In this document: positions 1 through 54,205 of the stretch, one piece after another | How positions within the stretch are numbered: the stretch's first letter is position 1 | Layout of the letters: the number at the start of each line of letters is the position of its first letter | Source of the DNA: Candidatus Brocadia sapporoensis | GTDB taxonomy: Bacteria > Planctomycetota > Brocadiia > Brocadiales > Brocadiaceae | DNA length: 54,205 nucleotides | Assembly (NCBI RefSeq): GCF_001753675.2 | Contig: NZ_MJUW02000027.1 | Coordinates: forward strand, 1-54,205 | Direction: 5' to 3' | Position numbers and translations under genes: made by a program | Notes under the pieces: generated by a model | Told to the model about the DNA's origin: nothing | What the model saw: the letters and a program-made list of their open reading frames with translations, nothing else | Databases searched by the model: none

Positions 1-106
1 CTACAGGGTTAACCGTCATTGCATAACGATATGCTATAATAATGACATCCCTTCGGGATTACAGAATCAATATTTTGTTCACCCATAGTGTTTGTGGGCG
101 AAAGTA

Positions 107-120
107 CGCTGAATAGTTAC
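107..120. repeat. Possible IS terminal repeat at the left edge
   Basis: The 14-mer CGCTGAATAGTTAC here is the exact reverse complement of GTAACTATTCAGCG at 54151-54164. Ends beginning GTAA occur in the IS66 group, so bases 1-120 could be the tail of such an element, but no transposase is in view. Next to it lie a short UUCG-loop hairpin (47-59) and an imperfect hairpin (about 79-102). The rest of 121-480 shows no gene I can recognise. Confidence 0.35.
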
Positions 121-478
121 GAATTTTCAAGCCCTGACGAAAAATAATGGCCGTTGAAAACGGAACTGCATGTAACGGTTTGGCGCTTTGAAAAATAGAT
201 GCAGCGGGAATCCCCACAAAAATATACCCCGCAGCTCGGCCGAACGATCAGCGCCACATTCTCAAGGAGATAAATTGTTGCAGTTGCATAAAGGAAGCAT
301 CTTCGCCGTTTCGCTATCCGTGTGCGAATTTCTCAAGATTACAAAAAATTAATTTTGCGTTCATCCCCTGTTCATGCATGGTTTGGTATACTCAACCGTA
401 TAAAAACTGTGAAAAGAAAGCACCTTACAAGGGTATTGCAACCTGTTCTCTTTTGGTTCGGCACGCATTCCTTGTTTT

Positions 479-740
479 GTTAACAAATTGAGACAGGAAG
501 GATACCCCATTCAGGAGGCGACGTATTCAGCAGGAAAGGTCCGGATGGGACCGGTCTTAATAACTGCCATCACGGCGATTGCAGACGTGGTTCCCTTGCT
601 ATAGAAGTGCGTGCGATCAACAGCCCATAGCGATAGTCCTTATTGACGGCCTTGCCACTTCTGGAATCATCATTATCCTTGTCTTTCCTGGTGTGTATGG
701 AATTATAAAAAATTTATTGAAGTCAGAAGCAGGAAGCCAA
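479..740 (+). pseudogene. 3' remnant of a CzcA/CusA-type RND efflux pump gene
   Basis: Two reading frames together spell the C-terminal end of a heavy-metal RND pump. Bases 479-603 encode a stretch with KLRQEGYPIQEATYSAGKVR followed by GPVLITAITAIADVVPL and a stop. After a frameshift near 600-620, bases 622-740 encode PIAIVLIDGLATSG and LVFPGVYGI. The family ends with the same pattern: RxGP(V/I)LMTA, then RPLAIVVIGG and a last hydrophobic helix. No other part of the pump gene is present, so this is a decayed scrap. Its fusion in frame to the following methyltransferase ORF is accidental. Confidence 0.7.
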
Positions 741-1358
741 ATGAAGAGTGTTGCTGATTCGCTCATGTTCAAATACAGGGGATTCGTTGGAGTTATTTGC
801 CTGCTACCGGTAGGGATTGCTGTAATTTTTAGCACTCCCTTTATTGCGAAAAACGCTTACATTTATTTCATTGCAGATATTCTGGGATGGTTGTGTTTTG
901 GGCTCTATGTAACCTTTCGCATATGGGCAACCTTGTATGTCGGCGGACGCAAAGACAAAGAATTGCAAACCCAGGGACCCTATTCGATCACCCGCAACCC
1001 GCTATACTTTGGGACATTTTGCTTTGCGTTATCCGTCTCATTCTTTTTGGAGAGTATTTCATTGGTGGCAGCAACGGTTATAACGATGATAATTTATTTT
1101 CGTTGGGTAGTTGCGGTTGAGGAATGCGTTCTCCTGAAAACTTTTGGGAGTGCGTATTCAAATTATAGGAAAAATACGCCCCGCTTCATTCCACGGTTTT
1201 CCCAATATTGTGCGGCAGGCTTTGTCCAGGTCAATCTTGGGGCACTAAAGACAGAAACAAAACGCTTATGGTTTGCAGCAACATTGCCGGTCATTGCCGA
1301 ACGAATTATGTACCTTCGGGCTGCTTCGTGGTGGCCGCACTGGTTTACCCTTCATTAA
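741..1358 (+). CDS. Isoprenylcysteine carboxyl methyltransferase-like membrane protein
   Basis: Multi-pass membrane protein of the ICMT/PEMT-like methyltransferase family, which uses SAM to methylate small or lipid-linked substrates at the membrane. The core signature is GPYSITRNPLYFG, followed by hydrophobic helices and the usual E-E-x-x-L near the SAM site (VAVEECVLLKTFG). I start at the ATG at 741, preceded by an AGGAAG-type ribosome site. The open frame extends upstream only because it runs through the RND pump remnant. The last ~40 residues after the FIPRF motif do not look like the family and may be read-through of an altered 3' end. Such genes are often found beside CzcABC clusters, which fits the remnant. 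The substrate is unknown. Confidence 0.65.
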   Translation: MKSVADSLMFKYRGFVGVICLLPVGIAVIFSTPFIAKNAYIYFIADILGWLCFGLYVTFRIWATLYVGGRKDKELQTQGPYSITRNPLYFGTFCFALSVSFFLESISLVAATVITMIIYFRWVVAVEECVLLKTFGSAYSNYRKNTPRFIPRFSQYCAAGFVQVNLGALKTETKRLWFAATLPVIAERIMYLRAASWWPHWFTLH

Positions 1359-1450
1359 AGGGGGGAAGACAGGTGTTCGGCACAACTATTTAGTTTTATA
1401 GATTACCGTGTAAAATCTCTCTTTTTTTGCGAGTTTTTACTACCTCTCGG

Positions 1451-1510
1451 CTTCGTCGTGATGGGTCGACAGGCTCACGATCACGACGAAGTCCATGCCA
1501 CCCTGTAACC
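1451..1510. repeat. Hairpin followed by a CCACCCTGTAACC end (partial small repeat element)
   Basis: CTTCGTCGTGAT (1451-1462) pairs perfectly with ATCACGACGAAG (1480-1491). CCACCCTGTAACC follows at 1498-1510. The same 13-base end, also next to a perfect hairpin, closes the 110-bp element at 45112-45221. I cannot find the opposite end here, so this copy is probably partial. It lies in the 200-bp gap before the phosphoesterase gene. Confidence 0.5.
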
Positions 1511-1564
1511 GAAAACATAACTTAAAACTTTAAAATTACGAACAACACGAGAGGGCATTTGTAT

Positions 1565-2548
1565 ATGAGAAGATGGAAATATCTTGTTGCATTTCTGCTG
1601 CTGATTCCCGGAATTGTTAGCACATTACGGGCAGAAACATCTGCTTCCTTATCAAAGACGCCTCCCAATTTCAAGGTTGCTTTTATAGGCGATCAGGGAT
1701 TAGGAGAAAATGCAGAAGCAGTTTTGAAACTTGTTAGATCAGAAGGCGCACAGGCAGTATTGCATCAGGGAGATTTCGACTACGAAAACAACCCAGATGC
1801 ATGGAATGCACAAATTAACGAAATTCTTGGTGAAGATTTTCCTTATTTCGCATCCGTGGGAAACCACGATGTAGAGAAATGGAATGGGAAGGATGGCTAT
1901 CAACAATATCTCAAGAATCGACTTAATCGGCTAGGTGTTGAATGGGATGGTGACTACGGGGTAAAATCATCGTTGCAATACAAAGGCATTTTTATTATTC
2001 AGGTCTCACCGGGTGACTTAGGATCTTTTCATGCGGATTACCTGCGCGAACAACTTGCCAAAAATAGGTCAATTTGGAGAATCTGCTGTTGGCATAAAAA
2101 CATGCGGCTTATGCAGGTGTCTAAAAAGACAGACGATACTGGATGGGATGTATATGAGGAGGCAAGAAAGGGCGGTGCAATTATCGCAACAGCACATGAT
2201 CACTCTTACGGTCGCACACATCTTATGGATAGTTTCGAATATCAGACTGTTGCCAGTCAATCAAACACCCTAGTCATTACTGAAGGCAGGACATTTGCCT
2301 TTTTTTCCGGGCTGGGCGGCAAAAGTATTTATGGTCAGGAACTGAGTGGTACCTGGTGGGCAAAAATCTATACGAAAACACAAGACGCTCATTATGGCGC
2401 TCTTTTTGGCGTATTTAACGTTGGCGGCGTGCCAAATGCTGCGACGTTTTACTTCAAAAATATCAAAGGAGAGGTTGTGGACCGGTTCGATGTGATTTCC
2501 CGTGTTCATACCGGTAGTGCGGTTGAGCAACATCGCTCCTCGCGGTAA
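1565..2548 (+). CDS. Secreted calcineurin-like metallophosphoesterase
   Basis: About 327 residues with an N-terminal signal peptide (charged start, hydrophobic run, then LRAETSA), so it acts in the periplasm or a comparable compartment. Metallophosphoesterase motifs appear in order: IGDQG, then LHQGDFDY, then VGNHD, then CWHKN, and a final ATAHDHSYGR. Together these supply the Asp, Asn and His ligands of a two-metal site. The substrate cannot be read from sequence; relatives cleave phosphomonoesters or diesters. ATG at 1565 is chosen with a GAGAGG ribosome site upstream; a TTG at 1559 is the alternative. It sits alone between repeat-rich gaps, and its own promoter is not obvious. Confidence 0.8.
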   Translation: MRRWKYLVAFLLLIPGIVSTLRAETSASLSKTPPNFKVAFIGDQGLGENAEAVLKLVRSEGAQAVLHQGDFDYENNPDAWNAQINEILGEDFPYFASVGNHDVEKWNGKDGYQQYLKNRLNRLGVEWDGDYGVKSSLQYKGIFIIQVSPGDLGSFHADYLREQLAKNRSIWRICCWHKNMRLMQVSKKTDDTGWDVYEEARKGGAIIATAHDHSYGRTHLMDSFEYQTVASQSNTLVITEGRTFAFFSGLGGKSIYGQELSGTWWAKIYTKTQDAHYGALFGVFNVGGVPNAATFYFKNIKGEVVDRFDVISRVHTGSAVEQHRSSR

Positions 2549-2864
2549 TTGATTAGCGGAAATAAGGTTAAATAAAGGTTCATCAGAACAAGTAATGTTA
2601 GCCGTTGATTTTTTTAAATTATTTTGTACAATAGTTCGGCTTATTTTTTGAGTTATACCGGGATTTATTTATAGAATACAGAGCACAGCGTAGCCAAAAT
2701 CAAATAATACCCCTTACCTCACTTTGCCTTGCTAAAGGATGCCAGGAGGGGCGAAGGGGGGGTAAAAAACCTGCAAAAAAAGAAAGATGTTACACGGTAA
2801 CATTACAACGGTGTGCTCAGATTGCCCGGATGTTATTTTTTGATTTGTACATAACGGAGAAGCT
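2549..2864. other. Intergenic gap with a possible promoter and a G-rich repeat
   Basis: No gene is seen. A possible sigma-70-type promoter, TTGATT (2605) - 16 bases - TACAAT (2627), points towards the oxidoreductase gene about 230 bp downstream. Bases about 2710-2762 form an imperfect pyrimidine/purine inverted repeat ending in GAAGGGGGGG, which looks like a dispersed intergenic repeat. Confidence 0.3.
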
Positions 2865-3857
2865 ATGAAGATCAGGGTTTTGCTATTGGGTGTCGGACGG
2901 TGGGGGGTAAACCATTTGCGATTGTTGCATTCGTTGCCTGTGGAGCTTTTTGTCGCAGAGATTTACCCGGAACGGCTTGCACAAGCCCGTGCACTGGGCA
3001 TTCCTGATACTCACCTGTTTCATAATTACCGTGAAATTTCCGCTTCGGTAGATGCAATGGTGGTGGTGACATCTGCCAACACCCATTTTGAGCTCTGCCG
3101 GGAATTTTTAGAGGCGGGCAAGGACGTGTTTGTTGAAAAACCCATTACTTTGCAGTCAGAAGAGGCGCGTATCCTTGTGGCGCTCGCGGAGCGGCATAAC
3201 CGCATCTTGCAAGTCGGACATATCTTTCGGTATGACCCTGCATCGCAATGGTTACGGAATTCGATCCAGCAAGGAAGTTTCGGAAGGATCAAAATTTTGC
3301 GCGGGAATTTCAGCGGCTTTAAGCGTCCCCGTAGCGATACCGGCGTAACTTTTGCCGATGCCATTCATTTCATTGATTTGTTTAACTATTTTATGGGGCG
3401 ATCTCCTGCACGGGTTAATGCTATCCTAAAAGATTTCATGGGCCGCAGCATGGACGATGCTTCCCTGGTTACGATGGACTATGATGGTGATGACGGAACA
3501 ACCTGGGCTACGGTGGAGAGCAGCTACTATCCTCCTGGTAAATACCGTGAGGTAGTCGTTGTGGGCGAGGAGCTGAGCGCCGTTTGTGATTACAATATAG
3601 CCCAATATAAGATTAAAACATTCGGGAACAAACACATAAAAGATGGTGGGGATTCCAAAGCCATAGAAGGGGCAGTGCATCAGATTGAGTTTCCGCCAGA
3701 AGAGCCGTTGCGCATGGAATTGCGGGCATTTATTGAGTCGATACAAACACGAAAACATCCCCTGGCAGACGGCAGATCAGGTTTCGAAGCCGTGCGTATT
3801 GTTGAGGCGGCTTTGAAATCTGCAAAAGAAGGGCGAACCATAGAATTAAACAGATAA
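2865..3857 (+). CDS. Gfo/Idh/MocA-family NAD(P)-dependent sugar dehydrogenase
   Basis: A 330-residue oxidoreductase. The N-terminal Rossmann domain carries LLGVGRWGVNH (residues 8-17). The family EKP motif is at 91-93, with Lys92 the usual catalytic lysine. The C-terminal half is the substrate barrel, with HFIDLFNYF as the expected histidine helix. It probably oxidises a sugar hydroxyl to a keto group. The next gene, 17 bp downstream, is an aminotransferase, and the pair matches the 3-keto then 3-amino order of WlbA/WlbE-type sugar-nucleotide pathways; the exact sugar is inference. The start ATG is preceded by a GGAG site. It looks like the first gene of the operon running to about 9,066. Confidence 0.85.
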   Translation: MKIRVLLLGVGRWGVNHLRLLHSLPVELFVAEIYPERLAQARALGIPDTHLFHNYREISASVDAMVVVTSANTHFELCREFLEAGKDVFVEKPITLQSEEARILVALAERHNRILQVGHIFRYDPASQWLRNSIQQGSFGRIKILRGNFSGFKRPRSDTGVTFADAIHFIDLFNYFMGRSPARVNAILKDFMGRSMDDASLVTMDYDGDDGTTWATVESSYYPPGKYREVVVVGEELSAVCDYNIAQYKIKTFGNKHIKDGGDSKAIEGAVHQIEFPPEEPLRMELRAFIESIQTRKHPLADGRSGFEAVRIVEAALKSAKEGRTIELNR

Positions 3858-3874
3858 GGGAGTAAAAGAACGTC

Positions 3875-4963
3875 ATGCAAAAAATTTCGCTTTCAAAAAG
3901 TTTTGTAGATACCGAAGTCAAACAAGCAGCGCTAAAAGCCCTGGAGTCGGGGTGGTATATTCTTGCCAAAGAGTGTGAGGCATTTGAATCTGAGTTGGCT
4001 CAATATGTGGGCACGAAGCACGCAGTACTCAGTTCCTCTTTGACGGCGGGTATGTTTTTGCTGCATACGGTGATGGATTTGCGCCCGGGCGATGAGGTAG
4101 TGGTGCCGTCGCATACGGCCTTTGCAGGCATAGAACCGATGATTCACTGTGGGGCACAACCAATTTTTGTGGATGTGGATGAAACGTATTGCCTGGACAT
4201 CGACCAATTAGAAGGTGCTATTACATCACGTACCGTGGGAATTATGCCCGTACATTTATATGGTCATCCTGCAAATCTGGATCGCTTGTTCGAGATTGCA
4301 CGGAAACACCATCTATGGGTTGTCGAGGACTGTGCTCAGGCGCAGGGAGCGAAATACAAAGGCAAAATGGTTGGTTCGATGGGCGTAGCAAGTGGTTTTT
4401 CATTTTTCCCGTCAAAAAATCTGACGGTGTTGGGCGACGGCGGCTGTATTTGCACGAACGATGACATGATTGCCGACAAAATACGCATGCTTCGGAATCA
4501 CGGGCGCAAAGAAAAATACACCCACGAAATGATTGGTTTTAATTTACGCTTTAACGAAATTCAGGCGGCTATCGGCCGGGTAGCCTTGCGACACCTTGAT
4601 GCTTTCAATCTTAACCGGCGAAAAATTGCCGCACGGTACAATGAACGTCTCCGTGATATCGTAAGTACGCCTCTGGAAATGACGTGGGCAACGGCGGTCT
4701 ATCATATGTATGTCATTCGCACCAAGAGACGCGACGAACTGGCGAAGTATTTACGTCAGCACGGTATTGACACCGGTATTCATTATCCCGTGCCGAATCA
4801 TAAGCAACCTGCAATTACTCAAAAATATCGTAATTTGCCTCAATTACCAAATACCGAACGAATGGTTGATGAAATCCTATCGTTGCCTATTTATGGCGAA
4901 ATGCCCCTCGAAGAAGCGGACATCGTTTGTGATTGTATCTCAGATTTTTTTGGCAAAAAATGA
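3875..4963 (+). CDS. DegT/DnrJ/EryC1/StrS-family sugar aminotransferase
   Basis: A 362-residue PLP-dependent aminotransferase of the sugar-nucleotide type. The PLP lysine is Lys181 in FFPSKNLTVLGDGG, and the cofactor aspartate lies in VVEDCAQAQG. Length and motif order are normal for the family. It would aminate the keto-sugar made by the preceding dehydrogenase, using glutamate as donor. It overlaps the following glycosyltransferase by an ATGA junction (4960-4963), which implies translational coupling. It is clearly different from the ArnB homologue at 16307, so the window has two separate amino-sugar branches. Confidence 0.85.
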   Translation: MQKISLSKSFVDTEVKQAALKALESGWYILAKECEAFESELAQYVGTKHAVLSSSLTAGMFLLHTVMDLRPGDEVVVPSHTAFAGIEPMIHCGAQPIFVDVDETYCLDIDQLEGAITSRTVGIMPVHLYGHPANLDRLFEIARKHHLWVVEDCAQAQGAKYKGKMVGSMGVASGFSFFPSKNLTVLGDGGCICTNDDMIADKIRMLRNHGRKEKYTHEMIGFNLRFNEIQAAIGRVALRHLDAFNLNRRKIAARYNERLRDIVSTPLEMTWATAVYHMYVIRTKRRDELAKYLRQHGIDTGIHYPVPNHKQPAITQKYRNLPQLPNTERMVDEILSLPIYGEMPLEEADIVCDCISDFFGKK

Positions 4964-5694
4964 ATCAGACACCACCCGAGATCAGCCTGGTTGTTCCTTG
5001 TTATAACGAAGAGGGTAATTTACAAGCCTTGGCAGATGCCATTACCGCCGCACTTGATCCGTTGAGTATTTCCTATGAAGTGGTAATTACCGATGATGCC
5101 AGCACAGATAGTTCCTGGACACTCCTTAAAAAAATAGCAGCAACCGATCCGCGTTTTCGTATCCAGCGGTTCAAAGATAATGGAGGCGAATCGGCCGCAA
5201 GCTGGGCAGGTATGAAGGCGGCGCGTGGCCGTTACATTATTACACTGGATGCAGACCTGCAAAATGATCCCAGAGACGTGCCAAAATTCCTGCAAGCACT
5301 TGATCAGTATGATTGCGTATGCGGCACCCGGGTTGCCACACGCGGCAAAGGAGACAACTTTGTCCGGATTGCCTCCTCACACATTGCAAATTGGGTTCGC
5401 AATAAATTATCAAATGAAAATATCAGTGATGCGGGGTGTACCTACCGGGCATTTCGGCGCGAGTGTCTCACAAACATAAAATTTTTTAAGGGTGCACACC
5501 GGTTTTTGCCAACCTTGATTAAAATGGAAGGGTTTCAGGTAACAGAAATTCCGGTGACCAACAATCCCCGATTCTCTGGTCAGAGTCATTACGGGGTATG
5601 GAATCGGTTATTCAAATCGTTCTACGATCTTCTCGCCGTGAGATGGATGAAAAAAAGGATGATACGGTATGAAATCGTTGAAAAACTCAATTAA
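4960..5694 (+). CDS. Family 2 glycosyltransferase (DPM1/ArnC-like)
   Basis: A 244-residue GT-A glycosyltransferase. It has the nucleotide-binding start LVVPCYNEEGN, an ITDDAS motif and the DAD metal motif in [10 protein letters not shown]. It lacks the C-terminal membrane helices of ArnC, so it resembles dolichyl/polyprenyl-phosphate sugar synthases with only a catalytic domain. The likely role is transfer of a sugar from its nucleotide to a polyprenyl phosphate on the cytoplasmic face. ATG at 4960 overlaps the upstream stop. The last ~55 bp are identical to the 3' end of a truncated second copy at 10568-10784. Confidence 0.85.
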   Translation: MNQTPPEISLVVPCYNEEGNLQALADAITAALDPLSISYEVVITDDASTDSSWTLLKKIAATDPRFRIQRFKDNGGESAASWAGMKAARGRYIITLDADLQNDPRDVPKFLQALDQYDCVCGTRVATRGKGDNFVRIASSHIANWVRNKLSNENISDAGCTYRAFRRECLTNIKFFKGAHRFLPTLIKMEGFQVTEIPVTNNPRFSGQSHYGVWNRLFKSFYDLLAVRWMKKRMIRYEIVEKLN

Positions 5695-5709
5695 ATAAGG
5701 AGTCTGTGC

Positions 5710-6075
5710 ATGTTTTGTCATATTGTGCTAGCCGTTACGTGGTTTGGTCAGGAACATCGTTTGTTTGGGCTGAATTGGAGCTATCTCACCATCCTTGGAT
5801 TCCTTGGTAATGCGATATTTTCCACCCGGTTTTTAATCCAGTGGATTGCTTCGGAAAAGACAGGGAAAAGCGTAATTCCTGACTCTTTCTGGTATTGGAG
5901 TATAGCGGGGAGCGTAATTATGTGTATTTACTGGATCATGGAACGCAACCCGGTTGGAATCCTGGCCTATCTGCCAAACACCTTTATTTATATGCGCAAT
6001 TTACACTTGATCAGGAAACATACAATCGCTGCGGCAGCATTGACGTCTACTCAAATTTCACATGAAAAGAGATGA
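5710..6075 (+). CDS. LAB_N-domain small membrane protein, copy 1
   Basis: A 121-residue protein consisting of the 'lipid A biosynthesis N-terminal' (LAB_N) domain: three or four membrane helices with the signature FLIQWIASEKTGKSVIP, then FWYWSIAGS and NPVGILAYLPNTFIY. In some bacteria this domain is fused to LpxB. As a free-standing protein it usually sits beside DPM1-like glycosyltransferases and ArnT-like enzymes, as it does here. Its biochemical role is not established; help in handling polyprenyl-linked sugars is a reasonable inference. An AAGGAG ribosome site precedes the ATG. Confidence 0.8.
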   Translation: MFCHIVLAVTWFGQEHRLFGLNWSYLTILGFLGNAIFSTRFLIQWIASEKTGKSVIPDSFWYWSIAGSVIMCIYWIMERNPVGILAYLPNTFIYMRNLHLIRKHTIAAAALTSTQISHEKR

Positions 6076-6132
6076 AAGGTGATACAGAAGTCGAGACCGC
6101 TGATTTTACACAAATTTTGAGGGTGCCCGTTT

Positions 6133-6858
6133 ATGTCAAAGGATGAAATATTCAGAGAAAATTTGACGACCATAGCAGACTTTAACTTTGGGAAGAAAGT
6201 CGTTTCGGTATTTGATGACATGCTGGACCGGTCCGTTCCGTTCTACCAGGAGATTCAAAGAATGCTTGTGGAAATGGCATCTGAGTTTGCCGTTGAAGGA
6301 ACGAATATTTATGATCTTGGATGTTCTACCGGCACTACCCTGCTCAATTTGGGTCAAAATATCCCCGGTAAAGTAAAGTTTATTGGCATCGATTACTCGG
6401 AGGATATGCTTGCCAGATGTAAACAAAAACTTGCGGAGCACCCTTTTTCCAGGGAGCATGAACTGACCCGTGCCGATTTGAATCAGGGCGTGCACATCGA
6501 AAATGCATCGGTTGTGGTTATGGTTCTCACGTTGCAATTTATCAGGCCGTTGAATCGGGACACGCTGATCGGCAGTATCCTGAGGGGATTGAATGAGAAC
6601 GGATGCCTGATCCTTGTGGAAAAAGTCTTAGGGGAAGACTCTCTTTTTAACCGGCTCTTCATAAAGTACTACTACGACTTTAAGAGACGAAATGGGTACA
6701 GTGAATTAGAAATCGCACAAAAACGGGAAGCCCTCGAAAACGTATTAATCCCTTACAAATTATTGGAAAACAGGGAACTCCTCATCAAAGAGGGGTTCCG
6801 GTATTGTGATGTATTTTTCAAGTGGTACAACTTCTGCGGGATGATAGCGGTAAAATGA
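6133..6858 (+). CDS. CmoA-like carboxy-SAM synthase homologue, copy 1
   Basis: A 241-residue SAM-fold protein that resembles E. coli CmoA along its whole length. Shared blocks are IYDLGCSTGTT (SAM loop), IGIDYSEDM, ENASVVVMVLTLQF, DFKRRNGYSELEI, QKREALENV and the WYNFCG end. CmoA converts SAM and prephenate to carboxy-SAM. Arg198 here aligns with E. coli Arg199, known to bind the carboxylate of carboxy-SAM, so real carboxy-SAM chemistry is likely. CmoB, the tRNA partner, is not in the window. Instead the gene lies between envelope glycan genes and overlaps the next one by ATGA, suggesting a non-tRNA role. A classical tRNA role remains possible. Confidence 0.75.
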   Translation: MSKDEIFRENLTTIADFNFGKKVVSVFDDMLDRSVPFYQEIQRMLVEMASEFAVEGTNIYDLGCSTGTTLLNLGQNIPGKVKFIGIDYSEDMLARCKQKLAEHPFSREHELTRADLNQGVHIENASVVVMVLTLQFIRPLNRDTLIGSILRGLNENGCLILVEKVLGEDSLFNRLFIKYYYDFKRRNGYSELEIAQKREALENVLIPYKLLENRELLIKEGFRYCDVFFKWYNFCGMIAVK

Positions 6859-7578
6859 TGGTCAAAATAGGCGACTTCTTTTTTCGATACCGGAATGCCC
6901 TTTTTCCCTTTGTCTTTGCCTTGCTTTTTTTTGAGGGGACATGGCCGATATGTAACAAGGAGATTGTGGAGACGTGGGAAATGGTTGTCGGTATCCTTGT
7001 GGCGCTGAGCGGTCAGACATTGCGGGCGCTTACCGTTGGGCTTGCTTATATTAAACGGGGCGGCAAAAAAAAAACAGGTTTATGCGGAAAGGCTCGTTCA
7101 AAGCGGAATTTTTGCACATTGCAGGAATCCTCTCTATTTAGGGAATATTTTAATCCTTCTTGGGGTGGGGATTGCAGGAAATTCTCTCCCTTTTGTTTTG
7201 TTTGGAATTCCAATTCTTCTCTTTGCCTACGCAACGATTATATGCGCAGAGGAGAAATACCTGGAAAAAAAGTTTGGTCAGGAGTTCAAAGATTATTGCA
7301 AGCGAGTTAACCGTATTATTCCCAACGTTTCAGGGATAGGGAATACCATCAAAGGTATGGAATTTAACTGGAAACGATTGATTGTCAAAGAATATGCGAC
7401 ACCCTTTGCGTGGATAACGGGGTTATCGCTGTTGATCATGAAGGATGCATACCTGGACTACGGCTATGCGTCCAGTAAGTATATCACGTGGTCGTTGTCA
7501 ATTCTGATTTTGATCGTTACCAGCGCATTTTTTACTGCCTGGTATCTGAAAAAAAATAAATACCTGCGATTGAACTGA
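6855..7578 (+). CDS. ICMT-like membrane methyltransferase, copy 1, frameshifted at an A10 run
   Basis: Two overlapping frames together give one ~240-residue membrane protein. The first frame starts at ATG 6855, overlapping the CmoA-like stop, and gives three helices. At A10 (7065-7074) the frame must shift by one base to continue with QVYAERLVQSGIFAH, CRNPLYLGN (the ICMT signature), a catalytic-type CAEEKYLEKKFG and two more helices. With nine A residues the frame would be continuous. The identical run in copy 2 means this is old or shared, not a random reading error in one copy. Transcriptional slippage on A10 could supply the full protein; otherwise both copies are dead. Likely role: SAM-dependent methylation of a lipid-linked substrate. 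Confidence 0.65.
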
Positions 7579-7611
7579 GAGGACTAATTATACAAAGAGA
7601 GAGAGAGCCAA

Positions 7612-9066
7612 ATGATCAGCAATTTTATCGAACGACGAACACAATTTTTTGATTTATTAGCGCTGATTGCGCTTTCCGCTGCGGTTATATTTCCAGCCAT
7701 TGGTCAGAACACCCACCTTGCGAGTCGTGAGATCCACCACGCAGAGATTATTCGCGAAATGGTTGAAAGTGGAGATTACTTGATACCAAAACTATTTGGG
7801 AAAACCTATTGCGACAAACCACCAGTAATGCATGCAGCCGCTGCTTTCATCACTCGCATGGTAGGCGAACCAAGCATTGCTATTACACGCATACCCTCTG
7901 CTATTGCCGGCATACTGGGGGTGCTGGCCACCTATTGCGTGGGGCTATTGCTTCTCGACCGACTCTCGGCATTAATTGGAGCAGTAGCGCTACTCGGTAT
8001 GCCTGGTTATAGTCTTATGGCGAGTCGCGCCAGGCCTGACATGATTCTGTGTGCCTCGATTTTATTCTCATGTCTTTGCCTTGGACTTGGAATGCGTAAG
8101 CAAGACCGACTACCAAGAATGTTTTACTTTGTGCTTGCAGGTCTATTTGCCGGTGTTGGAGCAATAACGAAAGGTCCCTATGGAGTGCTTGTCCCCATCT
8201 TTTTTATAGTTTTTGTACCATTCCGCAACCATGATTTTACTCGGCCTCGATTCGGTTGGACTGGTTTCTGCCTCGGGATCCTGACTGCTATAGCTATCTG
8301 GGCCACTCCGGCTTACCTTCGTGACGGCGGTGAATATCTCCGTGGCGTGTTATTTCAGCCGGATTTAGATGTACGCGAGGGAGGGGGGAGCGGAAAATCG
8401 TTTTTCTATTATATTCAGCATGGACTTCTACTTACATTACCACTTTCTCTTTTTCTCCCTCTTGCAATTATTGATCTGCGGCGCCGTGGCTATTCTGCAC
8501 TACTTGCAATTGCTGGGGCTATTTTTATTGTTATCACGTGCATTCCCAAAAAACGACAACACTACCTTCTTCCAATCGACCCATTTCTGGCGCTCGGAAT
8601 TACCGCATCGATCGTTCGCCATAGTGTAACAAGCCATATAATACGACGGACAGCTTGGATACTCATTCCAATTTCGGTAATTGCAATGCCATTCTATTTT
8701 ATCATTATCCAACCAATAGTGCAGCCTTATAAAAACTCACAAATATTCTTTGCAAAAGAAGTATTTAAGGCTATCGAGCCAAACCCCCGTATATACACTG
8801 TGACTAGTATCGATGAGGTGCTGGCATGGGTAGAACGACGATATGAAGGAATTTACAAACTCGACCGCCAGGATCCCTCTGTAGACATGATTTTACGCAA
8901 AGCTGAAGCAGGGTCTTATCTGGTTATCAGTGAGCAGGACCTTGCGTCTTTTTTTAAAGGCAAAGAGCCGCTCCCGTGCGAGTTGATCCTTAGTTGCAAA
9001 GTCGATCATGAAAAAATGATGCTATTCCGCCTCAAGGGAAAAACATCTGAATTACCCAGAGAATGA
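7612..9066 (+). CDS. ArnT-like (GT39/GT83) membrane glycosyltransferase
   Basis: A 484-residue polytopic protein of the ArnT/PMT family, which transfers a sugar from polyprenyl phosphate to an envelope acceptor on the outer face of the inner membrane. It has about ten hydrophobic helices, the conserved YCDKPPV region in the first periplasmic loop, and LFAGVGAITKGPYG. The usual Asp-Glu pair of the loop (DE-xRYA) reads Arg39-Glu40 here, so the acidic pair is partly lost. The start has a GAGAGAG site just upstream. It closes the first copy of the cassette, and its 3' end is related to the scrap at 22719-22993. Confidence 0.8.
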   Translation: MISNFIERRTQFFDLLALIALSAAVIFPAIGQNTHLASREIHHAEIIREMVESGDYLIPKLFGKTYCDKPPVMHAAAAFITRMVGEPSIAITRIPSAIAGILGVLATYCVGLLLLDRLSALIGAVALLGMPGYSLMASRARPDMILCASILFSCLCLGLGMRKQDRLPRMFYFVLAGLFAGVGAITKGPYGVLVPIFFIVFVPFRNHDFTRPRFGWTGFCLGILTAIAIWATPAYLRDGGEYLRGVLFQPDLDVREGGGSGKSFFYYIQHGLLLTLPLSLFLPLAIIDLRRRGYSALLAIAGAIFIVITCIPKKRQHYLLPIDPFLALGITASIVRHSVTSHIIRRTAWILIPISVIAMPFYFIIIQPIVQPYKNSQIFFAKEVFKAIEPNPRIYTVTSIDEVLAWVERRYEGIYKLDRQDPSVDMILRKAEAGSYLVISEQDLASFFKGKEPLPCELILSCKVDHEKMMLFRLKGKTSELPRE

Positions 9067-9233
9067 TAATGTATACGCATCCGGACAATTCAATATTTGA
9101 AGCACTTTATATTTATGAACTTCGGACCCATAAAATATCTGCAACACGTAATAGAATATGCTACAAATCTATCCATGATTGAGCGCCCCTTTGGTTAATA
9201 TCGGTGAACTATACCTCGATTCCTTTAAAAAAG

Positions 9234-10567
9234 GGTTCTTCTCCCAATTAGTTTGCAAAAGCTTGTATAATTTTTAATGAAAAGTACCGTTCGTCATGAA
9301 ATCCATAAGCTTTTCTTTTGATACCTTTGATCTTATTATTAACCCCTTCGAGTTTGCTGGTATGAATTTTATAGTCACCGTGATTCAAGATTCCGTAGCT
9401 GTATTTTGTAAGCATATTTGCAAACGTATTCATGACAGAATAGTTTAGCGTGGCTCCATTCATCAATGGCTTTTCTCGCCCACGTCCGTGAGGTATAGGT
9501 CCAAATATGTTTGAGCTTATCTTTAAGAATCAGAACGGTATTTATTGTTTCATTGAGCGACAAGAGCTGTTTTCGATGTTCTCGGTGTTTTTTCCTGCGA
9601 ATATTTCGTTTGTTTTTTAACAAAAGATATTTTGAACCCTTGAGGACGTCCTTATCCTCCTTCGATGCTTTTTGGTATTCAGCATTTCGCACCTTGTCAA
9701 TAACTTTACCAAAGCTTGAAACCCCATGAAACAGGTCAAAGACTATCTTAACATGAGGCACGTACTTTTTTACTGCATGAATATAAGGATCCCACATATC
9801 CATGGCAATGGCCTCAAGCGCCTGCCTTTGTTCCTCTGTCATACCCGCAAAGAAGGTTCCCGGGGTTTCTTTTGTTCTTTCCTTTCCCACCCGGACTACG
9901 CGGCCACTCCGATAGTCCAGAACAACGGTCAAATAGCGCTGTCCCTTCTTAACAGAGATTTCGTCTACTGCCCGTATGCGAAGATTCTGATACTCTGTCT
10001 GCGCGTATTGTCGTTCCAGAAAAAACGTATCGATTGTTTTTACGGTTTTCCAGTTAATTCCAAAATGTTTTGCAACTTCGGTTACGGTTAACACTTTACA
10101 CCGTTCGTGAATATACGCTGCTAAACGATGCGTAACACGACTGTAGGGTTGAAAAAAACCCAAGTCTTCAACTACGATTCGATTGCATGGCTCACAGGCT
10201 ATCTTACGATACGAACAAGTTATCCATACGCGAACGGAACCAAGATTCAGATCCCGCAAAGATCGTTTGTCATGACGGTAAATGCGCTGTGCTTTGCTGC
10301 CACACGCATGACATATTGGGCGAAATCGTTCATCGGGCACTGCAGTAAGCTGAGATATCTCAGCTTCAGGAAAAACACTTTGCTTCGTAATTCTTACCCG
10401 CTGAAAAGGAAAATAGGGTAATATACTTAACGTGGACATTGCTGGTCTCCTGTAAATAGTTTATATAGCGGTATATATCTATCTATAGGAAACACCGAAT
10501 GTCCACTCTTTTCAATGATTGAAAGGAATTTCTTCTCAATTCTTATTGACTAATTGGGAGAAGAACC
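9234..10567 (-). mobile_element. ISL3-family insertion sequence, complete ends
   Basis: About 1,334 bp bounded by 19-base inverted repeats: GGTTCTTCTCCCAATTAGT at the left (allowing one extra base, 9233-9252) and its complement at 10549-10567. The ends begin with GG and the transposase is of ISL3 type. The 8 bases flanking each side (TAAAAAAG and TTAAATTG) are not a direct repeat, so the element probably took part in a deletion or recombination after insertion. The right end abuts a 5'-truncated GT2 gene. The transposase is frameshifted. Confidence 0.85.
9248..10439 (-). pseudogene. ISL3-family transposase, frameshifted
   Basis: Reading from 10439 downwards, the first frame has the zinc ribbon (CHACGS ... 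CEPC), a helix-turn-helix and the catalytic aspartates in RAVDEISVKKGQ and AIAMDMWDPY, then RTWARKAIDEW. At about 9440-9460 it runs out of frame. The remaining C-terminal part, including KLEGVNNKIKGIKRKAYGF with the last catalytic Glu, is in another frame ending at 9248. The shift corresponds to one extra base or two missing bases. The enzyme is probably inactive unless frameshifted products are made. Confidence 0.85.
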
Positions 10568-10784
10568 TTAAATTGTTTAACTGCATGCATCGGTTTTTGC
10601 CCACGCTGTTCAAGACGAAAGGGCTTGTCGTTGCTGAAATCGTCGTAAACCATTATCCCCGGAAATTTGAAAATCAAAGTACGGGATATCCAACAGGGCA
10701 TTCAGGGCGTTTATAGATTTGTTGGCTGTGAGATGGATGAAAAAAAGGATGATACGGTATGAAATCGTTGAAAAACTCAATTAA
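10568..10784 (+). pseudogene. 3' remnant of a second GT2 glycosyltransferase gene
   Basis: The sequence starts exactly at the IS boundary and encodes MHRFLPTLFKTKGLVVAEI, homologous to but clearly diverged from the C-terminus of the GT2 at 4960-5694. A frameshift follows near 10700. The last ~57 bp then become identical to copy 1, where the duplicated block begins at 10728. About 500 bp of the 5' part are missing. This shows that the second cassette once had its own, diverged GT2. Confidence 0.8.
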
Positions 10785-10799
10785 ATAAGGAGTCTGTGC

Positions 10800-11165
10800 A
10801 TGTTTTGTCATATTGTGCTAGCCGTTACGTGGTTTGGTCAGGAACATCGTTTGTTTGGGCTGAATTGGAGCTATCTCACCATCCTTGGATTCCTTGGTAA
10901 TGCGATATTTTCCACCCGGTTTTTAATCCAGTGGATTGCTTCGGAAAAGACAGGGAAAAGCGTAATTCCTGACTCTTTCTGGTATTGGAGTATAGCGGGG
11001 AGCGTAATTATGTGTATTTACTGGATCATGGAACGCAACCCGGTTGGAATCCTGGCCTATCTGCCAAACACCTTTATTTATATGCGCAATTTACACTTGA
11101 TCAGGAAACATACAATCGCTGCGGCAGCATTGACGTCTACTCAAATTTCACATGAAAAGAGATGA
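10800..11165 (+). CDS. LAB_N-domain small membrane protein, copy 2
   Basis: Identical in protein sequence to the gene at 5710. The LAB_N signature FLIQWIASEKTGKSVIP and its membrane helices are intact, and the AAGGAG ribosome site is retained. Its expression may differ because the upstream GT2 gene is truncated and an IS lies in front, so any promoter would have to come from the IS end or the remnant. Confidence 0.78.
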   Translation: MFCHIVLAVTWFGQEHRLFGLNWSYLTILGFLGNAIFSTRFLIQWIASEKTGKSVIPDSFWYWSIAGSVIMCIYWIMERNPVGILAYLPNTFIYMRNLHLIRKHTIAAAALTSTQISHEKR

Positions 11166-11222
11166 AAGGTGATACAGAAGTCGAGACCGCTGATTTTACA
11201 CAAATTTTGAGGGTGCCCGTTT

Positions 11223-11948
11223 ATGTCAAAGGATGAAATATTCAGAGAAAATTTGACGACCATAGCAGACTTTAACTTTGGGAAGAAAGTCGTTTCGGTA
11301 TTTGATGACATGCTGGACCGGTCCGTTCCGTTCTACCAGGAGATTCAAAGAATGCTTGTGGAAATGGCATCTGAGTTTGCCGTTGAAGGAACGAATATTT
11401 ATGATCTTGGATGTTCTACCGGCACTACCCTGCTCAATTTGGGTCAAAATATCCCCGGTAAAGTAAAGTTTATTGGCATCGATTACTCGGAGGATATGCT
11501 TGCCAGATGTAAACAAAAACTTGCGGAGCACCCTTTTTCCAGGGAGCATGAACTGACCCGTGCCGATTTGAATCAGGGCGTGCACATCGAAAATGCATCG
11601 GTTGTGGTTATGGTTCTCACGTTGCAATTTATCAGGCCGTTGAATCGGGACACGCTGATCGGCAGTATCCTGAGGGGATTGAATGAGAACGGATGCCTGA
11701 TCCTTGTGGAAAAAGTCTTAGGGGAAGACTCTCTTTTTAACCGGCTCTTCATAAAGTACTACTACGACTTTAAGAGACGAAATGGGTACAGTGAATTAGA
11801 AATCGCACAAAAACGGGAAGCCCTCGAAAACGTATTAATCCCTTACAAATTATTGGAAAACAGGGAACTCCTCATCAAAGAGGGGTTCCGGTATTGTGAT
11901 GTATTTTTCAAGTGGTACAACTTCTGCGGGATGATAGCGGTAAAATGA
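11223..11948 (+). CDS. CmoA-like carboxy-SAM synthase homologue, copy 2
   Basis: Identical to the gene at 6133, including the SAM loop DLGCSTGTT and Arg198, the position that in E. coli CmoA (Arg199) holds the carboxy-SAM carboxylate. It overlaps the following ICMT-like gene by ATGA. Keeping two perfect copies of a carboxy-SAM-type enzyme inside an envelope cluster argues that it serves the cluster, though a recent duplication would look the same without selection. Confidence 0.75.
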   Translation: MSKDEIFRENLTTIADFNFGKKVVSVFDDMLDRSVPFYQEIQRMLVEMASEFAVEGTNIYDLGCSTGTTLLNLGQNIPGKVKFIGIDYSEDMLARCKQKLAEHPFSREHELTRADLNQGVHIENASVVVMVLTLQFIRPLNRDTLIGSILRGLNENGCLILVEKVLGEDSLFNRLFIKYYYDFKRRNGYSELEIAQKREALENVLIPYKLLENRELLIKEGFRYCDVFFKWYNFCGMIAVK

Positions 11949-12668
11949 TGGTCAAAATAGGCGACTTCTTTTTTCGATACCGGAATGCCCTTTTTCCCTT
12001 TGTCTTTGCCTTGCTTTTTTTTGAGGGGACATGGCCGATATGTAACAAGGAGATTGTGGAGACGTGGGAAATGGTTGTCGGTATCCTTGTGGCGCTGAGC
12101 GGTCAGACATTGCGGGCGCTTACCGTTGGGCTTGCTTATATTAAACGGGGCGGCAAAAAAAAAACAGGTTTATGCGGAAAGGCTCGTTCAAAGCGGAATT
12201 TTTGCACATTGCAGGAATCCTCTCTATTTAGGGAATATTTTAATCCTTCTTGGGGTGGGGATTGCAGGAAATTCTCTCCCTTTTGTTTTGTTTGGAATTC
12301 CAATTCTTCTCTTTGCCTACGCAACGATTATATGCGCAGAGGAGAAATACCTGGAAAAAAAGTTTGGTCAGGAGTTCAAAGATTATTGCAAGCGAGTTAA
12401 CCGTATTATTCCCAACGTTTCAGGGATAGGGAATACCATCAAAGGTATGGAATTTAACTGGAAACGATTGATTGTCAAAGAATATGCGACACCCTTTGCG
12501 TGGATAACGGGGTTATCGCTGTTGATCATGAAGGATGCATACCTGGACTACGGCTATGCGTCCAGTAAGTATATCACGTGGTCGTTGTCAATTCTGATTT
12601 TGATCGTTACCAGCGCATTTTTTACTGCCTGGTATCTGAAAAAAAATAAATACCTGCGATTGAAATAA
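11945..12668 (+). CDS. ICMT-like membrane methyltransferase, copy 2, frameshifted at an A10 run
   Basis: Same architecture and same A10 run (12155-12164) as copy 1, so the N-terminal helices and the CRNPLYLGN catalytic half are again in two frames one base apart. The protein ends in Lys instead of Asn because the duplication boundary falls at the last codon. The full product (~240 residues) needs a one-base slip at the A run. It is followed after 72 bp by a second ArnT-like gene, mirroring copy 1. Confidence 0.65.
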
Positions 12669-12740
12669 AAGTTAAAATTCACACAAGTTCTATGCCATTT
12701 CCCGGAGTGTTGCCATTTCAGTTCAGCAATTATTAAAAAC

Positions 12741-14366
12741 ATGGAAATAAAATCGAATCCGCGGATAACAAAAAAGGACATTCCCTTTCTCTCATGCTTA
12801 GTTCTGTTTGGCTTGGTCTTGTTTCTCTGGTATACATGGGCTATACCGCTCATTGATCCTGATGAACCCCGTTATGCTGCTACAGCGAACGATATGGTGC
12901 GCAACAACCATTGGATTGTACCACACTTTAATGGCGCTCCGCGTATTAATAAACCACCTCTCTTTTATTGGACCATTGCCATAGTCTATAAAATTTTTGG
13001 GACAAACGAGTTCACAGCACGATTACCCTCAGCCCTGGCGGCCCTTGGCACGGTGCTGATTGTCTATCTGTGGGGGAAAAGGCTTGAAGACAGCAAAAAC
13101 GGATTTTGGTCTGGCATGATGCTGATGGCCAGCCCGCTATTCTTTTTCATTTCCCGACTATGTATCACGGATATGCTGCTGACATTTTTTGTCTGTGCCA
13201 GCCTTTACTTTTTCTTTATCGAATATACGGGAGCTCACAGAAGCAACCTCAGGAGATTATTCCTTTACGTTCTCCTGGGGATGATCTTTCTCGTAAAAGG
13301 ACCGGTAGGTATCTTGTTGTTTATTCTGATTACCATGGGTTTCCTCTTATGGATGCGCGACTTTCAAAACATCAGGAGGCTTTGGTATCTGCCGGGATTC
13401 CTGGTTTTTCTTGGTATTATCTGTTCCTGGGGTATTCCTTTCTGGCTATCCCTGGGTACAAAACAAATCGTTGCATTGCTTTCGCAGGAGATGTCCGGCA
13501 GGTTTGTCAGCGGTTATGCCCATCCCAAACCTTTCTATTATTACGTACCGGTATTTTTCATGGGATTTTTTCCCTGGTCGATGTTTATCTTTATCCCTTT
13601 TATCCATATTCTAAAACAAACACAGGGTATGTCGGGGGAAGAAAAGAGATCGGGGTATTTTTTTCTTTCATGGTTCATCCTTACGGTAACCTTTTTTTCT
13701 CTTTCACATTCGAAGTTGATGACCTATATCCTTCCCGCTTCCCCCTCCGTTGTTCTGCTAACCAGGTCATTTTCCCGATGGAAAACAGAAGACTCCTTTG
13801 GGAAAATATACGTATGGATAGTGTGGCTTATTCTGTTCGTGTCTGCAACGATTCCCCTGGCGCTCATTTTCGTCATACTAAAGGTGACGCCGGTCGTGCA
13901 TGGTTTATCCACAGCTCATATGGTTATTCCGATCATTGTCCTTTTCGCCGGTGCAGTGGTATCGCTTTACACTTTTTTCAAGAGCAGACAGTTTCTCCAC
14001 ATAATAAAGATCTTTTGCTTCGCGAACTGCCTCGTTCTCGGAATAACCACGTCGTATGCAGCAAAATACCTGGGAACTTTTCGGTCAACAAAGGATATTG
14101 TGGGACACTGTCTTTCAGAAAAGAAGCATTATGTGCTTTACAGTTACGGAAGAACTGAGCCAAGCCTTGTCTTTTACAGCGGGAAAAAGGTGCTGGAAAT
14201 AGAGGCGGATACCAGATTAGAAAAACTTATTTCTGACCATGAATGTTCTCTTTATATCGTGATGAGCATGCATGATTATCAGAAAAAGCAGGAATGGATT
14301 CATAAAAATGCGTTATATGCCGTATGCCAGAATAAAACGCATGTTATCTTAGAAAAAGACTGGTAA
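12741..14366 (+). CDS. ArnT-like (GT83) membrane glycosyltransferase
   Basis: A 541-residue ArnT-family enzyme with the canonical periplasmic-loop acidic pair Asp41-Glu42 in IDPDEPRYAATANDM, followed by INKPPLFYW and LGMIFLVKGPVG. About 11-12 membrane helices are followed by a periplasmic C-terminal domain. It should move a sugar from undecaprenyl phosphate to lipid A or another acceptor. Length matches E. coli ArnT (550). No strong ribosome site is visible before the ATG. Of the three full ArnT-like genes here, it best keeps the catalytic motif. Confidence 0.83.
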   Translation: MEIKSNPRITKKDIPFLSCLVLFGLVLFLWYTWAIPLIDPDEPRYAATANDMVRNNHWIVPHFNGAPRINKPPLFYWTIAIVYKIFGTNEFTARLPSALAALGTVLIVYLWGKRLEDSKNGFWSGMMLMASPLFFFISRLCITDMLLTFFVCASLYFFFIEYTGAHRSNLRRLFLYVLLGMIFLVKGPVGILLFILITMGFLLWMRDFQNIRRLWYLPGFLVFLGIICSWGIPFWLSLGTKQIVALLSQEMSGRFVSGYAHPKPFYYYVPVFFMGFFPWSMFIFIPFIHILKQTQGMSGEEKRSGYFFLSWFILTVTFFSLSHSKLMTYILPASPSVVLLTRSFSRWKTEDSFGKIYVWIVWLILFVSATIPLALIFVILKVTPVVHGLSTAHMVIPIIVLFAGAVVSLYTFFKSRQFLHIIKIFCFANCLVLGITTSYAAKYLGTFRSTKDIVGHCLSEKKHYVLYSYGRTEPSLVFYSGKKVLEIEADTRLEKLISDHECSLYIVMSMHDYQKKQEWIHKNALYAVCQNKTHVILEKDW

Positions 14367-14541
14367 TTTCACCCATTTTCGTTTAAACTATCCGTTTAAA
14401 AAAACCAGCATTTAAAATGCAATTTCCCATCATCTCCTACGATCCATCGCAGTTAATAGTCGTGTTGGTTTCGATCGGAATTCCTCCGGCAAAAATCCAG
14501 GACGAAGGCCGTTTGAGCATAGTTTATTGAGTTCCAGATTT

Positions 14542-16317
14542 ATGAATAGAGAACAGAACACCTTAACTGAAAGATACGAGCGGCTCGATATGGCAATACT
14601 CGTCCTGGCCTGCGTGCTTGTATTCTTTGCCCTCGGCGGCCGCGCGCTTTGGGGCGCGGAGGGACGGTGGGCCACGATAACCAGAGAAATGATGCTCACC
14701 GGCGACTATTTTCATCCGACCATAAACGGCGAGCCGTATTTTGACAAACCGCTGCTCACGTACTGGCTCATTGCCGCGTTAGCCTTCGTTTCCGGCGCGT
14801 TGAACGAGCTTGTTGTCCGCCTGCCGAGCGCGATTGCCGGCGTAGCGGCGGTGTGGGCGACACTCAGGCTTGGCCGGCATCTGTGGTCGCCTGCGGTAGG
14901 CCGCATTGCCGCAATGCTGCTGCTGACAAGCTACGGCCTCATATCCCAGTCGCGTATGGCTGCGGCCGACACGGAAAATCTCGCAACTGTGATGCTGGCA
15001 ATACTCTGGTACTGGTTGAGGCGCGACAAAAACAACTTCATCACGTTCATAGTTCTCTACCTTATCGTTTTTGTCGGTTCGCTCTGTAAAGGCCCGGTGG
15101 CGGCGGTTGTAACTGCCATAGCTATCTTGCCCGACGCCATAGCCGGCAAGAGATGGAAGGCATTCCTCCGTCCCGCGTCGCTCTTTGCTCTTGCCATAGG
15201 CATTGCAATTTACTTTGCGCCCTTCATCTGGTCGTCAGGGACAACCCCGGCGTCTTACGCTTCCAGCGGGCTGGCCCTTGTTTGGCAGGAAAACGTCCAG
15301 AGATTCTTCTCGCCCTTCGACCACAAGGCGCCCTTTTACACGTATATTCATTCGGTGCCTGTGCTTATCCTGCCGTGGGTGCCTCTCTTCATCGCAGCCC
15401 TCATCACCGGAGTGAAGTACTTTGCAAGACTGGACAAAAATACACACTGGCTGATCAAGGTCATTGCCCTGATATTCGTTTTCTTTACCCTTTCCGGTTC
15501 ACGGCGTAGTTACTACATCCTGCCGATTATCCCTTTCTGTGCACTTCTGACCGCCGTTATCCTGACGCGCATGAAGGAGTTTCGTCCTTCATGCATTATT
15601 CCTGCAGGGTTCACTATCCAGAAGTGGATTCTCTTCGGCGCGGCAGCCCTTGAGCTGTTAGTATTCCTGGCGCTTCTTATAGTCCCACCCAGAAGCGCAG
15701 GGGTTTCGCTTGCTGGTATTAGCCTTGCCGGTATACTCGTAGCCCTGGCCGCAATAGCGGCTGCAATAGTTGCATCAATGGCCGCTCATCGCCTGGCCGT
15801 GCAGCCGGAAGAGAAGGCATTCCTCCCACTGGCGGTAGTGGCGTTTATTTTGATGGGCGGATTCTTCTGTGTACAGCAAAACGTTTTTGAGGAAAGCAGG
15901 TCTGAACATCAGTTTATCAACAAAATTCAAAGCGCTACGGCATGGATACCGCCAGACCGCATCGGTCTCATGTATAAAGGAGAGGTCGATGCAAAAATGG
16001 TATTCTATCTGGGCAAAGGGACGCCCGTGACGCTTCTTAGACACGAGGACAAGTACGCTGACAAAAAGGACCCCGACAAAAAGACCATCATGTCATTCCT
16101 GCAAAGCGATCAGCTTGGGGTGTTTATTGCTCAGATGAGATATGTGTCAGCCTTTCCCGCCGAATTATCAAGCCTTTTGCCTGCTACGCCTACGTTCGAA
16201 GAAAAGCCCGTACCGTTTGAATCGAAGAAGGCGCGAGAGGAAAGATGGGGGGTATGGCTCCTGAATAGTCAGAATACAACGCCAGGTACCGGAGGAAAGA
16301 CGACCAATGAGAAGTAA
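14542..16317 (+). CDS. ArnT-like (GT83) glycosyltransferase heading the arn operon
   Basis: A 591-residue polytopic protein with the ArnT-family loop WGAEGRWATITREM, where Ala39-Glu40 replaces the usual Asp-Glu, then PYFDKPLLTYW and VGSLCKGPVAAV. It overlaps arnB by 11 bp (16307-16317), so it is co-transcribed with the arn genes and probably transfers L-Ara4N to lipid A. ATG at 14542 is preferred; a TTG at 14527 is the alternative. G+C is visibly higher from here to about 21,440 than on either side, suggesting acquisition as a block. Confidence 0.78.
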   Translation: MNREQNTLTERYERLDMAILVLACVLVFFALGGRALWGAEGRWATITREMMLTGDYFHPTINGEPYFDKPLLTYWLIAALAFVSGALNELVVRLPSAIAGVAAVWATLRLGRHLWSPAVGRIAAMLLLTSYGLISQSRMAAADTENLATVMLAILWYWLRRDKNNFITFIVLYLIVFVGSLCKGPVAAVVTAIAILPDAIAGKRWKAFLRPASLFALAIGIAIYFAPFIWSSGTTPASYASSGLALVWQENVQRFFSPFDHKAPFYTYIHSVPVLILPWVPLFIAALITGVKYFARLDKNTHWLIKVIALIFVFFTLSGSRRSYYILPIIPFCALLTAVILTRMKEFRPSCIIPAGFTIQKWILFGAAALELLVFLALLIVPPRSAGVSLAGISLAGILVALAAIAAAIVASMAAHRLAVQPEEKAFLPLAVVAFILMGGFFCVQQNVFEESRSEHQFINKIQSATAWIPPDRIGLMYKGEVDAKMVFYLGKGTPVTLLRHEDKYADKKDPDKKTIMSFLQSDQLGVFIAQMRYVSAFPAELSSLLPATPTFEEKPVPFESKKAREERWGVWLLNSQNTTPGTGGKTTNEK

Positions 16318-17458
16318 GTTTCTACCGTTTTCAGCGCCGACTATTACCGAAGACGACATCGCTGCGGTAGCGGAGGTCCTTCGTTCCGGCTGGATAACTA
16401 CAGGCCAGAAGTCGGCCGATTTTGAAAAGAAATTCGCGGAGTACATCGGCTGTCCTGCCGCAGTCGTGCTTACATCGGCGACAGCTGGCATGCATGTGGC
16501 TTTTAATGCCCTCGGCATCGGACCGGGAGACGAGGTTATTACGCCCTCAATAACGTGGGTGTCGACGGTGAATCTTGCAGTTCTTGCGGGGGCCAGACCG
16601 GTCTTTGTTGACGTGGACCGTGACACCCTGATGGCTTCCGCTTCATCCATCGCGGCAGTTATGACCCCGAAGACAAAGGTAATAATTCCCGTTCATTTCG
16701 CCGGCTCTGCTGTCGATATGGACCCCATAATGGAGCTGGCGAAGAAGCACGGTGTGGCTGTCATCGAAGATGCGGCACATGCAGCCGGCACACGCTACAA
16801 GGGCAACCATGTCGGCAAGACAGGCACATCGATATTCTCTTTCCACCCGATAAAAAATATGACTACCGGCGAGGGCGGTATGTTCTGCTCTGACGATGCT
16901 GCGCTGGTTGAACGTATCCGGCGGCTGAAGTTTCATGGCCTCGGCGTCGACGCGTTTGACAGACAGATGCAGGGGCGCTCCCCGCAGGCGGAGGTGCTGG
17001 AGCCTGGGTATAAGTACAACATGACAGACATTTCTGCGGTGCTGGGACTGAGACAGCTTGCCCGGCTGGAAGAATTCAATGCCAAACGTACTGACCTGGC
17101 GATGCTGTATCGCAGGCGTCTGGCAGAGATAGACGAATTGATCCCTCTTACGGACGCGAAATATCCCGTCAGGCACGCATGGCACCTCTTTATCGTGCGC
17201 CTCGATACGGATAAGGCAGGCATGAGTCGCGATGATTTTATGATGGAACTGAAGGCGCGCAATATCGGCACGGGCCTTCATTTTCGCGCCGTGCACCTGC
17301 AGAAGTATTACCTCGAGAAGATGGGAATGCGACGCGGCATGCTCCCTAATACCGAATGGAATTCCGACCGTATCTGCTCGCTGCCCCTTTTTCCCAATAT
17401 GACCGGGCAGGATGTTGACGATGTGGTTGACGCAATCAAGGAAATTCTCAAGAAATAA
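16307..17458 (+). CDS. arnB: UDP-4-amino-4-deoxy-L-arabinose-oxoglutarate aminotransferase
   Basis: A 383-residue PLP aminotransferase closely matching E. coli ArnB throughout: FLPFSAPTI start, SGWITTG, SSATAGMH-like TSATAGMHV, DEVITPSITWVST, VIEDAAHAAGT, the PLP lysine Lys183 in FSFHPIKNMTTGEGG, KFHGLGVDAFDRQ, and TEWNSDRICSLPLFP. It makes UDP-L-Ara4N from the 4-keto sugar produced by ArnA, in the cytoplasm. It overlaps arnT by 11 bp and is followed after 25 bp by arnC. Confidence 0.95.
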   Translation: MRSKFLPFSAPTITEDDIAAVAEVLRSGWITTGQKSADFEKKFAEYIGCPAAVVLTSATAGMHVAFNALGIGPGDEVITPSITWVSTVNLAVLAGARPVFVDVDRDTLMASASSIAAVMTPKTKVIIPVHFAGSAVDMDPIMELAKKHGVAVIEDAAHAAGTRYKGNHVGKTGTSIFSFHPIKNMTTGEGGMFCSDDAALVERIRRLKFHGLGVDAFDRQMQGRSPQAEVLEPGYKYNMTDISAVLGLRQLARLEEFNAKRTDLAMLYRRRLAEIDELIPLTDAKYPVRHAWHLFIVRLDTDKAGMSRDDFMMELKARNIGTGLHFRAVHLQKYYLEKMGMRRGMLPNTEWNSDRICSLPLFPNMTGQDVDDVVDAIKEILKK

Positions 17459-17483
17459 TGCAAGCTATTAAAGAAAGGCAGAC

Positions 17484-18470
17484 GTGGATTCGTTAGTTTC
17501 TGTTGTTATCCCGGTGTATAACGAGGAACACAACCTCGAAGAGCTGATCAGGAGGTGTCTTGACGCCTGCTCGCAGATGAAAAGGCCATTCGAGGTCATA
17601 CTTGTGGACGACGGTAGCCGGGACAAATCTGCCTCGATGATCTCGGAGGCAGGCGCCAGACACGTCGGCAAGATCGTTGGCGTGCTCCTCAACAGAAACT
17701 ACGGCCAGCATTCAGCCGTCATGGCAGGATTCTCCGAGTCACGGGGCGAGATCGTAGTAACGCTCGATGCCGATCTGCAGAACCCTCCGGAGGAGATACC
17801 GAGGCTCGTCGCTAAAATGGAGGGAGGCTACGACGTGGTCGCCAGCCAGCGGGAGAACCGTCACGACCCGCTTTTCCGCAAGCTCGCATCGAAGATCATC
17901 AACAGGGCTGCACAGAAGTCAACCGGTGTAAAGATGACCGATTATGGCTGCATGCTCCGCGCATATCGCCGCCATATCGTCAATGCTATGCTCCAGTGCC
18001 ATGAGCGAAGCACGTTCATCCCCATCCTGGCCAACAGCTTCGCCCGCATGACGACAGAAATACCCGTCGGACACTCCGAACGCCTGAAGGGCAAGTCAAA
18101 ATACAGCCTGTGGAAACTCATCAATCTGCAGTTTGACCTGTTGACGAGCATGACGACGTTCCCTCTTCGGATGCTCAGCATAATGGGTGTGGCAGTTGCC
18201 GCTCTTGGCATAGGTTTCGGTATGTTGTTGCTGATACTACGTTTGGCGTATGGGACTGAATGGGCTGCACAGGGTGTCTTTACGTTGTTCTCAATTCTCT
18301 TCATCTTCATCGGCGCTCAGTTCATAGGAATGGGGCTGCTGGGGGAGTATATTGGCCGTATCTACAGCGATGTCCGCGCCAGACCTCGCTACTTTGTGCA
18401 GCAGGTCGTCGGCAGGGAAAAAGATAAGGATGTTCCAGAGGCCAAGAAAGGTTATGATGTGATACTATGA
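17484..18470 (+). CDS. arnC: Undecaprenyl-phosphate 4-deoxy-4-formamido-L-arabinose transferase
   Basis: A 328-residue GT2 enzyme (E. coli ArnC 322) with [19 protein letters not shown], the metal motif in [12 protein letters not shown], and two C-terminal membrane helices (about 232-255 and 267-290) that distinguish it from the GT2 at 4960. It loads the formylated aminoarabinose onto undecaprenyl phosphate. The start is a GTG at 17484 with AAGAAAGG upstream. Its last four bases (ATGA) overlap arnA, so the two are coupled. Confidence 0.93.
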
Positions 18471-20476
18471 AAGCAGTTGTTCTGGCATATCACAACATCG
18501 GCTGCATCGGCATCGAGACGCTGCTGAAGCACGGTGTTGAGATAGTTGCTATCTTCACCCACAAGGATGATCTGGCTGAGAACGTCTGGTTCAGATCAGT
18601 GGCAGAGTTGGCTGCTTCAAAAAACGTCCCCGTCTTTGCCCCTGACGACATCAACCATCCCATCTGGGTGCACAGGATACGACAGTTCAATCCCGACATC
18701 ATTTTCTCGTTCTACTATCGCAACATGGTCAAGCCCGCCATTCTCGACATCCCCCCCAGGGGTTGCCTGAACCTGCATGGCTCCCTCCTGCCGAAGTATC
18801 GTGGTCGCTGCCCTATTAACTGGGCGCTCATTCACGGCGAGAAAGAGACCGGCGTCACACTTCATTACATGACCCCAAGTCCCGATGACGGCGACATCGT
18901 CTGCCAGAAGAAATTCGCCATCACGGAGAACGACACGGCAAAGAGCCTCTTCGAAAAGTCCGCCGGGGCAACGGCCGCTTTGCTCGATGAGATGCTGCCC
19001 AGGTTAAAGAACGGCAATGCCCCCCGTCATCCGCAGGATCATTCGAAGGCGACCTATTTCGGAGGACGTCGCCCTGCCGACGGCGAGATAGTCTGGCAGA
19101 AGCCGGCACACGATATAAGGAATCTTATCCGCGCAGTCACCCGCCCGTACCCCGGGGCGTTCAGTTATATCGGCGAGAACAAGTACTTTTTCTGGGTGGC
19201 TTCAGCGATAAAACAACGCCGCAGCAGCAATGTTGTTCCGGGAACCATACTCTCCTCCGATCCACTGGTGATTGCCTGCAGCAAGGATGTTCTGCGTATC
19301 GATTACGGTCAGGCTGATAGCGGCATCTATATGAGCGGCGCCCAGATGGCACGTGATTTTAATCTCGTTGAGGGTCTCAAGTTCGGTCCCAGCGCCAGTC
19401 GCCGCATTGAAATGATAACGAAAAAGAGGGTGCTCATCCTCGGTGTTAATGGCTTTATAGGCAATTTCCTCAGCGAACGGCTTTTGCAAGACGGCAGGTA
19501 TGAGGTTTACGGTATGGATCTCTATTCCAATCACATTCAGAATCTTCTGAACAGGCCAGGCTTTCATTTCGAGGAAGGCGACATTTCTATCCACGGCGAC
19601 TGGATAGAGTATCACGTCAAAAAGTGCGACATCGTGCTGCCTCTGGTGGCTATCGCTACTCCCATCGAATATACGCGCAACCCGCTACGGGTCTTCGAGC
19701 TTGACTTCGAACAGAATCTCCGCGTCGTCAGGTACTGCGTTAAGTATAAGAAGCGCATCATCTTCCCATCGACATCTGAAGTTTACGGCATGTGCGACGA
19801 CCCGAATTTCGACGAAGACAATTCCCGGCTCATCCTGGGACCCATTCGCATGCAGCGATGGATATACTCGTGCTCCAAGCAGCTTCTGGATCGTGTCATC
19901 TGGGCCTACGGGACAAAAGAGGGTCTGAGGTTCACGCTCTTCCGCCCGTTCAACTGGATAGGGCCGAAGCTTGACAGCCTCAAGAGCGCCCGTATCGGCA
20001 GCTCACGAGCCATTACGCAACTCATTCTCAACCTCCTGCAGGGCACGCCCATTCAGCTCATCGACGGCGGTCTCCAGAAACGCTGCTTTACGGACGTCTC
20101 AGATGGCATCGATGCCCTCTTCCGCATTATAGAGAACAAGGAGCACAACTGCGACGGACGCATAATTAACATAGGTAACCCGGAGAACGAGGCGAGCATC
20201 AGGGAGCTTGCAGAAATGCTACTTGAAAAATTCAAGAAGCACCCGCTGCGGGCAAAGTTCCCGCCGTTCGCCGGTTTTCGTATCATCGAAAGCGGCTCGT
20301 ACTACGGAGACGGGTATCAAGATATGCAGCACCGCAAACCTAGCATCAGGAATGCCAGGAAACTTCTCGGCTGGAACCCCGTCGTAATGCTTAATGATTC
20401 CGTCGGGAAGACGCTGGATTTCTTCATCAGGGAATACGTTGAATCGGGTGAGATAGAGATGGACAATGGCGACTGA
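18467..20476 (+). CDS. arnA: Bifunctional UDP-glucuronate decarboxylase / UDP-Ara4N formyltransferase
   Basis: A 669-residue fusion as in E. coli ArnA (660). Residues ~1-305 are the formyltransferase with Asn102, His104 ([14 protein letters not shown]) and Asp140 at the same numbers as E. coli. From ~320 follows an NAD-binding SDR domain with GVNGFIGNF, then [10 protein letters not shown] and a YSCSK catalytic motif. It oxidatively decarboxylates UDP-glucuronate to the 4-keto pentose and later formylates UDP-Ara4N with formyl-tetrahydrofolate. UDP-glucose dehydrogenase, needed to supply UDP-glucuronate, is not in the window. Coupled to arnC by a 4-bp overlap. Confidence 0.95.
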
Positions 20477-20518
20477 GGTGGATGCCCGGAACGAGCGGAC
20501 TGCCATGTTGCCCTGGAG

Positions 20519-21439
20519 ATGGATGTGACGATAAAAGTTGGTCTCAGAATTGATGTTGACACGCTCCGGGGGACGCTTCTCGGCGTCCCGGCTCTCTGCA
20601 GACTCTTTAATGAGCACACAGTAAAGGCATCGTTCTTCTTCTCTGTCGGCCCGGACAATATGGGGCGTCATCTCTGGCGACTGCTCAGACCCGTATTTTT
20701 TTGGAAGATGCTGCGAACGAGAGCTGCGAGCCTTTATGGCTGGAATATCATCTTCAGGGGTACCTTCTGGCCAGGCCCAATCATCGGAAAGAAGCTGTCT
20801 TCCCAGATTCGCCTCGCCGCACGGGGCGGCCACGAAATAGGTCTGCACGCATGGGACCATCAGGCATGGCAGGCACACATCGATACCATGTCTGAGGAGG
20901 ATGTCCGTCTTGTCCTCCGGAAGGGATTCGACATGCTTGCCGGCATAACAGGCGCTCCGCCGACCTGCTCGGCCGTACCGGGGTGGAAATGCACGGATGG
21001 CGTCCTGCTGGCAAAGGCGGAATTCCCATTTGTGTATAACAGCGACTGCCGGGGCAGCAGCATCTTCCGGCCTGTCGTGGGTGGTAAAACTCTCTTGCAG
21101 CCGCAAATACCCGTTACGCTGCCTACCTATGACGAGACCATTGGCAGGAACGGCGTCACTCCGGCCAACTATAACGAGTTCATCCTTTCACAGGTCAAAC
21201 CCGGCGGCCTGAATGTCCTGACCATACATGCCGAGGCCGAAGGCATCGCCTGCGTCACGTTGTTCGCGAACTTTCTCAAGGCTGCTAAAAAACGGGATAT
21301 ATCGTTCGTTCCGCTTGGTGAGCTTCTCAGGGATGCGGGGCATATTGTTTCCGGAAGGATAACCAAGACTACTTTCCCTGGCCGTGAAGGTTGGGTCTCT
21401 TTTCAGGGTGATATCTGTAACAAGGAAGGCCTGCTATGA
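20519..21439 (+). CDS. arnD: 4-deoxy-4-formamido-L-arabinose-phosphoundecaprenol deformylase
   Basis: A 306-residue NodB-type polysaccharide deacetylase homologue (E. coli ArnD 296). It begins VGLRIDVDTLRGT, supplying the family Asp, has the metal-binding histidines in GLHAWDHQAWQ, and later LNVLTIHAEAEG. It removes the formyl group from the lipid-linked sugar so that ArnT can use it. ATG 20519 follows a TGGAG site 42 bp after arnA. No arnE/arnF flippase genes follow; the next ORF is broken. Confidence 0.93.
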   Translation: MDVTIKVGLRIDVDTLRGTLLGVPALCRLFNEHTVKASFFFSVGPDNMGRHLWRLLRPVFFWKMLRTRAASLYGWNIIFRGTFWPGPIIGKKLSSQIRLAARGGHEIGLHAWDHQAWQAHIDTMSEEDVRLVLRKGFDMLAGITGAPPTCSAVPGWKCTDGVLLAKAEFPFVYNSDCRGSSIFRPVVGGKTLLQPQIPVTLPTYDETIGRNGVTPANYNEFILSQVKPGGLNVLTIHAEAEGIACVTLFANFLKAAKKRDISFVPLGELLRDAGHIVSGRITKTTFPGREGWVSFQGDICNKEGLL

Positions 21440-21570
21440 CCGGAGACAGTGGGACATGGGTCAAGTAAAAATCGCGCACCGATAATTGCCCTCCTCTTTG
21501 TGTCAGTCTACAGAGTAACGCATAGCCATAAAAACTCTTTGCAAATCAAGGAGAGTAAACGATGGCATAT
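21436..21570 (+). pseudogene. Broken 5' start of a further gene after arnD
   Basis: An ATG at 21436 overlaps the arnD stop but stops after ten codons. In a neighbouring frame, bases about 21456-21585 read through SSKNRAPIIALLFVSV, which resembles the first membrane helix of an ArnT-like or other polytopic protein, then stop. I infer a truncated downstream gene, possibly the same one whose 3' end survives at 22719-22993. The remaining ~80 bp to the IS remnant hold nothing I can name. Confidence 0.3.
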
Positions 21571-21663
21571 GGCAATAGATTTGTAAAGTCTGCATACCGT
21601 CATTAACCACACGAGAGCGGGATGTTTGTTTTTCAGGGGAATTGAAAAAGTATTAAGATAAAA

Positions 21664-22716
21664 GGGTCTTCTAAGTTTTGTGTGGGTAAACTTTCATAAT
21701 TCTGGCAAGAAAGACGATAGTATTTTCAGTTTTAGATATTCACGATCTTTAATACCATAGGCTCCGCGTTGAATAACACGGACTTTGTTATTGATACCTT
21801 CAACCAGTCCAGGAGAGACCTTATTGCTGGGATTACAGTAACTCACGATACTGTCTCAGTGTCGTTCAATCATTTTTACAGATTGGTGAAATGATTTAAG
21901 CCTTGACCATCGAAGCTGGGATTTCCCGTTGGTAAAAGAATCTTTCAGCGTTGCCGGAGCCTTTGTAATCCCAGAGCTTACCAAAGGATTCTTTCAAGCG
22001 GTAAGCCCTGTAGTTACGTTTATTGGCTTTGAAAAGCAGCTTTAATGCCCGCTTGCCCTTTATATCCAAATTGGCTTTGTGTGACAGAAGCGTATACTTC
22101 TGTCCCTTGATAAATATTCGTTCTTTCTCACTTACACGGCGATATTCCTGTTTACGGACTGTGTCCATAGCGTCACCGAGATGGCGAAGGATATGAAAAA
22201 GGATATGAAATTTGTCGTAGATGATTTGAGCATGGGGAATGTGCTTGAGAGTGGATTTCCTAAAAGGCTTCCCCATGTCCATGATGACAAGGGAAATGTT
22301 TTTCTTTTGACTCTCAGAAAGCGTATTATAAAACAAATCCAGGTCTTCTTCTCTACGGCCCTCACCGTCTATCCATAGGGGGCATCCTTTGTCTAAATCA
22401 CTGACACAGGTCATATGGGTGTGTCCCTTACGGATAGAAATCTCATCTATTCCTATGGCTCTTAGTTTGGTAATTTTGTCAAAACGACTAACAAGCTCGT
22501 TCATGTAGTTTATTTCTATTTGCCTGACTTGATACCAGCTAAGCCGTTCTAGCTTCGCTACTTGTTTTACCGTAAGTTCACGACAAAGTCTGCTTTTTTT
22601 GACGGCGTACCAGTTTGATGACCCGCGCATAGGGATCACCATAAACGCCGGTTAATTTACTTCGTGCTCGAAATCCATGATGGGAATATAATCCTGATAA
22701 GGTTTCTCAGGTTTTC
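21664..22716 (-). mobile_element. Decayed ISL3-family element
   Basis: The left end begins GGGTCTTCTAAGTTTTG (21664 on), an ISL3-like terminus. A broken transposase reads on the minus strand. No matching right end is visible and the zinc-ribbon N-terminus is gone, so the right boundary is approximate. It is not closely related to the element at 9234. Confidence 0.65.
21694..22642 (-). pseudogene. ISL3-family transposase remnant
   Basis: The main frame (21896-22642) carries LCRELTVKQVAKLERLSWYQ, RAIGIDEISIRKGHT and LVIMDMGKPF, which include two catalytic aspartates. After a frameshift near 21905 the C-terminus continues as SRLKSFHQSVKMIERH, one in-frame TGA, then LVEGINNKVRVIQRGAYG with the catalytic Glu, ending SSFLPEL at 21694. 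The N-terminal zinc ribbon is missing. With a frameshift, a stop and a truncation it cannot be functional. Confidence 0.85.
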
Positions 22717-22718
22717 AT

Positions 22719-22993
22719 GAACTGCAGGCGTGGGTAGGACAGCGGTCTGAAGGAATACACAAACTCGATCGCAATAATCTTCCCTCTACGTACCGGATTT
22801 TGCGCAAAGCAGAGGCCGGATCTTCTCTAGTTACGAGTGAGCAGAATTTCAAATCTCTTCTGAAGAGTAAAGAATCTATTCCAAGCGAAATCCCAGGGTT
22901 GACCACGAAAAGATGATGCTGTTTCGTCTTGCAGGGAAAACATTATCGGATGCCAGCTTTCAGCAAGCGCCAAATGCGTTGGTGCCAAAATGA
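22719..22993 (+). pseudogene. 3' remnant of an ArnT-like glycosyltransferase gene
   Basis: The DNA is clearly homologous to the 3' end of the ArnT-like gene at 7612-9066. It encodes AWVGQRSEGIHKLDRN, ILRKAEAGSSLVTSEQNF and, after a frameshift near 22900, VDHEKMMLFRLAGKTL. Only about 90 codons remain. It lies directly beside the decayed ISL3 element, as the intact ArnT-like gene lies beside the other ISL3 element. Confidence 0.8.
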
Positions 22994-23077
22994 TAAAACG
23001 CCAGTGAAGATCGGTATTTTTGAGCAGTGTTATTTGATGAGAAAATTGAGCGTCTTTTGTCCGTGCTCTCGAGGTGT

Positions 23078-23145
23078 CATCCCGCATGTTTTTTAGCGGG
23101 AATCCAGCGAGTCCTGAACTTCCCGGATTCCCGCTAAAACTGTTT
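23078..23145. repeat. Dispersed hairpin repeat with CCCGC/GCGGGAATCC arms
   Basis: TTTTAGCGGGAATCC (23091-23105) and its exact complement GGATTCCCGCTAAAA (23125-23139) flank a 19-base spacer, with GTCATCCCGC just upstream. This matches a widespread class of intergenic hairpin repeats. It lies between the glycosyltransferase scrap and the convergent asmA-like gene and might also stop transcription, though it has no clear U tract. Confidence 0.6.
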
Positions 23146-23204
23146 ACGTATAACAAAAACCGTACAGGTAAATTTTAACCGGACAGCGCTGGATATTTTG
23201 GGAA

Positions 23205-25475
23205 TTATTTCAAAATGTCTTTTAAAATATTACCAATAGGTGATTCTTTTCGTTTCTGATCTTTGTCTCCGCTCGGTTGATCTTTGCCTCCTTTTTCAGA
23301 ACGCCCTATCTTTTCACCCAATTTTTCCAATTCCTTTCTGCCGTAATATTTAGCCGTGGCACTGGTTACATAGGGAATGTCGAGAATAGGGGTAGGTTTA
23401 CTGAGACTTCCGATGATCGTAAACGGCAGAATCATGCGCTTTTCCGGGTTAAGAATGGCATTGAGTGGTTCCGCTTTTTTTGTCAGCCTTGCAGAATATT
23501 CCTGGGAGAGAACAAGTTTGCCCTTGAGGTCTAATTTATCAGATGCGTAGTTAATTAAACCGTTTATGAATGCATCCGAACTTGTTATTTCGACCGTATG
23601 AATATTGTGTAAGGCGACTGTTTTTAAATTTATTTTATTATTGGCCATAGAAAAATCCCCATCCATGGAATCGAACCGCGTAATCTTTTGTTTAGCCAAT
23701 TCGCTGTCTTCTGTTTCCAGGAACGTGGATATCCCCTTGATCCCGGAAAGAGATTCCAGAATGGTATCCACCAGGTTTACATTCATAATTTCTCCCTGAT
23801 CAATCTGGAACGATCCGGTGACATTCAGGGCGCCTTTTTGGTTGTTGTCTCCCGAGTTATCTGCTGAAAAAGCTCCGGAAAATGTTCCTTTAAACAAATT
23901 CTTGTATTGAGTAAATTTATCAACGGCTTCTGCCAGATTGATATTTTTAACTACCGGTTTCACACTCCATTGCATTTTCTTTGTCTCCACAGTACCATTC
24001 ATGGAAATGTCCCCATCCAGGGTGTGAACATGAAACTCTCGTATACCAAGAATGTCGTTCTGGTAGTCAAATTGTGCCTGCATCTTGTCAAAACTGGCGG
24101 ATTGAATCTCTCCTTTTTTTACGTCGAGAGTACCGGCGCCCTTTACGGCGTCGTTCTTTTTTACTGCTTGAACTTTCAAGTCCATGTATTCAAACCTCCC
24201 CTTTTCTGGTGATGTCTCTTTGCCTTTGTCTGCAGACGGAGAAAGCTTGAATGCAAGACTTGGGGATGAGAGCTGCAGATCTGCAGCGATGTCTGCGAGG
24301 GTTCCTTTTACGGAAGTCCGAAGAATAAAATTACCATCAGGCTCGTATTCCTTTATGGCGGGAATCAGTGTTTCCCAGCCTTTCAGAGATGTTTCTTCTG
24401 TTTCAAACAAAAGATCGATTTGCGGGTTGTTAAAACCACGAACTTCTCCGGAGCCGGTAAGGGATAGGGTGTGCAGTGTGATGGTGCTGGGATCTAATTG
24501 AATATTCTCTCCGGTCTTCCTGGCCTTTATGGAAATTTGGCACGGGACAAGTCTCGGTTTGCGGAATGATTCCCCATACGCAATATCAATGCCCTTTAAA
24601 TCTATGGAACACCGGGTATCGAGATCGTCGATATTTCCCTTTGAAACTATTTCCATGCCCAACAAACCTGAAAAACTTGTATCCTTTGGCAATATTTCCG
24701 TAATTGCAGGGTATAAAGTGACGATCCGGCCCGCATTAAGATCCTTTGTCCGAAGGGTAATGTCCATAAAAAGCCGTTTCGTGTCTATAGTTTTGCCCAG
24801 GGGACCCATGGTGCCGCGTATCATGAAATTTTGCTCCGTTCCGTCCGGCAGACGGGCAGCCATATAGAAGTGGATCGGATTGTCCACTGACACATCGGTA
24901 AGTTTCATGTCCAACTGGTCTATCGTGGTTGTGGTAGAAGTTCCCTGCTGGGTAAATTTATCGACAAAATCGATTTTGCCATGATGCAAAGTCAATGTAG
25001 ACACTGCAAGTCCTGCCAAAAGGGCGCCATCGCCTTTTCTCTGCGTAGTGCCGGTGTTTACAGGCTCCTCGGGTTTTTTGGTTTGCGCGCCCATCAGGTC
25101 ATTGAAATTAAATTCTCCTTGTGCGTTTTTTATCAGTTGTATGGCCGGTCTATCCAGAATCAATTCCTTGATCTGAATTTCTTTTCTTAAGAGAGGGAGT
25201 AATTTTACTTTTATTCTCAGATGTCCCATGTTCAGAAAATCGCCCTTCCCAAATTCCGGATTTTCTGCAATTCTGAGTTCATCAATCTCTGCTCCCAACC
25301 CTTTCATTATGGTAAGTTTTATGCCGGCAAAATCAAAATCTCTTGCGAGATATGGTCTCGCGAGCTCGATGATTTTTCCCTTATGCTTGTTTAAATCGAT
25401 GACGAACGGGGCGATTGCGGCACCTGCAAAAAGAATAAAAATTACACTCAAAACTATAATAATAATTTTTTTCAT
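23205..25475 (-). CDS. AsmA-family protein
   Basis: A 756-residue protein with one N-terminal membrane helix (KKIIIIVLSVIFILFAG) and a long beta-rich periplasmic region. The N-terminal AsmA pattern is present: PFVIDLNKHKGKIIELARPY, DFDFAGIKLTI and IRIKVKLLPLLRKEI, with the C-terminal repeat-type stretch around SFQIDQGEIMNVNL. The C-terminus is lysine-rich and low complexity. AsmA-like proteins help lipid transport or outer-membrane assembly, plausibly linked to the envelope island upstream, which is inference. ATG at 25475 is chosen with AAAGG 9 bases upstream; another ATG lies at 25484. Confidence 0.8.
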   Translation of the reverse strand: MKKIIIIVLSVIFILFAGAAIAPFVIDLNKHKGKIIELARPYLARDFDFAGIKLTIMKGLGAEIDELRIAENPEFGKGDFLNMGHLRIKVKLLPLLRKEIQIKELILDRPAIQLIKNAQGEFNFNDLMGAQTKKPEEPVNTGTTQRKGDGALLAGLAVSTLTLHHGKIDFVDKFTQQGTSTTTTIDQLDMKLTDVSVDNPIHFYMAARLPDGTEQNFMIRGTMGPLGKTIDTKRLFMDITLRTKDLNAGRIVTLYPAITEILPKDTSFSGLLGMEIVSKGNIDDLDTRCSIDLKGIDIAYGESFRKPRLVPCQISIKARKTGENIQLDPSTITLHTLSLTGSGEVRGFNNPQIDLLFETEETSLKGWETLIPAIKEYEPDGNFILRTSVKGTLADIAADLQLSSPSLAFKLSPSADKGKETSPEKGRFEYMDLKVQAVKKNDAVKGAGTLDVKKGEIQSASFDKMQAQFDYQNDILGIREFHVHTLDGDISMNGTVETKKMQWSVKPVVKNINLAEAVDKFTQYKNLFKGTFSGAFSADNSGDNNQKGALNVTGSFQIDQGEIMNVNLVDTILESLSGIKGISTFLETEDSELAKQKITRFDSMDGDFSMANNKINLKTVALHNIHTVEITSSDAFINGLINYASDKLDLKGKLVLSQEYSARLTKKAEPLNAILNPEKRMILPFTIIGSLSKPTPILDIPYVTSATAKYYGRKELEKLGEKIGRSEKGGKDQPSGDKDQKRKESPIGNILKDILK

Positions 25476-25607
25476 GCTTTGCATCCTTTATAGATTTCCA
25501 TTACGCTTATATGGCTTTTGTTAAGTATATACATCGATGTGATGTAGAGCAGTATAGCAAAAGCAAGGCATGTTATCAAGAAAAACGGAATCTTCTCTAC
25601 AAAATGA

Positions 25608-25637
25608 TTGACTGTGCCGGGAGTTTTTTTGTATAGT
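25608..25637 (+). promoter_or_regulatory. Possible sigma-70-type promoter for the M48 protease gene
   Basis: TTGACT (25608-25613), 18-base spacer, TATAGT (25632-25637), about 85 bp before the start codon. The fit is good but untested. Confidence 0.45.
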
Positions 25638-25721
25638 CAGTGTAATTTCGTAGATATAACTTAAGAGCGATTCACCTATTGTCCTTTTGCTATACCCGTT
25701 TATTCATGAGGAGGTTTTGTT

Positions 25722-26525
25722 ATGTTTAAATGTAGATTTTTAGCATTACTTATCACGCTGATGCTTTTCGTTAGCTGTTCAACAGTGCCAATAACAGGGA
25801 GAAAGCAAGTCTCTTTTATACCACAGAACCAGCTTGTTGCTTCCAGTATCGATGCGTATAATCAGCTATTATCTCAATCAAAGCTTTCTACAGACACGGC
25901 AAAGAAGCAGATGGTAGTCGATGTTGGTACTAAAATAGCATCATCGGCGGAGCAGTTTATGCGTGAAAACGGGATGGAAAAAGAGATTGAAACGTATCAT
26001 TGGGAGTTTAACCTCATTGAGGATGATAAAACGATAAATGCCTTTTGCATGCCGGGGGGAAAAATTGCCGTCTATACCGGTATTCTTCCGGTTACTCAGG
26101 ATGAAAATGGCCTGGCAGTTGTACTGGGTCATGAGGTAGCGCATGCACTAGCCAACCACGGGGGCGAAAGGATGAGTCAGATGATGCTTGCGCAACTGGG
26201 GGCAACCTCTCTGTCCGTGGCGCTCAGCAGCCAACCTGCGCTGGCCAAGGATCTGATAATGCAGGCATATGGGGTGGGAGCAAATGTGGGTGTTCTTTTG
26301 CCGTACAGTCGCCGTCATGAACTGGAGGCAGATCGTATAGGCCTTATCCTTATGGCGAGAGGCGGCTATGATCCCAGGACGGCTATTCCATTCTGGCAAA
26401 GAATGAATAATGTGGGCGGGGAAAGGCCTCCTGAATTTTTATCCACTCACCCGACGCCGGAGAAAAGAATCGAGGATATTCAAAAAGAAATTCCTGAAGC
26501 GATGAAATATTATAAACAATTCTAA
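25722..26525 (+). CDS. M48-family metalloprotease, lipoprotein
   Basis: A 267-residue zinc protease of the BepA/LoiP (YggG) type. The signal peptide ends in a lipobox with Cys19 (LMLFVSCS), so the mature protein should be lipid-anchored in the periplasmic space. Then comes PITGRKQVSFIP, typical for these proteases. The zinc site is HEVAH (137-141), with the third ligand Glu in LEADRIGL. The C-terminus has STHPTPEKRI. Such enzymes degrade misassembled outer-membrane proteins. GGAGG precedes the ATG. A cytosol-facing M48 relative, HtpX, is encoded at 35395. Confidence 0.88.
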   Translation: MFKCRFLALLITLMLFVSCSTVPITGRKQVSFIPQNQLVASSIDAYNQLLSQSKLSTDTAKKQMVVDVGTKIASSAEQFMRENGMEKEIETYHWEFNLIEDDKTINAFCMPGGKIAVYTGILPVTQDENGLAVVLGHEVAHALANHGGERMSQMMLAQLGATSLSVALSSQPALAKDLIMQAYGVGANVGVLLPYSRRHELEADRIGLILMARGGYDPRTAIPFWQRMNNVGGERPPEFLSTHPTPEKRIEDIQKEIPEAMKYYKQF

Positions 26526-26552
26526 CTATGTGGTAAGACCAAGCCGCTGAGA

Positions 26553-27428
26553 TTATTTGCCTGCAGTGTTGGAGGATACCGAGTAATTTCTCTGCGGAAA
26601 AACTAGTTCGCCGCTAAATACCTCCGTTGCGGAGCCGGTCATATAAACGTTATTGTCCTCTAGCCATTCCAGGTTCAGGTCTCCGCCCGGTAAATGTACA
26701 AGGATGTCTCGATCCGTCTTTTTATTAAGCACACCTGCAACACAAACCGCAGAGGCACCGGTTCCACAGGCCATGGTCATTCCCGAACCACGCTCCCAGG
26801 TCTTCATCGTAACCTCCTTGCGGTTGTGGATCCGGACAAAGTGGACATTCGTCCGTTCCGGGAATATCTGATGGCGCTCAATTTCCGGGCCACATTTTGA
26901 AATGTCAATCCCATCGAGATCGTCAACAAAGATAATACAATGAGGGTTTCCCATAGAGACACACGTAATCCGGAATGACTCGTCCCCGTTGACGGTCAGG
27001 ATTTCATTAATCACCGGCGTTTCACTGCCAAGCATGGGGATTTCTGATCGCAAGAGTCCTGGTTTTCCCATATTGACACGGGCCTTAGACACCCATCCAT
27101 TTTCTGTAAAAAGATGGATTGTCTTTATACCCGCCAGGGTCTCCACGGTGAGCGGATTTTTTTGCGCGATTTTATGATCATATACATATTTCGCTACACA
27201 GCGGATACCATTCCCACACATCTGTGCCTCACTGCCATCAGCATTGAAGATGCGCATTCTGCAATCGGCCACGGTTGATGGCAGAATAAGGATCAGTCCA
27301 TCAGACCCCACCCCATAATGCCGGTCGCTTAGTATCGGGGCGAGCTTTGCGGGTTCTGTGATCTTTTCTTCAAAACAATTGACATAGACATAATCGTTGC
27401 CAATACCGTGCATTTTTGTAAATTTCAT
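26553..27428 (-). CDS. dapF: Diaminopimelate epimerase
   Basis: A 291-residue epimerase that converts LL- to meso-diaminopimelate for lysine and peptidoglycan synthesis. It starts MKFTKMHGIGNDYVYV as in the family. The two catalytic cysteines are Cys71 (CGNGIRCVAKY) and Cys221 (ACGTGASAVC). Motifs IFNADGSEAQM and GNPHCIIFVDD are intact. ATG at 27428 is preferred: GGGGAA lies 7 bases upstream and it matches the family start; a TTG at 27452 would add eight residues. The gene is convergent with the M48 gene. Confidence 0.95.
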   Translation of the reverse strand: MKFTKMHGIGNDYVYVNCFEEKITEPAKLAPILSDRHYGVGSDGLILILPSTVADCRMRIFNADGSEAQMCGNGIRCVAKYVYDHKIAQKNPLTVETLAGIKTIHLFTENGWVSKARVNMGKPGLLRSEIPMLGSETPVINEILTVNGDESFRITCVSMGNPHCIIFVDDLDGIDISKCGPEIERHQIFPERTNVHFVRIHNRKEVTMKTWERGSGMTMACGTGASAVCVAGVLNKKTDRDILVHLPGGDLNLEWLEDNNVYMTGSATEVFSGELVFPQRNYSVSSNTAGK

Positions 27429-27866
27429 AAGAGTATTCCCCGGTTTTTTCAAATGATTTCCTTAAGTTTTTATATTTTTCATTGTTTATTTTACTGGTAA
27501 TTTCAAATGATTCAAGTCTATGTTACTATTTAGTTTTTTTAAAAACCCTCTATATGAATAATGTTGTCTTGTAGGGGCAGGTTTCAAACCCGCCCCTACT
27601 GCAGGTAATGCCTGGTTTTTATTGGGAATTTTCAAAAAACGAAATGGTTACGTTTTTTTGTATTCTTATGGTTTTTATAATATTTAGAAAAAGGCAAAAT
27701 CAGGATTTTCACAGGGAGGTAAGGTTTTAAAAAAACCATGCCTTTGATGTCCGTTATCATACCCAACTGCAACAGCAGACAATTCTTGTAAGTCTGTATA
27801 TCGGCAATCCGCATGATAAGCTGAAAAGATTTGGAATTTGAGACCAGCAGGATCGGGATGTCTTCG
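27429..27866. other. Intergenic gap with a GTAGGGGC hairpin
   Basis: No convincing gene is seen. A near-perfect inverted repeat with arms GTAGGGGCAGGTTT and AAACCCGCCCCTAC occupies 27571-27599 and resembles a widespread dispersed hairpin. A 60-codon ORF on the minus strand (27632-27814) has no recognisable motif and I do not call it. Confidence 0.5.
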
Positions 27867-29939
27867 TCAGTTTTTACGACAGACCCTGTACCATTTTTTT
27901 AATGCTCTGAGACACACGATCATCGGATGGAAAATTCCCAGGAATCTCCTTAAAAGCCTTATAAGGAGGAAGGTGGCTAAGAGACCCATGATTATTGCAA
28001 TAATTACCGGATTAATTCCTGATAGCCAGGCGAGCGCCTTTACGAGGCCGGACAGAAATGCAAGAGGATGCGTTACAAAGGCAATCAGGAGTGCGGCTGA
28101 TAATCCGTACCTGGTAAACCTTGCAGCTTTTGTAAATATTTTTGGAGGCATAAAACGCATAACAAAAAGCCCCGTCTTTCCTTTTTTAGCCAGCGCAAGT
28201 CCATCGTCTCCATACCTGCCAACATACCGGATGACATCATCTCCGTGCTTTTTTGCAAGACGGATTACATCATTTCCATACGTTATGATGGACCGAACAC
28301 CGCTTGAACCGTATTTTGATACATACAAAATAACATCATCACCGTAGAGTGCGGACAATTTAATTACCTCATGGCCATAAACGGAACTCAAAAGCACGAC
28401 ATCCTTGCCATACTTCTGAATGACCCTGATGCCATCATCCTCGTAAAGCATAATGTACTGAATAACGACGTCACCATATTGATGCGCCAGGGACAAGGCA
28501 TCATCACCATATTTTTCAATTGTTTTCCCGGCGCCGGCACCATATTGGGAGACGTATCGAACAACATCATCCCCATATTGTTGTGAGAGATGGATGATTT
28601 TTCCGTCAGTTGCCTTCAGGGCTTTTATACCGTCGTCACCGTGTTTTGCCACAAACGGAATAACGTCGTCCCCGTACGTTGCAACAAGATCTTCTGTCAA
28701 AAGGGTCAGCCCTTTGAAACCCTTCGTAGTCTTTGCAAACCGTATCCCTCGGACCGCTAGCTTTGTCCCTTTGGAGACAACGCTTCCAACGGGAATAAGT
28801 CCCAGAATATCCAGTCCGGCAAATAGTTTGTCCTCAAGGTTAATGTCTTCCTGCCGAATCCATTTCCGGCTGGTCCTTTCTATATCGGAAACAAAGAAAT
28901 TCCGTAATTTATTCGAAATGATGGTAACGGCCTCTTCCCTGACATTGTTGATATCAAGGATTTCAAATCTGTCCATGAAATCATTTCCTAATTCATAGAT
29001 AAGGTTGATAGCCCTTCTGGCATTTTCACGTTGCATAGTGGCATTGTTTATTGTGTTTACGGCAGGAGTGTCTGTGCCATACCACCAGGCGGACAACCAT
29101 TCATAGGCGCTGGTGGTCTTCAAACAGTTAAAAAATTGACTGCTAAAGTCTCTGTTTTCATAGAAAAGATAGATGATGGGAATTGTTTGCTTGTGTCCGT
29201 ATGTCTTTATTACCTGGTAAAAGATGTCGTCGTCGATAAAAAGGGTGAATAGGGTTTTCGCCTTCTCGCCATATTCTTTTAAGGCGAGAAGACCGTCATC
29301 CTGAAATTTAATAACGATTTGCAATACATCTTTGTCGTAAAGCCTTACGAAACTAATTCCATGCTTTCGTGCCAGGGGGAAGACAATATCTCCCTTTTCA
29401 TTGGCCAGGTTGATCAAGTCCGTTCCTCTGTCCTTGCTCACATTGATAAGAAAAAAGTTTTCTGGATCATTGACAATATATTTTATTCCTTCGCTTCCGA
29501 AAGTCTTGTAAAAAACAGAAAGGGCTTGGGGAGAGAATGTGTTGACATTAGGTATATTATTGCCATGATCGCTGTAGAGAAGAAAGATGTCATGGCAATC
29601 GAGGAGTGGATGTAGGCTGGCCATTTCTTTGCCGAATTTTTCGAGCAATGCGAGTCCTTCAACTTTATACTCTTCCAAAAAATCAAGAGCAAAGGCGCCA
29701 TACTGCTGACAGAGTCGCTCCGCATTATTTCCGAATTGTTCAAATACGTCTTTGTGATTTAAGTAAGCCGTGTCAGCATGATTCCTTTGGGCAGGTAAAG
29801 GTGCAATTGAGATGTCTCCTGTCAACCGGGAATCTGGATTCTGTGAGGCTAAAACGGTTAAGCAGTTAATAAAAAAAAGAAGGAAAGATACGGAAATCTT
29901 TTTGTTTATGAAGGATTCAATCCGGAAACAACGTTTCAT
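27867..29939 (-). CDS. Exported membrane protein with tandem 11-residue repeats
   Basis: A 690-residue protein not recognised as any family. It has a signal peptide or anchor (residues ~14-32) and, at the C-terminus (about 607-670), two or three membrane helices. Residues 423-587 are fifteen consecutive units of exactly 11 residues without gaps, consensus G-D-D-V-I-x-Y/L-V/A-x-x-Y. Examples are GDDVIRYVGRY, GDDVILYVSKY and GHEVIKLSALY. Degenerate copies in the same spacing occur earlier (Gly70, 81, 103; Gly172, 183, 194). The regular Gly-Asp-Asp start and hydrophobic positions suggest a short-helix solenoid facing the periplasm. Function unknown; a scaffold or binding role is a guess. It appears to stand alone. 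Confidence 0.75.
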   Translation of the reverse strand: MKRCFRIESFINKKISVSFLLFFINCLTVLASQNPDSRLTGDISIAPLPAQRNHADTAYLNHKDVFEQFGNNAERLCQQYGAFALDFLEEYKVEGLALLEKFGKEMASLHPLLDCHDIFLLYSDHGNNIPNVNTFSPQALSVFYKTFGSEGIKYIVNDPENFFLINVSKDRGTDLINLANEKGDIVFPLARKHGISFVRLYDKDVLQIVIKFQDDGLLALKEYGEKAKTLFTLFIDDDIFYQVIKTYGHKQTIPIIYLFYENRDFSSQFFNCLKTTSAYEWLSAWWYGTDTPAVNTINNATMQRENARRAINLIYELGNDFMDRFEILDINNVREEAVTIISNKLRNFFVSDIERTSRKWIRQEDINLEDKLFAGLDILGLIPVGSVVSKGTKLAVRGIRFAKTTKGFKGLTLLTEDLVATYGDDVIPFVAKHGDDGIKALKATDGKIIHLSQQYGDDVVRYVSQYGAGAGKTIEKYGDDALSLAHQYGDVVIQYIMLYEDDGIRVIQKYGKDVVLLSSVYGHEVIKLSALYGDDVILYVSKYGSSGVRSIITYGNDVIRLAKKHGDDVIRYVGRYGDDGLALAKKGKTGLFVMRFMPPKIFTKAARFTRYGLSAALLIAFVTHPLAFLSGLVKALAWLSGINPVIIAIIMGLLATFLLIRLLRRFLGIFHPMIVCLRALKKWYRVCRKN
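28179..28673 (-). repeat. Fifteen in-frame 33-bp coding repeats
   Basis: The 495-bp stretch is exactly 15 x 33 bp, each unit coding for one 11-residue repeat of the surrounding gene. Units are diverged in DNA, so this is an old protein repeat kept in frame and not a recent satellite or CRISPR array. Confidence 0.85.
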
Positions 29940-30168
29940 TGAGGATTTTTGCTGCTATCTTCCTTGCTTATGAAGAACTCACCATGGGTGTAAATTCTAT
30001 GTCTTTGAATCATACCGTTTGTGTACCGGCACGAGACAAGGCATAGCCTTGAAATGGTTCAATAAAAGAGCTTTAGGTGAAGAGTTTAGCACACGAAATG
30101 AGGAAATGCAAGTATCATACACTAGCCAGAATGCTTCAGAAGAGATAAAAAGTGTGAATAGTACCGAT
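29940..30168. other. Intergenic gap between two minus-strand genes
   Basis: 229 bp. No gene or RNA is recognised. It must contain the promoter of the repeat-protein gene and the 3' end of the operon to its right, but no clear terminator hairpin was found. Confidence 0.3.
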
Positions 30169-31296
30169 TTATGCCTTAATCATCTCGACGTTTGCCCGTG
30201 GTACAATTGCTGTGGAACCATCAGGAAATTCAACTTCAAGAATGCGCACCATTGCCTCGGTTTCTATTTTTTGTGGGGGGAAGGGGAGTTCCTTGATCTT
30301 ACCAATTTTTCCAAAATAGGGTACACGTATAATTCTCACAAAATCCCCAATTTCCATGCCTCTGTCGACGGGTTTATCCGTTTCTTTTCCGGATAGCTTG
30401 TTTGTCTCATAAGGGATAACAATTTCTGGTCTTACTACGCCCGCCCGAATCTGGGTAGCGCCGTTCATGGAAGCTTTAGCGCCTGCGCGTGATTTTAACA
30501 GCTCGAATGTTTTGTATGCCATGGGTATCTGTCCAAAACCCTCAGTTAAGATAAGGGTGATACCGATTTCTTCCGATCCGGTAATTGCCACTCCCAGGTC
30601 ATACCCAAGCAGTTTTTTCAGATCTTCGTCATCAAATCCACCAACAATGATGCCTTTGACACCTACCTTCTTTGCCTTATCAATAACGTTGTGTTGGATA
30701 AATGCACCACCAACAATAATCTTGTCCTTATATGCGGGTTTGATGTGATCGTCGGTAAGCACATCATCAGGCTTATCTACCGCAATGGCCAGTTCACCCG
30801 CGATTTCACCTCCCACACCGAAGATGCCCTGAATAAAGGTAGCAGTGGTTTCCATGACCACGCCTTCTTTTTCCATAACCTCTGTGACAGTACCGTCAAT
30901 ATAAGCAAGCACCTGGATCGGTTTTGGTGGCTCCCGCAAAAGGACTTGTCCCGTGACGGTGGATATCGTTTCGATCGTACCTGTGATCGGTGCAAGCAGG
31001 ACGGACTTTAACATCTTGATCCACGGTTTGGTCTCTGCAATAATTTCGTCTTTCCGGACAGGCTCGCCCTCCTTCTTCAGCATATATTCCCTGATTTCCT
31101 TGGGCTGAATGCCCAGACGGTTCACTGCATTAATGGCGTGCACCTTGCCGGGCAAATGGGCACGGGCTACCACATCCTCCGCCTTCAGGACGTCGCCTTT
31201 TTTGACAATAACATCACCCAATAAAGGCAAGATGCGTTGGCTTGTCAGCTTCGTCCTTTCAGCTATGCGTAAACCCGGAGTATATGCGTGAGTCAT
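30169..31296 (-). CDS. Conserved protein with beta-barrel-like N-terminus and KOW-type C-terminus
   Basis: A 375-residue protein encoded 43 bp after the GlmL-family gene, in the same operon. The N-terminal half has repeated short-strand motifs of the barrel-sandwich type (LPGKVHAIN, LAPITGTIETIS, YIDGTVTEVM) without an obvious lipoyl or biotin lysine. The centre, KIIVGGAFIQHNVIDKAKK ... GIIVGGFDDEDL, resembles a small alpha/beta domain. The end, GDFVRIIRVPYFGKIGKIKEL, is a KOW-like segment. I do not know its function. Tight linkage to GlmL suggests it works with that ATPase. Confidence 0.65.
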   Translation of the reverse strand: MTHAYTPGLRIAERTKLTSQRILPLLGDVIVKKGDVLKAEDVVARAHLPGKVHAINAVNRLGIQPKEIREYMLKKEGEPVRKDEIIAETKPWIKMLKSVLLAPITGTIETISTVTGQVLLREPPKPIQVLAYIDGTVTEVMEKEGVVMETTATFIQGIFGVGGEIAGELAIAVDKPDDVLTDDHIKPAYKDKIIVGGAFIQHNVIDKAKKVGVKGIIVGGFDDEDLKKLLGYDLGVAITGSEEIGITLILTEGFGQIPMAYKTFELLKSRAGAKASMNGATQIRAGVVRPEIVIPYETNKLSGKETDKPVDRGMEIGDFVRIIRVPYFGKIGKIKELPFPPQKIETEAMVRILEVEFPDGSTAIVPRANVEMIKA

Positions 31297-31339
31297 GGCT
31301 TGCTTGAAATTAAATGCGTAAAATTATGACACGTATTTT

Positions 31340-33139
31340 TCATAGATGTACAGACACCGGGTAGGCATCGACTGCCTTAGCCCATTGCTGGAGCTGCTCT
31401 ACCCGCATTGCCTTATCCTTTGCTAACGCGATCGGTTTCCCGCGGGTGTCAATAACCAATCCTACAACCCCGCCAAAAACCTTCTTTGTTATGGGCTTGC
31501 CCCTTCCAGCGCCGGTGTCAAAGTTTTTTGCCGGTAAAACCTCAATTTCCGCTACCTGATCGATACCCAGTGGTAAAACACGCAGCTCCCCAAAGGGAAG
31601 GGATTCTTCCGTCTTTTTGCCATCGGGCATCGTTATCTTGTACGAGATACATTTTTCTTTGGGCTTTCCAATGCTCCCTTTCACAAGAGAAACACATGTA
31701 CCCAGATGAATCAGGCAGTCCTTCTCAAAGACTTCTGTGGCGGCCTGTTCGTTTACCGTTGAAAGGACTCCCAGGTGCGGCATCATGAAGATGCTATCGA
31801 CGGCGATCCTCGTGATTCCCTCTGGCTGAAAGGCATCCATCATCATGAGCATTGCCTGTGACCTGCGCGGTGCGTGGGAAAGCACGCCTCCACTACCTAC
31901 TAACAAGTCTAATTTTAACATATCTACAAGTGTCTCACCTTCAATCTCCTGTTTAAATGCCTCAGAAATATCGCGTTCCCGCTGTACCCCCTTGAGCCCG
32001 ACTGCAAGGGACTTGTGCTGTTCGAATGATACCCTAAGGGCTTCACGTGAAATGGCCTGCTCAATCTTCAACTCTTTTAAAGTCTGAGGAATGGTTGTGG
32101 GACGAATCATTTTGTTTTTAATCCTGTTCCGCAGATCGGATTCATCGATATCAAATGGCACCCACCTGAGAATGTTTTCAAGGCCAGCCTCTGCCAGCAC
32201 ATTGGAAATGCTGTAACTCATTCCAAGATTGGCGCTCACCGTACGGTTAAAGATTTCGCCGTATACAGAAAAGACGTCTGTAGTGGCGCCACCGATATCC
32301 ACGCCCACCACATTGATATTATTTTTTTTAGCAATAGTCTGCATAATGAGGCCAACTGCACCGGGGGTTGGCATAATGGGAGCTCCTGTCCACGACATGA
32401 GTTTTTTGTAGCCAGGCGCCTGGGCCATAACGTGTTCGAGAAAGAGCTTCTGGATTTCCTGTCGTGCCGGGAAGAGATTTTCCCGTTCAAGCGTAGGCCG
32501 GATATTATCCGTAATGTCGAGAGCAGTCTTTTGGCTTAAAATTTCTTTGATTTTTCCTCGTGCTTCTTTATTGCCGGCATAGATAATGGGGAGTTGAAAG
32601 GTCATGCCGAGCCGGGGTTTTGGATTGGCGGCTGCGATATATTCAGCCAGTTCTACTACATGGGTAACGGTGCCGCCGTCTGTACCACCGGAAAGGAGTA
32701 TCATGTCTGGCCGAAGATGCCGGATACGGTCAATCTTCTCGTGCGGAAGGCGCTGGTCGTTTGATGCGATGACGTCCATAACGATAGCACCCGCTCCGAG
32801 TGCTGTGCGCTGTGCGCTTTCTGCCGTCATAGTCTTTACGGCGCCTGCTACCATCATCTGCAAACCGCCGCCGGCGCTGCTTGTGGAAACGTATACATCG
32901 ACTCCGGTATTTCCACGGGACGGTGTGATGATTTTTTCTCCATCCAATATCTTACGGCCAGAGAGTTCTTCGACCTCTGCAAAGGCATTTAAAACGCCAC
33001 GGGTCACATCCTCAAAGGGAGCTTCCACCGTGGTGGGCGATTCTCCGCGGAATGTTTGTCGATACTCCCCGCCCTTTTTTTCTATTAAGATAGCCTTTGT
33101 TGTGGTGCTGCCGCAGTCTGTTGCGATAATAACTTCCAA
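31340..33139 (-). CDS. GlmL/MutL-family ATPase (glutamate mutase accessory-type)
   Basis: A 599-residue protein of the GlmL family, whose founding genes lie between the two subunits of B12-dependent glutamate mutase and are thought to reactivate or chaperone it. Actin-like ATPase phosphate loops are DCGSTTTKAILIE at the start and VGVDIGGATTDVFSVYG in the middle; LLSGGTDGG and LLVGSGGVLSH are further motifs. No mutase genes (GlmS/GlmE, ornithine or lysine aminomutase) are in the window. The partner enzyme is therefore unknown. It lies 4 bp after the upstream 123-residue ORF and 43 bp before the KOW-type gene. Confidence 0.8.
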   Translation of the reverse strand: MEVIIATDCGSTTTKAILIEKKGGEYRQTFRGESPTTVEAPFEDVTRGVLNAFAEVEELSGRKILDGEKIITPSRGNTGVDVYVSTSSAGGGLQMMVAGAVKTMTAESAQRTALGAGAIVMDVIASNDQRLPHEKIDRIRHLRPDMILLSGGTDGGTVTHVVELAEYIAAANPKPRLGMTFQLPIIYAGNKEARGKIKEILSQKTALDITDNIRPTLERENLFPARQEIQKLFLEHVMAQAPGYKKLMSWTGAPIMPTPGAVGLIMQTIAKKNNINVVGVDIGGATTDVFSVYGEIFNRTVSANLGMSYSISNVLAEAGLENILRWVPFDIDESDLRNRIKNKMIRPTTIPQTLKELKIEQAISREALRVSFEQHKSLAVGLKGVQRERDISEAFKQEIEGETLVDMLKLDLLVGSGGVLSHAPRRSQAMLMMMDAFQPEGITRIAVDSIFMMPHLGVLSTVNEQAATEVFEKDCLIHLGTCVSLVKGSIGKPKEKCISYKITMPDGKKTEESLPFGELRVLPLGIDQVAEIEVLPAKNFDTGAGRGKPITKKVFGGVVGLVIDTRGKPIALAKDKAMRVEQLQQWAKAVDAYPVSVHL

Positions 33140-33143
33140 ATCA

Positions 33144-33515
33144 TTATCCCCTTTTTTCTAATTCCTCAATAATCCTTTCGATGCCATCTCTCTTTTCGAG
33201 GATTCCTTGAAGCAGGTCATATTCTGCGGGTGTAAAGAAAAAGGTTAGAAATGGTCTGAAAAACACCATCATCTGGCTCCCAATATAATTGAGTGGTTGT
33301 GCACATTCAAGAAACAATGTAGATGGAATTATGAGCCGTCTTTTTTGAATTACCGCTGCCAGCCTTTGGATTATTGCTACTTCCTGTTCATTTAGCGTTT
33401 TATTATTCTGCGACGTTGCTATGCTGAAGGCATGTCTGAACTCACGACGGAAAGACTGTTTGTCCAGTTTGGAAAAGCATGAGGATATTTTTGATAAAAA
33501 TACGTGTACCTTCAT
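33144..33515 (-). CDS. Small protein of unknown function heading the GlmL operon
   Basis: A 123-residue protein ending 4 bp before the GlmL-family start, so very likely co-translated. It has a hydrophobic middle (FVGSQ-like YIGSQMMVFFRPFLTFFF) preceded by RLIIPSTLFLECAQPLN, and a charged helical tail (GILEKRDGIERIIEELEKRG). It could be peripheral on the membrane. I do not recognise the family. Confidence 0.55.
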   Translation of the reverse strand: MKVHVFLSKISSCFSKLDKQSFRREFRHAFSIATSQNNKTLNEQEVAIIQRLAAVIQKRRLIIPSTLFLECAQPLNYIGSQMMVFFRPFLTFFFTPAEYDLLQGILEKRDGIERIIEELEKRG

Positions 33516-33597
33516 ATGCTTGGAAAATCATATCAAAACAGAGGGGTTTTTGTCAAAACCAAAATGCCCACAACATCTTCGATGGCGTATATTTCCC

Positions 33598-33626
33598 TTG
33601 TAATTATCTGTCCGTATGCCTATAAT
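33598..33626 (+). promoter_or_regulatory. Possible sigma-70-type promoter for thrC
   Basis: TTGTAA (33598-33603), 17-base spacer, perfect TATAAT (33621-33626). It would give an untranslated leader of about 150 bases before thrC, in which I see no known riboswitch. Confidence 0.5.
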
Positions 33627-33766
33627 AAAACTCTTATTTAATAACGGGCTTTTCGCAGTTGCAAATAGGAGATAAAAGGCGCAAACTCTATGTGTTGTTA
33701 TCGTGGTAAGCTTGTACTGATGCTGATCGTTGAGAGCTTGTGCGATAATGTTTAATGGGGTCTTGA

Positions 33767-35119
<1,353 letters not shown>

Positions 35120-35394
35120 GGTAAAGAGGCTGTAGACACTATCAACAACCTTCATAGAACAGCACGCCTCGTGCCTCAAACAATAATCAAATTTCCGTTT
35201 TTATAACACCATTGCTGTCCGTGAATCTACAAGGTTTTCACTGATGATTGCGGGGATTAAATTCCTTGACAAAAAATAGGCTATACTTATAATAACTTTT
35301 CAGATGCGGAAACACTTATAAAATAATAAATTTTTTATAACCGGGTTTCTCCTGAAAAGTTTTTTTAATTAGTTTTTTGCGGAGAAGATTGCCT
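35120..35394. other. Intergenic gap before htpX
   Basis: No gene is seen. It holds the promoter described separately at 35266-35293. No clear thrC terminator was found. Confidence 0.4.
35266..35293 (+). promoter_or_regulatory. Consensus sigma-70-type promoter for htpX
   Basis: TTGACA (35266-35271) and TATAAT (35288-35293), both perfect hexamers, with a 16-base spacer. An overlapping TATACT at 35282 is an alternative -10. It lies about 100 bp before htpX. Confidence 0.65.
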
Positions 35395-36240
35395 ATGAAT
35401 TATTTTAAAACAACGATCCTGCTTATAGCCTTGACGCTTCTGCTTGTTTGGGTGGGAGGTATGGTTGGAGGACGTCAGGGTGCTACCGTTGCCTTTGCTG
35501 TAGCAATGGGAATGAATTTTTTCAGTTACTGGTTTAGCGACAAGATTGTTCTTAAGATGTATGGAGCCAGAATCGTTTCAGAGCAGGAATCGCCTGACTA
35601 TTATGCGATGGTTAAAGAATTAACAGGTCGTGCAGGATTGCCTATGCCTAAGATATATGTCATTCCAACGAATGCGATGAATGCCTTCGCAACGGGCAGA
35701 AATCCAGGGCATGCTGCGGTAGCAGTTACCGAGGGGATGCTCAATTCATTGAAACGTGAAGAACTTAAGGGGGTATTAGGGCATGAACTTTCTCATATTC
35801 GCAATCGTGATATCCTGATTTCCACTATCGTTGCAACGATTGCTGGCGCTGTTATGTTGCTTGCCGATATGGCCAGATGGGCGGCACTCTTTGGAGGGTA
35901 TGGAGGAAGGGATAGCGAAGAAAACCGGGGGAGCGGTATAGCCATGTTGTTGTTGGCCGTTTTGGCCCCCATTGCCGCGCTTATCATCCAGATGGCAATT
36001 TCCCGTTCTCGTGAATATGCTGCTGACAGGGGTGGGGCGTTATTGACCGGGAATCCATTGGGATTGGCCAGCGCCCTTGAAAAATTACAGCAGACATCCG
36101 TGGTTAGACCCATGGATGCAAATTCGGCGACATCCCACCTTTTTATTGTGAACCCCTTAAGCGGGCGTTCGTTTGCTACAATCTTTAGTACTCATCCGCC
36201 GATAGAAGAACGGATTAAGAGGCTCAGGGCAATGGCTTAA
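35395..36240 (+). CDS. htpX: HtpX-type membrane zinc metalloprotease
   Basis: A 281-residue M48B protease of the inner membrane, which cleaves damaged membrane proteins with its active site facing the cytoplasm. Two N-terminal helices are followed by [23 protein letters not shown], the zinc motif HELSH (130-134), two more helices and the third ligand Glu208 in [10 protein letters not shown]. The end [13 protein letters not shown] is typical. ATG at 35395 is chosen because GGAG lies about 10 bases upstream and the family begins with MNYFKT; a longer ORF starts at 35377. Confidence 0.92.
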
Positions 36241-36520
36241 AGAAAAATGGGCAAAGCCCGGTAATGTGGAGATTCGCTTCTGTTACAAGGATGCGAACGC
36301 TAGGACGCAGGAGATGGTGCAGTTTATACACGCTGACCACCGCAGCCGAAACCTCCCCAGAAAAAGATAAAGAATGTTGTAAGTACAAACAAAAAAGAGG
36401 CGATTTCGTGTGTGGTGCGATAAAGAAAGATTTGTGGTTTGTTGTGTTTCCATAAGTTTGAACTGTTGCCAAAAAACAAGTCGTTTTTACAAAAATGGCA
36501 ATTTACTTGGAGGGGCATAA
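36241..36520. other. Intergenic gap
   Basis: 280 bp with no supported gene. Only short unlikely ORFs are present. Confidence 0.4.
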
Positions 36521-36832
36521 ATGGTGCACTATACGTGCGATATGTGCGGAAGACCATTGTTGGCAAATGAGGATATTCGGTATGTGGTAAAAATTGAGGT
36601 ATATACTGCATGTGACGCTATGGAAATGGATGATGATGAAGCTATGGAGGAAGAAATTTGGGAGATGGAAGAAAATAATGACCAGGGTGAGAAATCAAGT
36701 CTCGAGGAATCATTTGAAGATGGAGAATATAAGACGTTCCGCTTCGATTTGTGCACCAAATGTCACAAAAAATATTTACACGACCCGTTGTTTTTAAAAT
36801 CATGGAACAGAACCAGGTTTTCAGAAAATTAA
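36521..36832 (+). CDS. Small acidic zinc-ribbon protein
   Basis: A 103-residue protein with CDMCGR at residues 6-11 and CTKCHK near residue 80, enough for one zinc-ribbon-like site. Between them is a very acidic stretch rich in Glu and Asp. A TTGGAGGGGC ribosome site precedes the ATG. I recognise no named family. Zinc ribbons joined to acidic linkers are common in proteins that bind ribosomes, RNA polymerase or other proteins, but that is only a hint. Confidence 0.6.
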   Translation: MVHYTCDMCGRPLLANEDIRYVVKIEVYTACDAMEMDDDEAMEEEIWEMEENNDQGEKSSLEESFEDGEYKTFRFDLCTKCHKKYLHDPLFLKSWNRTRFSEN

Positions 36833-36910
36833 ATTTCTATTCAAATATTGAGTGTTTTCTGGTGATTTTGTCTTGAGAAGAAAGGTACAAGTTTGTTGCT
36901 GTAAAAATGT

Positions 36911-38179
36911 ATGGGGATGACAATAACCGAGAAGATCATTGCCGATCATTCTGGCCTCAAAGAAGTGCATCCGGGACAATTTGTTTATGCAGATGTTGAT
37001 ATTTGTCTTGGTAATGATATTACGGCACCTATTGCTATTGAAGAATTTGAAAAGGCCGGTATATCAAAAGTTTTTGATCCAGAGAAGATTGTATTGGTTC
37101 CAGACCATTTTACTCCCAATAAGGATATTAAGTCTGCCCAGCAATCAAAGTCGCTAAGGGTTTTTGCTGAAAAGCACCATCTAAAGCATTACTTTGAAAT
37201 TGGCCGTATGGGGATTGAGCACGCGCTCCTGCCTGAAAAAGGGATTGTCGGGCCTGGTGATCTTGTAATTGGAGCCGATTCTCATACCTGCACCTATGGC
37301 GCCCTCGGCGCATTTTCTACTGGCGTGGGAAGCACCGATCTTGCCGCATGTTTTGCCACAGGAAAGGTATGGCTCAGGGTGCCAGAATCGATAAGATTTG
37401 TTTTCCATGGAAAGGCAAAAAGTTGGACATCCGGAAAAGATTTAATCCTTTATACAATTGGAACGATCGGTGTTGATGGCGCTCTCTATAAAGCGATGGA
37501 GTTTGAAGGTAGCGCCATATCAAATTTGCCTATGGACGATCGTTTTGCTATGTGTAATATGGCTATCGAGGCTGGGGCCAAGAGCGGTATCATCGCTCCT
37601 GACAAAAACACGGAAGAGTATATCAAAGGCAGGTTCAAGAGAAAGCCCGTAATGTATCATAGCGATCCCGGTTGTAACTATGTAAGAACTTACGAATTTA
37701 ATGCTGACAAAATAACACCTCAGGTAGCTCTTCCCAGCTTGCCGGAAAATACAAAACCCGTGGAAGAAGTTTCGGGAATTAAGATTGATCAGATAGTTAT
37801 CGGTTCTTGTACCAATGGGCGAATCTCGGATCTCAGGATAGCCGCGGGAATCCTCAAAGGGAAAAAGGTGCATCCTTCCATTCGGCTCATTATTTTCCCG
37901 GCAACTCAGGAAATTTACAAGAAAGCTTTGCAAGAAGGCCTGATCGAGACATTTATTGATGCTGAGGCAGTCGTTTCGACTCCGACATGCGGCCCTTGCC
38001 TTGGCGGACATATGGGAATCCTTGCAGAAGGTGAGCGGGCGCTCTCCACAACCAACCGGAATTTTGTTGGTCGCATGGGGCATCCGAAAAGTGAGATATA
38101 TCTTTGCAGCCCAGCCGTTGCGGCTGCATCTGCAATCACGGGAATGATTACACCACCAGATGAAATTATAAAGAATTGA
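36911..38179 (+). CDS. leuC: 3-isopropylmalate dehydratase large subunit
   Basis: A 422-residue aconitase-family subunit of the shorter LeuC/HacA-like type. The three [4Fe-4S] cysteines are Cys300 (GSCTNGR), Cys360 and Cys363 ([13 protein letters not shown]). [22 protein letters not shown] and [10 protein letters not shown] are family motifs. With LeuD (42665) it isomerises 2- to 3-isopropylmalate in leucine synthesis; homoaconitase is a less likely alternative. ATG 36911 or 36917 could be the start. A 4.3-kb activase gene is inserted between leuC and leuD. Confidence 0.92.
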
Positions 38180-38199
38180 TAGAGAAAGTGAGTTAGGCC

Positions 38200-41100
38200 A
38201 TGTCTCAGAAAAAATATATAGGACTTGATATTGGTTCTGTAAGCGTAAAGGCGGTATTGATTAACGAGCATAAGGAAATCCTGGAACATCACTATGTTCG
38301 TTCGCACGGACAACCAGTAGAAACCTTCATCCTTATCTTACGAGACATGTTTAATCGAACCCATATTGACGATATTGATGGAATAGCCATTACCGGAACC
38401 GGCGGAAAGCTTGTTTCTGAATTAATGAATATTGCCTTTGTTAACGAGGTTGTTGCCCATAGTCAGGCCACGACAATTTTATACCCGGAAGTGCGTACCA
38501 TCGTTGAAATAGGTGGCGAAGATTCAAAACTTATGCTTATAGAAAGGGACGCAGCTACCCGACAAATAAAGGTCTCCGATTTTTCCATGAATACCATGTG
38601 TGCTGCGGGGACGGGCTCGTTTTTGGATCAGCAGGCAACACGGCTCGGCATCGCTATAGAAAAAGAATTTGGGGAACTGGCGTTAAAATCAAAAAATCCC
38701 CCGCGCATTGCCGGTCGCTGTAGTGTTTTTGCCAAGACGGATATGATTCATTTGCAGCAGGAAGGCACCCCCGTGCATGATATTGTTGCCGGACTCTGCT
38801 ACGCCATGGCCAGAAATTTTAAAAGTAATATAGGAAAGGGAAAGGAGTTTTCTACGCCTGTTGTTTTTCAGGGTGGAGTGGCTGCGAATGCGGGTATGGT
38901 TAAGGCCTTCGAGGATATTTTAGAGCTCAAGCCGGATGAGTTGATCATACCGAAATATTTCAATGTGATGGGGGCGATCGGTACCGTTTTTACGCTTATG
39001 GACAAAGGTATTCATTCACCCTTCCGTGGATTGAAAGAGGTTGAAGAATATCTGAGAAATCGTGGCGCAAAAGCATCGAACCTTGAACCCCTCCAGTCTG
39101 ACGATTATAAAATTATTGAAAAAATACATTCGATCGCGGGAGACGAAAAGATCGAGGCATACGTCGGGGTTGATGTGGGATCGATCAGCACAAATATTGT
39201 CGTTATTGATAAACACAAAAATGTCCTTGCCAGGCGCTACCTCATGACGGCGGGAAGGCCACTTGAGGCTGTAAAACAGGGTCTCTATGAGGTGGGACAG
39301 GAAGTTGGAGATAGGGTGATTGTTTACGGAGCCGGAACGACAGGCTCCGGGCGTTACTTAACAGGAGATTTTATCGGCGCAGATATTGCGAAGAATGAGA
39401 TTACTGCCCATGCGACTGCAGCCGCACAGGTGGATAAGAATGTGGATACTATCTTTGAAATTGGCGGACAGGACTCAAAATTTATTCGTCTGGAAAATGG
39501 TGCCATTGTGGATTTTGCCATGAATAAAGTCTGTGCAGCCGGCACCGGTTCATTCCTGGAAGAGCAGGCAGAAAAGCTCAGCGTGAGCATTAAGGGGGAA
39601 TTTAGCAATCGGGCGCTTTCATCGTGTTGCCCCTCCCATCTTGGTGAACGATGCACTGTGTTCATGGAGTCTGACCTGAATCACCATCAGCAGCGCGGCA
39701 CATCCAAAGACGACTTGCTTGCCGGGCTGAGTTATTCCGTTGTGTTGAATTTCATCAACAGGGTTGTCGAGGATAGAAAGATTGGAAATACAATTTTTTT
39801 CCAGGGAGGCGTAGCGGCCAACCGCGGAGTAAAGGCTGCATTCGAAAAGATAACAGGGAAAAAGATTATTGTTCCACCGCACCACGATATCATGGGTGCC
39901 ATCGGATCAGCAGTTATTGCAATGGAAGAAAGGGCATGGGAAAAATCCCGTTTCAAGGGATTTGACTTACGGTATAAGAAATATGAACTGTCTTCCTTTG
40001 TTTGTAAGGATTGTTCGAATATTTGTGAGATCAGAAAAGTAACCATCGATGGAGAGAATCCGCTTCATTACGGAAGCCGCTGCGGCAAATTTGATGATGA
40101 AAAGACCCTGAAGAAAGGGAAGCACCTCCCCAGACTTTTCCGTGAAAGGAAGGACGCCCTTTTTAATACCTACAAGAAAAACAAGCCGGATCAACCGGTC
40201 GGGAAAAAGATCGGGATACCGCAAGTTTCCACTTTTTATGACTTTTACCCGATGTGGAAAGCGTTCTTCACGGAATTAGGTTTTGACGTAATCACTTCCA
40301 GCGATACCAACAAAGACATTATCTATAATGGCGCGGAAGTAATTACTGCAGAAACCTGTTTTCCTATCAAGGTTGCGCACGGACACGTAATTGATATGCT
40401 GGAAAGGGATATAGAGTATCTGTTCTTGCCCAGCGTGATTAATTTAACGCACAGCAGTGAGAAACTTACCCATTCATATGCATGTCCGTATGTGCAGTGT
40501 ATACCCTATCTCGTACGTTCGGCTATCGATTTTAAAGAGAAGAAGTTTGAAGTTTTGTCTCCCGTCATTCATTTTGAATATGGAGAGGAATACGTAAGCA
40601 AGACCCTGCGTGATATTGCCAAAGGCATAGGAAAAACGGGCGAAGTTGTTGAGTCGGCCATAAAAACTGCACGTGCGGCGCTACAGGATTTTAACAAAAC
40701 GCTTGAAACAAAAGGCAGAGAGGTGCTGGAAAAATTAGGAGAAAATGAAAAGGCGTTTGTGATGATCAGTCGTTCCTATAATGGTTGTGATACCGGAATG
40801 AACCTGGGTTTGCCTGAAAAACTGCGCGATTTGGGGATAATGACGATCCCTCTGGACTTTTTGACCCTGGATATTGAAGAAGTGTCTCATGATTATTCGA
40901 ATATGTATTGGAAGACCGGACAAAAATTTCTAGCTGCGGCGCGGATAATTGCACGAGATAAGCGCCTCTACCCATTGTATATCACCAACTTCGGCTGTGG
41001 CCCCGATTCATTCATATCGAAGTTTTTTGCCAAAGAATTGGCGGGAAAACCCTGTTTAACCATAGAGATTGATGAGCACAGCTCGGATGTTGGAGCAATC

Positions 41101-42483
41101 ACACGGTGCGAGGCATTTATTGACAGCCTGAAAAATGTGAAACCTTCGTATCCGGGGAAAAAATTAAGAAACGATGTCCCGATCCGCACCTTAACAAAGG
41201 AAAAGAAGCGTACGATTTATATCCCATACATGTGCGACCACGGCAGAATGATAGCCTCATCGATGAAAGCTAACGGAGTTATGGCAGAGGCTCTGCCGAT
41301 GGCGAACAAACAGTCGGTTGATGTCGGAAGAAAATTCACTTCGGGAAAGGAATGCTATCCGGCAATCCTTACAACAGGAGACATTGTGAAAAAAGCCCTA
41401 AGCCAGGACTTTGATCCGGAAGCCAGTGCCTTTTTTATGGCAACGGCTTCGGGTCCCTGTCGATTTGGCCAGTACAATAAATTTCATCGTATGGTGCTGG
41501 ATGATCTGGGATTTCATCATGTACCTATCTACACCATGGATCAGGGAGAAAATTACGATGAAGATACGAAAAATCTTGGCAACCAATTTCGTAAACTGGC
41601 GTGGAATGGCATAATGTACGTTGATCTCCTGCAAAAATTGCAGAGAGAGACGAGACCCTATGAATTACAGAAGGGTGAAACTGACAGCCTTTATGAAAAT
41701 TATTTGAAAAAGGCTGAGATGTCACTCGAAAAGAAGCAGAGTTTGGTTGAACACGCACGGGAGGCTAATGCGGACTTTGCAAAGATAGCAGTAGACCGGA
41801 GCAAGCCGCGACCTTTGATCGGCGTCATTGGGGAGACCTATGTCCGCTGTAATGAGTTTGCAAACAATTTTCTTGCACGAAATATTGAACGTCTGGGCGG
41901 AGAGGCCTTTATCCCACCTTTTTCTGAATGGATTAATTATATTGCACACTGCCGCAGAGAGTCGTGTCTCTTTGAAAAGGATTACAAGGGGCTTTTGGGC
42001 GAAATCATCTCTGCCGCCATCCAGCGATACGATGCTTACAAGCTTACGAAGATTTTTAAAGGGAGAATCAGACATTTCCTGCATGATGCGTCGATTAAGG
42101 AACTCATCAGGAAGGGAAAGCCCTATATCGATGATTCCTACAAAGGCGATCCGGTGCTCAGTATGGGCAAAGCGATTGAGTATGTGGAGGAAGGATTTGA
42201 CGGTATCATCAACGTGATTCCGTTTCACTGCATGCCGGGGACGGTAGTAAATGGAGTGCTTGAAAGGTTTCAGAAAGATTTTTACGGAATGCCTTGCCTG
42301 AAGTTGTCTTTTGACGGACAGGAACAATCAAATGAGGAGACCCGGCTGGAGGCATTTATGCATCAGGCATATCAAAGGATGGAAAGCAGATTGCGTTCCA
42401 AAAGATATGACACGATAAGTCATAGAAGAAAGGGCACAGAGAGTAGTAGGGAGTTGGTAGCAGGAAGAGAGATAGGCGGATAG
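38200..42483 (+). CDS. Giant acyl-CoA dehydratase activase-related protein
   Basis: A 1,427-residue fusion. Residues ~4-270 and ~320-580 are two BadF/BadG/BcrA/BcrD-type ATPase domains, each with a start loop (GLDIGSVSVKAV; GVDVGSISTNIV), an EIGG(E/Q)DSK motif and CAAGTGSFL, whose Cys would help hold a [4Fe-4S] cluster. After a cysteine-rich linker (~605-650) come a DUF2229-type region and a C-terminal part resembling 2-hydroxyacyl-CoA dehydratase subunits. Activases of this class use ATP to push an electron at very low potential onto a dehydratase. The substrate of these giant proteins is not established. It starts 20 bp after leuC. Confidence 0.82.
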   Translation: MSQKKYIGLDIGSVSVKAVLINEHKEILEHHYVRSHGQPVETFILILRDMFNRTHIDDIDGIAITGTGGKLVSELMNIAFVNEVVAHSQATTILYPEVRTIVEIGGEDSKLMLIERDAATRQIKVSDFSMNTMCAAGTGSFLDQQATRLGIAIEKEFGELALKSKNPPRIAGRCSVFAKTDMIHLQQEGTPVHDIVAGLCYAMARNFKSNIGKGKEFSTPVVFQGGVAANAGMVKAFEDILELKPDELIIPKYFNVMGAIGTVFTLMDKGIHSPFRGLKEVEEYLRNRGAKASNLEPLQSDDYKIIEKIHSIAGDEKIEAYVGVDVGSISTNIVVIDKHKNVLARRYLMTAGRPLEAVKQGLYEVGQEVGDRVIVYGAGTTGSGRYLTGDFIGADIAKNEITAHATAAAQVDKNVDTIFEIGGQDSKFIRLENGAIVDFAMNKVCAAGTGSFLEEQAEKLSVSIKGEFSNRALSSCCPSHLGERCTVFMESDLNHHQQRGTSKDDLLAGLSYSVVLNFINRVVEDRKIGNTIFFQGGVAANRGVKAAFEKITGKKIIVPPHHDIMGAIGSAVIAMEERAWEKSRFKGFDLRYKKYELSSFVCKDCSNICEIRKVTIDGENPLHYGSRCGKFDDEKTLKKGKHLPRLFRERKDALFNTYKKNKPDQPVGKKIGIPQVSTFYDFYPMWKAFFTELGFDVITSSDTNKDIIYNGAEVITAETCFPIKVAHGHVIDMLERDIEYLFLPSVINLTHSSEKLTHSYACPYVQCIPYLVRSAIDFKEKKFEVLSPVIHFEYGEEYVSKTLRDIAKGIGKTGEVVESAIKTARAALQDFNKTLETKGREVLEKLGENEKAFVMISRSYNGCDTGMNLGLPEKLRDLGIMTIPLDFLTLDIEEVSHDYSNMYWKTGQKFLAAARIIARDKRLYPLYITNFGCGPDSFISKFFAKELAGKPCLTIEIDEHSSDVGAITRCEAFIDSLKNVKPSYPGKKLRNDVPIRTLTKEKKRTIYIPYMCDHGRMIASSMKANGVMAEALPMANKQSVDVGRKFTSGKECYPAILTTGDIVKKALSQDFDPEASAFFMATASGPCRFGQYNKFHRMVLDDLGFHHVPIYTMDQGENYDEDTKNLGNQFRKLAWNGIMYVDLLQKLQRETRPYELQKGETDSLYENYLKKAEMSLEKKQSLVEHAREANADFAKIAVDRSKPRPLIGVIGETYVRCNEFANNFLARNIERLGGEAFIPPFSEWINYIAHCRRESCLFEKDYKGLLGEIISAAIQRYDAYKLTKIFKGRIRHFLHDASIKELIRKGKPYIDDSYKGDPVLSMGKAIEYVEEGFDGIINVIPFHCMPGTVVNGVLERFQKDFYGMPCLKLSFDGQEQSNEETRLEAFMHQAYQRMESRLRSKRYDTISHRRKGTESSRELVAGREIGG

Positions 42484-42664
42484 TTCCCACAAAGCAGTTG
42501 AAAACATCTTTTGGAAATTTGCACCAACGTAACTCCTGTATTTTTATCGCCTATAATCCGTAAAGTAAGCAGTAACCTTGTTCCCTTTGGTAAAGGAATG
42601 AAGGGGTGCAAATACTTTCTAAAGAAGAAGAGTGTATAAACGAATACGATAAGAGAGGACGGTA

Positions 42665-43156
42665 ATGAAGGGTAAATGCTGGAAGTTTGGGAATAATATC
42701 AATACGGACGAAATTATACCAGCACGATATTTAAATACCACGGATGTAAAAGAGCTTGCCTCTCACTGCATGGAAGATGCTGATCCGAATTTTATGAAAA
42801 AGATTAAGGTGGACGATATTATTGTTGCAGGAGATAATTTCGGGTGTGGGTCTTCCCGCGAGCATGCCCCCATTGCCATCAAGGCGGCAAAGATTTCCTG
42901 TGTTATTGCAAAGTCCTTTGCCCGCATCTTCTTTCGGAATGCCATTAATATCGGGCTGCCCATTTTTGAATGTCCTGATGCAGCAGAGCAGATCCGGGAA
43001 GGTGATGAAATAGAAGTTAACCTGACGGCCGGTGAAATTCTCGACCACACTTTAAAAAAGAGATTCAGATTCGAGCCATTTCCCAAGGAAATGCAGGAGA
43101 TCATTCAGGTCGGTGGACTGATGAATTTTGTCAAAAAAAAGATGGCAGTTGGGTAA
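42665..43156 (+). CDS. leuD: 3-isopropylmalate dehydratase small subunit
   Basis: A 163-residue small subunit with the swivelling-domain motifs FGNNINTDEIIPARYL and GDNFGCGSSREHAPIAIKAA, then SFARIFFRNAINIGLP. It partners LeuC (36911) to form the substrate-binding cleft. It lies 181 bp after the activase gene. No other leu genes are in the window. Confidence 0.92.
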   Translation: MKGKCWKFGNNINTDEIIPARYLNTTDVKELASHCMEDADPNFMKKIKVDDIIVAGDNFGCGSSREHAPIAIKAAKISCVIAKSFARIFFRNAINIGLPIFECPDAAEQIREGDEIEVNLTAGEILDHTLKKRFRFEPFPKEMQEIIQVGGLMNFVKKKMAVG

Positions 43157-43291
43157 ATCCCCAAACACGAATGGCAGATTTCAAATGTCTTCCAACGAAA
43201 GAAATCACCGTGAAAGGGTTTGGAAGTGGGGAATTTGATGTCTGAATTTTTGCAATATTAAACCAAATTTACATGCGATGGTAACGCTGTT

Positions 43292-44482
43292 ATGCAGACC
43301 TTGGAAATCACCAAAGATATTCATTGGGTAGGGGTGTTGAATGCAACTCTTAGGGCGTTTGATGTAGTATTTCAGCCCAGGTTCGGAACCACCTACAATT
43401 CCTATCTCATACGTGCAGATAAACCTGCCATCATTGATTGTGTTCATGAAAAGTTTGCTCAGGAATATCTTGAAAAACTCCGGTCGTTAATTAACCTCAA
43501 AGATATTTGTTATATTGTGGTAAATCATACCGAGATGGATCATACCGGGGCTTTAAGTCTTTTGTTGCAAGAGACCCCGAATGCCCAAATCCTTTCCACA
43601 AAGACAGCAGCCCTTTTTCTGAAAAATATTTTGCATATGGATGTGAAGGGAAAGACGGTTGAAGATGGTGAGTGTGTCAGCCTCGGCAATAAGCAATTAC
43701 AATTTATTCACGCGCCATACTGGCATTGGCCGGATACGATGTTTACTTATTTGCAAGAAGATCGTGTGCTGTTTCCGTGCGATGGTTTCGCCACCCATTT
43801 TTGCGATGAACGGCTTTTTAATGACCGGGTAGACGACTTTACCGAAGATTTTCGGTATTATTTTGAGCATGTCATGGGCCCCTTCCGGAAGAAGATCCTT
43901 GAGGCAATAGAAAAGATCAAAGGGCTGGATATCCGCCTGATTGCTCCAAGCCACGGTCCTATCCTGCGGACGGATCCATGGAAATACATTCATGCTTATA
44001 AAGACTGGAGTATGGTGCGAAAGGATCCCTATAAAAAATTGGTTCTGGTGTTTTATGCATCCATGTACGGAAACACGAAAAAAATGGCGGAGGCAGTAGC
44101 AAAGGGTGCCGCTACGGTTCATACCGAAGTCAAACTATTTGATGCTGCCAGCATATCGCCTGAATCCGTGAGGTGCGAGATGGAAGCTGCCGATGGCATC
44201 CTGATAGGCTCGTCGACGATAAATGGCGATGCGCTAAAACCCTTGTGGGATATTATTAGTGTTATGTTTAGCGTCAACGTAAAGCTTAAAAAATGTGCCA
44301 CCTTTGGAGCCTATGGATGGAGTGGAGAGGCAACAAGACTCCTGGAAGAACGACTGAAAGGTCTCAAGCTTACAATTGTTCAGCCTCCCATAAAGGTTCT
44401 TTTGATTCCGACAGAAGAAAACCTGAAAAGGTGTTCCATCTTTGGATATGATTTTGCCACATCCCTGACAGCAGCCCAATGA
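43292..44482 (+). CDS. A-type flavoprotein (FprA/flavodiiron type)
   Basis: A 396-residue flavodiiron protein. The N-terminal metallo-beta-lactamase domain has the di-iron ligands His79, Glu81, Asp83 and His84 in NHTEMDHTG, then a His in FIHAPYWHWPD, an Asp in FPCDGF and a His in APSHGP. The C-terminal flavodoxin domain (from ~250) has the FMN loop YASMYGNTKKM. Such proteins reduce O2 to water or NO to N2O in the cytoplasm of anaerobes. The next gene is a hemerythrin, consistent with an oxygen/NO defence pair. Rubredoxin is not fused. Confidence 0.9.
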   Translation: MQTLEITKDIHWVGVLNATLRAFDVVFQPRFGTTYNSYLIRADKPAIIDCVHEKFAQEYLEKLRSLINLKDICYIVVNHTEMDHTGALSLLLQETPNAQILSTKTAALFLKNILHMDVKGKTVEDGECVSLGNKQLQFIHAPYWHWPDTMFTYLQEDRVLFPCDGFATHFCDERLFNDRVDDFTEDFRYYFEHVMGPFRKKILEAIEKIKGLDIRLIAPSHGPILRTDPWKYIHAYKDWSMVRKDPYKKLVLVFYASMYGNTKKMAEAVAKGAATVHTEVKLFDAASISPESVRCEMEAADGILIGSSTINGDALKPLWDIISVMFSVNVKLKKCATFGAYGWSGEATRLLEERLKGLKLTIVQPPIKVLLIPTEENLKRCSIFGYDFATSLTAAQ

Positions 44483-44517
44483 CGTGAAATAGTGTCTTTG
44501 AAGAAATTGAGGGCGAT

Positions 44518-44925
44518 ATGGAAAAAATAGTATGGGATGAAGGTTTTAGTGTCGGTGTTCGGGATTTAGATGAGCAACACAAACGGATCATTACCATAGT
44601 AAATACCCTGATTGACATGAAAGATGCAGAAGTTGATTCGGAAATTATCTCAGACACGTTGACAAAAATGACCCAATACGCCGGTGATCATTTTAAAGCA
44701 GAAGAGCAATACATGCTCAATTATGAATATCCTGAGTATTCGTCACAAAAAAAACAACATCAGGAATTTAAAAAAAAGACCGTTGATTTTTGCGTGGGAA
44801 CTATGGTGCATAAAATAACGATTCCAACGGAAATGTTTGCGTATTTAAAGTCTTGGTGGACAAATCATATCCTGAAAGAAGATATGAAGTACAAAGAATT
44901 CTTTCATGCAAGAGGACTCAAGTGA
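44518..44925 (+). CDS. Bacteriohemerythrin-like protein
   Basis: A 135-residue four-helix protein. Ligand positions visible are His21, His58 and Glu62 (HFKAE), His81, His117 and Asp122 (HILKED). The helix-C motif is normally HxxxH, but the first His is Gln77 here (QKKQH), so one of the usual five iron histidines is missing. It could still bind a di-iron centre with altered O2 or NO behaviour. It follows the flavodiiron gene by 35 bp and may be co-transcribed. Confidence 0.85.
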   Translation: MEKIVWDEGFSVGVRDLDEQHKRIITIVNTLIDMKDAEVDSEIISDTLTKMTQYAGDHFKAEEQYMLNYEYPEYSSQKKQHQEFKKKTVDFCVGTMVHKITIPTEMFAYLKSWWTNHILKEDMKYKEFFHARGLK

Positions 44926-45111
44926 TCGGAAATTTGATTTCTCAAAGTTCTGACGAAAACACGAAATATCCTTGCAACGTCACGTGATGCACTTTCTCCG
45001 GATTAACTTCATGCGAAACGTGGTGTTTTGTACACATCGATTGTCCTCTCATTGACCGTTTTCAACTCACATGTCATCGTATTGGTATGCATGACCACAT
45101 GTTATGTCTTC

Positions 45112-45221
45112 GGTTGCAGGGTGACATAAACAAACTTGTTTGTCCCTGTTGTTTGAACATACACACGGATTTGGAATATATCACACTGACAAACAGGGTT
45201 TGTCAGTGCCACCCTGTAACC
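45112..45221. repeat. 110-bp MITE-like element with terminal inverted repeats
   Basis: The ends GGTTGCAGGGTG (45112) and CACCCTGTAACC (45210-45221) are inverted repeats matching at 11 of 12 positions. Just inside the left end is ACAAACTTGTTTGT, and inside the right end CACTGACAAAC/GTTTGTCAGTG forms a perfect 11-bp stem with a 3-base loop. No coding capacity. The right end recurs at 1498-1510. This looks like a short non-autonomous or REP-like repeat. Confidence 0.6.
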
Positions 45222-45394
45222 CGCTTAAATAACATGAAAATTCCTATACGATCACGTTAAAACAAGACGTAATATAGAAAATCATACCTCCAAAAGATTT
45301 GACTACTTCAGCAATTTTGATGTCGTCTTGAGATATGACAACAGTTATTCCCTTTTTAATCAGCCTGTTTCTCTGGTGTAGTTTCTTAATTTTC

Positions 45395-45423
45395 TTGACT
45401 GAAAATTTTATAATAAGTACAAT
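45395..45423 (+). promoter_or_regulatory. Sigma-70-type promoter for hpf
   Basis: TTGACT (45395-45400), 17-base spacer, TACAAT (45418-45423), about 50 bp before the hpf start. Confidence 0.55.
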
Positions 45424-45472
45424 AATCAATTCCGATTTTTAAAAATCTGCATTTTTCAGAAAGGATGCTTCT

Positions 45473-45832
45473 TTGAAAAATATCACAATTGTTGCAAGGC
45501 ATTTGGATATAACAGAAGCTATTAAAAATTACGCCTTGCTAAAGACGGAAAAGGTAAACAAATTTTCCGGACGGATTTTGCAAATACAAATTACCTTAGA
45601 CATCGGTGGCGATAATAGCCATATTGTTGAGATGGTTGTTTCAGTTTCAAGGGGGCCTACGCTGGTTGCTGAGGTGTCGAATCCGGATATGTACCGGGCA
45701 ATTGACCTTGTTGTGGATAAGATTGAGGCTCAGCTCAAAAAGCATAAGGGCAAAATCCAATCCAGGATCATCCGCAGAAAAAAATCTGTGGCTGAGGAAA
45801 CAGAAGGTTTTGAAGGTATTCCAGAAGGATGA
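45473..45832 (+). CDS. hpf: Ribosome hibernation promoting factor, short form
   Basis: A 119-residue HPF/RaiA-family protein (ITIVARHLDITEAIKNYALLKTEKVNKF, in two parts) with the basic C-terminal stretch LKKHKGKIQSR. It binds the 30S decoding site and stabilises inactive ribosomes. The length fits the short type, without the dimerisation domain of long HPF. The start is TTG at 45473 with AAGGA upstream. The order hpf-ptsN follows the rpoN-type operon of many bacteria, but rpoN is not here. Confidence 0.9.
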   Translation: MKNITIVARHLDITEAIKNYALLKTEKVNKFSGRILQIQITLDIGGDNSHIVEMVVSVSRGPTLVAEVSNPDMYRAIDLVVDKIEAQLKKHKGKIQSRIIRRKKSVAEETEGFEGIPEG

Positions 45833-45865
45833 TAGATAACAATTCTACAGGAGGGGTTTTATCGT

Positions 45866-46336
45866 ATGAAGTTGACTGATTTTGTTGTAGAGGAAGCTAT
45901 TATCACAGAAGTTAACGCTACGGAAAAAGAGGCTGTTATTCGAGAAATGGTAGGTTCGTTGAAAGATGCACAAAAAATCAACAGTAAGGATGTTGAAAAT
46001 ATTATTAAATCTCTTATGAAGCGGGAGGAGTTGGGCAGTACTGGCATTGGAAAAGGTGTAGCGGTTCCTCACACAAAACATGATTGCATAAAAAAAATTA
46101 TGGGAACTATTGCTCGGTCAACAAATGGTGTTGATTTCAATGCCCTTGATGGAGAACCTGTGTATCTTTTCTTTCTCCTCCTTTCCCCGAACGATTCCGC
46201 TGGGGCTCACCTTGCTGCATTAGAAAGAATATCCACCGTTATACGAGATAACGATTTCCGCCGATTCATGAGAGAGGCAAAAGGTAAAGACGGTATAATT
46301 GAGATATTGCGTGAGGTTGACGGTATTCAGGTTTAA
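45866..46336 (+). CDS. ptsN: PTS EIIA-Ntr/fructose-type domain protein
   Basis: A 156-residue stand-alone EIIA of the Ntr/fructose family. The phosphorylated His is in GVAVPHTKHDC, preceded by KREELGSTGIGKG. In relatives the protein regulates potassium and nitrogen responses according to its phosphorylation state. It lies 33 bp after hpf with an AGGAGG ribosome site, and 171 bp before the HPr-EI gene. No sugar permease (EIIB/EIIC) is nearby, so a regulatory role is likely. Confidence 0.88.
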   Translation: MKLTDFVVEEAIITEVNATEKEAVIREMVGSLKDAQKINSKDVENIIKSLMKREELGSTGIGKGVAVPHTKHDCIKKIMGTIARSTNGVDFNALDGEPVYLFFLLLSPNDSAGAHLAALERISTVIRDNDFRRFMREAKGKDGIIEILREVDGIQV

Positions 46337-46507
46337 TCTAAAAGCAATTTTCTCTCTCCTCAACAACGTGAAATTAAGGAAAAGTAATTCATACCTTTTG
46401 ACCTAACAAAACAAAAAACACGGAAATCTTTTCCCATTTTATCGTATTTTAAAAGCAGTGGTTTTTGTATACAGCAAGAAGCTTCTGTACAGCATGTTTA
46501 TTGAAAT

Positions 46508-48562
46508 ATGGATATTTACGCTAAAAATTTACAGTTATTAAAACGAAAGATAAAGATCTCGAACTCTAATGGATTGCATGCGAGGCCTGCTACCAAATTC
46601 GCAGAGATTGCCAATAAATATACGTCAGAAATCCGTTTAAAAGCAAAAAATAAAGAGGTTGACGGAAAAAGCATTATTGAACTTTTGACGCTTGGCGCAG
46701 AGAACGGCACAGAAATCGTTGTTAGTGCAAAAGGATCTGATGCGGCGGAGGCTTTAGATGCTCTGGAAGGATTAGTAAAAAGTAAGTTCGAAGAAGAATT
46801 CATGGAAATTCGAAAAGGAATTGCCGTTTCGCCAGGAGTGGTTATCCGCAATGCTTTTATGTTTGAGAGCGAAGGGTACCGTATCCCTCGCCATATTATA
46901 AAAAAAGATGAGGTCGAAGGTGAAATCCACAGACTTGAAAAAGCAATTGAAGATTCAAAAAGAGAAATTCATGATTTAGAGCAAAAGGTCTCAGAAAACC
47001 TGAGTTCTGAAATTGGGTCAATCTTTGGCACGCATCGGATGGTATTACAAGATGTACGTCTAAAAAACGAGATCATTGACAAAATTAAAAGAGCAAATTT
47101 TACACCAGAATTTGCGGTATCGCTTGCCTTGCGTGTTTACATTAGGAAATTTCAAGATATCCACGACTCGTATCTTGCAGAACGGGTAAGTGATATTTTT
47201 GATATCGAACGGCGACTATTAAAAAACTTGTTGGGTGAAAAGAGAGAGGAACTGAAAAATCTTGCCGAAGAAGTGATCTTGGTAGCCCATGATCTTACCC
47301 CCTCTCAAACGGCTTCGCTCGATACCGAGAAAGTTAAGGGATTTGCTACTGATGCAGGTGGCCGGACGTCTCATACCGCTATCGTTGCCAGGGCATTAGG
47401 TATACCCGCTGTAGTGGGGCTTGGAACAATTACCGCGGATGTCTTTGGAGGTGATACGGTCATTGTGGATGGTAATAGTGGTGTTGTTATCGTTAGACCA
47501 GATGATGAAACACTGGCGGCATACCAAACCAGGGTTAAAACCATTCATGTCTTTGAAGAAAGACTAGCCACCGAGCTAAGAGATCAACCCTCGACCATGG
47601 GCGATGGTAAACATATTTCTATTTTTGGAAATATAGAATTTCCAAAGGAAGTCAATATAAATGTAAGATATGGTGCGGAGGGGATCGGTCTCTACCGAAC
47701 AGAATTTCTTTATCTGGGTGCGCCCAAACCTCCGACAGAAGAGGAGCATTTGGAGGCATATGCAACAGTTGTACAGGAATTACAGGATAAGCCTGTTATT
47801 ATCAGAACACTGGATCTTGGCGCTGACAAATTTGACTATTTAGATAACAGAAAAGAAGGAAATCCCTTCTTGGGGTGTCGTTCTATCCGTTACTGTTTTG
47901 AAAATCCATCCATATTTAAAATACAATTGAGAGCTATTTTGCGGGTGTCTGCCCAAGGTAACGTAAAGATTTTATTTCCTCTGATCTCTTCTCTCCAAGA
48001 ATTACAACGAGCAAAGCAGATGGTTTGGGAAACTATGGAAGAATTAGAAAAGGAAAATGTCTCTTTCAATAAAAATATTGAGATGGGCGTAATGCTTGAA
48101 GTCCCCTCTGCGGTTATAATTGCAGATCTCTTGGCAAAAGAGTGCGATTTCTTCAGTATTGGCACGAATGATCTTATCCAGTATTCCCTGGCTGTTGACA
48201 GAAATAATGAGAGGGTCGCTTATTTATACTGTCCTGTCCATCCGGCGATATTAAGGCTTTTAAAAGTAGCGATCAAAGCAGCAGCAGACAACAATATCCC
48301 TATTGGGATATGTGGTCAGATGGGAAGTGAGATTGAATATACTGCGCCGCTTATTGGTATGGGACTTACTGAGTTTAGTGTGGCGCCTGCGACAATTATA
48401 CCGGAAATAAAAAAAATTGTACGATCAATTACCTTTGAAAAAGCAAAGGAGATAGCCGAAACAGCATGTCAATTTGAAGATCCGGAGAAAACAATGGCTT
48501 ACCTTAGAAAAATTGCTATTGATATTCTGCCAGAGGTATTTGACGGACAAAATTATTCTTGA
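46508..48562 (+). CDS. HPr-enzyme I fusion of the phosphotransferase system
   Basis: A 684-residue fusion. Residues ~12-100 are an HPr domain with His24 in NGLHARPATKF and the regulatory-type Ser in DGKSIIEL. The rest is enzyme I: phosphohistidine His289 in GGRTSHTAIVA, PEP-binding IGLYRTEFLY, and the Cys in GICGQMGSE. It takes phosphate from PEP and passes it through HPr, presumably to the EIIA next door. The ATG at 46508 lacks a clear ribosome site, so the first ten residues are uncertain. Confidence 0.9.
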   Translation: MDIYAKNLQLLKRKIKISNSNGLHARPATKFAEIANKYTSEIRLKAKNKEVDGKSIIELLTLGAENGTEIVVSAKGSDAAEALDALEGLVKSKFEEEFMEIRKGIAVSPGVVIRNAFMFESEGYRIPRHIIKKDEVEGEIHRLEKAIEDSKREIHDLEQKVSENLSSEIGSIFGTHRMVLQDVRLKNEIIDKIKRANFTPEFAVSLALRVYIRKFQDIHDSYLAERVSDIFDIERRLLKNLLGEKREELKNLAEEVILVAHDLTPSQTASLDTEKVKGFATDAGGRTSHTAIVARALGIPAVVGLGTITADVFGGDTVIVDGNSGVVIVRPDDETLAAYQTRVKTIHVFEERLATELRDQPSTMGDGKHISIFGNIEFPKEVNINVRYGAEGIGLYRTEFLYLGAPKPPTEEEHLEAYATVVQELQDKPVIIRTLDLGADKFDYLDNRKEGNPFLGCRSIRYCFENPSIFKIQLRAILRVSAQGNVKILFPLISSLQELQRAKQMVWETMEELEKENVSFNKNIEMGVMLEVPSAVIIADLLAKECDFFSIGTNDLIQYSLAVDRNNERVAYLYCPVHPAILRLLKVAIKAAADNNIPIGICGQMGSEIEYTAPLIGMGLTEFSVAPATIIPEIKKIVRSITFEKAKEIAETACQFEDPEKTMAYLRKIAIDILPEVFDGQNYS

Positions 48563-48641
48563 CACCAATATGTGTCCTTATTAGAATTTCTCGTAACTCT
48601 TTTAATTTATTATAGTTGAAGTTTTTATGTAAGGTTGGCAT

Positions 48642-49271
48642 ATTAAATCAAGAATACGTATTCGATTCAGCAAATCAGGCGACATTCGCTTTATTTCTCA
48701 TCATGATTTAATGAAGCTTTTTGAGAGGGCTATCAGAAGGGCAAATATTCCAATAGCGATGTCCAAAGGCTTCAATCCGCATCCGAAATTGTCCATTCCC
48801 ATTGCATTAGGTGTTGGAATATCCGGCAATGATGAAGTTTTGGAACTGGAATTGCTTAGGCCGATGTCCGTTGAAATTTTAGTTGAATGTTTGTGTCTTC
48901 AATTACCAAAAGAAATTTATGTTCTTTCTGGAGAAGTCATTGCTGACAGCGAGAGATGCCCGGTTCGTGATGTGATCTATGAAGTGGTATTTAAAAACCC
49001 GGAGTTTTTAAATACGGTAAAGGTTAGCGAATTTTTACAACAGCCGTTTATTGTTGTAAACCGCACCAAAAATGAGCACCAAAAATCTTTTAATATTCGA
49101 CCGTCTATTCAGGGAATCACAGTAAAGTCGGGCCGTTTAATTCTATCTATAAAAGTAGAAACCGAAGGTATGGCGAGGCCCGAAGAAGTGGTCGGTGCTT
49201 TGCTGGAGAATGGGAGAAAAGAGATCTTTGAGATTATCAGAACAAAAATCAATTTGACTTCTTCTGCATAA
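48642..49271 (+). CDS. TIGR03936/DUF2344-type protein with apparent AUU start
   Basis: About 209 residues. The family start RIRFSKSGDIRFISHHDLM lies upstream of the first ATG (48711), so starting there would cut off the most conserved part. The frame opens after a TAA at 48630, and no ATG, GTG or TTG exists in frame before 48711. ATT at 48642, seven bases after AAGG, is the best start. Next come GFNPHPKLSIPIALGVG, typical of the family. The protein is usually found beside radical-SAM genes or RNase E/G, and here it sits 13 bp before the latter. Its role is unknown. Confidence 0.75.
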   Translation: MKSRIRIRFSKSGDIRFISHHDLMKLFERAIRRANIPIAMSKGFNPHPKLSIPIALGVGISGNDEVLELELLRPMSVEILVECLCLQLPKEIYVLSGEVIADSERCPVRDVIYEVVFKNPEFLNTVKVSEFLQQPFIVVNRTKNEHQKSFNIRPSIQGITVKSGRLILSIKVETEGMARPEEVVGALLENGRKEIFEIIRTKINLTSSA

Positions 49272-49284
49272 CTGAGGGAAAAAC

Positions 49285-50805
49285 ATGGACAAGAAGATGC
49301 TTATTAACGCAGTAGAACCTGAAGAATGCCGAATTGCTATTTTAGAAAACAATATTTTGGAGGAGCTCTACATTGAAAGGAGTTCCCGCGGACAGATTGC
49401 GGGAAATATTTATAAAGGAAGAGTCGTTAATATTGAGCCTAGTATCGAAGCAGCATTTGTGGATATCGGACTCAAAAAAAACGGATTTCTCCATGCATCA
49501 GATGTTTTAATTCCGTCAGAAAACGGGAGCCAGTCATCTGACACTGATGCTCATGGCAAACCGCATCGGGAATTTCGCAAAATACGGGATCTTCTGCATC
49601 CGGGCAAAGAGGTGCTGGTTCAGGTAACAAAAGAAAGCATTGGCACTAAGGGCCCTAGTCTTACAACGTATATCAGCCTGCCAGGCAGATTCCTGGTTTT
49701 AACGCCCGATGTTCCGCGTCACGGAGTTTCCAGGAAAATTGCAAGCGATGAGGAGCGGCTAAGATTAAAAAAAATTCTTGCAGGATTAACACCCCCCGCA
49801 AATATTGGCTTTATTATACGAACAGCAGGAGAACAGCAGACAAAAAAAGAGATCCACAAGGACTTTCACTATCTCTTAAAGCTCTGGAAGAATATAGAGA
49901 AACAGACAAAAGACGTCAAAGCCCCTGCTACCATTTACCAGGAAAGTGATCTGGTTATTCGCGCTATTCGGGATATTTTTTCGACAAACATACAAGAAAT
50001 CATCGTGGATACGGAAGCTGTTTATGGAAGAACCCGTGACTTTCTTCGTATGATTATGCCTAAATCTGAAAAGCTGTTAACCCTCTATAGCGAGGATAAG
50101 CCTCTATTTCATAAATATAATATTGAACAAGAGATTGAGGCAATAAACTGTAGAAAAATCCGTTTGCCTCGTGGAGGCTCAATTGTTATTGAACAGACCG
50201 AGGCATTGGTGGCAATTGATGTCAATAGTGGTAAATTCAAAGAGGAGTGCGATCCGGAAGAAACGGCCTTTAAGACGAATCTCAAAGCAGCCAAGGAAAT
50301 TGCACGCCAGATCCGGCTGCGAGACTTAGGTGGTGTGATTGTAATTGACTTTATTGACATGAGAACAGAATCGCATATTCATGCTATCGAAAAGGTCGTT
50401 ACGGATGCGTTGAAAAGAGATAAGGCGAGAACAAAGATGCTCAAGATGTCGAAATTTGGCACCATCGAACTTACCCGGCAACGGATTCGGTCAAGTCTTC
50501 GGGATGTTCTTTTTGAAGAATGCAAATTTTGTGGCGGTACGGGATATGCTAAAACCGTTGAGAGCCTTTGCTTAAATGTCATGAGAGATCTGAAGTTTGC
50601 TATCCATTCATCACAAATTGCGAAAATTGAGATTGTTGCGAATCCCGCGGTTGCAAATTACCTGCAAAATCAAAAGAGAAAACAGATGATAGAGATTGAA
50701 GAATCTTATAATAAAAAGATACACATTTTTAGCACAGCGAATCACGAATACGGCAAGATCGATATTCGTTATTTAAACCAGAAAGACGAACCTGTTGAGA
50801 TCTAA
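49285..50805 (+). CDS. Ribonuclease E/G family endoribonuclease
   Basis: A 506-residue protein matching RNase G and the catalytic half of RNase E. It has an S1 domain near the start (IYKGRVVNIEPSIEAAFVDI), metal-binding aspartates Asp312 (AIDVNSGKF) and Asp355 (VIDFIDM), and the zinc-link Cys413 and Cys416 (CKFCGGTG). It lacks the long C-terminal scaffold of E. coli RNase E. It processes rRNA and degrades mRNA. It follows the TIGR03936-type gene as in many genomes. Confidence 0.93.
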   Translation: MDKKMLINAVEPEECRIAILENNILEELYIERSSRGQIAGNIYKGRVVNIEPSIEAAFVDIGLKKNGFLHASDVLIPSENGSQSSDTDAHGKPHREFRKIRDLLHPGKEVLVQVTKESIGTKGPSLTTYISLPGRFLVLTPDVPRHGVSRKIASDEERLRLKKILAGLTPPANIGFIIRTAGEQQTKKEIHKDFHYLLKLWKNIEKQTKDVKAPATIYQESDLVIRAIRDIFSTNIQEIIVDTEAVYGRTRDFLRMIMPKSEKLLTLYSEDKPLFHKYNIEQEIEAINCRKIRLPRGGSIVIEQTEALVAIDVNSGKFKEECDPEETAFKTNLKAAKEIARQIRLRDLGGVIVIDFIDMRTESHIHAIEKVVTDALKRDKARTKMLKMSKFGTIELTRQRIRSSLRDVLFEECKFCGGTGYAKTVESLCLNVMRDLKFAIHSSQIAKIEIVANPAVANYLQNQKRKQMIEIEESYNKKIHIFSTANHEYGKIDIRYLNQKDEPVEI

Positions 50806-50821
50806 ATATATTAGCAAAGAT

Positions 50822-50850
50822 TTGCTTGCTGCCGATAAATATGGTAAAGT
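50822..50850 (+). promoter_or_regulatory. Possible promoter for rplU
   Basis: TTGCTT (50822-50827), 17-base spacer, TAAAGT (50845-50850), 65 bp before rplU. The match is moderate. Confidence 0.35.
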
Positions 50851-50915
50851 AACAGATGCAGCTTTTTTGTAGATACGTATCACAAGAAACGGATAAAGAA
50901 AGGAGAAGGTAAATA

Positions 50916-51236
50916 ATGTATGCAATTGTAAAAGACCGGGGTAAGCAGTATAAGGTAAGGGTTGGCGAACGCTGTCTCATCGATCTGAAGGCCGATGCAC
51001 AAACTGGACAAATCCTGGAGTTTGATAATGTATTAGTTTGCTCAAATGAGGAAGGTAAAACGACTTTAGGGGCTGATACCAATAAAAATGCGAAGGTTAT
51101 TGCAGAAGTTGAGGGCATAAAAAAGAGCGCAAAATGTATGACCATAAAATTTCGCAGAAGAAAAGAATCTCTGACAAGAAGAGGACATAGAGAAAAATAT
51201 ACCCGTATAAAAATTAAGGAAATTATTTGCGACTAG
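50916..51236 (+). CDS. rplU: 50S ribosomal protein L21
   Basis: A 106-residue L21: MYAIVKDRGKQYKVRVGE at the start and the basic C-terminal KFRRRKESLTRRGHREKYT-type region. AAAGGAGAAGG precedes the ATG. It is followed by rpmA and obgE in the order conserved in most bacteria. Confidence 0.97.
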   Translation: MYAIVKDRGKQYKVRVGERCLIDLKADAQTGQILEFDNVLVCSNEEGKTTLGADTNKNAKVIAEVEGIKKSAKCMTIKFRRRKESLTRRGHREKYTRIKIKEIICD

Positions 51237-51366
51237 TCGGCAATGAATGATGCAAGAACTTTAATTGAAAAGAGCAAAGTGAAAAATTGAGTTGTTTTCA
51301 GCCGATACAACGGGTGTTTTTTATACATCAACAGGATTTTAATTTTTTGAAACGGAGGTTAGCAGT

Positions 51367-51618
51367 ATGGCTCATAAAAAAGGGCAGGGTTCGTCAAAAA
51401 ATGGAAGAGACAGCAATCCTCAAAATCGTGGGGTAAAAAGATATGGTGGACAATTTGTAACCGCTGGCTCCATAATAGTACGCCAATGCGGGACAAAATT
51501 TAAACCGGGAAGAAACGTCGGAATCGGCAGGGATGATACTCTTTTTTCGATGATAGACGGAACGATAAAATTTGAAACGAGACGTCGCGTGAGTGTTTAT
51601 ACAACACCCAGATCATAA
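51367..51618 (+). CDS. rpmA: 50S ribosomal protein L27
   Basis: An 83-residue L27 beginning [17 protein letters not shown], which lies near the peptidyl-transferase centre. It has the normal N-terminus without a cleavable extension, then [10 protein letters not shown] and [16 protein letters not shown] precedes the ATG. It lies 130 bp after rplU. Confidence 0.97.
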
Positions 51619-51729
51619 GGTCTTTTCCCTTTCCCGTTTTTTTACGGATTCATGGTACTTCTTTCAATTGGGTCTTTCCTGAAATATGTGTTATTAGTTT
51701 CTTTGATGTTGACCGCAGCAGGTTAAACA

Positions 51730-52758
51730 ATGTTTGTCGACGAGGCAGTTATATTTGTAAAGGGAGGCGATGGCGGAAACGGATGTGTGAGTTTCAGAAG
51801 AGAAAAATACGTCCCTTACGGAGGTCCAGACGGAGGGGATGGAGGTAAGGGTGGCGATATTATCATCCACGTCAGTGATAAAATAGACACCTTGCTGGAT
51901 CTCACTTCCCGGGTAAAATATATTGCAGGAAACGGTGCACATGGAAAGGGCTCTACCAAAAGAGGTAAAGATGGTAATGACCTTAGTATTAACTTACCAC
52001 GCGGCACCGTAATCAAGGATAGAGAAAGTGGCCGTATTCTCAAAGACATGGACACGGCTGGGGAGAATCTCGTTATTGCGCGGGGAGGAAGAGGGGGAAG
52101 AGGAAACAAGTGTTTTGCAACCTCTATCAATCAGGTTCCTCGACAGGCGGAAAAGGGGAGACCCGGCGAAGAACGATGGCTGATCCTTGAATTAAAATTA
52201 CTTGCAGATGTTGGTCTTATTGGAATGCCAAATGCCGGAAAATCAACCTTGCTTTCTCGAATATCAGCTGCCAGGCCTAAAATTGCCGATTATCCGTTTA
52301 CCACATTACAACCGCAATTAGGAATTGTGGAAGTAGAGGATTATCGAAGATTTGTTGTTGCCGATATTCCCGGGCTTATAGAAGGGGCACACCGGGGGGT
52401 AGGACTTGGAGATGAATTCCTCCGGCACATTGAAAGGACACGGTTGTTGGTCCATCTCTTAGATGTCTCACCGTTTGCTACGGTGGCTCCTGCAGAAGCA
52501 TATTTCATCGTACGGAATGAATTAAAACAATATAATCCTGTTCTTGCTGAAAAGGCAGAAGTTGTTGTTGCCAACAAAATAGATCTTCTTGATTCTGAGG
52601 CTGGTATGAAATGCATTCAAACTCTGGAAGAGAAAATATCCAGGCCTGTTTGTCCCGTCTCTATGGTTACCGGCAATAATATCAGCCTGCTGATAAGTCT
52701 GATGGTAAACGCATTACAAGAGACGCAATCCGCTCTCCATGCATCTGTATGCAGTTAG
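51730..52758 (+). CDS. obgE: GTPase Obg/CgtA
   Basis: A 342-residue GTPase of ribosome assembly. The glycine-rich Obg fold is clear (GGDGGNGCVSFRREKY, GGRGGRGN). The G domain has G1 GMPNAGKST, G3 DIPGLIEGAHRG and G4 NKID. It ends soon after the G domain, so the optional C-terminal OCT domain is absent. Its last ten bases overlap coaX. Confidence 0.95.
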   Translation: MFVDEAVIFVKGGDGGNGCVSFRREKYVPYGGPDGGDGGKGGDIIIHVSDKIDTLLDLTSRVKYIAGNGAHGKGSTKRGKDGNDLSINLPRGTVIKDRESGRILKDMDTAGENLVIARGGRGGRGNKCFATSINQVPRQAEKGRPGEERWLILELKLLADVGLIGMPNAGKSTLLSRISAARPKIADYPFTTLQPQLGIVEVEDYRRFVVADIPGLIEGAHRGVGLGDEFLRHIERTRLLVHLLDVSPFATVAPAEAYFIVRNELKQYNPVLAEKAEVVVANKIDLLDSEAGMKCIQTLEEKISRPVCPVSMVTGNNISLLISLMVNALQETQSALHASVCS

Positions 52759-53510
52759 CAATTGATATTGGCAACACCAACATCCATATTGGAATATTCG
52801 AAGAAGACATTTTGCGCTCCACGCATACCGTTGGAAGCGGATCTCTGCATCAGACAAATTTTACGAAAATTCTCACTCCCGCCATTTTTTTCAAAACACA
52901 GGCTGTTATTCTCGCATCTGTTAATCCTCAGGCAGAGGCATGTGTCATAGAATATCTCGGAAAACATAGCCCAGTACAACCCTGTCGCATCGGGAAAGAG
53001 ATTCCAATCCCTATGCCGATTTTGACCGAATCTCCCGAAATGGTAGGTATTGATCGACTGGTAAATGCAATCGCCGCATTTGAAAGGACGAAAAATCCGG
53101 CGATTGTTGTTGATGCAGGTACCGCAATAACCATTGACGGAATAAATGAGAAAGGGGCTTTTTTGGGAGGAATTATTGCGCCGGGGATAGGGATGTCTTT
53201 AAAGGCGCTACATCATGCTACGGCGCTTTTACCCCTCGTATCTATCAGCAAACCAAAAAATGTCTTTGGAAAAAACACGGAAGAAGCAATAAGGTCGGGT
53301 ATTTTCTGGGGGACGGTCGGAATGATACACCAGGTGATTGATATGATGAGCAACGAAATGAAATGCCAGCCACCGGTAATTGTAACCGGAGGAGATGCGT
53401 CTGTATTGGCACCAGAGCTTCCCGTCGCTACTACAGTGTTACCGTATCTGACGTTGGAGGGAATTCACCTTGCGTATAAAATTAATATTGCATCGCTGCT
53501 GCCGTATTAG
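52749..53510 (+). CDS. coaX: Type III pantothenate kinase
   Basis: A 253-residue CoaX, which makes phosphopantothenate in CoA synthesis and is not inhibited by CoA. Motifs: DIGNTNIHIGIF (phosphate loop), GIDRLVNAIAAF (substrate/dimer site), VVDAGTAITID and FLGGIIAPGIG. It overlaps obgE by 10 bp, so the two are probably translated together. It is convergent with the TPR gene, whose stop overlaps its last four bases. Confidence 0.95.
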   Translation: MQLAIDIGNTNIHIGIFEEDILRSTHTVGSGSLHQTNFTKILTPAIFFKTQAVILASVNPQAEACVIEYLGKHSPVQPCRIGKEIPIPMPILTESPEMVGIDRLVNAIAAFERTKNPAIVVDAGTAITIDGINEKGAFLGGIIAPGIGMSLKALHHATALLPLVSISKPKNVFGKNTEEAIRSGIFWGTVGMIHQVIDMMSNEMKCQPPVIVTGGDASVLAPELPVATTVLPYLTLEGIHLAYKINIASLLPY

Positions 53511-53947
53511 CTAAATTTTAATTTTTCAATCAATTTTTGGTATCGGACATCTTCTCTCAGATGAGCCAAATCCTCATCCCTTTCCAAATGATAAATGTCT
53601 TTATAGCCTAACATAATTGCCCTTTTCAGCGCTTCAAAAGCAGCGTTAATGTTTTTCAGTAGTGCATAACTACAGGCAAGATTATAATGAACCAGGGGGG
53701 ATTCCGGTTTAAGACGGCACAATTTTTGATCCGTGAGAAGCCCTTTTTCATACATACCCTGAGCGGTATACGTATTAGCCAAATACATGAGACAATCAAT
53801 ATAATTGGGGTTCCGTTCAAGGATGCCTTCAAAAAACCAAATGGTAAATTCCTCCCCTTCCTTTTTAAATTCAGGGGCGTTCAGGGTGAAATCATAATTT
53901 GGCAAGGTGATTGAATTGAAGGATCTGCTTTTCGTTTCCATTTTCAT
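53507..53947 (-). CDS. TPR-repeat protein
   Basis: A 146-residue soluble protein. Two or three tetratricopeptide repeats are visible: NPNYIDCLMYLANTYTAQG, then SPLVHYNLACSYALLKNIN, with AFEALKRAIMLGY between them and the end. The C-terminal DEDLAHLREDVRYQKLIEKL is typical of short TPR proteins. It likely mediates protein contacts; the partner is unknown. ATG at 53947 is chosen; a TTG at 53971 is the alternative. Confidence 0.75.
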   Translation of the reverse strand: MKMETKSRSFNSITLPNYDFTLNAPEFKKEGEEFTIWFFEGILERNPNYIDCLMYLANTYTAQGMYEKGLLTDQKLCRLKPESPLVHYNLACSYALLKNINAAFEALKRAIMLGYKDIYHLERDEDLAHLREDVRYQKLIEKLKFS

Positions 53948-54055
53948 TAGTTGATTACTCGTTTTTATCAATCATGATTGTTGCTCTAAATTAAATATAT
54001 TTATAAAATCTGCACTTGTCAAGCTTCGGGATAAATATTTTATATCACGGAAGTA

Positions 54056-54205
54056 GTGGAGGGAAGAAAAACGCCTATCGATAAGGAGGTTATAAAAAAC
54101 AGGATCAACAGCAAGGAAGATATCTCACTGAAGGCTATTGCCGATATTATGTAACTATTCAGCGAAACGGATGGTGAGAGAGAATATTTTCTCGGAATAG
54201 TTAGG
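54056..54205 (+). other. Right edge: short open frame and possible IS terminus
   Basis: A 32-codon frame from GTG 54056 (TPIDKEVIKNRINSKEDISL) reaches a TAA at 54152 inside GTAACTATTCAGCG (54151-54164), the inverse of the 14-mer at 107-120. One reading is that a gene has been interrupted by the end of an IS whose body lies beyond the window. Too little is visible to name either. Confidence 0.3.

Follow-up and report, generated by a model that had tools for sequence, protein, structure and literature searches.

Layout of the locus

The window, that is, the whole 54,205-nucleotide stretch of Candidatus Brocadia sapporoensis DNA that we analysed, carries on its minus strand an open reading frame for a 690-residue protein rich in 11-residue repeats (Table 1). 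The start methionine of most orthologues aligns with residue 12, an isoleucine in the window protein (alignment A1), and the true start is therefore uncertain. A preliminary description of the locus had proposed a signal sequence and C-terminal membrane helices, and both predictions agree with the hydropathy and charge of the protein. At the profile level, the C-terminal hydrophobic segments also align with the equivalent hydrophobic region at the C-terminus of the short planctomycete relatives discussed below. The conserved middle region has no significant 11-residue period in the orthologue alignment, and AlphaFold confidence there is mostly low. The array is near-neutral to acidic, with a net charge of -8 to +2, and of -3 in the window protein. 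No catalytic or enzyme domain was recognised in the window protein with Pfam or NCBIfam.

Table 1. Features of the repeat-protein gene (window coordinates)
Feature	Coordinates	Strand	Residues and basis
Gene for 690-residue repeat protein	27867..29939	-	ORF with ATG start; orthologues in 18/24 family genomes
Putative Sec signal sequence	29844..29939	-	Residues 1-32 (~15-33 by hydropathy and charge); orthologue alignment A1
Degenerate 11-residue units, N-terminal half	29250..29762	-	Residues 60-230, e.g. G70/G81/G103 and G172/G183/G194
Conserved middle region	28704..29072	-	Residues 290-412; includes LDILGLIPVGSVVSKGTKLA
Array of fifteen 11-residue units	28179..28673	-	Residues 423-587; classes ABC ABC ABCC ABC AB
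C-terminal hydrophobic segments, probable membrane anchor	27948..28115	-	Residues 609-664; hydropathy and model helices
Basic C-terminal tail, probably cytoplasmic	27870..27947	-	Residues 665-690; charge +8 over residues 664-690

The gene is flanked by DapF on one side and by a 375-residue protein that matches no Pfam family on the other, with a MutL-family protein alongside. The MutL-family gene (PF13941) and the Pfam-less gene (window 30169-33139, minus strand) also occur together at another locus, L108. Neighbours vary among the 15 anammox loci: a PMT-family glycosyltransferase was present at 8, an M48 peptidase at 6 and DapF at 3, the last two being named from the copies in the window. Because a PMT-family gene adjoins or lies near the orthologue at those 8 loci, and because the S-layer protein of anammox bacteria carries O-glycans (PMC5088730), the repeat protein could be a substrate or partner of these enzymes, displayed as a cell-surface glycoprotein. 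We consider this the least probable of the accounts weighed here, since the association holds at the level of clades only, the PMT genes of the window lie more than 11 kb from the repeat-protein gene, and the array is not enriched in serine or threonine.

A separate feature of the window is a direct repeat (5590-5889 and 10680-10979; spacing 5090 bases, 94% over 300 nt), whose copies extend to ~7578 and ~12668 and contain matching sets of ORFs (LAB_N and methyltransferase, joined in the first copy by a 162-residue gene); a PMT gene comes after each set. An ISL3-type transposase gene lies between the two copies at 9375-10439. The repeat is apparently a duplicated envelope cassette.

An 11-residue array conserved at the protein level

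The preliminary description had divided residues 423-587 into 15 gap-free units of 11 residues, and both cutting the sequence into units and autocorrelation confirmed this division. The autocorrelation z-scores were 10.5, 11.3, 12.5, 10.9 and 9.9 at lags 11, 22, 33, 44 and 55, where 1000 shuffles gave no value above 4.5; averaged over the orthologues, the z-scores rose to 11.2-16.1 at the same lags. Glycine occupies position 1 in 13/15 units, isoleucine, valine or leucine position 5 in 14/15, and tyrosine or histidine position 11 in 13/15, giving the consensus G-D-D-V-I-x-L/Y-V/I-x-K-Y. Units 3 (DGKIIHLSQQY) and 5 (GAGAGKTIEKY) are degenerate, and unit 15 ends in KKG. The array is free of insertions and deletions in 15 of the 16 aligned sequences, the remaining one having a single-residue gap. 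The degenerate units that had been suspected in the N-terminal half also proved real, with a lag-11 z of 5.6 over residues 60-230 in 15 aligned sequences (shuffle maximum 4.2).

At the nucleotide level the units share merely 8-24 of 33 positions with one another. The periodicity therefore resides in the protein and does not reflect a recent expansion of the DNA. From these sequences we infer that the 11-residue pattern is maintained by selection on the protein and does not stem from recent duplication.

Beyond the 11-residue units that had been described, we found a higher-order pattern of 33 residues. When unit similarity was averaged over 16 aligned sequences and the order of units permuted, units resembled each other more than by chance when separated by three positions (33 residues; p = 0.003) or by seven (77 residues; p = 0.0008), these p-values being uncorrected for the seven lags examined. 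The units fall into three classes, labelled post hoc from conserved residues of the same data: class A has an aromatic residue at position 7 (units 1, 4, 7, 11 and 14), class B a glycine at position 4 (units 2, 5, 8, 12 and 15, with alanine in unit 5) and class C a leucine at position 7 (units 3, 6, 9, 10 and 13). Their order follows a super-period of 33 residues, with a single additional 11-mer, and the 11-mer seems to form part of a longer repeat of 33 residues.

Predicted structure

Two separate AlphaFold2 runs predicted a regular unit every 11 residues, in line with what the preliminary description had anticipated. The full-length model (16 sequences) had a mean pLDDT of 62 and a pTM of 0.37, with the array at ~85-95, while a model of residues 377-690 (19 sequences) placed most of the array at pLDDT ~90-96 with a pTM of 0.61; the inputs were close orthologues with an effective depth of ~1.8, and periodic sequences can yield over-confident models. 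The model of residues 203-393 is unreliable. In the truncated model the 15 units form 13 short helices, with breaks at 12 of the 14 unit boundaries, and both unbroken boundaries lead into B units. Among the matches listed, Foldseek searches with the full-length and truncated models against PDB and viral structures gave none at E <= 0.001; a TAL effector and other alpha-alpha solenoids headed the PDB matches listed, at non-significant values (TM <= 0.26, E >= 0.0029). The modelled helices may stack into a solenoid or pack into a compact bundle.

An 11-residue period could instead reflect a hendecad, in which the array would be one long continuous amphipathic helix, either in a coiled coil or on a surface in the manner of synuclein or perilipin. 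The hydrophobic spacing of 4-8-11 suits an 11/3 helix, and so does an array with almost no insertions or deletions. We nonetheless hold this reading to be very unlikely. The helix is predicted to break at most unit boundaries, glycine opens nearly every unit with Asp-Asp behind it in a break-and-cap pattern, and a uniform hendecad would not predict the 33-residue class pattern.

Distribution and short planctomycete relatives

Close orthologues were present in 18 of the 24 genomes of the window's family, with named matches in Brocadia and Jettenia, and in none of the 15 other genomes of the same order. They are 59-74% identical in the alignment and normally occur as one copy; two genomes had a second match, in each case in split or partial contigs. 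The gene is missing from several anammox genomes, among them a 99% complete genome of the same genus, and it is therefore inessential to the anammox lifestyle.

The preliminary description had proposed a survey of planctomycete homologues and their neighbours, and this survey yielded short relatives, a partner gene and varied neighbourhoods. The family reaches beyond the anammox bacteria: a profile search of 392 Planctomycetota genomes found distant short relatives across Planctomycetota, the short-relative profile matching in 38 genomes, of which 16 belong to the window's family, with a few weak matches judged false. These relatives are 260-300 residues long, with a signal sequence, fewer and interrupted 11-mers and, in most, a C-terminal hydrophobic segment. 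Lag-11 autocorrelation was above the 95% shuffle limit in five of the six tested and just below it in the sixth. Profile alignment with hhalign matched the anammox family to the short relatives at 97.4% over residues 412-665 (array and C-terminal anchor) and to a wider set at 98.6%, scores that are inflated by the repeats. By tblastn, a plasmid-borne member matched anammox orthologues with E as low as 1.2e-12. No relatives were found in phages or viral contigs, and no relative of the anammox array was found in plasmids.

Several individual matches required separate judgement. The match at L046 was judged a chance match on another gene, and those at L123 and L124 (E ~7e-4) were false positives resembling MurE and DinB, respectively, as judged by sequence alone. 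The minus strand at L044, despite its spurious first appearance, encodes a real array. In one other planctomycete family we observed small proteins of ~95-150 residues (L119:3392-3844, L120:3129-3431, L121:3117-3401 and L122:820-1146, all minus strand) without an obvious signal sequence, consisting largely of HGPEVLELVKK-type 11-mers with lag-11 z of 10.5-12. Their likeness to the window protein could be due to homology or to convergence.

A partner gene and a possible link to conjugative elements

In most of the 13 genomes (of the 392) in which it occurs, a second uncharacterised exported family (A3/A6), most of whose members have a Gly-rich hydrophobic segment, adjoins the 11-mer gene. Such pairs of short member and partner were found in families f82, f100, f74, f63, f33 and f31 and on plasmid pSINAC03 of Singulisphaera acidiphila. 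The partner had no match in any Brocadiaceae genome searched, and the anammox form may therefore work differently. The idea that the partner had been fused to the anammox protein as its N-terminal half was rejected (hhalign E 0.79). At two loci of one family (L093:5783-11736 and L094:5475-11979) the pair comes after a trypsin-like protease (in L094 with a GYF_2-like domain); a small gene follows the pair (DUF1257 match in L093), and an AAA ATPase gene is found further along.

In f31, a type IV coupling protein lies near the 11-mer gene at 6 of 11 loci, with ParB at several. On pSINAC03, which was typed as conjugative with a MobF relaxase, ParB, the partner, the 11-mer protein and a type IV coupling protein are encoded in a row (L117:5824-11074). 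These arrangements raise the possibility that the family originated in conjugation, as a component acting at the coupling protein (a mating-pair or entry-exclusion factor), and that the anammox bacteria retain a domesticated remnant of a mobile element. The patchy distribution in f31 (10 of 170 genomes) fits such an origin, as does the proposed integration of a pSINAC03-related plasmid into the chromosome of a relative (PMC5352709). On the other hand, most other lineages (f82, f100, f74 and f63) have the pair without a nearby coupling protein, none was found at the sampled anammox loci, and a chromosomal origin followed by capture on a plasmid is equally possible. We therefore regard a conjugative origin as decidedly unlikely.

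Proposed role

Predicted export, a probable membrane anchor, a basic tail and the lack of a recognised catalytic domain make an interaction scaffold the most economical reading of the protein. We put at even chances the proposal that it represents a new family of helical-repeat proteins, exported and anchored in a membrane, that serve as interaction scaffolds, with both fold and function deduced indirectly. The protein would be exported by Sec and held in a membrane by its C-terminus. It may be displayed in the periplasm, as opposed to an anammox compartment; the preliminary description had allowed for either the periplasm or an internal compartment.

The body of the protein is predicted to be a chain of short amphipathic alpha-helices of 8-10 residues, one per 11 residues. 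A glycine followed by Asp-Asp is naturally suited to break one helix and cap the next. In the array, tyrosine or histidine would end each helix, glycine would break the chain, and the aspartates would cap the next helix, with three helix classes recurring every 33 residues. Neighbouring helices could pack into a core through the valine, isoleucine and leucine residues at positions 4, 5, 7 and 8, and the resulting shape may be an elongated, solenoid-like rod outside the cytoplasm. Such a rod would most likely act by binding, as a scaffold or adaptor for the organisation of envelope proteins.

The planctomycete relatives probably act together with the exported protein encoded next door. On plasmid-like elements the pair lies beside a conjugation coupling protein, so its task there is probably to support the envelope-located transfer apparatus. 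Anammox bacteria would have kept a longer single-gene form, often beside PMT-type glycosyltransferases. Links of the family to conjugation or to glycosylation are suggested by gene context. A bolder proposal, which we consider doubtful, is that the family has an undescribed fold, with 8-10-residue helices, single-glycine breaks and three 11-residue helices per 33-residue turn, and that it serves as an exported, anchored scaffold across Planctomycetota that is also carried by conjugative elements.

The family would extend the known alpha-helical repeats by one whose unit is unusually short (11 residues, 33 per super-period), which is missing from curated libraries and whose consensus is simple enough for use in protein design. 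It also defines a two-gene exported module that several planctomycete families share and that in one lineage is linked to conjugative DNA transfer, and so offers a testable way into the poorly known planctomycete envelope.

Comparison with known families

The pattern had been thought to belong to no named repeat family, and this view stood: profile searches (Pfam, NCBIfam) and Foldseek gave no confident match. No Pfam or NCBIfam model scored above its cut-off in the window protein, PADLOC and PHROGs gave nothing relevant to it, and no 11-residue family of matching pattern was found in the literature. The repeats are real, conserved and outside every family searched; in kind the protein belongs with the helical-repeat proteins, and a new fold is unproven.

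Bacteriocin_IIi (PF11758), the known family that came closest, gave a sub-threshold score in the window protein (15.1 bits, cut-off 25). The match was weak in 15 of 16 orthologues and above the cut-off in one, from Candidatus Brocadia carolinensis (28.6 vs 25 bits); weak matches to SapB_2 occurred in 6. Aureocin A53 and lacticin Q, which have saposin-like folds, permeabilise membranes (PMC6072434). Given these matches and the predicted tethering of the array to the membrane, the array could consist of tandem aureocin- or saposin-like helix pairs that bind or deform lipid bilayers, for example in shaping the internal membranes of anammox bacteria. We rate this as unlikely: no single stretch was significant alone in any member examined, the net charge of the arrays (-8 to +2) contrasts with the +8 of aureocin A53, and related genes also occur in planctomycete lineages beyond the anammox family. 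The aureocin-type peptides resemble the window protein in their short helices, and the profile match covers two adjacent 11-mers in most orthologues. They differ in being leaderless, cationic, non-tandem peptides of ~51 residues, whereas the window protein has 690 residues, a signal sequence, an anchor and an acidic-to-neutral array.

Ankyrin repeats and DARPins share the 33-residue period and gave a weak phmmer match (best 2e-4). We rejected a relationship to ankyrin: a Pfam hit was absent at E <= 10 in the window protein and at E <= 1 in members, a profile match reached only 0.0036, and in searches with the predicted models no ankyrin structure appeared among the Foldseek PDB matches listed, none of which was at E <= 0.001. 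TAL effectors, TPR proteins and designed helical repeats are likewise built of tandem helices. TAL effector- and TPR-type solenoids gave no significant fold or profile match, however, and the helices of the window protein are predicted to be shorter. Hendecad coiled coils have a comparable 11-residue hydrophobic period and differ from the window protein, with its glycines at unit starts and predicted helix breaks. The short planctomycete relatives (A2, A5) share with it the exported layout, the 11-mers, the C-terminal hydrophobic segment and profile homology; they are set apart by their fewer, interrupted units and by a second, adjacent gene (A3, A6) that the anammox bacteria lack.
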